The notes under the pieces: model-generated
What the model was told of the DNA's origin: nothing
Database searches by the model: none
Seen by the model: only the letters and a program-made list of their open reading frames with translations
Shown: positions 1-45,134 of the stretch, one piece after another
How positions within the stretch are numbered: position 1 is the stretch's first letter
How the letters are laid out: each line of letters begins with the position of its first letter
Position numbers and translations under genes: made by a program
DNA from: Polyangiaceae bacterium
GTDB lineage: Bacteria; Myxococcota_A; Polyangia; Polyangiales; Polyangiaceae
Direction of reading: 5' to 3'
NCBI GenBank assembly: GCA_020848455.1
Contig: JADLAB010000095.1
Coordinates: 1 to 45,134, forward strand
DNA: 45,134 nt

Positions 1-289
1 GCACCGTGTCGACGAAGCCCGAGACGGGCGCGTCGGGGTCCCACGGCTGCGCGTAGAACGCCGCCGACAGCGCCAGTTGCTCCCACGCGCCGACGCTCGT
101 CTCGAGCAGATGCGTGAGCCGCACGACCCCATGCACGAACCCGCTCGAGCCGCCGCCTCCTGCCGTGCCCGAGCCACCCGTGCCCGAGCCACCCGTGCCC
201 GAGCCACCCGTCCCGTCGACGGTCACGACGCTGCCGCAACCCGTCGCCACGAGCGCCGCCCCCGCCAGGGTCACGACCGAGCGCATCAT
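1..289 (-). CDS. Partial lipoprotein with Gly/Thr/Ser repeat linker
   Basis: The start is inside the window and the 3' part runs off the left edge. From the ATG at 289 the product opens with a short hydrophobic leader (MMRSVVTLAGAALVATGCG), whose ATGC lipobox puts the lipidated Cys near residue 18. A GGSGT pentapeptide repeat follows, encoded by three copies of a 15-bp unit (165-209). After the linker comes FVHGVVRLTHLLETSVGAWEQ, with no family I recognise. The gene lies 8 bp downstream of another lipoprotein gene on the same strand, so the two are probably co-transcribed. Gly-rich spacers after a lipobox are typical of surface lipoproteins in this kind of bacterium. Function unknown. Confidence 0.6.
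   Translation of the reverse strand, partial: MMRSVVTLAGAALVATGCGSVVTVDGTGGSGTGGSGTGGSGTAGGGGSSGFVHGVVRLTHLLETSVGAWEQLALSAAFYAQPWDPDAPVSGFVDTV
165..209. repeat. 3 x 15-bp in-frame tandem repeat
   Basis: Three exact copies of GTGCCCGAGCCACCC run head to tail. Read on the minus strand they encode Gly-Gly-Ser-Gly-Thr repeats in the lipoprotein linker. The 15-bp period keeps the frame, so copy-number change would only alter linker length. Confidence 0.85.
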
Positions 290-297
290 GGCTCGGG

Positions 298-834
298 TCA
301 CTTGCTCGTGCCGGGACCGACCCGCACGCTGAGGTCGGCCGTGAGGGGCGGGGGGTCGTCCATCAGGAGGAACGAGGCCTCGGCCTCGATCTTGCCGTCC
401 TTCGACGCCCAGTGGCAGACCGGCTGCCCTTTCGGGCCCGTCGGAACGCACTCGCCCGGCCCGACGCGCGCGACGAAGTGCGCGCCGAGCACGTCGAGCG
501 CCTGGCGCACCACGGCGGTGTTGGCCTTCGAGCCGTAGATCGACGCGTCGATGGACTGCACCGTGTCGCCGTCGAGCGTGAACCCCACGAAGAAGCCCTC
601 CTCGCCGGGGCTGCCCAGATCGCGTCGGAGCTGCTTGAAAGTGTCGTCGCGCACGCTGTAGCGCGGGTCGTGCTCTGCCTTGAGCTTGCTCCACGAGTCG
701 CCGAGGGCGAAGCCGCCGAGCACGCCGCTAGTCGGCTTGACGAGCATCTCGACGAGCTCGGCCTCCTTCAACTCGGGCGTGCTGCAGGCCGCAAGGAGCG
801 CGACCGAGGCCAGGAGGACGAAGCGCATGCGCAT
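298..834 (-). CDS. Lipoprotein, unknown function
   Basis: This 178-aa product starts MRMRFVLLASVALLAACS, a textbook signal peptide with lipobox LAAC and predicted lipidation at Cys17. The mature part is a single soluble domain (SGVLGGFALGDSWSKLKAEH, later GFFVGFTLDGDTVQSID) with two Cys near residues 140-150 that could form a disulfide. The motif of a size-limited 'GDSWSKLK' segment followed by a strand-rich core recalls small myxobacterial lipoproteins, but I do not recognise a named family. A second ATG at 828 is an alternative start. It is the first gene of a two-gene minus-strand unit, divergent from the thiolase gene with a 229-bp gap that must contain both promoters. Confidence 0.7.
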   Translation of the reverse strand: MRMRFVLLASVALLAACSTPELKEAELVEMLVKPTSGVLGGFALGDSWSKLKAEHDPRYSVRDDTFKQLRRDLGSPGEEGFFVGFTLDGDTVQSIDASIYGSKANTAVVRQALDVLGAHFVARVGPGECVPTGPKGQPVCHWASKDGKIEAEASFLLMDDPPPLTADLSVRVGPGTSK

Positions 835-1063
835 GCCCGAGGCTAGCCCCGTCCACGGCGGCACGGCAACGACGGCGCGCTCGCGCCCGTCCATCCCTCG
901 GTCGGTGCCCGAAGACCGGCCAATCGCCGCGGCGCCCGCCCATCCCCCCTTTCGCTCCCGGTTTCGGGGAGCAAATAGGGGAGGACCCGCGCCGGCGTCG
1001 GCGGGCGTAGAATGCGCCGCCCGCGCCCCGCGCCCCATGCGCCCGCCGTCGAGGAGATCCCCC

Positions 1064-2260
1064 GTGAAGAAGCTCTACCTCACCAAGTACGCCCAGAGCT
1101 CGTTCGGCAAGCTCGGCAACTACCCCATCGAGAACATGCTGCGCGACGCCGGCAGCAAGGAGCTGGAGGACGTCGATCGCAACCACGTCGATCACGTCGC
1201 GGTCGCGGGGCTGCTCGCGCCGCTCCTCAGCGACCAGTCCCTGTCCGCGGGCCTCGTCGCACTCGACCCCGCCTACGCGGGCAAGAGCATCAAGGGCGTC
1301 GTCAACGCGTGCGACTCGGGCGGGCTCGCGGTCGTCGACTGCGCGACGCAGATCCTCGCCGGCGTGGCGCACGTCGGCCTCGCCCTCGGCTGCGAGAAGA
1401 TGCACCCGCTCGAGGGCAAGCTCGACTCGCAGAAGATCGGGCTCGCCCTCGGGACGGCGGCGCACCGCGCCGATCTCTTCCCGCCCTTCACGTTCCCGCA
1501 TGCCTTCGCGATCATCATGGATCGCTACATGAAGACCTACGGCTTCGGCGAGGAGGACTTCGCGGTCGTGCCGCCGCTCTTCTACGCCAACGCCTCGCAC
1601 AACCCGCTCGCCCACATGTACAAGACGAAGGAGCCGGTCACGCCGAAGCTCGTGCTCGGCTCGAACCGCCTGTTCCCGGACCTGCCGCTCAAGCTCTTCG
1701 AGTGCTCGCAGATCTCCGACGGCTGGGCGCGCATCCTCGTGTGCGACGACGAAGGCCTCGCAAGGCTCGGTATCCCGAAGCACGAGGCGACCGAGCTCGC
1801 CGGCTTCGGCGCCGCGGTCGACGGCCTGTCGCTCGCTTCCCGCGGCGACAAGCTGCTGCGGCCCGAGGGCGCGCAGAAGGCGTTCCAGCGCGCGATGAGC
1901 ATGGCCGGCGCGCGCCCGGCCGACATCTCCCTGCAGGAGGTGCACGACTGCTTCTCGGTCATGGGTCCGCTGTCGGTCGAGATCACGGGCTTCGCCGACG
2001 CCGGCCGGGGCCTGCCGTTCTTCAAGGACGGCCACGCGAGCGTCGGGGGCAAGTGCCCCATCAACACCTCCGGCGGGCTCATCGCCAAGGGGCACCCCAT
2101 CAGCGCGACCGGTGTCGCGATGGTCGGCTGGATCCACCAGCAGCTGCTCGGCAGGGCGCCTGCGCCCGTGCAGGTGAAGAGCGCCCGGCTCGGCACGACG
2201 CTCAACATCGGCGGTCCGATCTGCTCCACCGTCGTCACGGCGCAGCGGCCCGCGGCCTAG
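1064..2260 (+). CDS. Thiolase, SCP-x/lipid-transfer type acetyl-CoA acetyltransferase
   Basis: The 398-aa protein has the thiolase fold. The nucleophile region is NACDSGG with Cys83. A second half carries HDCF (His294), and the C-terminal catalytic loop is GHPISATG with His344. The HDCF signature and the lack of a classical C-terminal CxG motif place it with SCP-x/non-specific lipid-transfer thiolases rather than with PhaA/FadA. The expected chemistry is thiolytic cleavage or Claisen condensation of acyl-CoA in the cytoplasm; the substrate cannot be read from sequence. The GTG start is chosen because GAGGAG (1051-1056) lies 7 bp upstream. An in-frame ATG at 1037 would add nine basic residues and has no comparable site. 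The gene seems monocistronic, with a strong hairpin after its stop. Confidence 0.85.
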   Translation: MKKLYLTKYAQSSFGKLGNYPIENMLRDAGSKELEDVDRNHVDHVAVAGLLAPLLSDQSLSAGLVALDPAYAGKSIKGVVNACDSGGLAVVDCATQILAGVAHVGLALGCEKMHPLEGKLDSQKIGLALGTAAHRADLFPPFTFPHAFAIIMDRYMKTYGFGEEDFAVVPPLFYANASHNPLAHMYKTKEPVTPKLVLGSNRLFPDLPLKLFECSQISDGWARILVCDDEGLARLGIPKHEATELAGFGAAVDGLSLASRGDKLLRPEGAQKAFQRAMSMAGARPADISLQEVHDCFSVMGPLSVEITGFADAGRGLPFFKDGHASVGGKCPINTSGGLIAKGHPISATGVAMVGWIHQQLLGRAPAPVQVKSARLGTTLNIGGPICSTVVTAQRPAA

Positions 2261-2273
2261 CCCCGCCACCTGT

Positions 2274-2305
2274 GCCGGGCGCGGCCCCGAGGCCGCGCGC
2301 CCGGC
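2274..2305. terminator. GC-rich hairpin after the thiolase gene
   Basis: GCCGGGCGCGGCC is followed by a CCGA loop and a nearly exact reverse complement (two extra bases in the 3' arm). It begins 13 bp after the thiolase stop. There is no T-tract, so it could stop transcription only weakly or act as an mRNA 3'-end barrier. Terminator status is inference from position and stem strength. Confidence 0.4.
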
Positions 2306-2359
2306 CCGTGCGGCCACGCGCGGCAGATCCTTCGGCCCGCTCGCCCGTACCGACGGCCG

Positions 2360-3028
2360 ATGAAACACGCCCTCACGTGGAGGCTCCTCGGCCTGGCCGT
2401 CGCGTGCGGCTCGGCGGCGTGCGGCTCGCCGGTCGCGCCCGGCGGCGGTCCGAGCGCCGCGAGCCAGCCGAGCGCTCCGCTCGCGCCGCCGAGCGCGGCG
2501 TCGAGCGCTTCCGCGGGGCTGCCGAGCGCGGCGTCGAGCGCACCTCCGGGCGCCGGTCCGGAGGTGGATCCCTTCGGACCGCCGTCGACGGGCCTCCGCC
2601 CGTGCGCCGTGAAGGGCTACGTCGCACCCGCAGGGGCCAGGCTCGAGCTCGTGACCCGCGTGCGCGGCACGCGGCTCGCCGTCGGACTCCACAACGTGGG
2701 CACCGCCCCGGTGTGCGTCTACAGCCACGTCGCCACCCACGAGCTGCAGCACGACTGGCTCTCCGTCGGGTACGTCGACGGCACGAAGCCCGTGAACGTG
2801 CAGTTCACGGACTCGCGCGACAAGTCGGCCGCCGTGAGCGTCGAGATCGCGCCCGGCGCGACGAGCTGGGTGAGCTTCGACCTCGCCGCCTGGAAGGCTC
2901 GCCCCATCCACGGCGGCGGCGCGCTGCCGAAGGGCCGGCTCGAGCTCTCGGTCGCCTACGACACGACGCGCGAGACGTGGGTGTGGGCCGGGCGCCTGGC
3001 AGCGCAGACCGCGATGGACGTGCCCTAG
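2360..3028 (+). CDS. Lipoprotein with Ser/Ala/Pro-rich linker
   Basis: The 222-aa product begins MKHALTWRLLGLAVACGSAACGS, with possible lipoboxes ending at Cys16 or Cys21. A roughly 50-residue linker rich in Ser, Ala and Pro follows. The remaining ~150 residues look like a beta-sandwich domain (LELVTRVRGTRLAVGLHNVG, VCVYSHVATHELQHDW). I recognise no family. The TAG stop (3026-3028) lies inside the left arm of a 23-bp inverted repeat. The C-terminus of this gene has therefore been set by, or has fused with, the MITE-like element that follows, and the ancestral protein may have ended differently. Confidence 0.7.
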   Translation: MKHALTWRLLGLAVACGSAACGSPVAPGGGPSAASQPSAPLAPPSAASSASAGLPSAASSAPPGAGPEVDPFGPPSTGLRPCAVKGYVAPAGARLELVTRVRGTRLAVGLHNVGTAPVCVYSHVATHELQHDWLSVGYVDGTKPVNVQFTDSRDKSAAVSVEIAPGATSWVSFDLAAWKARPIHGGGALPKGRLELSVAYDTTRETWVWAGRLAAQTAMDVP

Positions 3029-3206
3029 AGCACCGAACAGGTTGAAACCTGCTGCAATCCGCGATCTTGCGCGATCTTCGCGCCGTACTCCCTCCGGGCT
3101 CCTCGACGTAGCAGCAGTACGCCTGCGTCGCCCTCCAGTCCGTGCGAGGCAAACCTCACGCCACCTCGCGGATTTCGCGACGTTTTCAACCTGTTCGGTG
3201 CTCTAG
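3025..3206. mobile_element. 182-bp MITE-like element with 23-bp perfect terminal inverted repeats
   Basis: The left end (3025-3047) and right end (3184-3206) are exact reverse complements over 23 bp, reading CTAGAGCACCGAACAGGTTG from the outside. The outermost bases, CTAG or TA, are palindromic. The true element may therefore be GAGCACCG...CGGTGCTC flanked by a TA or CTAG target duplication, as made by IS630/Tc1 or IS5-type transposases. Further in, AATCCGCGA occurs in both arms at slightly shifted positions, giving an imperfect longer palindrome. There is no transposase ORF, so mobilisation would need a transposase supplied in trans. The element could also act as a bidirectional hairpin terminator for the upstream lipoprotein. 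Confidence 0.65.
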
Positions 3207-3213
3207 CGGGAAA

Positions 3214-3242
3214 CTCGGCTCCAGCGTGACGTGGCTTCGGGC
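3214..3242 (+). repeat. Dispersed intergenic repeat, copy A
   Basis: These 29 bp match 19066-19094 at 24 of 29 positions (shared core CTCGGCT-CAG...TTCGGGC). Weaker similarity extends 5' through TCTAG. Both copies sit just after a gene end or element in the same orientation. Copy A also contains the hairpin CGTGGC-TTCGG-GCCACG (3230-3246). Confidence 0.45.
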
Positions 3243-3293
3243 CACGGGCATCGGGCTTCGCGCGTGGCCCGCTCTGCTGGTACCTTGTCTCGT

Positions 3294-3746
3294 ATGAAAC
3301 TGATGCGCCGACTCACGGGGACCACGGCGCTGCAGCAGGATCTCGCGCTCCTCGCCATCCGCCTCTGGTTCGGGCTGATGCTGGCCTTCGGCCACGGCCT
3401 GCCGAAGACGATGGATCTCGCCGGCTTCCTCGAGACGGTGCGCGAGCATCCGATCGCGATGCCGGAGCTCGCCGCGCCCGCTGCGGCGCTCACCGAGCTC
3501 GTCGGCGGCGTGCTCCTCGCGCTCGGGCTCGTGGCGCGCGTCGCCGCCGTTCCGGTGCTGGCCACGATGCTGACGGCCGCCTTCGTCGTCCACCGCGCCG
3601 ACCCCTTCGTCGGCGTGAAGGAGCTCGCCCTCACGTACGCCCTCGCGGCGCTCGTCATCCTCGTCGCCGGCGCGGGCCGCTTCAGCCTCGACCGGCTGAT
3701 CTTCGGGCGCGGCGCGGCCGCCGAGCGCGACAAGCCGCTGCCCTGA
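3294..3746 (+). CDS. DoxX family membrane protein
   Basis: The 150-aa protein has the layout of the DoxX/DoxD-like family, with four predicted membrane helices: LLAIRLWFGLMLAFGHG (about 21-37), ALTELVGGVLLALGL (about 63-80), AAVPVLATMLTAAFVV and LALTYALAALVILVAG. The conserved early RLWFG...HG-P-K segment is present. DoxX relatives work in thiosulfate:quinone reduction or as membrane partners in redox stress, but most are uncharacterised, so no reaction is assigned. The ATG at 3294 is chosen because it opens with MKLMRRL just before the first helix. An upstream in-frame GTG would add a long non-hydrophobic tail overlapping the repeat. It converges on the minus-strand peptidase gene. Confidence 0.75.
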   Translation: MKLMRRLTGTTALQQDLALLAIRLWFGLMLAFGHGLPKTMDLAGFLETVREHPIAMPELAAPAAALTELVGGVLLALGLVARVAAVPVLATMLTAAFVVHRADPFVGVKELALTYALAALVILVAGAGRFSLDRLIFGRGAAAERDKPLP

Positions 3747-3822
3747 TGGCGCCCCGTCGCCGGACCGGCCTGGGCATCTTCGGCGGCACGGTCGCGCGCC
3801 CGCCGCCCGGGGCCGCTTTCGG

Positions 3823-4701
3823 CTAGCGGGGCTTCGGGCCGGCGGTCCGCGCGCGGCGCGTGGGGCCCGGGACATGGGCCGGCCCGTCGCCCTGGCGGGT
3901 CGACCGCGGCGCCGGCGCCACCTGCCTCGGGACGGCGCGCGGTCTCGCTCCCCGCGCCACCGGCGAGGGCTCGGGCTTGGTCGAGTAGTCGACGCACTGG
4001 GCCTGCCCGCGCGGGCAGGCGATGCGCACGTGGAAGTGGTTGTCGTGCGGTGTCGCGTGCCGCGGCTGGAGCAGGGCGCTCGCGGCGCGCGCCTGCAGGC
4101 TCGCCGAGACGCCGGAGCGGGCCGCGTAGGCGAGCAGGCGGGTGCGCAGGTGGTCGACGACGAAGATCTGCAGCACGCGCGCCTCGGCGTCGCTCAGCCA
4201 CGCCTCGACGAGGGCCCAGTTGCGCGCGGCGTCGAACTCGACCCCGGGCATGCGGAGCGCGCGCCCGTCGGGGTCGATCGTGGCGAAGCGCGGCGCCACG
4301 AACGCCTTGCCGCGGCGCTCGAGGTAGAAGGCGACGTCCGCGTCCCGGCCGCTCTCGTGCGAGTTGTGGCCGCCGACCTCGCCGCCGCCGCGGCGCGACA
4401 GGTCCCCGACCGTCAGAACCGACTTGGGGTAGCGCCGGGCGACGCGTGCGGCGCCGCGGTCGAGCATGCCCACCAGCTCGGGCAGGCCCCACCGGGCCGC
4501 ACCGACCACGCGCAGGTGGGCCGTGTGCTCGAGGCGCCGGCCCCCGACGAGGATCCCGTGGTTGGGCGAGCCGACGCTGACGCTCGGGGGCTCCGCCGGT
4601 GGGCGCTTGGCGGCCTTCGGGTGGGCGCCCTCGGCCTCCGCCGCCGCGAGCGACAGGGCGGCGGCGCACAGCCAGCGAAGAGCGGTCGGGACACGCAGCA
4701 T
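3823..4701 (-). CDS. MepA-like penicillin-insensitive murein endopeptidase (LAS family)
   Basis: This 292-aa secreted protein has a signal peptide (MLRVPTALRWLCAAALSLAAAEA). The zinc-site motif GGHNSHESGRDADV carries His112, His115 and Asp120. A late DNHFHVRI segment gives the His-x-His of LAS metallopeptidases. In this family the Zn2+-bound enzyme cuts the D-Ala-mDAP bond in peptidoglycan cross-links, in the periplasm. A Pro/Arg-rich tail of about 55 residues after the catalytic domain (ending ARTAGPKPR) is not part of the usual enzyme and may bind anionic envelope polymers. Start: the ATG at 4701 is preferred over an in-frame GTG at 4710. It is divergent from the E1 fusion gene. Confidence 0.8.
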   Translation of the reverse strand: MLRVPTALRWLCAAALSLAAAEAEGAHPKAAKRPPAEPPSVSVGSPNHGILVGGRRLEHTAHLRVVGAARWGLPELVGMLDRGAARVARRYPKSVLTVGDLSRRGGGEVGGHNSHESGRDADVAFYLERRGKAFVAPRFATIDPDGRALRMPGVEFDAARNWALVEAWLSDAEARVLQIFVVDHLRTRLLAYAARSGVSASLQARAASALLQPRHATPHDNHFHVRIACPRGQAQCVDYSTKPEPSPVARGARPRAVPRQVAPAPRSTRQGDGPAHVPGPTRRARTAGPKPR

Positions 4702-4799
4702 CGGAGCCACCCTAGGCGGCAGCGGCCCGACTGGCCAACCTCTCGGCCGCCGGATTGCTGCCGGCGTCGAGGGGTGGGAGAGTCGGCGCGGAGGTTCGC

Positions 4800-7385
4800 A
4801 TGCCGGTCTTCCGTGACGCCGCCGAGCTCTACCGGGTCCTCGATCGCCTGCTCACCCGGGTCGCCGCCGAGCCCGCGATCGCGGGGCCGCTCCTCGCCGG
4901 GCGCTTCGTGCTGCGCTTCCGCTACCGCGACCCCGAGGGGGCGGTGACCATCGATCTCCGCGAGGCGCCCATGCGCTGGGAGCTCGGCGAGAGCGCGCTC
5001 ACGCCCGACCTCGAGCTCATCCAGTCGGGGGACGTGGCGCACGAGTTCTGGCTCGGGCGCCTGAACGTCGCGCGCGCCGTCGCGCTCCGCCAGGTCGTGG
5101 CGCGCGGCCCGATCCAGAAGGCGCTCGTCCTCTTGCCGGCGGTCAAGCCCGCCTTCCCGCTCTACCGCGAGGTGCTGCGCGAGCTCGGGCGCGGGGAGCT
5201 CGCGACCGGGCCGGTCGAGCCCGCGTGGCGGCAGCTCCTGTCCCGGGCCCGCGCGCGCCTGCGCGGGCTGCCGACCTTGCGGGCCCTCGGACGCCGCGGG
5301 CGCCGGGGCGTCGACGAGCGCGCGCTCAACGCGCACTACATTCCCCTCGTCGACGCGCCGCTCGAGTCGCGCCGGACCTTCCGGGCGCGCGCGCTCCCCA
5401 CCGAGCCCGACGCGCTCGACCTCGCGATGCTGGAGCGCATGCTCCTCATCCGCGCCTTCGAGGAGCGGGTCGGCGCCGCGTGGGCCGCCGGCGACGTGCC
5501 GACCGAGGCCATCCACCTGTCCGTCGGCCAGGAGGGCACCGCCGTCGGCGTGTGCTTCGCCCTGCGTGCGGACGACTACATCGCGACCACGCACCGCGGG
5601 CACGGCCACATGCTCGCGAAGGACGCCGACCTCGACGGCATGATGGCCGAGATGCTCGCCAAGGCGAGCGGCCTCTGCGGCGGCAAGGGCGGCTCGATGC
5701 ACGTGACCGAGGCGGCCGTCGGGGCGATCGGCGCGAACGGCATCGTGGGCGCGAGCCCGCTCATGGCGGCGGGCGCCGCGCACGCCGCCGTGAACGGCAA
5801 GAGCACACAGGTCGCCGTGGCGTTCCTCGGCGACGGCGCCACGAACCAGGGCATGTTCCACGAGGCGCTCAATTTCGCCGCCGTGCTGCGGCTCCCGGCC
5901 GTCTTCGTCGTCGAGAACAACCTCTACGGCGAGTTCACCCCGCAGGCGCGCCACATGCGCGTCACGCGCATCGCCGACCGGGCCGCGGCCTACGGCATCG
6001 TCGGCGAGACGGTCGACGGCAACGACGTGCGCGCCGTCCACGCCGCGACCGAGCGCGCGGCGGCGCGGGCGCGAGCCGGCGAGGGGCCGACCCTGCTCGA
6101 GTGCCTCACCTACCGCTGGCATGGGCACATGGAGGGCGAGGCCGTGCCGTACCGCTCCGAGGACGAGAAGGCCGCCTGGCGCGCGCGCTGTCCCATCCTG
6201 CGCCTCGCGGCCGAGCTCGAGGCGCGCGGCGTGTGCGATCGCGCCCGCTACGAGGCGCTCGCCGCGGCGGCGACCGCGCGCGTGGACGCGGCCTACGCAC
6301 GCGCGGCGGCGGCGCCCGAGCCCGAGCCGGCCGCGCTCACGCGCGACGTGTTCGCGCCCGACGCCCGCGCGCTGTACACCCCGGCGCCGCTGCCCCCCGC
6401 CACGCGCGAGATCACCTACTCGCGCGCGCTCTACGAGGCCCTGTCCGAGGAGCTCGCGCGCGACGAGCGCGTCTATCTACTCGGAGAGGACGTGACGACC
6501 GGAGGCTACTTCGCGGTCACGGTCGGGCTCGTGGACCATCACGGTCCGGCGCGCATCGTCGACACGCCCATCAGCGAGTACGCCATCGTGGGCTCGGCCG
6601 TCGGCGCCGCGCTGGCCGGTGCGCGCCCCGTCGCCGAGATCCTGTTCTCCGACTTTCTGACGACGTGCATGGACCCGCTCGTGAACCAGGCGGCGAAGCT
6701 GCGCTACATGTCCGGCGGGCAGTACGCCATGCCGCTCGTGGTGCGCACGCCGGGCGGGGCCGGCCTCGGCATGGCGGCGCAGCACTCGCAGAGCCTCGAG
6801 GCGTGGCTCACCGGCATCCCCGGTCTCGTCATCGTCGCGCCCGCCACGCCGAGCGACGCCAAGGGCCTGCTCAAGGCCGCGATCCGCTCCGACAACCCCG
6901 TCCTGTTCTTCGAGGACAAGCTCCTCTACGCCGTGACCGGGCCCGTGCCCGAGGGCGAGTACCTCGTCCCCATCGGCGTCGCCGACGTGAAGCGCGCGGG
7001 GCGCGACGTGACGCTCGTGTCCGTCGGCGCGGCGCTCGGCAAGGCGCTCGACGCCGCGCGCACGCTCGGCGCCGAGGGCGTCGAGGTCGAGGTGGTGGAC
7101 GTGCGCACGCTCGCACCCCTCGATCTGGCCACCATCGTGCGCTCGGTGCAGCGGACGGGCCGGCTCGTCACGCTCGAGGACGCGCCGCTCGTGCACGGCT
7201 TCGGCTCCGAGATCGTCGCGCGCGTGATCGAGGTCGCGTCCGACGCCCTGCGCGTCCCGCCCCGGCGCGTCGGCGCGCTCGCCGTGCCGATCCCCTACAA
7301 CAGCAAGCTCGAGAACCTCGTCCTGCCGGACGCCGAGCGCGTGGTCGAGGCGCTGCGGTCGGTCGTGCGCAGCGACCGGGCGTGA
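4800..7385 (+). CDS. Single-chain thiamine-dependent 2-oxoacid dehydrogenase E1 (alpha+beta fused) with N-terminal SCP2-like domain
   Basis: This 861-aa protein has three parts. Residues 1-110 resemble an SCP2-like fold (RFVLRFRYRDPEGAVTIDL, then DLELIQSGDVAHEFWLGRLN). Residues about 205-520 are E1alpha, with the TPP-binding stretch beginning GDGATNQGMFHEALNF near residue 344 and ending ENN, plus the THRGHGHMLAKD loop. Residues 538-861 are E1beta, opening ITYSRALYEALSEEL, with GEDV and EDAPLVHGFGSEI. It should decarboxylate a 2-oxoacid (or acetoin-type substrate) and pass the acyl group to a lipoyl E2. No E2 or E3 gene lies nearby. E1 alpha/beta fusions are known; the extra SCP2-like head is unusual. 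GGAGG lies 5 bp before the ATG. A 29-bp gap to the next gene suggests an operon. Confidence 0.85.
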   Translation: MPVFRDAAELYRVLDRLLTRVAAEPAIAGPLLAGRFVLRFRYRDPEGAVTIDLREAPMRWELGESALTPDLELIQSGDVAHEFWLGRLNVARAVALRQVVARGPIQKALVLLPAVKPAFPLYREVLRELGRGELATGPVEPAWRQLLSRARARLRGLPTLRALGRRGRRGVDERALNAHYIPLVDAPLESRRTFRARALPTEPDALDLAMLERMLLIRAFEERVGAAWAAGDVPTEAIHLSVGQEGTAVGVCFALRADDYIATTHRGHGHMLAKDADLDGMMAEMLAKASGLCGGKGGSMHVTEAAVGAIGANGIVGASPLMAAGAAHAAVNGKSTQVAVAFLGDGATNQGMFHEALNFAAVLRLPAVFVVENNLYGEFTPQARHMRVTRIADRAAAYGIVGETVDGNDVRAVHAATERAAARARAGEGPTLLECLTYRWHGHMEGEAVPYRSEDEKAAWRARCPILRLAAELEARGVCDRARYEALAAAATARVDAAYARAAAAPEPEPAALTRDVFAPDARALYTPAPLPPATREITYSRALYEALSEELARDERVYLLGEDVTTGGYFAVTVGLVDHHGPARIVDTPISEYAIVGSAVGAALAGARPVAEILFSDFLTTCMDPLVNQAAKLRYMSGGQYAMPLVVRTPGGAGLGMAAQHSQSLEAWLTGIPGLVIVAPATPSDAKGLLKAAIRSDNPVLFFEDKLLYAVTGPVPEGEYLVPIGVADVKRAGRDVTLVSVGAALGKALDAARTLGAEGVEVEVVDVRTLAPLDLATIVRSVQRTGRLVTLEDAPLVHGFGSEIVARVIEVASDALRVPPRRVGALAVPIPYNSKLENLVLPDAERVVEALRSVVRSDRA

Positions 7386-7414
7386 CGGCCGAGCGCAGCC
7401 GCCACCCTCTGCCC

Positions 7415-8056
7415 ATGCGCGCCGCCGTCGACATCTACCTCCTGCGCCACGGGCTCACCGACGCCAACGCGAGCGGCACCATCCAGGGGCACCAGCCGAC
7501 GCCGCTCAACGCCGCGGGGCGGCTCCAGGCCGCGCAGCTCGCCGCGCGCTTCGGCCCGGGGGGTATCGCGGTCGACGTCCTCGTGTCGAGCGACCTCTGC
7601 CGCGCGCGCGAGACCGCCGAGGTGGTGGCGTCGCGGGCGGGCGTGCCCCTCACCCTCGACGCCGCGTGGCGCGAGCGCGGGCTCGGCTCCTGGGAGGGCC
7701 AGCGCGTCGGGGAGCTAGGCATCTGGCAGGCGGCGACCTCCAGCGAGGATCCGCCCGGCGCCGAGACCGCGGCGGCCTTCGCGGCGCGCGTGCGCGCGGC
7801 GCTCGCGACCTTGCCCGAGCGCTTCCGGGACGCGCGGGCCATCGGCGTCGTCACGCACGGGGGCGCGATCCGCACCCTCTTGCGCATGCTCGCCGCGGCG
7901 GAGCTGCCGGCCGAGGGCCCCGTGCCGCTCGTCGCGACGGTCGCGAACTGCTCGATCCTGCACCTCGTGCTCCACGGCGCGCGCGGCCGTTTCCAGGTCC
8001 TCGCGGTGAACGACGTCGCGCACCTCGTCGTCGCGTCGAGCGCGGACGTGGGCTGA
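7415..8056 (+). CDS. Histidine phosphatase family protein
   Basis: The 213-aa protein opens YLLRHGLTDANASG, the RHG active-site motif with the phospho-acceptor His12. The branch-2 motifs follow: SSDLCRARETAE, the acid donor region ERGLGSWEGQ, and GVVTHGGAIRTLL with the second catalytic His. Spacing fits the phosphoglycerate mutase-like phosphatases (cobalamin ribazole phosphatase/GpmB type). The substrate cannot be inferred, and the absence of cobalamin genes argues against a CobC assignment. It starts 29 bp after the E1 fusion and probably shares its transcript. No Shine-Dalgarno sequence is obvious. Confidence 0.8.
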   Translation: MRAAVDIYLLRHGLTDANASGTIQGHQPTPLNAAGRLQAAQLAARFGPGGIAVDVLVSSDLCRARETAEVVASRAGVPLTLDAAWRERGLGSWEGQRVGELGIWQAATSSEDPPGAETAAAFAARVRAALATLPERFRDARAIGVVTHGGAIRTLLRMLAAAELPAEGPVPLVATVANCSILHLVLHGARGRFQVLAVNDVAHLVVASSADVG

Positions 8057-8106
8057 GCCGCGGGGAGTCGCTTCAAACCGAAGCGCAGGCGGGGTATGAG
8101 TGGCCC

Positions 8107-8883
8107 ATGAGCGACAGGCCGCCGAGCCACAGCGACCGCCCGGACCAACCCGCCGCTGCCGCCGAGCCGCCCGCGGCGCCCGCCGAGGCGCCGGCCGCAC
8201 CCGCCGCCAGCACGGCCGCCGCGGCGGAGCCGAGCGCGCCGGTCGCGCCCCTCGCGGCGCCCGGTGCCGAGACCTCGGACCCCGAGATCCGCATCGCGCG
8301 GCTGTCGGACCCGGGCGTCGAGCTCGATCCGGACGCCCCGAAGCGCCCCGCCGGTCCCCCTGGTCCGCCGCCGCCGCGCAAGCCCTCGTCCCCGCCCACC
8401 AAGGCGAGCTCCGCCATCGAGGCCGCGTTCGTGCAGGCGAACCTCCCGCAGCGGCGCTGGCCGCCCGAGACGGTGGCAGACATCATGACCCGGCAGCTCA
8501 TCGCGCTCGGCGAGAAGGAGCCGCTCGGCGAGCTCGACAGCGCCATGAAGCGTTTCCGCTTCCGGCACCTGCCCGTGGTCGGCCAGGCCGGCAAGCTCGT
8601 GGGCCTCATCACGCGGAGCGACCTCCTGCGCGCGGCCGTCGGCGCCATGCCCGACGGCACGACGCTCGCCGAGCGCCCGAGCCCGACGACGTCGGCGGGC
8701 GTCATCATGCGCCGCGACGTGCTCACGGCGCGCCTCCACACGCCCATCACGAGCGCGGGGCGCGTGATGGCGCACCAGAAGATCGGCTGCTTGCCCGTCA
8801 TCCTCGACGACAACACGCTCGTCGGCATCGTCACCGAGACGGACTTCGTCACCCTCGCGCTCGAGCTGCTCGAGCGCAAGTGA
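8107..8883 (+). CDS. CBS-domain pair protein with disordered N-terminus
   Basis: The 258-aa product has about 110 residues of Ala/Pro/Glu-rich disordered sequence. A tandem CBS pair (Bateman module) follows: VADIMTRQLIALGEKEPLGELDSAMKR... with RFRHLPVVGQAGKLVGLITR in the first repeat, and VIMRRDVLTARLHTPITSAG with GCLPVILDDNTLVGIVTETD in the second. Such modules bind adenosyl nucleotides and act as energy or redox sensors. There is no fused effector domain, so it may regulate a partner in trans. The P-type ATPase 107 bp downstream is a candidate by position only. Confidence 0.8.
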   Translation: MSDRPPSHSDRPDQPAAAAEPPAAPAEAPAAPAASTAAAAEPSAPVAPLAAPGAETSDPEIRIARLSDPGVELDPDAPKRPAGPPGPPPPRKPSSPPTKASSAIEAAFVQANLPQRRWPPETVADIMTRQLIALGEKEPLGELDSAMKRFRFRHLPVVGQAGKLVGLITRSDLLRAAVGAMPDGTTLAERPSPTTSAGVIMRRDVLTARLHTPITSAGRVMAHQKIGCLPVILDDNTLVGIVTETDFVTLALELLERK

Positions 8884-8990
8884 CGCGCCGCCGCGCCGCG
8901 CCCCCGACCTTGCCCGCCGGGTGACGGCGCGCATGTGGTCCACGACGCGCTCGGCCGTGCAGCCGACGCTCGGGCCGTCGCGAGGCATCC

Positions 8991-11609
8991 ATGCAAGGCG
9001 AAGAAGACAAGCGGCGCGGGGCGGGGGTGCTCGACGTGGGCGGCTTGTCCGGGCTCACGGAAGAGGAGGCGGCCGCCCGCCTCGAGCGCGACGGACCGAA
9101 CGAGCTGCCGACGCAGCAGAAGCGCGGCCTCTGGCGCACCGCCTTCGAGGTCATGCGCGAGCCGATGTTCCTCATGCTCGTCGCCGCCGGCTCTCTCTAC
9201 CTGGTGATGGGCGAGATCGGCGACGCCCTGATGCTCCTCGGCTTCGTCTTCGTGGTGATGGGCATCACCATCGTGCAGGAGCACCGCACCGAGCGCGCCC
9301 TCGAGGCGCTGCGGGACCTCTCGAGCCCGCGCGCGCTCGTCATCCGGGGTGGGGTGCAGCGCCGCATCGCCGGGCGCGACGTCGCCGTCGGGGACGTGCT
9401 CGTGCTCGTCGAGGGCGATCGCGTGCCGGCGGACGCGCTGCTGCGCCGGGGCCTGCACCTCACGGTCGACGAGTCGCTCCTCACCGGCGAGTCCGTGGCC
9501 GTTCGCAAGCGGCCCTCGGCCGACGCCAGCGCGCTCGATCGGCCCGGCGGCGATGATCTGCCGAGCGTCTTTTCCGGCACGCTCGTCACGGCGGGGCAGG
9601 CGATCGCGGAGGTGATGACGACGGGCGGGGCCACCGAGCTCGGCAAGATCGGCCACGCGCTGCGCCGCCTGGCACCTCAGCCGACGCTCCTGCAGCGCGA
9701 GACGGGGCGGCTGGTGCGGCGCCTCGCGGTCGTCGGGCTCTCGCTCTGCGCCGTCGTCGTCATCGTCTACGCGCTGACGCGCGGCGGCACCACCACGAGC
9801 TGGAAGGAGGGCCTGCTCGCCGGCATCGCGATGGCGATGGCCACGCTGCCCGAGGAGTTCCCGGTGGTGCTCACGGTGTTCCTCGCGCTCGGCGCGTGGC
9901 GCATCTCGAAGAGCCAGGTGCTGACGCGCCGCATGCCCGCCGTCGAGACGCTCGGCGCGGCGACGGTGCTGTGCGTCGACAAGACCGGCACGCTCACGCA
10001 GAACCAGATGAGCGTGCGCCGCCTGCGCGCGGAGGGCAGCTCCTTCGACCTGGCGGGTGCACCCGAGGTGCTGCCCGAGACCTTCCACGCTCTGCTCGAG
10101 CACGCCATCCTCGCGAGCCAGCGTGACCCCTTCGACGCCATGGAGCGCGCCCTGCACGCCGCGGGCGAGACCACCCTGACCGGCACCGAGCACCTGCACC
10201 CCGACTGGGCTCTGGCGCGCGAGTACCCGCTCTCCCCGCAGCTCCTCGCGGTGACGCGCGCCTGGCACGCGGGCGGCGAGGGCGCTGCCGGCGAGCTCGT
10301 CGTCGCCTCGAAGGGCGCGCCCGAGGCGATCGCCGAGCTGTGCCGCCTCGGCCCCGGCGAGCGGGCGGCGCTCGAGCGCGAGGTCGAGCTGCTCGCCGCC
10401 GAGGGCCTGCGCGTGCTCGGCGTCGCGCGCGGTCGTCGGGCGGAGCGCGCGCTGCCCGACGAGCACGCCGCGCTCGAGCTCGAGCTCGTGGGTCTGCTCG
10501 GCTTCGCGGACCCCCTGCGCCCCACGGTGCCCGCCGCCGTCCGGGAGTGCCAGACCGCCGGCATCCGCGTCGTGATGATCACCGGTGACTACCCGGCCAC
10601 CGCCCGCAGCATCGCGCGCCAGGCGGGGCTCGCGGGCCACGACCAGATCATCACCGGGCCGGAGCTCGACGGCATGAGCGACGGCGAGCTCGCGCGCCGC
10701 ATCGGCGACGTGCAGATCTTCGCGCGCGTCGTGCCCGAGCAGAAGCTCCGCATCGTCGAGGCCCTGAAGGCCGCCGACGAGGTCGTCGCGATGACCGGCG
10801 ACGGGGTCAACGACGCGCCGGCGCTCAAGGCCGCGCACATCGGCATCGCGATGGGCGCGCGCGGCACCGACGTGGCGCGCGAGTCCGCGGCGCTCGTGCT
10901 GCTCGACGACGACTTCTCGTCCATCGTGGCGGCCGTGCGCCTCGGGCGGCGCATCTTCGACAACATCAAGAAGGCGGTGGCCTTCATCGTGGCCGTGCAC
11001 ATTCCCATCGCGGGCCTGTCGATGATCCCGGTCTTCCTCGGCGACTGGCCGCTCCTCTTGTTCCCGGTCCACATCGTGTTCCTCGAGCTCGTCATCGACC
11101 CCTCGTGCTCGCTCGTGTTCGAGGCCGAGGAGCCCGAGGCGAACGTGATGCAGCGCCCGCCGCGCGATCCGGCCGAGCGGCTCTTCACCTGGGGGTCGCT
11201 CGGCGTCGCGCTGCTCCAGGGGCTGAGCTCGCTCGCCGTGTGCCTCGGGGTCTACCTGTGGGCGCGCGCCAGCCACACGGTCGACGCCGCGCGCACCCTC
11301 ACCTTCGTCACGCTCGTCGTGTCGTTCCTCGTGATCATCCTCGCGAACCGCTCCTTCGAGCTCACGATCCTGGGCTCGCTCGGCAGGCGCAATCGCGCTC
11401 TGTGGTGGGTCCTCACCGGCACCGTGGGCTTCCTCGCCCTCGTGGTGCTCCTGCCCGGGGCCCGCACGCTCTTTCACTTCGAGGCCATCCACCTCGTCGA
11501 CCTCGGGCTCGCGACGCTCGGCGGCGGCGCGTGCATCCTGTGGTTCGAGGTGCTGAAAATCATCCGGCGCGGCCGCCACGGTCGCCACGGCGTCCGCAAG
11601 GGCGCATAG
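8991..11609 (+). CDS. P-type cation-transporting ATPase (Ca2+-type, P2)
   Basis: The 872-aa enzyme carries all P-type ATPase landmarks. The actuator motif is LLTGES near residue 165 and the phosphorylation site is CVDKTGTLT with Asp330. Later come MITGDYP and MTGDGVNDAPALK near residues 600-610. Helix M4 reads ATLPEEFPVVLT (Pro287-Pro291), the acidic ion-site motif of bacterial Ca2+ pumps; K+/heavy-metal pumps differ, and there is no CPx motif. About ten membrane helices are visible. The nucleotide domain is short for the family, which fits the compact PMR1/LMCA-like group. Expected role: ATP-driven export of Ca2+ (or Mn2+) from the cytoplasm. Its ATG follows a spacer with no strong ribosome site. 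Confidence 0.85.
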   Translation: MQGEEDKRRGAGVLDVGGLSGLTEEEAAARLERDGPNELPTQQKRGLWRTAFEVMREPMFLMLVAAGSLYLVMGEIGDALMLLGFVFVVMGITIVQEHRTERALEALRDLSSPRALVIRGGVQRRIAGRDVAVGDVLVLVEGDRVPADALLRRGLHLTVDESLLTGESVAVRKRPSADASALDRPGGDDLPSVFSGTLVTAGQAIAEVMTTGGATELGKIGHALRRLAPQPTLLQRETGRLVRRLAVVGLSLCAVVVIVYALTRGGTTTSWKEGLLAGIAMAMATLPEEFPVVLTVFLALGAWRISKSQVLTRRMPAVETLGAATVLCVDKTGTLTQNQMSVRRLRAEGSSFDLAGAPEVLPETFHALLEHAILASQRDPFDAMERALHAAGETTLTGTEHLHPDWALAREYPLSPQLLAVTRAWHAGGEGAAGELVVASKGAPEAIAELCRLGPGERAALEREVELLAAEGLRVLGVARGRRAERALPDEHAALELELVGLLGFADPLRPTVPAAVRECQTAGIRVVMITGDYPATARSIARQAGLAGHDQIITGPELDGMSDGELARRIGDVQIFARVVPEQKLRIVEALKAADEVVAMTGDGVNDAPALKAAHIGIAMGARGTDVARESAALVLLDDDFSSIVAAVRLGRRIFDNIKKAVAFIVAVHIPIAGLSMIPVFLGDWPLLLFPVHIVFLELVIDPSCSLVFEAEEPEANVMQRPPRDPAERLFTWGSLGVALLQGLSSLAVCLGVYLWARASHTVDAARTLTFVTLVVSFLVIILANRSFELTILGSLGRRNRALWWVLTGTVGFLALVVLLPGARTLFHFEAIHLVDLGLATLGGGACILWFEVLKIIRRGRHGRHGVRKGA

Positions 11610-11670
11610 CATCGGGGGACGCAGCGGGACGACCCCGAGCGAGGCGGCCCCGAACGAGAGGAGCGAGACC

Positions 11671-12039
11671 ATGGCGGCACAGAGCGAAGGACACGACACG
11701 GGCGCACTTCCGCCCGCACGGGCCGTGCGGCTCGAGACCCTGGTCGCGTACCAGCCCGGCGCGGTCGTGAGCCGCACCCTGGCCAAGCGGAGCGGCGGCA
11801 CCGTGACCCTGTTCGCGTTCGCGGCAGGGCAGGGCCTGAGTGAGCACAGCGCGCCCTTCGACGCGATGGTGCAGGTGCTGGAAGGCGCGGGCGAGCTCGT
11901 CATCGGCGGCGAGAAGGTGCTGGCGCGCGCCGGTGACACCGTGCTCATGCCGGCGAACGTGCCGCACGCCCTGCACGCGGCCGAGCCCTTCAAGATGCTG
12001 CTCGTGATGGTGCGCGAGCCGGCGCCGCCGCGCGGCTGA
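11671..12039 (+). CDS. Small cupin-domain protein
   Basis: The 122-aa single-domain cupin has the two conserved boxes: AAGQGLSEHSAPFDAMVQVLEG (motif 1, with one His rather than the usual HxH) and GDTVLMPANVPHALHA (motif 2, with His). Metal binding may therefore be incomplete, and enzymatic activity is uncertain. GAGAGGAGCGAGACC precedes the ATG, giving a good ribosome site. It lies 61 bp after the ATPase gene on the same strand and could be its last co-transcribed member. Function unassigned; small cupins of this size often bind sugars or metabolites, or act as redox/detoxification accessory proteins. Confidence 0.7.
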   Translation: MAAQSEGHDTGALPPARAVRLETLVAYQPGAVVSRTLAKRSGGTVTLFAFAAGQGLSEHSAPFDAMVQVLEGAGELVIGGEKVLARAGDTVLMPANVPHALHAAEPFKMLLVMVREPAPPRG

Positions 12040-12104
12040 GCCTGCCTCGTGACGCGGCGCTCGGCTCGGCGCCCGTGGGGAGCGTCGTGGTAGCCTCGCG
12101 CCGC

Positions 12105-12977
12105 ATGACGAAGGCTGGGGCTCTCGAGGGTCGGGTGGCGGTGGTGACGGGCGGGGCGTCGGGCATCGGCGCCGCGCTCGGCCGCGAGCTTTCGCGGCGC
12201 GGGGCGGACGTGGTGCTCGCCGACCGGCAGCTCGTGCTCGCCGAGGCGGTGGCGCGCGAGGCGTGCGCTGCCGGCGGGCGGGTGCGGGCCGCCGAGCTCG
12301 ACGTGCGGGACGGGGCCGCGGTCAAGGTGCTCGTCGACGACACGGTGCGCCGCACCGGCAGGCTCGATTTCTTCTTCGGCAACGCGGGGATCTCGGTCGG
12401 CGGCGAGATCGACGGCTACTCGGCGGCCGACTGGGACGACGTGTTCGACGTCAACCTGCGCGGGGTGACGAACGGTATCCAGGCCGCGTACCCCGTCATG
12501 GTGCGCCAGGGCCACGGCCACCTCGTCCACACGGCCTCCATCGCCGGTCTCGTCGCGACCCCGGCGCAGGGCAGCTACACGGCGAGCAAGCACGCCGTCG
12601 TGGGCCTTACGAAGGCGCTGCGCATCGAGGCGGCGCGCCACGGCGTGCGCGTCTCCGCCCTGTGCCCGGGCGCCGTCCAGACGTCCATCCTGAGCGGCGG
12701 TCGCTTCGGCCGGCTCAACGTCCCGGGCCTGCACGACGAGGACATGGCCGCGATCATCGGCGTGCTGCGACCCATGGCGCCCGAGCGCTTCGCGCGCCAG
12801 GCGATCGACGGCGTGCTCGCGAACCAGGCGATCATCATCGTGCCGCGCTGGTGGCGCGCCTTCTGGTACCTCGAGCGCCTGTCGCCGACGCTGAGCCTCG
12901 GGCTGTGGCACCTCTCGCTCGCGGAGCTCCGGCGGCAGGTGGCGAAGGCCGTCGGGTCCCGGCGAGCCTCTGGTTGA
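12105..12977 (+). CDS. SDR-family NAD(P)-dependent oxidoreductase
   Basis: The 290-aa classical short-chain dehydrogenase has the dinucleotide motif TGGASGIG (residues 15-22), an Asp-containing end of beta-2 (VVLADRQ) that favours NAD(H), NAGIS, and catalytic Ser with Tyr158-x3-Lys162 (YTASK). Substrate specificity is not readable. The C-terminus (WWRAFWYLERLSPTLSLGLWHL) is amphipathic and hydrophobic, which hints at membrane association or a lipid substrate. The ATG at 12105 gives the standard distance to the Rossmann motif; an in-frame GTG 30 bp upstream is possible. Confidence 0.85.
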   Translation: MTKAGALEGRVAVVTGGASGIGAALGRELSRRGADVVLADRQLVLAEAVAREACAAGGRVRAAELDVRDGAAVKVLVDDTVRRTGRLDFFFGNAGISVGGEIDGYSAADWDDVFDVNLRGVTNGIQAAYPVMVRQGHGHLVHTASIAGLVATPAQGSYTASKHAVVGLTKALRIEAARHGVRVSALCPGAVQTSILSGGRFGRLNVPGLHDEDMAAIIGVLRPMAPERFARQAIDGVLANQAIIIVPRWWRAFWYLERLSPTLSLGLWHLSLAELRRQVAKAVGSRRASG

Positions 12978-13133
12978 GCTCGCGCGGGCGCGAGGCCCTG
13001 CCGCGAGGTCGACGCTGAACGCACCCCGGCGCCGTGGCACCCAACCCTCTGGCTTGGCCCGCGGGGCGAGGGCGCCACCGCGCACCTGGCGCGCGCCGCG
13101 CGCCTTCGTGTAAGCTCACGTTTGGGCACATCC

Positions 13134-14792
13134 ATGGCGACCTGTCCGACCTGCCGCAAGCAATACCCGGGTGACTACAAGATCTGCCCGGCCGACGGCG
13201 AAGCCCTCCTGCCGGACGAGGCCTTCGGCAACGCCGACGGCGATCTGCAGGCCGGCACCACCGTCGGCGAGTACCAGGTCGAGGGCAAGATCGGCGAGGG
13301 CGGTTTCGGCGCCGTCTACCGCGCCGTCCACCCGCTCATCGGCAAGCTCGTCGCCATCAAGGTGCTGAACCGGCAGTACTCGAGCAACCCGCAGATGGTG
13401 TCGCGCTTCATCTCCGAGGCGCGCTCGGTCAACCAGATCCGGCACCGCAACATCATCGACATCTTCGCCTTCGGCAAGCTCGAGGACGGGCGGCAGTACT
13501 TCGTGATGGAGCTGCTCGACGGCCAGCCGCTCGATCGCTACCTCGCGTCCAAGGTGCGCCTACCGCCGGGCGAGGCCGTGTCGATCCTCGGCGCCGTCGC
13601 GCGCGCGCTCGACGCGGCGCACGGCTGCGGCGTCGCGCACCGCGACCTCAAGCCCGAGAACATCTTTCTCGAGCAGGACCGCGACGGCTACGTGTTCCCG
13701 AAGCTGCTCGACTTCGGCATCGCGAAGCTCCTGGCCGAGAGCACGGGGCACGTGACGCGCACCGGTATGCCCATCGGCACGCCGTCGTACATGTCGCCCG
13801 AGCAGTGCCGCGCCAAGAACGTCGATCACCGCACGGACATCTACTCGTTCGGCATCCTCGCCTACGAGATGCTCACCGGCCGGCTGCCCTTCGACGGCGA
13901 CAACATCATGGAGCTCATGATGAAGCAGGTGAACGAGCAGCCCAAGGCGCCCTCCGAGGTGTGCCCGGCGCTGCCGAAGGAGCTCGACGCTCCGATCCTG
14001 CACATGCTCCAGAAGGACCCGGCGGCGCGCCCTGGGACGGTCGTCGAGGCGGTGGAGGCGCTCGCGTCCGCCTCGGCCGCGGTCGGCGAGGCCCCGGCGG
14101 CGACGCCGAGCCGCGGTGGCGGAGCGTTCCGGAGCGGGCCGATCACGCCCGGCCACCTGCCGCAGGTCACTCAGCCGAGCCCGGGCTCCTTCGGCGCGCA
14201 CGCGTCGCTCGGCGAGGCGAAGACGATGGCCCAGGAGCCCGACGTCCGCACGCTCCAGGGCGCGGCCACCGACGTCGGGCCCGCGCCGGGGCGTGGCAAG
14301 TGGCTCGTCCTCGGCGGGCTCGCCGCGGCGCTCGTGGCGGGCGGGGTGGTCGCCGGCGTCGTCGTGTCGGGGGGGCGGGGGCCCGAGGCCGACGCGTCGA
14401 CCGCCGCGCCCGCGTCGACCGGCGCCCCGAGCGCCCGCCCGAGCGCGACCGCGACGCCTAGCGCGACGCCGAGCGCTCCCGCGCCGAGCGCCTCGCAGAC
14501 CGCCGCGCCGGTCGAGGCCGAGGTCGACATCGAGATCGCGTCGGTGCCGGAGGGCACGAGCGTCCTTCTCGCCGGCGAGAAGATCGGCAGCGCACCGGGC
14601 ACCGTCAAGCTCCCGCGCGGCGGCGACAAGGTGAAGCTCACCCTCCGTGCCGCGGGCTATCGCGACCTCGAGATCGAGGTCACGCCGGACAAGAACCGCA
14701 CCTTCTCGCCGCCCCCGATGAGCAAGGTGGCCGGCACGCCCCCGCCGATCAAGAAGGCCGACAAGAAGGAGCTCGAGGACCCGGGCCTCTGA
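13134..14792 (+). CDS. Membrane Ser/Thr protein kinase with N-terminal zinc ribbon and C-terminal PEGA domain
   Basis: The 552-aa protein starts with a CPTC...CPADG zinc-ribbon-like segment (residues 3-24). A complete kinase domain follows: GEGGFGAVY at Gly54, Lys76 in AIKVL, HRDLKPEN with catalytic Asp171, DFGIAK with Asp193, and GTPSYMSPEQ. A single membrane helix lies near 390-411. An Ala/Pro/Ser-rich stretch leads to an extracytoplasmic PEGA domain (about 464-530). The kinase faces the cytoplasm and the PEGA domain probably contacts the envelope or surface. All catalytic residues are present. The next two genes encode an FG-GAP lipoprotein and another PEGA protein, suggesting a shared sensory role (inference). 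Confidence 0.85.
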   Translation: MATCPTCRKQYPGDYKICPADGEALLPDEAFGNADGDLQAGTTVGEYQVEGKIGEGGFGAVYRAVHPLIGKLVAIKVLNRQYSSNPQMVSRFISEARSVNQIRHRNIIDIFAFGKLEDGRQYFVMELLDGQPLDRYLASKVRLPPGEAVSILGAVARALDAAHGCGVAHRDLKPENIFLEQDRDGYVFPKLLDFGIAKLLAESTGHVTRTGMPIGTPSYMSPEQCRAKNVDHRTDIYSFGILAYEMLTGRLPFDGDNIMELMMKQVNEQPKAPSEVCPALPKELDAPILHMLQKDPAARPGTVVEAVEALASASAAVGEAPAATPSRGGGAFRSGPITPGHLPQVTQPSPGSFGAHASLGEAKTMAQEPDVRTLQGAATDVGPAPGRGKWLVLGGLAAALVAGGVVAGVVVSGGRGPEADASTAAPASTGAPSARPSATATPSATPSAPAPSASQTAAPVEAEVDIEIASVPEGTSVLLAGEKIGSAPGTVKLPRGGDKVKLTLRAAGYRDLEIEVTPDKNRTFSPPPMSKVAGTPPPIKKADKKELEDPGL

Positions 14793-14889
14793 GCCAAGCT
14801 GCTGCCGCGTGCGCACGTCCCCGAGCGGGTCGCGCGGCGCGCTTCTCTCCTTTCGCTTTCGTGCAGAGCCCCATCCTTTCGGAGTCGCC

Positions 14890-17736
14890 ATGAAGAATAC
14901 CCACCCTGGCTCGGCCCGCATCCGCTGGTCACGCGTCGCTGCGCTCGGCACGCTCGGCGCGCTCGCGGCCCTCGCGTCCCCTGCCGCGTGTCGCACCTTC
15001 GAACCCATCGACGAGGCGACCTGCGGCAACGCCATCATCGACCGCGGCGAGGACTGCGATGGCTTCGACATCGCGGGCGTGCCGTGCGGTGCGGTCGGCT
15101 CGGCGCACGCTTGCCGCCTCGAGTGCCCGGGCGACCCCGGCGCACAGGGACCGTGCCCAGCGGGCTGGGGCTGCGGAGCGGACGGCGTCTGCCGCGGCCC
15201 CTCCGGCACCTTCGGCGACGCGGTCGCCGCGATCCAGGGCGGCGCCTCGCTCATCCTCGACGGCGACTTCGACGGTGACGGGCGCGTCGACATCCTCGGC
15301 GTGTCACCGGGCATGGACGACCCCAACAGCGGGCAGGAAATGGGCGGGACCGGCCACCTGTCCGTGCACTACTTCGCAGCGGGCGGGGCGCTCGCGGCGA
15401 CCACCACGTTGCAGGCCCCGCGCAGCGCGTTCCCGACGGTCGGCGACCTCAGCGGCGACGGGCTCGACGACGTGGCCGTCAACGTGGGTGCGCAGGGCGT
15501 GAGCCTGTACCGCGGCCGGGACGACCGCACGTTCGCGCCGTCCATCTACGCGTCGGCGGCGATCGAGGCCGACGGGATCCGGGTCTGGGGCCAGAAGGTG
15601 CTCGAGAACGCGACCTGGGGCAGTACGCTGCCCGGCGACGAGGCGCTGGCGGTCGTCGACGTCGGCGGCAGCGTGGGCGCCTATTACATCGACCAGCTGG
15701 CGGGCAACGCCCCGGTCCTGCTCTTCACGGGCGGCCCGCCGAACTACACCTTGCCGTCGCTCGACAGCCTGCTCGACGTCCCGACGGGCGACGTCGACGA
15801 GGACGCGATCGGCTCGCCGTGCGACGAGTTCGTGCTCGCGTTCAAGACCCAGGATCGTGTGCTCGTGGCGACGCCGTGCCTCGGCTGGGACACGGTGAAC
15901 GTCGCCGCGAACCCACCGCTCCGGCCGCCGACGATCGTCACCCTGCCCGCCGGCGCGTACCCGCGCAGCATCCACCTCTTCGACCTCGACGGCGACGGGC
16001 ACCTCGATCTGCTCATCGGCACGAGCTCCGCCGGGGTGCGCGCCGCCTATGGCCGCGGTGACATGACCTTCCACTCGGTGCCGAGCATCGCGCCCTTCCC
16101 GCCGGCGGACGGCCTGACGAGCCTGGCGCCGTTCCCCCAAGAGGCGGGGGGCGTGCTCGCCGTCGGCCACCTGAACCAGGATGGCATCCCCGACTACGTC
16201 ACGGCGAACGGGCTGTGGCTGAGCGGGCTCGTCTACCAGCAGCCCGGCGTCGGCGGGGGCGGGGGCGCTGCGGTGGACGGCTGGAACAACGCCTGGCTCT
16301 TCGACAAGGCGACCCGCGCGGCCATCGGCGACTTCAACGCCAACGGGCTGCCCGACGCCATCGTGATCGGCAACCAGGGTGGACTGCGCTTCTTCAGCGG
16401 CGCCGGCGACGACACCTTCAATTTCTTCCTGCTCCCGACCGAGGGGCGCGTGAAGGACATGGTGGTCGGCGACTACGACGGCGACGTCATCCCCGACCTC
16501 GCGATCGCGGTGGAGGTCGATCCGAACAGCGACCAGGCGGCCGGCGGGGACTCCTTGTCGGTCGTGTTCGGCGGGGTCGGCGCGGCACCGGAGATGCCCG
16601 TCCACATGGGCCAGCTCGGTACCATCGAGCGGCTCTCGACGGCGCGCTTCATGGACCCGGTGAGCTACACGGCGGACGGCATCAGCGAGGTCGCGGCCAT
16701 CACCCGCAATGCCCAGAACCAGATCAGCCTGGCGGTGCTCTACGGCAGCACGGGCCGGCAGCTCGAGTCGCCGTTCGCGCTCTTCACCCGCGGCGCAAGC
16801 GCGCAGGACACCTTCGGCAACCAGCCGCTCCGAACGGCGATCGGCGAGTACAGCGCGACCCCGGGGCACCCCGACCTCGCGGCGATCGCGCAGCCCCAGA
16901 GCACGACCGAGTGGCAGCCGCGCGTCTGGCTCGCCGAAGCCGAGGGCGACGCGTTGCTGGCCGAGGACCGGACCCGGGCGAGCCCGCCGCTGCCGTCCGA
17001 CTCGGTCGACATCTACGCCGCGCTCCTGGCGAGCGTCGACGCCAACGGCGACGGCATCGAGGAGCTCGTGGGGCTGGTCCCGTCGTGGGACGGGCTGACC
17101 AGCATGCTCGTCGTCGGCATCGCCACCGACGCGGCCGGCGGTGGGCGCACCTTCGCCCCCCAGGAGCCCGTCGAGTCCGTCGACGGGCACTTCAACGCCA
17201 TCATCGGCAGCGGCTCCGCGGTCGCTCAGCCCGGAGGCTTCGGTGGCGCGGGAGGCGGCGGTCCCGAGGAACCACCGGTGTTCGTCTACAACGCCACCGA
17301 GCAGCGCATCGTCGTGTCCGACGTCGACGCGGACGGCAAGCCCGATCTCCTGGTCATCGGCCGGATCACGGACGCCCAGTCCGCGCAGACGTCGAACGTC
17401 GTCGTGTTCTGGAATGCGGGGACGAGCGACCCCGGCACCGCGTTCACGGCGGCCAACCGCACCGTGCTCCCGGCCATCGAGCTCGCGACGCTCACCTCGG
17501 TCGCGGCCCTGAACATCGACGGCGACGCCGAGCGCGAGCTCGTCGTGATGAGCGACCTCGGCCCCTATCTCATCGACACGACCGGGCGGGAGTTCTCCGC
17601 GGCGACGCAGCTCGCGAACCTCCCCTGGGCGACGACGGTCGCGGCCGCCGACGTCACCGGCGACGGCCTCGAGGATCTGGTCCTCGCCGACAACTGGACG
17701 CTCTCGGTCCACCCGCAGAAGGCGGTGAACCCATGA
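14890..17736 (+). CDS. Large FG-GAP/VCBS-repeat surface lipoprotein
   Basis: This 948-aa lipoprotein has a signal peptide with Cys34 in ASPAAC. A Cys-rich segment follows (about residues 40-110, ten or more Cys: TCGNAIIDRGEDCDG, CGAVGSAHACRLEC), of the type seen in myxobacterial surface proteins. Many Ca2+-binding FG-GAP-like repeats then recur to the end: DGDFDGDGRVDILGV, GDLSGDGLDDVAVN, FDLDGDGHLDLLIG, GDYDGDVIPDLAIA, DVDADGKPDLLVIG, DVTGDGLEDLVLAD. Together they should form a beta-propeller, as in integrin-like adhesins. Its role could be surface attachment or ligand binding; no catalytic site is seen. The stop codon overlaps the next ATG (ATGA), so translation is coupled. Confidence 0.8.
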   Translation: MKNTHPGSARIRWSRVAALGTLGALAALASPAACRTFEPIDEATCGNAIIDRGEDCDGFDIAGVPCGAVGSAHACRLECPGDPGAQGPCPAGWGCGADGVCRGPSGTFGDAVAAIQGGASLILDGDFDGDGRVDILGVSPGMDDPNSGQEMGGTGHLSVHYFAAGGALAATTTLQAPRSAFPTVGDLSGDGLDDVAVNVGAQGVSLYRGRDDRTFAPSIYASAAIEADGIRVWGQKVLENATWGSTLPGDEALAVVDVGGSVGAYYIDQLAGNAPVLLFTGGPPNYTLPSLDSLLDVPTGDVDEDAIGSPCDEFVLAFKTQDRVLVATPCLGWDTVNVAANPPLRPPTIVTLPAGAYPRSIHLFDLDGDGHLDLLIGTSSAGVRAAYGRGDMTFHSVPSIAPFPPADGLTSLAPFPQEAGGVLAVGHLNQDGIPDYVTANGLWLSGLVYQQPGVGGGGGAAVDGWNNAWLFDKATRAAIGDFNANGLPDAIVIGNQGGLRFFSGAGDDTFNFFLLPTEGRVKDMVVGDYDGDVIPDLAIAVEVDPNSDQAAGGDSLSVVFGGVGAAPEMPVHMGQLGTIERLSTARFMDPVSYTADGISEVAAITRNAQNQISLAVLYGSTGRQLESPFALFTRGASAQDTFGNQPLRTAIGEYSATPGHPDLAAIAQPQSTTEWQPRVWLAEAEGDALLAEDRTRASPPLPSDSVDIYAALLASVDANGDGIEELVGLVPSWDGLTSMLVVGIATDAAGGGRTFAPQEPVESVDGHFNAIIGSGSAVAQPGGFGGAGGGGPEEPPVFVYNATEQRIVVSDVDADGKPDLLVIGRITDAQSAQTSNVVVFWNAGTSDPGTAFTAANRTVLPAIELATLTSVAALNIDGDAERELVVMSDLGPYLIDTTGREFSAATQLANLPWATTVAAADVTGDGLEDLVLADNWTLSVHPQKAVNP

Positions 17737-19058
17737 CCCGCGCTCGACCCCGGGCCTCCCTCCGCCGCGGGCGCCGGCTCGCGCTCGCGCTCGGCCTCGG
17801 CGCCGCGCTCGGCCTCGGCGCGCTCTGCGCGCCGCGCATCGCCTCCGCCGACGACCCGAAGGCCCAGGCCAAGGAGTACTACGCCTTCGGCGCCCGGGCC
17901 TTCGAGGCCGGCCAGTTCCGCGCCGCCGCCAAGGCCTTCGACGCCGCGTACCGCCTGGTCCCCCGCTCGGCGCTGCTGTTCTCCGCCGGGCAGGCGCTGC
18001 GGCGCCAGTACGCGCTCGACCACCAGCCCGACGATCTCAAGGCCGCCATCGACTACTACCGGCGCTACACCGGCGAGTCGGGCGAGCTGCCGCGCCGGGG
18101 CGAAGCGGCGGCCGCGCTCGCGGAGCTCCAGCCCATGGCCGAGCGCCTCGGGCTCGCGGGCGGCGCGGCCGCGACCGACCCGAAGGCGCCGCCGCCGCTC
18201 GCGCCGGTGCCCGCGCCCGGCACCCCCGCGCTCGGCGTCATCATGGTGTCGAGCTCCGTCAAGGGGGCCAAGGCCACGCTCGACGGCAAGGCGGTCGAGA
18301 TGCCGCTCAGCGCCGAGGTCCCCCCGGGCAAGCACGTCATCAAGCTCACCGCGGCCGGCTACTTCGACCTCGAGCGCGAGGTGCAGATCGCCGCGGGCGC
18401 GTCCTTCGCCACGGACATGCAGCTGAAGCAGAAGCCCGCGCGCCTCGCGATCGAGACCGAGTCGCGCGCGGACATCACCCTCGACGGCCGACCGCTCGGC
18501 ACGACGCCGCTCGCCGCGCCGCTCGAGGTCTCGCCGGGGACGCGGCGGCTCGTCGTGTCCGACACCGGTCATCACCCCTACGTCGCCGATCTCGACTTCA
18601 AGCCCGACGCCACGACCGAAGTGCCCGTCGAGCTCGAGTCGACGGTGCAGCGCGACGCGTCCATCGGTCTGTTCGTCGTCACGGGCGCCGGCGCCGTCGC
18701 GGGCGGCGTGCTCGCGGGCATCGCCGTCTACCACCAGAACCGCGCGACCCGCATCGACACGGCGCGCGAGACCGGCAACATCACCGAGGACGACCGCCAG
18801 GCCTACGAGTCGGCGGTCGCTCGGCGCGACGACTTCCGGCGCTGGTCGGCGGTGGCCTTCGCCGGGGCGGGCGTGGTCGGCGTCACGGGCCTCTTGCTCT
18901 ACCTCATCGACTCGCCCGAGGTCACCGAGCCGCCGAGCAAGGAAGGGCAGGGCCCCGCCGACGAGACACCGGCGACGCCGGTCGACGAGCCGCTCGAGAT
19001 GGGCGTCGCTCCGGCCCCGGGCGCGGACGTCGGGGCGTCGCTCACGCTGCGCTTCTAG
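17733..19058 (+). CDS. PEGA-domain, TPR-like envelope membrane protein
   Basis: The 441-aa product has a signal peptide (ends near residue 39, IASADD). A TPR-like helical region (YYAFGARAFEAGQFRAAAKA, about 45-125) and an Ala/Pro linker follow. Two PEGA repeats come next, from about 165 (GVIMVSSSVKGAKATLDGK and LAIETESRADITLDGRPLG). Two predicted membrane helices lie near 312-333 and 371-392, and an acidic tail ends LTLRF. PEGA domains are surface-exposed beta units and often sit beside Ser/Thr kinases in Myxococcota. It overlaps the FG-GAP lipoprotein gene by 4 bp. No enzymatic motif is present; a structural or sensor role is inferred. Confidence 0.75.
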   Translation: MTRARPRASLRRGRRLALALGLGAALGLGALCAPRIASADDPKAQAKEYYAFGARAFEAGQFRAAAKAFDAAYRLVPRSALLFSAGQALRRQYALDHQPDDLKAAIDYYRRYTGESGELPRRGEAAAALAELQPMAERLGLAGGAAATDPKAPPPLAPVPAPGTPALGVIMVSSSVKGAKATLDGKAVEMPLSAEVPPGKHVIKLTAAGYFDLEREVQIAAGASFATDMQLKQKPARLAIETESRADITLDGRPLGTTPLAAPLEVSPGTRRLVVSDTGHHPYVADLDFKPDATTEVPVELESTVQRDASIGLFVVTGAGAVAGGVLAGIAVYHQNRATRIDTARETGNITEDDRQAYESAVARRDDFRRWSAVAFAGAGVVGVTGLLLYLIDSPEVTEPPSKEGQGPADETPATPVDEPLEMGVAPAPGADVGASLTLRF

Positions 19059-19603
19059 GACGGAGCTCGGCTTCAGGGTCACCTGGTTTCGGGCGTCGGG
19101 CTCCAGGCCTCCGGCCCAGAAGCCGGAGCGTGTCGGCGCCGTCGAAGAGCGGCGCGCGACCGCCTGACGGCGGCGCTGGCGCACGCGGTGCTTGCGGCTG
19201 GCGTGCAAGCGCTGCGCAGGCCCCGGGTTTCATCGGCGGCGCCAGGCAGCGGCCGCCGGCTCGCGCAAATCCTGGAGTCGGCAAGCGAATTCCCGTGCCT
19301 GGCCCGACGCGCTCGCGGTGGCGCGCAGATTTTGCGCGTGCCGTGAATAATATGCGCCACGCGGCGGAGCGCTCGCAAGTGCTCGACATGAGCGATCGCA
19401 TGCCGCTGCTCGTCGCTGTTGATCAACGAGCGCAAACGGTAGTAGGCAGTCACGGCACGGCAGTTGCGGTGACGGCCGCGGCCGGCGCCCGTGACACGGC
19501 GCGTCGTGCTCGTGTTCTCGCTCTCGTGATGGACACGGTTCCCGTGCATCGGGCGTGTGTGCGCAGCGGTCCGGGAGGCTCTGGTGCCTCGATACCTGGG
19601 AGG
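19059..19603. other. 545-bp gene-free region upstream of the nar-act cluster
   Basis: No convincing ORF lies here; the reading frames seen are extensions or shadows. It begins with copy B of the dispersed repeat (19066-19094) and a 7-bp-stem hairpin, CTCCGGC...GCCGGAG (19109-19128). The middle is less GC-rich than the neighbouring genes, including GAATAATATG (TAATAT at 19348-19353). Near the cluster is a dyad CACGG-TTC-CCGTG (19534-19546), about 60 bp before the cytochrome start. This stretch must contain the promoter of the respiratory cluster. I see no clear FNR-type TTGAT-N4-ATCAA box and no sigma-54 -24/-12 pair with the right spacing. Confidence 0.5.
19066..19094 (+). repeat. Dispersed intergenic repeat, copy B
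   Basis: This segment pairs with 3214-3242 at 24 of 29 positions. It begins 7 bp after the PEGA gene's stop codon. Similarity to copy A continues weakly on both sides. Confidence 0.45.
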
Positions 19604-20447
19604 ATGAGCGTGCGTATCTGGGTAGCGGTTCTGGCCGTGTTGGTGCTGTGGCCGAGTGCCGCGCGAGCGCAGCAAGCGACGGACGAGGCCAAGGCGCTGT
19701 TCACCGAGAAGTGCAGCTCCTGCCACACGATCGGCGAGGGCGTGCGGGTCGGGCCCGATCTCAAGGGCGTGACCGACAAGCGCAGCGCCGCGTGGCTCAA
19801 GGGCTTCATCGCGGCGCCGAGCTCGAAGCTCGACTCGGACCCCGACGCCAAGGCGCTGCTCGCCGAGTACAAGGGCGTGCGCATGCCCGACCTCGGCCTC
19901 ACCGAGCCGCAGGTGGCCGGGCTCATCGACATGTTCGCCGCCTGCTCCAAGGCGCCGTGCGACTTCAGCGCCAAGTTCACGGCCGCCGCCGACCTCACGA
20001 CCGCGGACGCCGCGCTCGGCGTGCAGCTGTTCACCGGCGAGGTGGGGCTCGCCAACGGCGGCCCGGCCTGCATCTCGTGCCACACGGTCCGCGACGTGCG
20101 CGCGGTCGTCGGGGGCGGCAACCTCGCGCTCGAGCTCACCGGCGTGTTCGGCAAGCTCGGCGATCAGGGCCTCGAGGCGGCGCTGAAGAACCCCGCCTTC
20201 CCGCTGATGAACAAGATCTTCGTCGCCCAGCCGCTCACCCCCGAAGAGGTGACGTCGCTGCGTGCGATGTTCTACCAGTCGAGCCGCAACGCCCTGACGG
20301 GCATCGGCGGCTCGAGCTCGTGGCCCACCGTCCCGCTGCTCGGGGCGTTCGGGGCCGTTGCGTTCGTGATCGCGCTCAATGCCGCCTGGTCCCGCCGGAA
20401 CCGGGGTGTGCGGGCGCGGCTGGTGTCAGAAGCATCGGAGAGCCGCC

Positions 20448-20461
<14 letters not shown>
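19604..20461 (+). CDS. narC: Membrane-anchored dihaem cytochrome c (NarC-like)
   Basis: This 285-aa product has a signal peptide ([16 protein letters not shown]), a first c-haem site CSSCH (Cys37-His41) and a second CISCH (Cys156-His160). A single C-terminal membrane helix (about 243-262) leads to a basic tail (SRRNRG). Met residues in RMPDLGLT and LMNKIF are candidate sixth ligands. The haem domains therefore sit in the periplasm. The gene overlaps narG by 14 bp. A dihaem anchored cytochrome at the head of narGHJI is known in Thermus (NarC), and Nitrobacter-type nxr operons also have a nearby cytochrome c. GGGAGG directly abuts the ATG at 19604 but is 6 bp from an in-frame GTG at 19610, so that GTG may be the true start. 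Confidence 0.8.
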
Positions 20462-24062
<3,601 letters not shown>

Positions 24063-24129
24063 CCGCTCCCGATCTCACTCCGGCATGCGTCGCCGCCAGC
24101 CACTCTCGTACGGGCATTAGGAGAAAGAC

Positions 24130-25623
<1,494 letters not shown>

Positions 25624-25631
25624 GGGGCGCG

Positions 25632-26291
25632 ATGGATTCGGAAGGGCAAAGCGCGATGGACCGAGACGTGAGCCACCTGGGCGACGACACCCGTCGCGGA
25701 GCGGCGGGGGACGAAGGCACCGTGCGCGACCCCGCGCTGTGGGCCGCGCTCGGCCGCTGCCTCGACTACCCGGACGAGACGACGGCCGCGAGCGCGCGCG
25801 CCGTGGCCGAGGCGTGGCCCGCGGCGGATGCGCCGCTCGTCGCGGCGCTCGACCGCCTCGCGCGGGGGCTCGCGAGCGGGTCCATCGAGGTGGCCGAGGA
25901 GCGCTACACCTGGCTCTTCGACCTCAAGCCGGTGTGCACGCTGAACGTGACGCATCACCTGTTCGGCGAGAACTACGACCGCGGCGCGGTGATGGCCGAG
26001 CTCAACGGCGAGCTCGCGCGCCACGGCCTGTCGGCCGGGGGCGAGCTGCCCGACTACCTGCCGACGCTGCTCATGTTGCTCGGGCGGCTCGAGGACGAGG
26101 TCGATCGCGGCCTGCTCGTGCACTCGCTCCTCATCCCGGCGCTCTCGGCGATGGTCGCGCCGCTCGAGAGCTCGAATGCGCCCTGGGCCGACATCCTGCG
26201 CGCGCTCGGGCCGGTGCTCGCGCGCAACGTGCCCGCGACGAGCGAGACCGTGGTGGTGCCGAGGAAGCGACTGGAGGTCCTCGCATGTTGA
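25632..26291 (+). CDS. narJ: Nitrate reductase assembly chaperone NarJ
   Basis: The 219-aa protein is a TorD/NarJ-family helical chaperone. Its conserved segments are LGRCLDYPDE, EERYTWLFDLKPVCTLNVTHHLFGE (the family's Y-LFD and T-H--GE motif region), and LPDYLPTLLMLLGRLE. In this family it binds apo-NarG and assists molybdenum cofactor insertion and complex assembly; it is not part of the mature enzyme. The first 35 residues are an acidic tail without family similarity, and the ATG at 25656 is an alternative start. The stop overlaps the narI start by 7 bp, so the two are translationally coupled. Confidence 0.85.
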   Translation: MDSEGQSAMDRDVSHLGDDTRRGAAGDEGTVRDPALWAALGRCLDYPDETTAASARAVAEAWPAADAPLVAALDRLARGLASGSIEVAEERYTWLFDLKPVCTLNVTHHLFGENYDRGAVMAELNGELARHGLSAGGELPDYLPTLLMLLGRLEDEVDRGLLVHSLLIPALSAMVAPLESSNAPWADILRALGPVLARNVPATSETVVVPRKRLEVLAC

Positions 26292-26974
26292 ACTTGATGC
26301 TCTACGGCGTGCTGCCGTACCTCGCGATCGGGTCCTTCTTCTGCGTCTCGGTGGTGCGGTATCTGAAGATGCCGTTCACCTTCTCGAGCCTCTCGACGCA
26401 GTTCCTGGAGTCGAAGCAGCTGTTCTGGGGCTCGGTGCCCTTCCACATCGGCATCCTGACGCTCTTTGCCGGACACCTCGTGGGCTTCATGTTCCCGCGC
26501 GCGGTCATGGCCTGGAACGGCATGCCGGTACGGCTGCTCATCCTCGAGACGACGGCGATGATCGCCGCCTTCCTCGCGCTCGTGGGCCTGACGGCCCTCA
26601 TCGTGCGGCGCGCCGGCTCGGCGCGGCTGCGCGCCAACACCACCGTGATGGACGTGCTCGTCTACGTCACGCTCCTCATGGCCATCGGCACCGGCCTGTG
26701 GGTGGCCCTCGCCATGCGCTGGGGCAGCGCCTGGTACACGCACACGCTGGTGCCGTACCTGTGGTCGGTGTTCAAGCTGAACCCCGACGTCCAGCTCATG
26801 GTGGACATGAAGCTGCCCGCGCAGCTCCACGTCATCTCGGCGTTCCTGCTCATCGGCGTGTTCAGCTTCACGCGCCTGGTGCACGCCTTCGTGGCACCGC
26901 TGCCCTACCTGTGGCGTCCGCCGCAGCAGGTCATCTGGAACCGCGCGCGCCGGCAGCCGCAGGCACACGACTGA
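26285..26974 (+). CDS. narI: Nitrate reductase b-haem membrane subunit NarI
   Basis: The 229-aa protein has five predicted membrane helices and all four haem-ligand histidines: His54 and His64 (PFHIGILTLFAGHLVG, ten apart) and His182 and His200 (eighteen apart), equivalent to E. coli His56/66/187/205. It carries two b haems and normally oxidises quinol at the periplasmic side, passing electrons to NarH. Here it could also take electrons from the NarC-like cytochrome. The short loop Arg/Ser-rich segment (RRAGSARLRAN) sits between helices 3 and 4. It is followed after 64 bp by actA. Confidence 0.9.
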   Translation: MLNLMLYGVLPYLAIGSFFCVSVVRYLKMPFTFSSLSTQFLESKQLFWGSVPFHIGILTLFAGHLVGFMFPRAVMAWNGMPVRLLILETTAMIAAFLALVGLTALIVRRAGSARLRANTTVMDVLVYVTLLMAIGTGLWVALAMRWGSAWYTHTLVPYLWSVFKLNPDVQLMVDMKLPAQLHVISAFLLIGVFSFTRLVHAFVAPLPYLWRPPQQVIWNRARRQPQAHD

Positions 26975-27038
26975 GGCCCGCGCAGGAGCATTGGAGGCGG
27001 CGCTCGCCACGCGGGCGCCACGCGAGGAGACACGCGGC

Positions 27039-27617
27039 ATGCGACCCAAGCATGGTTGGCTGACGGCAGTGGTGACGCTCACTCTGGGTGGCGGTGTGCT
27101 CGTGGCGTCGCTCGGCGGCTGCGCGGGCTGCGAGCCCACCAACCAGTACTACGAGCCCACCCAGCCCATCCCGTTCTCGCACGCGCTTCACGCCGGTGCG
27201 ACGAAGATCCAGTGCCAGTACTGTCACTACGGCGCCGAGCAGAGCCGCCATGCGGGCATCCCGGCGCCGAGCGTGTGCATGAACTGCCACACCGAGGTGC
27301 GCACCGACAGCCCGGAGGTCGCCAAGATCCGCCAGGCCGTCGAGACGAACAAGCCCATCGAGTGGGTGCGCGTCCACCGCGTGCCCGACCACGTCTACTT
27401 CAGCCACGAGCCGCACGTCACGGCGGCCGTCCCGTGCGAGCGCTGTCACGGGCCGGTCGCGGAGATGACGGTGGTGAGCCAGTGGGCGTCGCTCACGATG
27501 GGCTTCTGCCTCGACTGCCACCGCACGGCGCCCGCCGAGTTCCTCGGCGATACCACGAGCACCCCGCTGCAGATGCGCGGCGGGGCCCTCACCGACTGCG
27601 CGGTCTGCCACCACTGA
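27039..27617 (+). CDS. actA: ACIII pentahaem cytochrome c subunit ActA
   Basis: The 192-aa protein has five c-type haem motifs: CQYCH (59-63), CMNCH (80-84), CERCH (133-137), CLDCH (157-161) and CAVCH (187-191). Extra histidines (FSHALH, FSHEPH) can serve as distal ligands. The N-terminal hydrophobic helix (LTAVVTLTLGGGVLVASLGGC) is an anchor or a lipobox ending at Cys28. Five haems plus anchor is the ActA layout of alternative complex III. GAGGAG (27024-27029) precedes the ATG by 9 bp; a TTG at 26991 in frame is less likely. It is the first act gene, placed 64 bp after narI, not at the head of a separate operon. Confidence 0.88.
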   Translation: MRPKHGWLTAVVTLTLGGGVLVASLGGCAGCEPTNQYYEPTQPIPFSHALHAGATKIQCQYCHYGAEQSRHAGIPAPSVCMNCHTEVRTDSPEVAKIRQAVETNKPIEWVRVHRVPDHVYFSHEPHVTAAVPCERCHGPVAEMTVVSQWASLTMGFCLDCHRTAPAEFLGDTTSTPLQMRGGALTDCAVCHH

Positions 27618-27673
27618 CGACCGCGGGGCACGACGCAACGCACGAGAGCGGCACGGAAGACAAGGTCACGGCG

Positions 27674-30600
27674 ATGAATCGGCAGCCAAGAGGCCCCTAC
27701 ATGGACGTCGACTCGCGGCTCGTCACGCGCACGCTGCCCGACGGGGCGCCGGACGCGGACGCGCGCCCCGGCGACGAGCGCGGCGAGCGTTTGCTGAAGC
27801 TCGGGCGCCGCTCGCTCTTGCAGGCCCTCGGCGCCGGCGGAGCGGTCGGCCTGGCGGCCTGCGAGCAGGTGGCGCCCGGCACGGCCGTGCCGTGGGTGCA
27901 GGCGGTCGAGGGCATCCTGCCGGGGCGCAGCGTGCGCTACGCCAGCACCTGCACGGCGTGCTCGGCGGCGTGCGGCACGCTCGTCACGGTGCGCGATGCC
28001 CGCCCGATCAAGCTCGAGGGCAAGCCGGACCACCCGCTCTCGGGCGGCGGCCTGTGCGCGGTCGCGCAGGGCGACGTGCGCGCGCTCTACGACGCGCGAC
28101 GCTACCGGGCCCCGCAGATCTCGGGCAAGGACGCGAGCTGGCAGGAGGTCGACGCGCTCGTGGCGAGCGGCCTCGCGAGCGGCAAGGGCGCGGTCTACGT
28201 GCTCGCCCCCACGCTGGTGAGCCCGAGCGAGCGGCTGGCGGTGCAGCAGTTCGTGGCGGCGCGCGGCGGCAAGCTCGTCGAGTACGACGCCGGGGTCGAC
28301 GGCGCGGCCGCGGTGCTCGACGCCTACGAGCTCCTCGACGGCAAGGCCATGCTCCCGGACCCGAGGCTCGCGGCCTGCGATCTGCTGGTCGTGCTCGGCG
28401 CCGACGCGCTCGGCACCGGGCGCGACCCGGTCGCGTTCACGGCGGCGTACGCGGCGCGGCGCCGCGCGCGGGCCGAGCGCGACTTCCGGCACGTGCAGGT
28501 GGAGGGCTCGCTCAGCCTGACCGGCGCCGCCTCGGACGAGCGCGTGCTCGCCACGGCGAGCGAGCGCACGGCCTTCGCGCTCGCGCTCCTGCGGGCGGCG
28601 CTCGCCGGCGCGAGCGGTCCGGCCGTCGACCTCGCCGAGCAGTGGCTCGGGCGCGCGCGTGTCGCGCCCCTGGCGGTGGAGCTAGCGGCGCACGCGAAGT
28701 CGCTCGGCGCGGCTCTCGTGGCGCGGCGCGGCCACGCGCTCGTCCTGTCCGGCGCGAGCGACGTCGCCGAGCAGCTCACGGTGGCGCTGCTGAACCGGCT
28801 GCTCGGCGCCGAGGGTGCGACCCTCGACGTGGCGGCGGGCTCGCGCGTGCGCCGCGGCCGCTCGCGGGCGCTCGCCGAGCTCGTGCACGCGCTGCGCGGC
28901 AAGAAGGTCGGGGCGCTGTTCGTCCTCGGTCAGAATCCCGTCGAGGACCTCCCCGGTGGCGAGGCGCTCGCCGAGCTCATCGGCGCCGTGCCGTTGTCCG
29001 TGATGCTCGGGGAGCGGCCCACCGCCACCGCCCGGGCGTGCAAGGTGGTGGCGGCCGCGCACCACGGCCTCGAGCGCTGGGGTGACGCCGCGCCGCGCGC
29101 CGACGTGCTCACGCTCTGCCAGCCGACCATCGTGCCCCTGTTCGACACGCGCGATCGGGCCGGTTCGCTCCTCGCCTGGGCCGGCAAGGACGGCGACTAC
29201 CAGAAGTTCCTGCGCGCCGCCTGGCAGGCGCGGGTTCTCGCCGGCAGCGTCGCGCCCTTCGAGCTCGCGTTCGAGCAGGCGCTCGCCGAGGGCGGCGTCG
29301 ATGCGGCGCGCGCCGCGGCAGCGGTCGAGCGCTTCGACGCCGACGCGGCGGCGCTCGGCGCGCGCGACGAGGCGCGTGCCCTGCAGCCGCCGGCGGCCTG
29401 GCCCCTGCCGCAGAAGCCCGCCGGGGGCGAGCTCGAGCTCGAGCTCTGCGAGGAGGTCGGCCTGCGTGACGGCAAGCCCACCTTCAACCCGTGGCTGCGC
29501 GAGCTGCCCGATCCGCTCACGCGCGCGAGCTGGGTCGCGACGGCGCGCATCGCGCCCTCGCGCGCACAGGCGCTCGGCATCGCGACCGGCGACGCCGTCG
29601 AGGTCGCGGTCGGCGACCGCACGGTCGAGCTCGTGGCGCGCGTGCTGCCGGGGCAGCACCCCGCCGTGGTCGGCGTGCCGGTGGGTTACGGGCTCGTCGA
29701 CGGCGCGCGCAGCCCGCGACCCGACGACGAGCCCGCGCCCACGCGCTCGAACGCCTTTGTGCTCGCGGCGCTCGCCGAGGGCGCCGTCCAGACCTGCGGC
29801 CTCGGGGCCGAGCTGCGCAAGCTCGGTCGCAAGGCCCTCGTCCCGCTCATCCAGACCGAGCTCCACGCCCACGGGCGCGAGATCATCCACCAGGTGCGCG
29901 ACGACCACGAGGTCATCGGCGAGCACGAGGAGCACCACACGCTCCTGCGCGACCGCGAGTACGACCCCGACTGGCACATGGTGATCGATCTGGACGCCTG
30001 CACGGGCTGCAGCGCGTGCGTCATCGCCTGCCAGGCGGAGAACAACGTGCCGGTGGTCGGTCCCGTCGAGATCGAGCGGCGGCACGACATGTTCTGGCTG
30101 CGCATCGACCGGTACTTCCAGCCGCGCACCGCGGCTCATGGCGAGGCGGCGCACCCCGGCCTGGGCGACGACGCGAACCCGAACGTGCTGTTCCAGCCGA
30201 TGATGTGCCACCAGTGCGGCAATGCGCCGTGCGAGATGGTCTGCCCGGTGGCGGCCACGACCCACAGCCACGACGGCATCAACCAGCAGGTCTACAACCG
30301 CTGCGTCGGCACGCGCTACTGCGCGAACAACTGCCCCTACAAGGTGCGGCGCTTCAACTGGTTCGACTTCAAGCCGACGGACGAGGTCGAGCGGCTGGCC
30401 CTGAACCCGGACGTCGTCGTGCGCGACCGCGGCGTGATGGAGAAGTGCAACTTCTGCGTGCAGCGCATCCAGGCGGCGCGCATCGAGACCAAGCGCACCG
30501 GCGAGCGCATCGTGCCCGAGACGGCCTGCCAGCAGAGCTGTCCGGCGCGCGCCATCCGCTTCGGCGACGCGAAGAACGAGGTGGACGGCATCGCCGCGGA

Positions 30601-30703
30601 GCGGGAGCGCGGGCGCGCCTTCCAGACGCTCGGCGAGCTCGGCGTGCGCCCGGCCGTCACCTATCTGGCCCGCGTCCGGCGCGGCGCCGAGGAGGGAACA
30701 TGA
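27674..30703 (+). CDS. actB: ACIII molybdopterin-like/iron-sulfur subunit ActB
   Basis: The 1009-aa protein combines both ActB halves. It has a twin-arginine signal (RRSLLQALGAGG at Arg45-46). Next is a MopB-like domain with CTACSAAC (Cys93, Cys96, Cys100) and Cys128, then a four-cluster ferredoxin domain from Cys776 (CTGCSACVIAC, CHQCGNAPCEMVC, CVGTRYCANNC, CNFC...CQQSC). The third motif has Thr in place of a Cys, as expected for the single [3Fe-4S] centre. In known ACIIIs the MopB part has no molybdenum cofactor. Export places it in the periplasm. A second ATG at 27701 has AAGAGG 7 bp upstream and may be the true start. The stop overlaps actC. Confidence 0.88.
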   Translation: MNRQPRGPYMDVDSRLVTRTLPDGAPDADARPGDERGERLLKLGRRSLLQALGAGGAVGLAACEQVAPGTAVPWVQAVEGILPGRSVRYASTCTACSAACGTLVTVRDARPIKLEGKPDHPLSGGGLCAVAQGDVRALYDARRYRAPQISGKDASWQEVDALVASGLASGKGAVYVLAPTLVSPSERLAVQQFVAARGGKLVEYDAGVDGAAAVLDAYELLDGKAMLPDPRLAACDLLVVLGADALGTGRDPVAFTAAYAARRRARAERDFRHVQVEGSLSLTGAASDERVLATASERTAFALALLRAALAGASGPAVDLAEQWLGRARVAPLAVELAAHAKSLGAALVARRGHALVLSGASDVAEQLTVALLNRLLGAEGATLDVAAGSRVRRGRSRALAELVHALRGKKVGALFVLGQNPVEDLPGGEALAELIGAVPLSVMLGERPTATARACKVVAAAHHGLERWGDAAPRADVLTLCQPTIVPLFDTRDRAGSLLAWAGKDGDYQKFLRAAWQARVLAGSVAPFELAFEQALAEGGVDAARAAAAVERFDADAAALGARDEARALQPPAAWPLPQKPAGGELELELCEEVGLRDGKPTFNPWLRELPDPLTRASWVATARIAPSRAQALGIATGDAVEVAVGDRTVELVARVLPGQHPAVVGVPVGYGLVDGARSPRPDDEPAPTRSNAFVLAALAEGAVQTCGLGAELRKLGRKALVPLIQTELHAHGREIIHQVRDDHEVIGEHEEHHTLLRDREYDPDWHMVIDLDACTGCSACVIACQAENNVPVVGPVEIERRHDMFWLRIDRYFQPRTAAHGEAAHPGLGDDANPNVLFQPMMCHQCGNAPCEMVCPVAATTHSHDGINQQVYNRCVGTRYCANNCPYKVRRFNWFDFKPTDEVERLALNPDVVVRDRGVMEKCNFCVQRIQAARIETKRTGERIVPETACQQSCPARAIRFGDAKNEVDGIAAERERGRAFQTLGELGVRPAVTYLARVRRGAEEGT

Positions 30704-32178
30704 GCACCGCAGCGTTGGATCTCGACGCTCCCGGCACCGCGGGGGAGGCCACGGACGAGCCGGTCGGCGCACCCACGGCGAACGCGGCCGGCGAGGGCGT
30801 CGACCTCGGCACCGTGGACGCCGCGCGTACCGCGGACGAGCCGCTCGTGCTCGGCGACCCGCCCTACTCGAAGATCACGAAGGAGATCGCCGCGCCGCTC
30901 GAGCGCCGGCCCGGCGGCCTGTGGTGGATCTCGTTCCTCGCCGCGGTCGGCGCCCTCATCATCGGCGTCGTGATGGTGTGGCGCACCATCGGCACCGGCA
31001 TCGGCCTGTGGGGCCTGAACCGCACGGTCGGCTGGGGCTTCGACATCACGAACTTCGTGTTCTGGGTCGGCATCGGCCACGCCGGCACGCTCATCAGCGC
31101 CATCCTGCTCCTGTTCCGGCAGAAGTGGCGCACCTCGATCGCGCGCGCGGCCGAGGGCATGACGATCTTCGCGGTGTGCTGCGCCGGCATCTTCCCGATC
31201 ATCCACATGGGGCGGCCGTGGCTCGGGTTCTTCATGTTCCCGTACCCGAACAGCCGCGGCCCCTTGTGGGTGAACTTCCGCTCGCCGCTGCTCTGGGACA
31301 TCTTCGCCATCTCGACCTACCTCACCATCTCGCTCCTGTTCTGGTACGTCGGCCTGATCCCCGATTTCGCGACGATGCGCGACCGCGCCAGCGGCTGGCA
31401 GAAGAAGATCTACGAGTTCCTCGCCCTCGGCTGGAACGGGTCGATGAGCACCTGGCAGCGCTACGAGAAGGCCTGCATCCTGCTCGCCGGCCTGGCGACG
31501 CCGCTCGTGCTCTCCGTGCACACGGTCGTGTCCTTCGACTTCGCGACCTCCGTCATCCCGGGCTGGCACGCCACCATCTTCCCCCCGTACTTCGTCGCCG
31601 GCGCCGTGTTCAGCGGCTTCGCGATGGTGATCACGCTCCTGCTCATCAGCCGCAAGGTGCTGAAGCTCGAGCGCTTCTTCACCCTGAAGCACTTCGAGAA
31701 CATGGCGAAGGTGCTGCTCACGACCGGCTCCATCGTGGGCGCCGCCTACGCGACCGAGCTGTTCGTCGCCTACTACGGCGGCAACCCCTACGAGCGCTTC
31801 ACCTTCTGGAACCGCGCCTTCGGGCCCTACGCCTGGGCGTACTGGACCATGGTGGGCTGCAACGTGCTCGTGCCGCAGATCTTCTGGTGGAAGAAGGCGC
31901 GGCGCTCGGTGACGGTGCTGTTCATAGCGGCGATCCTCATCAACGTGGGCATGTGGTTCGAGCGCTTCAACATCATCGTCACCTCGCTGCACCGTGACTT
32001 CCTGCCGTCCTCGTGGACGCAGTACGCACCCACGATCACCGAGGTAGGCATCCTGATCGGCAGCTTCGGGCTGTTCTTCACCCTGTTCCTGCTGTTCGTG
32101 CGCGGCGCGCCGGTGGTGGCGTTCCACGAGGTGAAGCACACGCTCTTCGAGCAACGCGAGGAGGCTCACCATGGCTGA
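30700..32178 (+). CDS. actC: ACIII NrfD-like quinol-binding membrane subunit ActC
   Basis: This 492-aa NrfD/PsrC-type protein has about ten membrane helices; clear ones are FVFWVGIGHAGTLISAILLLF, ISTYLTISLLFWYVGLIP and GAVFSGFAMVITLLLI. A ~60-residue hydrophilic N-terminal extension precedes the first helix. ActC binds quinol and contributes to proton handling at the periplasmic side of the complex. The ATG overlaps the actB TGA (ATGA), with GGAGGGA just before it. Confidence 0.9.
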   Translation: MSTAALDLDAPGTAGEATDEPVGAPTANAAGEGVDLGTVDAARTADEPLVLGDPPYSKITKEIAAPLERRPGGLWWISFLAAVGALIIGVVMVWRTIGTGIGLWGLNRTVGWGFDITNFVFWVGIGHAGTLISAILLLFRQKWRTSIARAAEGMTIFAVCCAGIFPIIHMGRPWLGFFMFPYPNSRGPLWVNFRSPLLWDIFAISTYLTISLLFWYVGLIPDFATMRDRASGWQKKIYEFLALGWNGSMSTWQRYEKACILLAGLATPLVLSVHTVVSFDFATSVIPGWHATIFPPYFVAGAVFSGFAMVITLLLISRKVLKLERFFTLKHFENMAKVLLTTGSIVGAAYATELFVAYYGGNPYERFTFWNRAFGPYAWAYWTMVGCNVLVPQIFWWKKARRSVTVLFIAAILINVGMWFERFNIIVTSLHRDFLPSSWTQYAPTITEVGILIGSFGLFFTLFLLFVRGAPVVAFHEVKHTLFEQREEAHHG

Positions 32179-32731
32179 GCGCGTGGACGACGCGACGCGC
32201 GAGCACACGCACGCGCTCGTGTTCGATGACCCGGAGCGGGCGCTCGAGGCCGTGCGGGCCTTGAAGGGGCAGGGCTACACGATCGTCGACGTCTACTCGC
32301 CGTTCCCGGTGCCGGGGATGAGCCAGGCACTCGGGCTGCGCCCGAGCCGCCTCGGCTTCGCCACCTTCGTCGGCGGCGTCACCGGCCTGTCGATCGCCGT
32401 CGCCTTGCAGCTCTACACCCACGGCCGGGATTTCCCGATCAACGTGGGCGGCAAGGACAACTTCGCCCTGCCGGCCATCATCCCGGTCACCTTCGAGCTG
32501 ACCGTGCTCCTGGCGGGCTTCGCGACCTTCTTCGGCCTCTTGGGTCGCTCGCGCCTGGCGCCGGGCAAGAAGGTCAAGGGGCCGAGCGTCTGGGACCCGC
32601 GCATCACCGACGATCACTTCGTCGTGGTCGTGGACGAGGCCGACGGTGCGTTCGAGGCCCGAGCCTTCGCGGCGCTGTGCCGCGAGCTCGGCGCGCTGCG
32701 CACGGTGGTCGGCGGGAGGGCGAAGGCATGA
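32171..32731 (+). CDS. actD: ACIII subunit ActD (DUF3341)
   Basis: The 186-aa protein has the DUF3341 layout. An N-terminal cytoplasmic domain (HALVFDDPERALEAVRALKGQG, VDVYSPFPVPGMSQALGL) is followed by two helices (LGFATFVGGVTGLSIAVAL and LPAIIPVTFELTVLLAG). A C-terminal domain (DHFVVVVDEADGAFEA) follows. ActD is an accessory subunit without cofactors. The gene overlaps actC by 8 bp and actE by 4 bp. Confidence 0.9.
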   Translation: MAERVDDATREHTHALVFDDPERALEAVRALKGQGYTIVDVYSPFPVPGMSQALGLRPSRLGFATFVGGVTGLSIAVALQLYTHGRDFPINVGGKDNFALPAIIPVTFELTVLLAGFATFFGLLGRSRLAPGKKVKGPSVWDPRITDDHFVVVVDEADGAFEARAFAALCRELGALRTVVGGRAKA

Positions 32732-33402
32732 GACTCGCGATGGCGGTGCTCCTCGGCGCCGGCGCGCTCGGCGCCTTCGCCTGCAAGGCAGGCCCCGACG
32801 AGCCGGGCTACGTGTTCGCGCCGGGGATGGTGCGGGCCGTACCGTACGAGGCCTTCGAGAAGAACCCGGTGACGGGTGAGATGCTGCGGCCGCCCGCCGG
32901 GGCCGTGCCCTACGGGGCTGCGCCGACCCACGTCGCCCCGGGCCAGGCCGGCGCCGAGCAGGCCGGCCGCGAGCTCGTGAGCCCGGTCGCCGCGAGCCCG
33001 GCGGCGCTCCTGCGCGGCGAGAAGCTCTACGCCACCTTCTGCGCCGTGTGCCACGGGCCGGGCGGGCAGGGCGACGGCAACATCCCGCAGTTCAAGGGCT
33101 GGCCGCTGCTCGGCAAGCCCGCCGCCGACTACCCCGACGGGCGCCTCTTCCAGGTCATCACCCTCGGTGGCCAGGGCTGGCAGGGCCGCAAGATGCCCGG
33201 GTACGCCGCGCAGGTGGCGCCCCTCGACCGCTGGCGCCTCGTGCAGTACGTCCGCAAGCTGCAGGCGGCGGCAGCGCCCGCGGCGAGCGGCGCCCCGGCG
33301 GCGAGCGGCGCCCCGGCGGCGAGCGGCGCCCCGAGCGCATCCGCGCCGAGCGCGTCGCCGGGCCCGAGCGCCGCACCGTCCGCAATCAAGGAGGCACCAT
33401 GA
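32728..33402 (+). CDS. actE: ACIII monohaem cytochrome c lipoprotein ActE
   Basis: The 224-aa lipoprotein (MRLAMAVLLGAGALGAFACK) has the ActE hallmark VPYEAFEKNP segment. One c-haem site CAVCH (Cys105-His109) is followed by GPGGQGDGNI and a Met in KMPGYAAQV as the likely sixth ligand. ActE accepts electrons and passes them to a soluble or membrane acceptor; in ordinary clusters this is a haem-copper oxidase. The C-terminal 35 residues are an Ala/Ser/Gly/Pro repeat encoded by three 18-bp copies (33280-33333), an unusual flexible tail that could bridge to a partner. Confidence 0.88.
   Translation: MRLAMAVLLGAGALGAFACKAGPDEPGYVFAPGMVRAVPYEAFEKNPVTGEMLRPPAGAVPYGAAPTHVAPGQAGAEQAGRELVSPVAASPAALLRGEKLYATFCAVCHGPGGQGDGNIPQFKGWPLLGKPAADYPDGRLFQVITLGGQGWQGRKMPGYAAQVAPLDRWRLVQYVRKLQAAAAPAASGAPAASGAPAASGAPSASAPSASPGPSAAPSAIKEAP
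33280..33333. repeat. 3 x 18-bp in-frame tandem repeat in actE
   Basis: GCGGCGAGCGGCGCCCCG is repeated three times exactly, giving AASGAP hexapeptides at the end of ActE. In-frame length change would alter only the tail. Confidence 0.85.
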
Positions 33403-34595
33403 GCGCGTCGTCGCACGTCGCCCATCCGTCCCACGAGGGACACGGCTCGGCGGGGGCGGCGGCCACCCGAGCGCCGCGTGCGCGCCGCACCTGGCAGCTC
33501 GCGCCCGAGCGCGAGTGGCTGCTCGCGCTCGTCGCGCTCGCGCTCTGCGCGGTGCCGCTCGTGCTCGACGCCCGGCAGGGGTCGGCCGGCCTGCTCACGG
33601 CGGGGTTCTGGGGCCTGCTCGTGTGCATGGGCGCGATGTTCTTCGCCGCGGTGAACTGCGTCGGCGGCGCGCGCTGGTGGCGCCCGGTGGAGGGCTCGAC
33701 CATCGCCGTCGGGCGCGGGCTCATCGTGCCGGTGTTCGGCGTCGCGGTGGTCATCGCCGTCGCGATCGCGACCGCCAAGCCCGGCGCGGACGCCCCGCGC
33801 GTGCTCTACCCCTGGCTCACGGACCCCGGCGAGCCGCTCGTCATGGCGAAGGCCGCGTGGCTCAACCCGCTCGCCTTCGTGGCGCGGGCCGCCGGCGTCG
33901 TGGCCGTTCTGCTCGTGTGCTCCACGATGCTCGAGCGCACGCTGAAGCAGCGCGACGTCCACAAGCGCGCCCGCGTCGGTGTGCTCTTCATCCTGCTCGC
34001 CGGCTTCGCGACCATGATCGCGATCTGGGACTGGGTCATGTCGCTCGAGCCCAAGTGGGCGACGACGATGTACTCCTGGTACAACCTCGGCGCCGCGCTG
34101 CAGGGTGGGGTGGCGGCGACGATCGTCTTCACGCTCCTCACCTCCGACCCCGACGAGTCGACGCGGCACGATCTCGGCAAGTACCTGTTCGCCTTCTCGA
34201 TGTTCTGGGCGTACCTGTGGTTCTGCCAGTTCATGCTGATCTGGTACGCGAACATCCCCGAGGAGGCGGCCTACTACCGCTACCGCATGTTCGGGCCGTG
34301 GGCGGGCCTGTTCTGGGCCAACCCGATCGTGACCTTCGCGGCACCGTGGCTCGCCCTCTTGCCGGTGCGCACCAAGCTGCACCGCGGGGCGCTCTTCACC
34401 GCCGCCATCGTCGTGCTGGCGGGCCGCTGGCTCGACGCCTACCTGCTCGTCGGCCCGTCGCAGAGCGACCCGCCCGAGGGCGGCCCGGAGCTCTTCTACG
34501 TGCTCCCGGCGGCCGTCGGCATGGCGATCGCCCTCGTGCTGTGGATCCGGCGCACGAGCCAGACGCCCGCCGAGGCCGCGGGCGACGGCGCGTGA
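33399..34595 (+). CDS. actF: ACIII second NrfD-like membrane subunit ActF
   Basis: The 398-aa protein has about ten membrane helices, such as LLALVALALCAVPLVL and FAFSMFWAYLWFCQFMLIWY. The conserved IPEEAAYYRYR and FGPWAGLFWANPIVTF regions of the ActF family are present. The first 40 residues are His/Ser/Ala-rich and cytoplasmic. ActF is the second NrfD-like unit of the complex. AAGGAGG (33388-33394) lies 4 bp before the ATG, which overlaps the actE stop. It is the last gene of the cluster; no actG, caa3 oxidase or narK follows before the next gene at 34801. Confidence 0.88.
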   Translation: MSASSHVAHPSHEGHGSAGAAATRAPRARRTWQLAPEREWLLALVALALCAVPLVLDARQGSAGLLTAGFWGLLVCMGAMFFAAVNCVGGARWWRPVEGSTIAVGRGLIVPVFGVAVVIAVAIATAKPGADAPRVLYPWLTDPGEPLVMAKAAWLNPLAFVARAAGVVAVLLVCSTMLERTLKQRDVHKRARVGVLFILLAGFATMIAIWDWVMSLEPKWATTMYSWYNLGAALQGGVAATIVFTLLTSDPDESTRHDLGKYLFAFSMFWAYLWFCQFMLIWYANIPEEAAYYRYRMFGPWAGLFWANPIVTFAAPWLALLPVRTKLHRGALFTAAIVVLAGRWLDAYLLVGPSQSDPPEGGPELFYVLPAAVGMAIALVLWIRRTSQTPAEAAGDGA

Positions 34596-34697
34596 CGGGC
34601 GCCCGCCCACGCTCGCTCCGGGCGCCCCGCGCCGGCGCGCGGCCTCGTGGGTGCGCGGCACCCGCTGCGGATTCGCGGACGGCCGATCTCCGTGCAG

Positions 34698-34727
34698 TTG
34701 CGAAAAGTCGTGGCGAGTTGCTACGAT
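34698..34727 (+). promoter_or_regulatory. Candidate sigma-70 promoter for the Hsp70-like gene
   Basis: TTGCGA (34698-34703) and TACGAT (34722-34727) are separated by 18 bp, about 70 bp before the ATG at 34801. Its base composition is lower in GC than its surroundings. It gives the gene a transcription start independent of the ACIII cluster. Inference from motif and position only. Confidence 0.35.
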
Positions 34728-34800
34728 GCGACCCGGTTGCGGCCCGGTACGGCGGGTCGCGTTCAAACGCTAGCCCCACGCCGCGCACGACCGCTTACCG

Positions 34801-37347
34801 ATGTCTCTCTACGGGCTGTCGATAGATCCTGCCTTGGTCCAAGAGGCCGAGACACTCGTGTCGCTGGAGGGGCGTGCCTTCCCGACGCTGGTCGTCTTCT
34901 GGGAGTCCCAGCTCCTCGGCCAGACTTGGGAGACCATCCTGGTGACGGACTACAGCGTCCCGTTGCCTCCGCTGCCCCACGGCAAGCGCTTCAACGAGGT
35001 ACGGGTCGCGGCCTACACCGGCGAGGTGCCGACCAAGTTCCTGTACTTCGGGACCGAGCTCACCTCGGCCGCGCCGCGCGTCGCCCCGCAGATGGAGAAC
35101 CTGGTCGGGCACCAGCGCACCTTCCAGGAGTACCTGATCGAGGAGAATACCTGCCCGATCGGCTACCTCGACCTCATCACGTCGACGCCGCGCATCTACG
35201 GCAACGGGCCGCAGGACTACTACAGCCCGCCCATCCGCGTGGAGCGCTTCGACGCCGAGCCCGGCGCCGACATGATGGCCGACCACTTCCCCGAGATCGT
35301 GGCGGGCCTGCCCAAGATACCGGGCGAGCAGCTCATCGACCCGAGCTACGGCCACTGGCAGGGGGCGCGCTTCGTCGGCACCAAGGCGATCGCGATCCTG
35401 CGCCAAGGCAAGGTCGCGGGCCTCTACCGCCGCACCGGTCGCGCCGAGAAGGAGGTCGTGCCGCCCGAGGTGGTGCGCCGCGACCCGCACGGTGACGTGC
35501 GCGACGGCTGGGTCGCGCTCGACATCGGAGCGACGGGCACCGTCATCGCCATCGGCTCGGCCGACCGGCACGAGTTCGTCCGGCTCGGTGCCGTCTCGGC
35601 CCCGCAGCTCGCGCGCGACTACGAGAATCCGAGCGAGGTGTACTTCGGCAACCTGCAGCGCGTGCTCAAGGCCTGGCGCGACCGGGTGATCCTGCCGCTG
35701 ACGCCGTGGGGCGACGTGCTCGTGGGGCACGCGGCCCGGTCGCGGCTCCAGGTGCAAGGCAAGGAGCGCGCGCTGCGCGCCAAGGCCATGGTCGCCGAGC
35801 TCGGTGTGCTGCCCGAGCGGCTCGAGCGCGGCGACGAGGTGCGCATCGCGGGGCGCAGCGACATCGACGTCACCATGCGCCTCGACCGACCCGCGCCGCC
35901 GGTGTTCGACGAGGAGGGCATCGGGCCGGAGGACCCCTTCGATCCCGTCGAGCTCTACGCCTACTACGTGGGCTTGCACGTCAACGCCCGCGAGCGCGGC
36001 ATCTACCTGCGCTACGCGGTCGGCATGCCCACGGGCTGGCCCCAGGAGCGGCGCCAGCAGGTGATCGCGCAAGTGCGTCGCGGCATCGTGCGCAGCCTGC
36101 CGGCCGGCATGGTCGCGTACGACGACCTCGACTTCCTGCAGGTCGTCGACGCCGGTCCGAACGTGCTGTCGTTCGCCGCCTACGCCTTCCGCGTGTTCGG
36201 CGTCGTGCCGAAGGGCGATCCCGTCCCCTACGTGGCGATCGACGCGGGTGCGACCGAGACGAGCGTGATGTGCGGGCGCTACCGCGAGGGCACGGCCGAC
36301 GAGATCGCGGGCGGGCTCGAGCGCGTGGTGGAGCACGGCGACCCGAGCGTGCTTCCGTACGGCGGCGAGCGCCTGCTGCACCGGGTGGCGTACAAGGTGT
36401 TCGCCGCGAGCCTGACCTCGATGCGGCACAACGACATCGTGTTCGAGCCGCCGCGGGGCGAGGACCTGGTCGAGGGCGCCGAGGATCGCCTCAACACGAG
36501 CCTCGAGGCGCAGATCAACGTGCGGCTGCTGAAGGACGCCGTGCGCTCGATCCTCGAGTCGGCGCGGCCCCAGCCCGTGCCCGATCTCGTGCAGCTCTTC
36601 GCGCGCGACGGCCGCGTGCGCGACGTGCGCATCATGGTGGACCGCGCCGCCCTGTCGGAGTGGCTGCGCGGCCAGCTGTCGGAGCTGGCGGTCGAGATCA
36701 AGGAGGCCATCGCGCGCAACTCCGCCGATCTCGCCAAGGGCACGAAGGGCAACGACCCTTACAGCGGGCTGCGCGTGCTGCTCGGCGGCAGGCTCGGCAT
36801 GAACACGTTCCTGCAGGACCGCCTGCAGGCGGTGCTGCCGCAGGGTGTGCGCCTCCACCGCTTCAAGGAGCCCGACGACACGAACCTCGCCGCGCCCACC
36901 GTGAAGCTCGCCGTCGCGCTCGGCATCCTCACCATGCGCTTCCAGCACATGGGCCCCTCGAAGAAGCGCCATGCCGCCGAGGTGTTCACGTACCAGGTCG
37001 GCCGCGCACGCCAGGGCAAGCTCCTCACGGTGCTCGACCAGAAGACGACCTTCGACGCGTGGCACGAGCTCGGCGCGTGCACCCGGCCGGACGTGACCGT
37101 GCTCTACGCGAGCCAGGCCAAGGACGGCGAGGAGCTCAACGTGGACGATCCGCGCGTGCAGCGCGTCACCTGCATGCTCGGCTACGACGCCGTGGGTTAC
37201 CGCATCTACGTGCGGGCCGTGGGCGGCGGACGCATCGAGCTCGGCGTCGGCCCGCCGGGCGGGCGCCCCGACGAGGAGGGCCCCTTCTGGGCCATCGACC
37301 TCGCGAGCGGCGCGAGCGAGGCGGTGTCGCAGTCACCGCGTGGCTGA
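34801..37347 (+). CDS. Large Hsp70/actin-fold ATPase-like protein, unknown function
   Basis: The 848-aa protein has a ~230-residue N-terminal region (LVVFWESQLLGQTWETILVTDY...) with no family I recognise. Actin/Hsp70-type phosphate loops then appear in order: DIGATGTVIAIG (residue 241), VAIDAGATETSVMC (about 479) and LLGGRLGMNTFLQDRL (about 660). These are the phosphate-1, phosphate-2 and adenosine elements of the sugar-kinase/Hsp70/actin superfamily, though the pieces are spread over 420 residues. A C-terminal domain (FDAWHELGACTRPDVTVLY) follows. Nucleotide binding is likely; folding, assembly or signalling roles are all open. No strong ribosome site precedes the ATG. It seems monocistronic. 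Confidence 0.7.
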   Translation: MSLYGLSIDPALVQEAETLVSLEGRAFPTLVVFWESQLLGQTWETILVTDYSVPLPPLPHGKRFNEVRVAAYTGEVPTKFLYFGTELTSAAPRVAPQMENLVGHQRTFQEYLIEENTCPIGYLDLITSTPRIYGNGPQDYYSPPIRVERFDAEPGADMMADHFPEIVAGLPKIPGEQLIDPSYGHWQGARFVGTKAIAILRQGKVAGLYRRTGRAEKEVVPPEVVRRDPHGDVRDGWVALDIGATGTVIAIGSADRHEFVRLGAVSAPQLARDYENPSEVYFGNLQRVLKAWRDRVILPLTPWGDVLVGHAARSRLQVQGKERALRAKAMVAELGVLPERLERGDEVRIAGRSDIDVTMRLDRPAPPVFDEEGIGPEDPFDPVELYAYYVGLHVNARERGIYLRYAVGMPTGWPQERRQQVIAQVRRGIVRSLPAGMVAYDDLDFLQVVDAGPNVLSFAAYAFRVFGVVPKGDPVPYVAIDAGATETSVMCGRYREGTADEIAGGLERVVEHGDPSVLPYGGERLLHRVAYKVFAASLTSMRHNDIVFEPPRGEDLVEGAEDRLNTSLEAQINVRLLKDAVRSILESARPQPVPDLVQLFARDGRVRDVRIMVDRAALSEWLRGQLSELAVEIKEAIARNSADLAKGTKGNDPYSGLRVLLGGRLGMNTFLQDRLQAVLPQGVRLHRFKEPDDTNLAAPTVKLAVALGILTMRFQHMGPSKKRHAAEVFTYQVGRARQGKLLTVLDQKTTFDAWHELGACTRPDVTVLYASQAKDGEELNVDDPRVQRVTCMLGYDAVGYRIYVRAVGGGRIELGVGPPGGRPDEEGPFWAIDLASGASEAVSQSPRG

Positions 37348-37409
37348 TGCGCTAGGCCCGGCTCGCCGGGAATCCCGCCCGATCGCGGGACATTGCATAC
37401 GGCGTGACC

Positions 37410-39152
37410 ATGGCGCAAGGCACCGAGGAGCGAACGGAGGGATCGGCCCACGACCCACCCGTGCGCGACACCGCGGCGGGAGGGGCTCCGGCGCGCTCGG
37501 AGGACGTGAGCCCGCTCGGGCTCGCCGACGACACGCCGCCCGCCGCAGGGGCGCCCGCCGACGACGCGCTGCCCGGCGGACCAGCACCCGCCGAGCGAGT
37601 GCCCGCCGGGCAAGGGCCCGCCGACGACGTGCCCGCCGACGAGGTGCCCGCCGCGCTCCTCGGGGAGGCGCCGCCCGGGCAGGCGCCCACCGCGCTCGGG
37701 TCGGCGGCCGACGTGGCCGCCGGGGTCGCGGCGCCGGGCGACGCCTCGGTCTGGGCGCGCGAGGACGCGGCCGGTGTGCGCGGCGCGAGCGGCAAGAGCC
37801 CGAAGAAGCCGAAGAAACCGAAGAGCCGCCTGCGGCGCTGGCTCGGCCGCATCGGCAAGGGGTTCGTGGGGCTCGTGGCGACCGGGCTCGTGCTGTGGGG
37901 CCTCACGCACGCCTTCCCGAGCTTCGGCGCGTGGATGGCGGACGCCCTGCGCAGCGTGTTCGGCGCGCGCTTCGTGGCGTGGCTCGAGGACGTCGCCTAC
38001 GACGTGAAGGACTGGTACGAGCGCTGGCGCCACGGCGACGACGCGCCGGCGACCCTGTGGGAGGTCCCGACGGGCGCCCCGGGCGCCACCGACGCGCCGC
38101 CGCCCGCACCCGCGCCGCCCGCCTCGGCCTCCGCTGGGGACGCGCCCGAGCCGCCCTTCGCGCCGCCCGCGGCGGAGCTGCCCTTCGAGAAGGTCGCCTC
38201 GCCGGGCGACGGCGCCTGGATCGCGATGCCCGACGCCGCGCGCCCGACGCTCCCCCCCGCGCTCTTCAAGACGATGATCCACCCCGACCCGCGGCGGCCC
38301 TTCACGGTGCTCGCGGTGGTGGCGGTCGATCTGCGCGCCATCGAGCTGTCGCTCGTGGCCGGCGTGACCGAGCCCGAGTCGATGAGCATCCGCATGGCCG
38401 ATCGCCCCGGCAAGATCCCGAACGACGACTGGGACGCGCTCGTCGCGGCCTTCAACGGCGGCTTCAAGGCCGTCCACGGGCAGTACGGGATGATGATCGA
38501 CGGCAAGACCTTCCTGCCGCCCCAGGAGTTCGCCTGCACCATCGTGCGCTACCTCGACGGCAGCCTGCGCATCGGAAGCTGGTCCGACCTGAAGGCGGAC
38601 CGCGAGCGCATGGCCTATCTTCGACAGGCACCGCCCTGTCTCGTCGAGGGCGGCGACGTGCACAAGGCCCTGCTCTACAACGAGTACGCGAAGGGGTGGG
38701 GCGCGACCGTGAGCGGGGACACCGTCATTCGCCGGTCGGCGCTCGGGCTCGACCCTTCGGGGCAAGTGCTGTTCTACGGCATCGGCGAAGCGCTGACCGC
38801 ACAGTCGCTCGCCCAGGGCATGCGCGCCGTGGGCTCCGACGCGGTCGCGGAGCTCGACGTCAACTACTCGTACCCCCGCTTCCTGACCTACAAGCGCCCC
38901 GCTCCCGGCGACCCGCCGCGCGTCGACAGCCCGCTCATCCCGAACATCGACGCGACCCCGGACCAGTACGTGACCCGGCCCTCGGCCCGCGACTTCTTCT
39001 ACCTCGCGCGCCGGCCCGAGCGGTTGCCACCCCCCGGCGCCGCTCCGCCCCCGAGCGCCGAGCCCGACCCGAGCGCGAGTGCGGCGCCGAGCGCCACCGG
39101 CTCGACGAGCGCGAGCGGGCCGGGATCGCCCGGCGAGACACCGGGCAAGTGA
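37410..39152 (+). CDS. Membrane-anchored protein with NAGPA-like (phosphodiester glycosidase) domain
   Basis: The 580-aa product starts with about 125 residues of Ala/Pro/Asp/Gly-rich disordered sequence with repeated PADD and PAG segments. A Lys-rich stretch (SPKKPKKPKSRLRR) and one membrane helix (FVGLVATGLVLWGL) lead into an extracytoplasmic domain. There, AFNGGFKAVHGQYGM, CLVEGGD, RRSALGLD, LFYGIGEALTAQSLAQGM and ELDVNYSYPRFL resemble the NAGPA/DUF2233 domain, which cleaves GlcNAc-1-phosphodiesters in eukaryotic mannose-6-phosphate tagging and is thought to act on phosphate-linked glycans in bacteria. The likely role is in envelope polysaccharide processing. A GTG at 37404 is an alternative start. 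Confidence 0.7.
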   Translation: MAQGTEERTEGSAHDPPVRDTAAGGAPARSEDVSPLGLADDTPPAAGAPADDALPGGPAPAERVPAGQGPADDVPADEVPAALLGEAPPGQAPTALGSAADVAAGVAAPGDASVWAREDAAGVRGASGKSPKKPKKPKSRLRRWLGRIGKGFVGLVATGLVLWGLTHAFPSFGAWMADALRSVFGARFVAWLEDVAYDVKDWYERWRHGDDAPATLWEVPTGAPGATDAPPPAPAPPASASAGDAPEPPFAPPAAELPFEKVASPGDGAWIAMPDAARPTLPPALFKTMIHPDPRRPFTVLAVVAVDLRAIELSLVAGVTEPESMSIRMADRPGKIPNDDWDALVAAFNGGFKAVHGQYGMMIDGKTFLPPQEFACTIVRYLDGSLRIGSWSDLKADRERMAYLRQAPPCLVEGGDVHKALLYNEYAKGWGATVSGDTVIRRSALGLDPSGQVLFYGIGEALTAQSLAQGMRAVGSDAVAELDVNYSYPRFLTYKRPAPGDPPRVDSPLIPNIDATPDQYVTRPSARDFFYLARRPERLPPPGAAPPPSAEPDPSASAAPSATGSTSASGPGSPGETPGK

Positions 39153-39163
39153 GAAGTAGATAA

Positions 39164-39243
39164 CCACGGAGACGCGGACGCACGGAGAGCTGCACGGAGC
39201 CGGCGCGGTTCAGAGCCTCCGTGCCACGCACCGTGTCTCGCGG
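39164..39243. repeat. Imperfect palindromic intergenic repeat (CACGGAG/CTCCGTG type)
   Basis: CCACGGAGACGCGGACGCAC on the left pairs with an imperfect reverse complement on the right (CCTCCGTG...CGTGTCTCGCGG). CACGGAG recurs in the left half. Intergenic repeats with an ACACGGAG motif are widespread in some bacteria; this copy looks decayed. It starts 12 bp after the NAGPA-like gene's stop and could form a large stem-loop. Confidence 0.5.
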
Positions 39244-39329
39244 CTCTGCTCGCCCGCTGCAGGGCGGATATTCGACAATGTAGGTGCCAGTAGTCTACTG
39301 TGCGTCCTGACCCTCGCGGAGGCGACGTG

Positions 39330-40007
39330 ATGATCGACGCAGGACTCTCGAGCAGAGTGGGCAGTGGCAAGTCCGTGGTGAAGCGCGAGCACGGCGACAA
39401 GCGCCGGGCACCTCGGCGCAACGTGGAGCTCGCGTGCGAGCTCGTCACCGACGACGTCGACGAGCCGCTGCTGCGCTGGGCGACGGATCTGTCGCCCTTC
39501 GGGCTGTGGCTCGAGGCCGCCGAGCCGCTCGGGCCCGGCGAGACGGTGGTCGTGTGCCTCGAGCCGCCGGTGTGCTGGCCCCGCGGCCGTGAGCTCGTCG
39601 TCTTCGCGGGCGTCACGCGGGCCGGGTGGGGGCGCCGCGTGGCCGATCGCGGGGCGAGCGGCATGGGCCTCGACTTCATCGATCTGTCGCCGCACGAGGA
39701 GCGGGTGCTGCGGAGCTGGCTCGGGTGGCGGCCCACGCAGCCGCGCCGGCGCTTCGGAATGCCGCGTCGTGCGCGGGCAGGGGAGCTCGGCATGCCCCCG
39801 GCCGCGAGCCAGCCGGCGGTCGCGTGGCCGAGCGACGTGCGGTCCGTGCGCGAGTGCGCGCACCTGCCCGTGCCACGCCCGACGCTGCGCGTGCGGCCGA
39901 GCGCGCCCGCCCACGCGAGCGGCATCGAGCTCGGTCTCGAGCCCGGCGAGGACGTGCTCGGCGGCCTCGGCGACGACTACGACGGCGAGGCGTGGGGCCT
40001 CGGCTGA
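39330..40007 (+). CDS. PilZ-domain protein
   Basis: The 225-aa protein carries a PilZ-like domain in residues ~20-130. RRAPRR gives the RxxxR box, and TDLSPFGLWLEA gives a D-x-S-x-x-G-type second motif; both are needed for cyclic di-GMP binding, so binding is plausible. About 95 further residues are Pro/Arg/Ala-rich without a known fold. PilZ proteins couple c-di-GMP to motility or exopolysaccharide output. GGAGG (39318-39322) lies 7 bp before the ATG. The gene converges on a minus-strand operon, 13 bp away. Confidence 0.75.
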   Translation: MIDAGLSSRVGSGKSVVKREHGDKRRAPRRNVELACELVTDDVDEPLLRWATDLSPFGLWLEAAEPLGPGETVVVCLEPPVCWPRGRELVVFAGVTRAGWGRRVADRGASGMGLDFIDLSPHEERVLRSWLGWRPTQPRRRFGMPRRARAGELGMPPAASQPAVAWPSDVRSVRECAHLPVPRPTLRVRPSAPAHASGIELGLEPGEDVLGGLGDDYDGEAWGLG

Positions 40008-40020
40008 GCCTCTTCGCCCC

Positions 40021-40503
40021 TCAGGCCGCCGGCAGACCGTGCGCCAGGCGCCGCGGTCCCTCGGCGAAGAGGATCTCGACCTTGCCGCCGTCGACCACCT
40101 CGCTCACGACGCCGTCGCCGAACTTGCCGTGGTGGACGAGCTCGCCCTCGCCGTAGCTCTCGGTCATGCGGTACGCCCGGAACTCGTTCGGAGCGCGTCC
40201 CGCGATGGCCCGCTCCCACAGGCGCCGGCGCTCGGCCTCGGCGGACTCGGCCGCGGCGCGCTTGGCGGTCGTCGTGACCCGCGGCGCCGACGGCGCGCGG
40301 CCCGGGGCCGCTGCCGCACGGATGCGCGCCGGCGCGACCGCGGCCTTCGGTGCGCGGTAGTTGTGCTGCCCACTGCACGTGAGGCACTCGACGCGCTTGA
40401 TGACGTCGCCCACCAGGGCGACGACGCGATGCGCGAGGTCCATGCGGCACTTGGTGCAGTACGCGTCGACCTCGCTGCCTGCACCCATCGACTTGGCTCC
40501 CAT
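40021..40503 (-). CDS. Zinc-ribbon plus Tudor-like small protein
   Basis: The 160-aa protein begins with a four-Cys zinc ribbon (CTKC...CLTC, about residues 16-45). A basic Ala/Pro linker follows. The last 40 residues (GELVHHGKFGDGVVSEVVDGGKVEILFAEG) resemble the small Tudor/SH3-like fold at the C-terminus of PcrA/UvrD-type helicases, which contacts RNA polymerase. A nucleic-acid or RNA polymerase contact is therefore a possibility (inference). AAGGA lies just before the ATG. It is the last of three minus-strand genes; the one before it ends 7 bp upstream. Confidence 0.65.
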   Translation of the reverse strand: MGAKSMGAGSEVDAYCTKCRMDLAHRVVALVGDVIKRVECLTCSGQHNYRAPKAAVAPARIRAAAAPGRAPSAPRVTTTAKRAAAESAEAERRRLWERAIAGRAPNEFRAYRMTESYGEGELVHHGKFGDGVVSEVVDGGKVEILFAEGPRRLAHGLPAA

Positions 40504-40510
40504 CTCGTCC

Positions 40511-41041
40511 TTATTCCTTCGAGCGCCGATCCCCCAGCTTCTCGCGCGCCTTCATCACGACCTTGGAGACCACCTGCGGCCGCAGCCGGGTCTTGCCCGC
40601 CTGCGGCTCCTCGCCCTCGGCCGGGGGCGCGGCTTCTGCGCCGCCCTCGGCTTGCTCGGCATCACGGGCCTCCTTGGCCGCGGTGTTCGGCACGAAGCGC
40701 ACCTGCATGCTGACCTCGAAGGACAGCTTGGTGAGCAGATCGGCGATCTCGTCCGCGAAGTTCGTGTGCTCGAGCACGTCGCGGATCTCCTTGGCGACGA
40801 CGCGATACAGGCCCTTCTTGGTGTCGTCGATCTGCGTGAGCAGGTAGGCGAGAACTTCCTTCGGCAGCTTCAGATCACCGAGGAAGTGGCGCAGGTTCTC
40901 GGGCCCCTCGGTGATGCGCTCGACGCCCCGCTCGACCGCGCCCTCGATGAGTCGCCGGATCGCCTCGGGCACGGCGCGCTCGAAGAGCGACGATCGCTCC
41001 TCTTTCTCCTCGTCCGGGCCGGAGCGTTCGTCGTCGCTCAT
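40511..41041 (-). CDS. Conserved helical hypothetical protein
   Basis: The 176-aa protein has an acidic N-terminus (MSDDERSGPDEEKEE) and a helical core (RRLIEGAVERGVERITEGPENLRHFLGDLKLPKEVLAYLLTQI is the region from about residue 30). The core includes LYRVVAKEIRDVLEHTNF and LTKLSFEVSMQVRFVP. A charged low-complexity C-terminus (AEAAPPAEGEEPQAGKTRLRP) follows. There is no signal peptide or membrane helix, so it is cytoplasmic. I recognise no family. It sits between a lipoprotein gene and the zinc-ribbon gene in one operon. Confidence 0.65.
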   Translation of the reverse strand: MSDDERSGPDEEKEERSSLFERAVPEAIRRLIEGAVERGVERITEGPENLRHFLGDLKLPKEVLAYLLTQIDDTKKGLYRVVAKEIRDVLEHTNFADEIADLLTKLSFEVSMQVRFVPNTAAKEARDAEQAEGGAEAAPPAEGEEPQAGKTRLRPQVVSKVVMKAREKLGDRRSKE

Positions 41042-41072
41042 GCTGTGCCAGTAACGCTCCGGCGTGCCTCCG

Positions 41073-41756
41073 TCAATCGGGGGGCCCGGCGGCGCGGGGC
41101 CGCGGGCCGGGGAGCTTGTAGAGCTGCGCCGCGAACGCGCCGCTACCCTGCTCGGACGAGACGTCGATCGTGAACACGTCCTCACCGGGGCTGCACACGG
41201 GGCCGTCGGGCGCGACGATGGGCCAGGCGTCGTCGCTGTGATCGCGCGCCACCGTGGTCCCGCGGCTCGAGCGCATCACGACGTCGAGGTCGCCGACCCC
41301 GAGCTCCGCGGCGGCGAAGAGGCGGAAACACTCGCCGCGCGCGGCCGGAAACTGGTAGCTCTTCGGCCCCTTGCCCGCCTCGACGCGGCCGCGCCGCAGC
41401 TCCTCGTCGAACGGGACCATGCCGTTCGAGGGGCCGCACAGCATGCCGAGGCGCGTCACGTCGCTCACCGGATCGCCCGACGGCTGGAAGCCGGCGTAGC
41501 AGCTGACCCAGAGACCGTTGACGCGGCTCGACGTCTCGAAGCCGCGCGTGGCCGTGCTCGGGGTGGGCGTTCCCAGGAACGGGCGCGACGGGTCGTCGAC
41601 GCCGCCGTCGAGCGGTCCGTCCCAGGGGCGCGGCGCCTCCGAGCAGGAGGCCCCGAGCCACAGGAGCCCCGCGAGGAGCGCGCGGGCCCACCTCGGTGCG
41701 CGTGGCTCTCTCTCTTCGGGGCGGGGCCGCACGGCCGACTCTGGCTCGGATGCCAA
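41073..41756 (-). CDS. Lipoprotein, unknown function
   Basis: The 227-aa product has a basic N-region, a hydrophobic stretch (ARALLAGLLWLGASC) and a lipobox Cys near residue 38. The mature domain carries paired Cys (CYAGF, LGMLCGPSNG, GECFRLF, GPVCSPGED) that suggest disulfides. It recalls small secreted beta proteins (DLDVVMRSSRGTTVARD, VFTIDVSSEQGSGAFAAQLY) but no known family. The start is uncertain: TTG at 41756 or GTG at 41732, the latter giving a more typical leader length. It is first in a three-gene minus-strand operon and divergent from pepP, with only 23 bp between them. Confidence 0.65.
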   Translation of the reverse strand: MASEPESAVRPRPEEREPRAPRWARALLAGLLWLGASCSEAPRPWDGPLDGGVDDPSRPFLGTPTPSTATRGFETSSRVNGLWVSCYAGFQPSGDPVSDVTRLGMLCGPSNGMVPFDEELRRGRVEAGKGPKSYQFPAARGECFRLFAAAELGVGDLDVVMRSSRGTTVARDHSDDAWPIVAPDGPVCSPGEDVFTIDVSSEQGSGAFAAQLYKLPGPRPRAAGPPD

Positions 41757-41779
41757 TGTACCGCTAATGTACCTGACGC

Positions 41780-43075
<1,296 letters not shown>

Positions 43076-43154
43076 GATCGGGACGCGGGCGGGGTCGCGG
43101 CCGCCGCCCTGGCGGGCGCGCGTCGCGGGGCTCGTCGCGCGCGAGGCCGAGCTC

Positions 43155-44210
43155 GTGCGGGCGCTCGGCGCCTGGTACGACACCTCGGCGCGCCCGCTGC
43201 CGTGGCGCGCCACGCGCGACCCCTACGCCGTGTGGGTGAGCGAGGTGATGCTGCAGCAGACGCGCGTCGAGACGGTCGTGCCGTACTACGGGCGCTTCCT
43301 GGCGCGCTTCCCGACGGCGGCGGCGCTCGGCGCGGCGCCGCTCGAGGACGTGCTCGCGGCCTGGAGCGGCCTCGGATACTACCGGCGCGCGCGCTCGCTC
43401 TGGCTCGCTGCCCGCGAGGTGTGCGAGCGCTGGGGTGGGCGCCTGCCAGGGAGCGCCGCCGAGCTCGCCACGCTGTCGGGCGTGGGCGCGTACACCGCCG
43501 GGGCCGTCGCGAGCATCGCCTTCGACGCCAAGGAGCCGCTCGTCGACGGCAACGTGGCGCGCGTGTTGGCGCGCCTCGCGGCGATCGACGTGCCCGTCGC
43601 GGCGGGCGCGGGGCGGCGGGCCCTGTGGGACCTCGCCCGAGCGCTCGTGCCCGCGCGGGCGCCGGGGCGGTTCAACCAGGCGCTGATGGAGCTCGGCGCC
43701 ACGATCTGCACGCCCGCTCGACCCGCGTGCGGGCGCTGCCCGGTCGCCTCGCTCTGTGCGGCCCGCGCGCGCGGGAGCCCCGAGGCGCTGCCGGTCACGA
43801 CGAGCCGGCGGCCCCCCGAGCCCGTGGCCCTCGTCGCCGCGGTGGCCTTCGCCGGGGCCGAGGTGTGGCTCGGCAGGCGCACCCTCGGCGGCCTCTACGC
43901 CGGGATGTGGGAGCCGCCCATGGTGCCGGCCGGGTCGCTGCGCGGCGCGCGGTCGGCGCTCCGGGGCTGTGGGCTGCCGGCGACGCTCCGCTTTCGCGCC
44001 TGCGGCGAGCTCGAGCACGCGCTCACGCACCGCCGGCTGACCTTGCGGGTGGTCCTCACCCGTACGCGCCGCGCCGGTGCGGCGGTGGTGAGCCCGAGCA
44101 CGCCGTACGCAGCCTTCGCCTGGCAGCCGCGCGCCGAGCTGCCGCGGGCCATGTCGACCCTCGCGCGCCGGGTGCTCGCGCTCGCGGAGAGGGCGGAGGG
44201 CGCGGCGTGA
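43155..44210 (+). CDS. mutY: A/G-specific adenine DNA glycosylase MutY
   Basis: The 351-aa protein has the MutY features: catalytic Glu30 in SEVMLQQTRVETV, the helix-hairpin-helix LSGVGAYTAGAVASIAF, catalytic Asp131 in VDGNVARVLARL, and a [4Fe-4S] cluster formed by Cys185, Cys192, Cys195 and Cys201 (C-x6-C-x2-C-x5-C). The C-terminal Nudix-like domain (WLGRRTLGGLYAGMWEPP) that recognises 8-oxoG is present, with a FRACGELEHALTHRRL motif of the family. It removes A opposite 8-oxoG. The GTG at 43155 is the only reasonable start between the pepP stop and the motif block, giving a slightly short N-terminus. The stop overlaps the next start. Confidence 0.88.
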   Translation: MRALGAWYDTSARPLPWRATRDPYAVWVSEVMLQQTRVETVVPYYGRFLARFPTAAALGAAPLEDVLAAWSGLGYYRRARSLWLAAREVCERWGGRLPGSAAELATLSGVGAYTAGAVASIAFDAKEPLVDGNVARVLARLAAIDVPVAAGAGRRALWDLARALVPARAPGRFNQALMELGATICTPARPACGRCPVASLCAARARGSPEALPVTTSRRPPEPVALVAAVAFAGAEVWLGRRTLGGLYAGMWEPPMVPAGSLRGARSALRGCGLPATLRFRACGELEHALTHRRLTLRVVLTRTRRAGAAVVSPSTPYAAFAWQPRAELPRAMSTLARRVLALAERAEGAA

Positions 44211-44914
44211 CCGCCGCTCGGTCGGCGACGCAGGGGCTCCTCGTCGCGGCGGCGCTCGTCGCGGCGGCGGCGCCGTGCGCGGCGGCCGAGCCCGACGCGC
44301 CCGCGGGCGCTGCCGCGCCGGATCCCGCCGAGCCGGAGGCCCGGGAGCCGCCGGCGCCTCCGGCCCTGAGCGATCTCGAGCTCTCGAACCGCTTCCAGAA
44401 GCTGTCGGCTCCGCAGGGCGGCTATGGGCGAATCCTGCTCGGGCTGTCGTTCGGCGAGGGCCTGCGCTTCAACAACCCCTACCGGCTGCGTACCCCCCTC
44501 GGCGCGACCGCCGAGAGCGTGTCGCTCACGGCGCCGTACCTCGACGTGCACCTCGGCCTCGCGTTCGGCGAGCCGGACGGCCTGCAGCACGGCGGGCGCA
44601 TCGGTCTCGCGGCCGCCGTGCGCGGGGTAGGGCAGCAGGCCCTGTCGCTCGGCTATCTCTTGCTCTACCGCGCGGACGGGCCCGTCATGCCCTACGCGCG
44701 CGCCGGGCTGAGCGTGCTCACGGCCCCGGACGCGAACGTGGGCGGCGAGCTCGCGGCCGGCGGCGCGTACTTCTTCACGGGCGCGCTCGGCCTGTCGGCC
44801 GAGCTCGTCGGCAACCTCTTCTACGGTGCCGGCACCTACGACCGGAAGTACACCGCCTACCCGGTGCTGTCGCTCGAGCTCGGTCTGCTCGTGGATCTGG
44901 AGGTGCTGCCTTGA
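44207..44914 (+). CDS. Secreted beta-rich protein, probably outer membrane
   Basis: The 235-aa protein starts with GTG, overlapping the mutY stop (GTGA). It has a signal peptide (GLLVAAALVAAAAPCAAAE) and an acidic Ala/Pro linker. A ~180-residue beta-rich region follows with alternating patterns (YGRILLGLSFGEGLRFNN, LSLGYLLLYRADGPVMPYARAG, AGGAYFFTGALGLSAELVGN). Such strands look like a small beta-barrel or porin-like protein. No family is recognised. The link with mutY is positional only. Confidence 0.65.
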   Translation: MTAARSATQGLLVAAALVAAAAPCAAAEPDAPAGAAAPDPAEPEAREPPAPPALSDLELSNRFQKLSAPQGGYGRILLGLSFGEGLRFNNPYRLRTPLGATAESVSLTAPYLDVHLGLAFGEPDGLQHGGRIGLAAAVRGVGQQALSLGYLLLYRADGPVMPYARAGLSVLTAPDANVGGELAAGGAYFFTGALGLSAELVGNLFYGAGTYDRKYTAYPVLSLELGLLVDLEVLP

Positions 44915-45134
44915 GCACCGAACGGGCCCGGCGCGTCCGGTGGACCGAGCTCGCCCGCGTGGCGGCGCTCGCGCTGCTCGTCCTCGTCGGACCGACGGTG
45001 GGCGACGTCGGCAGCTGCGGGCAGGCCGTGGTGGAGCTCGACGCGCGGAAGTTCTTCGACGAGAAGCGCGGCCTCGACTGCGCCGCCTGCTCGCGCTGCG
45101 GCTACGACGGCGCGCGCTGCCTCGCCGCCTGCGC
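44911..45134 (+). CDS. Partial Cys-rich secreted or lipoprotein ORF
   Basis: The ORF is cut by the right edge. The TTG at 44911 overlaps the previous TGA (TTGA). The reading gives STERARRVRWTELARVAAL, a hydrophobic leader ending in LLVLVGPTVGDVGSC, then GQAVVELDARKFFDEKRGLD and a Cys cluster CAACSRCGYDGARCLAAC. The pattern of paired Cys after a leader suggests a secreted Cys-rich or metal-binding domain. An in-frame GTG could also be the start. No family is assigned. Confidence 0.45.
   Translation, partial: MSTERARRVRWTELARVAALALLVLVGPTVGDVGSCGQAVVELDARKFFDEKRGLDCAACSRCGYDGARCLAAC

Follow-up and report, generated by a model that had tools for sequence, protein, structure and literature searches.

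Bacterial MITEs of the Correia/NEMIS, RUP and ERIC types are foldback elements of 100-200 bp, which are chiefly intergenic and occur with shorter derivatives; they use TA targets, and their ends and partners differ from those of the CTAG MITE described here. According to the available part of its report (PMC3189936), MITEPsy1, a 100-nt element of Pseudomonas syringae, has CTAG or YTAA as its insertion site and duplicates 4 nt there; it resembles our element in being small, non-coding and bounded by inverted repeats with a CTAG target duplication, but it is attributed to ISPsy2, has other end sequences and is presented there without a stop-codon association. The second point of comparison is the IS1182 family (NF033551), with members such as ISPsy36, which carries 4-bp GGCC target repeats (PMC8027508), and IS1272 (PMC5678879). 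The terminal repeats of the MITE are those of complete IS1182-type elements of related myxobacteria and its target is likewise a 4-bp palindrome; unlike these insertion sequences, however, it has no transposase, its target is CTAG rather than the GGCC of ISPsy36, and at a clean empty site it shows no stem-loop replacement of the kind described for IS1272. Neither CTAG-targeting MITEs (MITEPsy1) nor palindromic targets of IS1182 elements are new, and no paper on MITEs of such kind in myxobacteria, or joining IS1182 with a CTAG target, was found among the open-access papers searched. The part deserving specialist attention is the distribution of the copies at stop codons.

The window (the whole analysed stretch of 45,134 nucleotides from a Polyangiaceae bacterium, a soil myxobacterium) contains the element between two genes of the same orientation. 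The following features were distinguished:

2360..3028, + strand: putative lipoprotein gene, 222 aa
3026..3028, + strand: TAG stop codon of the lipoprotein gene, within the left terminal CTAG
3025..3206, no strand: MITE including the CTAG at each end, 182 bp
3025..3047, + strand: left terminal inverted repeat CTAGAGCACCGAACAGGTTGAAA
3048..3183, no strand: non-coding interior
3184..3206, - strand: right terminal inverted repeat, identical to the left arm when read on the opposite strand
3294..3746, + strand: downstream gene of a DoxX-family membrane protein (PF07681, E 7e-17)

The length is 178 bp if one CTAG is taken as duplicated target. As the preliminary description had it, the 23-nt arms are 100% complementary; they lie 136 nt apart, and no transposase-like ORF was found between them among the ORFs of the window. 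The window has two occurrences of the 17-mer core of the arms, where shuffles lead one to expect 0.07. Aligned with its own reverse complement, the whole element matches at 69% in local alignment and at 80 of 182 positions without gaps, and its single strand folds strongly (-91.7 kcal/mol, z -8.8 versus shuffles), as its inverted ends require. The consensus of 162 arms is CTAGAGC[AG]CCGA[AT]C[AG]GGTTGAA, and the bases beyond the CTAG show no marked preference. The lipoprotein has no Pfam family, and its orthologue in G001, a sister species of the same genus, is 85% identical; the DoxX orthologue (93% identical) adjoins the empty site there. Downstream of the DoxX gene lies a gene of a penicillin-insensitive murein endopeptidase (Peptidase_M74; window 3823-4710, - strand).

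The search for further copies that had been proposed for this genome (9.2 Mb in 742 contigs, 96.5% complete) revealed about 19 altogether. Five full-length copies are 96-100% identical, and a sixth (C632:15958-16139) is 81% identical; the latter, which appears to be sited between divergent genes, is an old insertion, since it is also present in G001. Three short copies of 50-59 bp (C3:6798-6853, C373:29964-30022 and C493:2652-2701) consist of only the two element ends, joined by differing internal deletions, and about ten remnants retain a single recognisable arm. The same ends were found in 14 of 58 relatives, on elements of 50-275 bp, whose interiors and lengths are mostly genome-specific (149, 160, 161, 168 bp and others). 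Among GTDB contigs, 59 stretches carry them, also on 50-275-bp elements; nearly all are labelled Myxococcales, Polyangiaceae, Byssovorax or Sorangium and come from MAGs, and the finished genome of Sorangium cellulosum So0157-2 is also among them. Other interiors enclosed by these ends, in So0157-2 (L142) and at L111, include for example a CT-rich tract and a long inner near-palindrome. Searches of viral contigs and plasmids yielded no copies.

Empty sites were read from the G001 genome. The C127b site has its two flanks unbroken, with exactly one CTAG between them, where two flank the element in its own genome; at C326, C493, C159, C127a and C478, G001 has CTAG at one element border. At C119, C3 and C629 it has GTAG, i.e., a TAG stop preceded by G, and at C373 and C96 (the window copy) TGA, so that the exact ancestral target is not recoverable from G001 at these three and two sites. 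One site thus shows insertion at CTAG with duplication cleanly and five others agree with it, which bears out the target duplication proposed initially as TA or CTAG. For the window copy, the palindromic site alone cannot tell a TA from a CTAG duplication. Among the 162 arms, the outer base is not C in eight and the inner G differs in one, a pattern favouring duplication of TA over 4 bp, with the caveats that many of the inner Gs are fixed by stop codons and that the target repeats of ISPsy36, of the IS1182 family, are 4 bp long (GGCC; PMC8027508). Unequal end pairs (GTAG/CTAG and CTAG/CTAA) occur at L149 and L153.

Insertion sequences with the same ends, sought as possible partners, were found in relatives but not in the genome carrying the window. 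In one relative (G051), a 609-bp element with these ends codes a truncated N-terminal transposase part (DUF772) of the same subfamily as that of L194, and searching with this part retrieved complete insertion sequences of 1730-1786 bp in six relatives (L193/L207, L194, L195, L197, L199 and L215), in each of which both ends are versions of the MITE repeat, CTAG included. The L194 transposase (539 aa) matches NF033551, the IS1182 equivalog, with 280.6 bits (cut-off 270) and contains the Pfam domains PF05598 (DUF772), PF13751 (DDE_Tnp_1_6) and PF01609 (DDE_Tnp_1). The transposases found between these ends belong to a single subfamily, with 47-88% identity to the L194 enzyme; IS1182-like fragments without the ends, including that of C8 in the own genome, show no match to it. 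The C8 fragment (C8:23234-23404; 57 aa) belongs to a different IS1182-type transposase and lacks CTAG ends. Because the MITE ends match those of complete IS1182-family elements in relatives, mobilisation is probably due to a transposase of the IS1182 type. Neither a full IS1182 copy with these ends nor a DUF772 protein was found in the own genome, an absence that is weak evidence in an assembly of 742 contigs; the partner is missing from the assembly, or lost.

The reading that we hold with high confidence is that this is a non-autonomous MITE, moved in trans into CTAG by an IS1182-family transposase, with C-TAG stops rebuilt on insertion, so that copies accumulate at gene ends. Its classification as MITE-like is upheld by the near-identical dispersed copies, the empty sites in the sister species and the insertion sequences with the same ends. 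A different mode of insertion, for which IS1272 of the same family offers a precedent (PMC5678879), is replacement of a stem-loop: a hairpin over the old stop would have been replaced and the terminal CTAG of the element would be the new stop. The G001 site GCCCTGACCCGCAGGGC indeed forms a 6-bp hairpin across the TGA stop, and on this ground the mechanism was favoured for a time; it was dropped as a general one on the CTAG empty site at C127b, whose flanks are intact, and CTAG also borders several other empty sites, so we consider it unlikely. The variable outer base and nearly fixed inner G of the arms, together with the unequal end pairs, are what TA duplication inside a CTAG target by a Tc1/mariner-IS630 type element would predict. 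Membership of that family is nevertheless very unlikely and largely refuted, as no DDE_3 (PF13358) transposase was found in the own genome and the insertion sequences bearing these ends are IS1182-type; an enzyme of the latter type could itself duplicate 2 bp.

A transcription terminator acting in both directions, or an RNA element, in either case fixed and immobile, would suit the very stable fold and the frequent position at gene ends. The preliminary description had named, as signs of such a terminator, a lack of other copies and conservation of the repeat at this locus; instead, near-identical copies are dispersed in the genome and the element is absent from the orthologous G001 locus, which refutes a terminator as sole explanation, and neither a terminator-like T tract at the element nor an Rfam match was found, leaving this account highly improbable. 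Short palindromic copies and solitary arms also recall REP singlets and doublets, as expected of a REPIN/REP element that depends on a RAYT (Y1/HUH) transposase. However, no Y1_Tnp (PF01797) was found in the own genome and the ends are common to DDE-type IS1182 elements, so that, unless the assembly happens to lack an existing RAYT, this origin is refuted, and we give it hardly any credence.

The left arm does contain the lipoprotein's stop codon, TAG, where the ORF 2360-3028 ends, but the suggestion that the insertion may have set the C-terminus of the protein is not borne out by the relative without the element: the G001 lipoprotein ends at the same residue (...MDVP), with TGA as stop, and the insertion therefore did not alter the C-terminus. 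At the ten stop-supplying copies with a G001 alignment, read by eye, the stop stands at the same codon position in the sister gene; an exception occurs at C119, where the reading frame of a second, convergent gene is shorter by a few residues in G001. The full copy at that locus (C119:36720-36901) gives a TAG stop to both convergent genes.

Altogether, 15 of the 19 own-genome copies have one end as the TAG stop of a gene; 14 were called by a log-odds model of codon usage, for which long ORFs served as training set, and one, at C508, by eye. Outside the elements, CTAG occurs 83 times in 440 kb of this genome, about once per 5 kb, and 23 of these ordinary sites (28%) are stop codons by the codon model. 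The copies thus exceed ordinary CTAG sites (15/19 vs. 23/83, p about 1e-4) and non-coding ones (14/19 vs. 23/66, p 0.004), as do complete elements of other genomes (18/35 vs. 17/123 CTAG sites, p about 1e-5; p 6e-5 against non-coding sites), all these p values being optimistic because copies may be non-independent. By the same test none of seven complete insertion sequences is at a stop codon, a number too small to judge by, and on this ground the niche may come from retention of the MITEs and not from a choice made by the transposase. A retention bias for stop-supplying arms is also suggested by one-armed copies, in which they make up 8 of 10 here and 6 of 13 elsewhere, the latter not significant (p 0.18).

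Under the IS1182-driven mechanism, a DDE transposase of this family would recognise the ends of about 22 bp and mobilise the MITE in trans into the rare tetranucleotide CTAG, of which the whole or the central TA would be duplicated. Since the target contains TAG and stands on both sides after insertion, a C-TAG stop would be restored and the protein left unaltered. Insertions would subsequently be filtered, those in genes being lost and those on stops being cheap, and such tolerance would let copies accumulate at gene ends. Opinion is evenly balanced on the further proposal that insertion into C-TAG is self-repairing, with selection keeping the stop-supplying arms and decayed copies lasting as ready-made TAG stops. 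Nothing points to a host function; the hairpin may act as a terminator or mRNA end, but it has no T tract.

Such arms should not be taken for evolved terminators or as proof of truncated proteins. As CTAG is rare and 28% of its sites are stops, an element specific for it would find near-harmless landing sites, and in this way a tetranucleotide scarce in a GC-rich genome can be of use to a transposon. This would give a simple account of small elements placed exactly at gene ends.

Follow-up and report, generated by a model that had tools for sequence, protein, structure and literature searches.

The stretch of DNA analysed here (the window, 45,134 nucleotides from a Polyangiaceae bacterium) encodes, directly after its act respiratory cluster, an 848-aa protein that was originally predicted to be of the Hsp70/actin type, to fit no named chaperone and conceivably to assist in the assembly of a respiratory complex. 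This raises the question of what kind of protein it is, and whether it belongs with the respiratory genes beside it. The ORF (34801-37347, forward strand) runs from an ATG start to a stop codon without internal stops. It is a real gene and not a chance ORF, since full-length relatives occur in other genera (49-64% identity, 840-845 aa, with the same start methionine), carriers comprise 29 of 108 host-family genomes and dN/dS values lie between 0.07 and 0.45 in all twelve ortholog pairs compared (12/12). Judged from these ratios, the ortholog clade is under purifying selection. Copies are full length and free of stops in 25 genomes and are cut or split by contigs in the other four. Outside the host family no close ortholog was identified in a phylum sample of 282 genomes, only one relative of 31% (genome G241). 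The predicted gene is thereby confirmed. The candidate promoter attributed to it was not recovered, as a scan of 34300-37700 for sigma-70-type promoters returned no sites (shuffled sequences averaging 0.1), this being a consensus that myxobacterial promoters need not fit.

Direct searches assigned the protein to no family, as had been claimed. It gave no Pfam hits even at E≤10, only a chance match in NCBIfam and nothing usable among PDB sequences; the Hsp70 family PF00012 was absent from 8/8 orthologs at E≤10 in Pfam, and a PDB profile search using the orthologs alone gave a single chance hit. Relatives were reached by tblastn among plasmid records, which matched a 976-aa protein from a plasmid of Acinetobacter piscicola (E 2e-44, 26% along 72% of the window protein) and a Helicobacter plasmid protein (E 2e-14). 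The profile of these plasmid-type proteins in turn retrieves the gene from the genome of the window (E 2e-62). Using hhalign, the orthologs scored 100% against the plasmid type (E 1e-66, columns 168-825) and 99.4% against paralogs of approximately 970 aa in Myxococcota, and these two groups scored 97.8% and 96.9%, respectively, against the Hsp70 proteins of E. coli. In comparison with 177,635 PDB sequences, the paralog profile gave 50 hits, all of them to Hsp70 (50/50; best E 0.03), and the plasmid-type profile gave 14 hits, 11 of them to Hsp70 (best E 0.003).

These relatives carry canonical motif types (DFGTSST and DFGGGTTDF, with LAGNSSRS in the plasmid-type proteins), and their EP, GGGT, GGE and GG motifs are in register with those of Hsp70. 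The three motifs of the window protein occur where they had been placed (DIGATGT at residues 241-247, DAGATET at 481-487, LLGGRLG at 660-666), and its phosphate-1, phosphate-2 and adenosine motifs follow in order, with residues 241, 481 and 663 in register with DnaK residues 8, 194 and 341. Because the PDB hits are specific to Hsp70 and the motifs are in register, the profile comparisons make the Hsp70/actin assignment firm despite modest E-values, but only through intermediate relatives. The predicted type therefore holds by way of these intermediates (97-98% to Hsp70), whereas the direct comparison of the ortholog profile with Hsp70 was insignificant (2.1%). Comparisons with single E. coli sequences of MreB (10.7%) and FtsA (0.2%), a weak test, indicated no membership. 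In a tree that leaves out the partial rows L057, L061 and L062, the orthologs come out as a single clade (24 rows, support 100/100), which groups with the plasmid-type proteins rather than with the paralogs at weak support (89/68) and with long branches flagged.

Features of the gene, its product and its conserved neighbours in the window (locus counts refer to 15 ortholog loci)
Feature	Position	Strand	Basis or conservation
848-aa Hsp70-type actin-fold protein P0001	34801..37347	+	ORF, ortholog survey
N-terminal region, residues 1-235	34801..35505	+	profile comparison
Hsp70/actin-type core, residues about 236-715	35506..36945	+	profile comparison, alignment
Phosphate-1 motif DIGATGT, residues 241-247	35521..35541	+	Asp aligned to DnaK D8, kept in 27/27
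Gly335 at the place of DnaK K70	35803..35805	+	Lys in 0/27 orthologs
Asn454 at the place of DnaK E171	36160..36162	+	Asn/Ala/Ser in 26/26 orthologs
Phosphate-2 motif DAGATET, residues 481-487	36241..36261	+	Glu486 at the place of DnaK T199, 26/26
GGE, residues 521-523	36361..36369	+	aligned with DnaK GGE 228-230
GGR, residues 662-664, adenosine-motif position	36784..36792	+	Arg664 in 26/26 orthologs; Asn/Gly in relatives and Hsp70
C-terminal domain, residues about 716-848	36946..37344	+	common to the wider family
NAGPA-like protein, probable N-terminal membrane helix	37404..39152	+	PF09992 just below cut-off; 14/15 loci
Zn-ribbon-like protein, ~160 aa	40021..40503	-	11/15 loci
Charged protein, ~170-220 aa	40511..41185	-	11/15 loci
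MutY-type protein	43155..44210	+	10/15 loci

The long N-terminus had been described as being without known relatives. This holds for residues 1 to about 170, which resemble no sequence tested; residues from about 168 to 235 are shared with the plasmid-type relatives and, like the core and the C-terminal domain, are common to distant relatives in profile comparison. The ortholog N-terminal region scored 9.7% against the N-terminus of the paralogs and weakly (42.9%, residues 105-236) against that of the plasmid type, and the C-terminal ~130 residues of the orthologs match the C-termini of the plasmid-type proteins (97.3%) and of the paralogs (89.4%). No membrane helix is evident in the 848-aa protein itself, and no substrate-binding domain was detected after the core, where Pfam found no domain in the window protein or its orthologs. 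Single-sequence AlphaFold2 prediction of the window protein gave a mean pLDDT of 34, too low for a usable model, and the fold is accordingly assigned from sequence homology.

Residues of the ATP site were counted in a single alignment that comprised 27 orthologs, 14 paralogs, four plasmid-type proteins and four E. coli Hsp70s, the columns falling on DnaK D8, K70, E171, D194, G196-T199, GGE228-230 and G341. These counts leave out L004 (genome G001), a near copy of the window, and keep L057, L061 and L062 where a letter is present, a gap in L062 reducing 27 to 26. Residues K70, E171 and T199 of DnaK are needed for its ATPase activity, according to mutant studies. In the orthologs Lys is found at the first of these positions in 0/27 (a column that is alignment-dependent, some orthologs having, within a few residues, a Lys that is not conserved), Glu at the second in 0/26 and Thr at the third in 0/26, where all 26 possess Glu instead. 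The three residues are all kept in 14/14 paralogs and 4/4 plasmid-type relatives; E. coli DnaK, HscA and HscC are likewise intact at these positions, and YegD has R for K. Replacement of the catalytic residues throughout the aligned orthologs, with the site intact in their relatives, is on this alignment a new observation, from which the window clade is predicted to be a selected, ATP-hydrolysis-deficient actin-fold protein.

Loss of these residues could also mean a decaying gene whose motifs have merely disappeared. This reading is extremely improbable and was dropped on account of the dN/dS values, and the intact full-length copies and a new invariant motif likewise argue against it. Since the new residues E486 and R664 are each invariant across the orthologs (26/26), we read the site as remodelled and not decayed. 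The same invariance would be expected of a working site and, together with purifying selection, the conservation of D8 (27/27) and G196 (26/26) and the presence of GGE in most orthologs (25, 23 and 25 of 26 at its three positions), it gives some support to a protein that is still an active or nucleotide-cycling ATPase, in which Glu486 and Arg664 would have taken over the roles of the lost residues. We regard this as unlikely, given that three residues required in DnaK are lost together and that Ala or Ser has taken the place of the phosphate-1 Thr in 23/27 orthologs. In the window clade, nucleotide may nevertheless be bound and not hydrolysed, or be hydrolysed by means of other residues, because D8 is retained throughout and the D194 equivalent is an acidic residue (D or E) in 26/26.

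The surroundings of the gene were compared by tblastn at 15 ortholog loci (the window, L029-L035, L037 and L097-L102), with L036 left out of the counts as its contig ends inside the gene. The most constant neighbour encodes the NAGPA-like protein, found within about 8 kb of the ortholog in either orientation and absent at L101 alone. NAGPA homologues, weaker ones included, are nearly universal in the host family (107/108 genomes), and scores of at least 465 bits, a line drawn after the scores had been viewed, occur in 29/29 carriers (in one as pieces of 420 and 242 bits) versus 10/79 non-carriers. The two genes are often convergent and not co-transcribed, and at L033, L097, L098 and L102 they lie 2 to 8 kb apart, so their shared location may reflect inherited order rather than function. 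In the window, the NAGPA-like protein possesses a long Pro/Ala-rich N-terminal stretch that is shorter or absent in its orthologs. A sub-threshold PilZ match (E 0.003) lies at 39300-40007, between the genes of the NAGPA-like and Zn-ribbon-like proteins, and an M24 Pfam match is also present in the window. The gene at 43155..44210 is presumably of the MutY type, judging by the appearance of its sequence. A divergent Ser/Thr kinase gene is found at most about 0.3 kb from the ortholog at seven of the 15 loci (L030, L031, L033, L034, L097, L098 and L102). The window is not among these, as the kinase match closest to the gene is some 20 kb away. PADLOC models gave no hits at E≤1 for the window protein, paralog L002, the L038 member or the NAGPA-like neighbour.

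Relatives with an intact site are found in different company. The surroundings of the paralogs repeatedly include a dynamin-family protein of ~850 aa (PF00350) and a coiled-coil-like protein of ~650-680 aa, and examples of the complete trio were observed in Myxococcota at L072, L074, L076, L077 and L078. Thirteen of 15 genomes with a paralog or plasmid-type member were checked for dynamin (G001 and G201 being left out). Each had 4 to 12 Dynamin_N matches, and in 10 of the 13, among them G241 with its distant member, an intact relative is encoded on the same contig as a dynamin-family GTPase gene and within about 10 kb of it; in the other three the dynamin is on a different contig of a fragmented assembly. 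The Acinetobacter piscicola plasmid pYH12207-1 (L070:1223-15546) has an operon-like run beginning with a WYL regulator, a HerA/FtsK-like ATPase and small proteins. It continues with two coiled-coil-like proteins, two tandem family members (940 and 976 aa, with weak Lcl_C matches) and a HEPN protein, and dynamin is last; this operon looks like a conflict system. At a Helicobacter plasmid locus (L071:6215-8739), for which the annotation gives no dynamin, the family member is apparently interrupted, with one in-frame stop within the region matched by the profile and its C-terminal part found as a piece of its own. Relatives were detected neither in phage records nor in viral contigs at the sensitivity used, and no paper on the family was found in a literature search of partial coverage.

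Two further explanations concern possible partners of the window protein. One, suggested by its position, is a chaperone that helps alternative complex III or nitrate reductase to assemble, with ActD lying on the same contig as the ortholog also in G001, a genome of the same genus. For this purpose nar was assessed by neighbourhood only and act (as ActD) also genome-wide. Homologues of ActB, ActD, NarG and NarH are near the gene at just one of the 15 ortholog loci, the window itself, and ActD occurs in 23/29 carriers versus 69/79 non-carriers, with no positive association; it was not detected in six carriers (G006, G164, G369, G366, G367 and G025). The original prediction had named, as evidence that would tell against the link, orthologs in genomes lacking nar and act and having no conserved neighbours. 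Carriers without detected ActD do exist, but the NAGPA-domain, Zn-ribbon-like, charged and MutY-type neighbours are conserved. The respiratory role is very improbable and was dropped after the neighbourhood and co-occurrence tests, which largely refute it; no tie between the protein and the respiratory cluster is visible. The other explanation makes it an accessory part acting in trans in a dynamin-coupled membrane or conflict system, where it might partner the intact ~970-aa paralog or the dynamin of that paralog, as TsaB (YeaZ) does TsaD. The paralog is also present in at least 13/29 carriers (a lower bound, from an ortholog-profile search), and both the dynamin genes near its relatives and the Acinetobacter operon would suit such a role. 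Against it stand the 16/29 carriers in which that search returned no paralog and the result of six dynamin queries, which found no match near the gene at any of the 15 ortholog loci. We consider this role rather improbable.

On balance, and with little more than even confidence, the explanation that best accommodates the observed homology, residue changes, selection and conserved neighbourhood is an Hsp70-type protein whose catalytic residues have been replaced under selection, serving as a non-hydrolysing scaffold or switch apart from the respiratory cluster. Such a protein would be soluble, with an N-terminal domain followed by an Hsp70-type actin-fold core and a family-specific C-terminal domain, and would descend from Hsp70-type ATPases with an intact catalytic site, the majority encoded near dynamin-family GTPases. 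Three residues, namely the catalytic Lys, bridging Glu and phosphate-2 Thr, have been exchanged in the Myxococcota clade, where a nearly invariant new signature ([D/E]-A-G-A-[S/T]-E ... G-R) is now maintained by purifying selection. ATP would then not be hydrolysed by the Hsp70 mechanism, and the protein may act as a binding scaffold or as a nucleotide-sensing (ligand-locked) switch, by analogy with what has been proposed for YeaZ and CnuD. Gene order hints more faintly at action at the inner membrane, in envelope upkeep, together with the probably membrane-anchored NAGPA-like neighbour. The protein is probably a retired motor turned scaffold, as the residues that burn ATP are replaced, the motifs that give it shape are kept and its close cousins lie beside dynamin genes. 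A wider proposal, which we put forward only tentatively, is that it is the hydrolysis-dead branch of a bacterial family whose members, Hsp70-type actin-fold ATPases, act on membranes as a single machine with a dynamin GTPase (in Myxococcota and on the Acinetobacter plasmid), and that in the host family the motor gave up both its ATP chemistry and its dynamin, to serve anew as a scaffold beside an envelope glycosidase-like protein.

This conserved, uncharacterised protein, for which the earlier guess at the fold was right and that at a respiratory link was not, would offer a testable conversion of enzyme to scaffold within an Hsp70-type family unrecognised by the profile libraries searched, in which the intact sisters could serve as natural controls. 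That these sisters are found repeatedly with a dynamin-family GTPase, both across Myxococcota and on a plasmid of a gammaproteobacterium, suggests a membrane system worthy of biochemistry, and the window protein would gain in interest were its relatives shown to be coupled to dynamin.

Several known systems invite comparison. SrfB of the SrfABC operon (PF07520) is similar in size to the ~970-aa paralog, which with its dynamin and coiled-coil neighbours we take to resemble the three-gene SrfABC layout. PF07520 had no match in 8/8 orthologs and 8/8 paralogs at E≤10, and the assignment of the paralog to SrfB was dropped for this reason. In the portion of the SrfABC paper available, no domain assignment is given (PMC6950479). 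Kaur et al. describe conflict systems that pair GTPases with HSP70 proteins, the word 'dynamin' occurring 0 times in the accessible text (PMC7159879). YeaZ/TsaB is a member of the actin-like ATPase superfamily that, according to the excerpt consulted, has lost ATP binding and plays a role in protein complexes; it differs from the window protein in being minimal (about 200 aa), of another family and with its partner known (PMC2954210). CnuD is the Hsp70-like component of CoCoNuT systems, for which the authors, in the sections at hand, expect nucleotide to be bound but very little of it hydrolysed (PMC11090510). Compared by description, the plasmid relatives occupy settings similar to those of CnuD, which include HEPN, coiled-coil and FtsK-like genes; unlike with CnuD as described in those sections, no McrB/McrC genes were noticed beside the window clade or the plasmid relatives. 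A further likeness is to the nucleotide-binding domain of Hsp70 itself (DnaK, HscA, HscC and YegD; PF00012), with which the intact relatives share the order and spacing of phosphate-1, the K70 region, EP, phosphate-2, GGE and GG, and from which the window clade differs by an extra N-terminal domain, a C-terminal domain of its own and the replacement of three catalytic residues.
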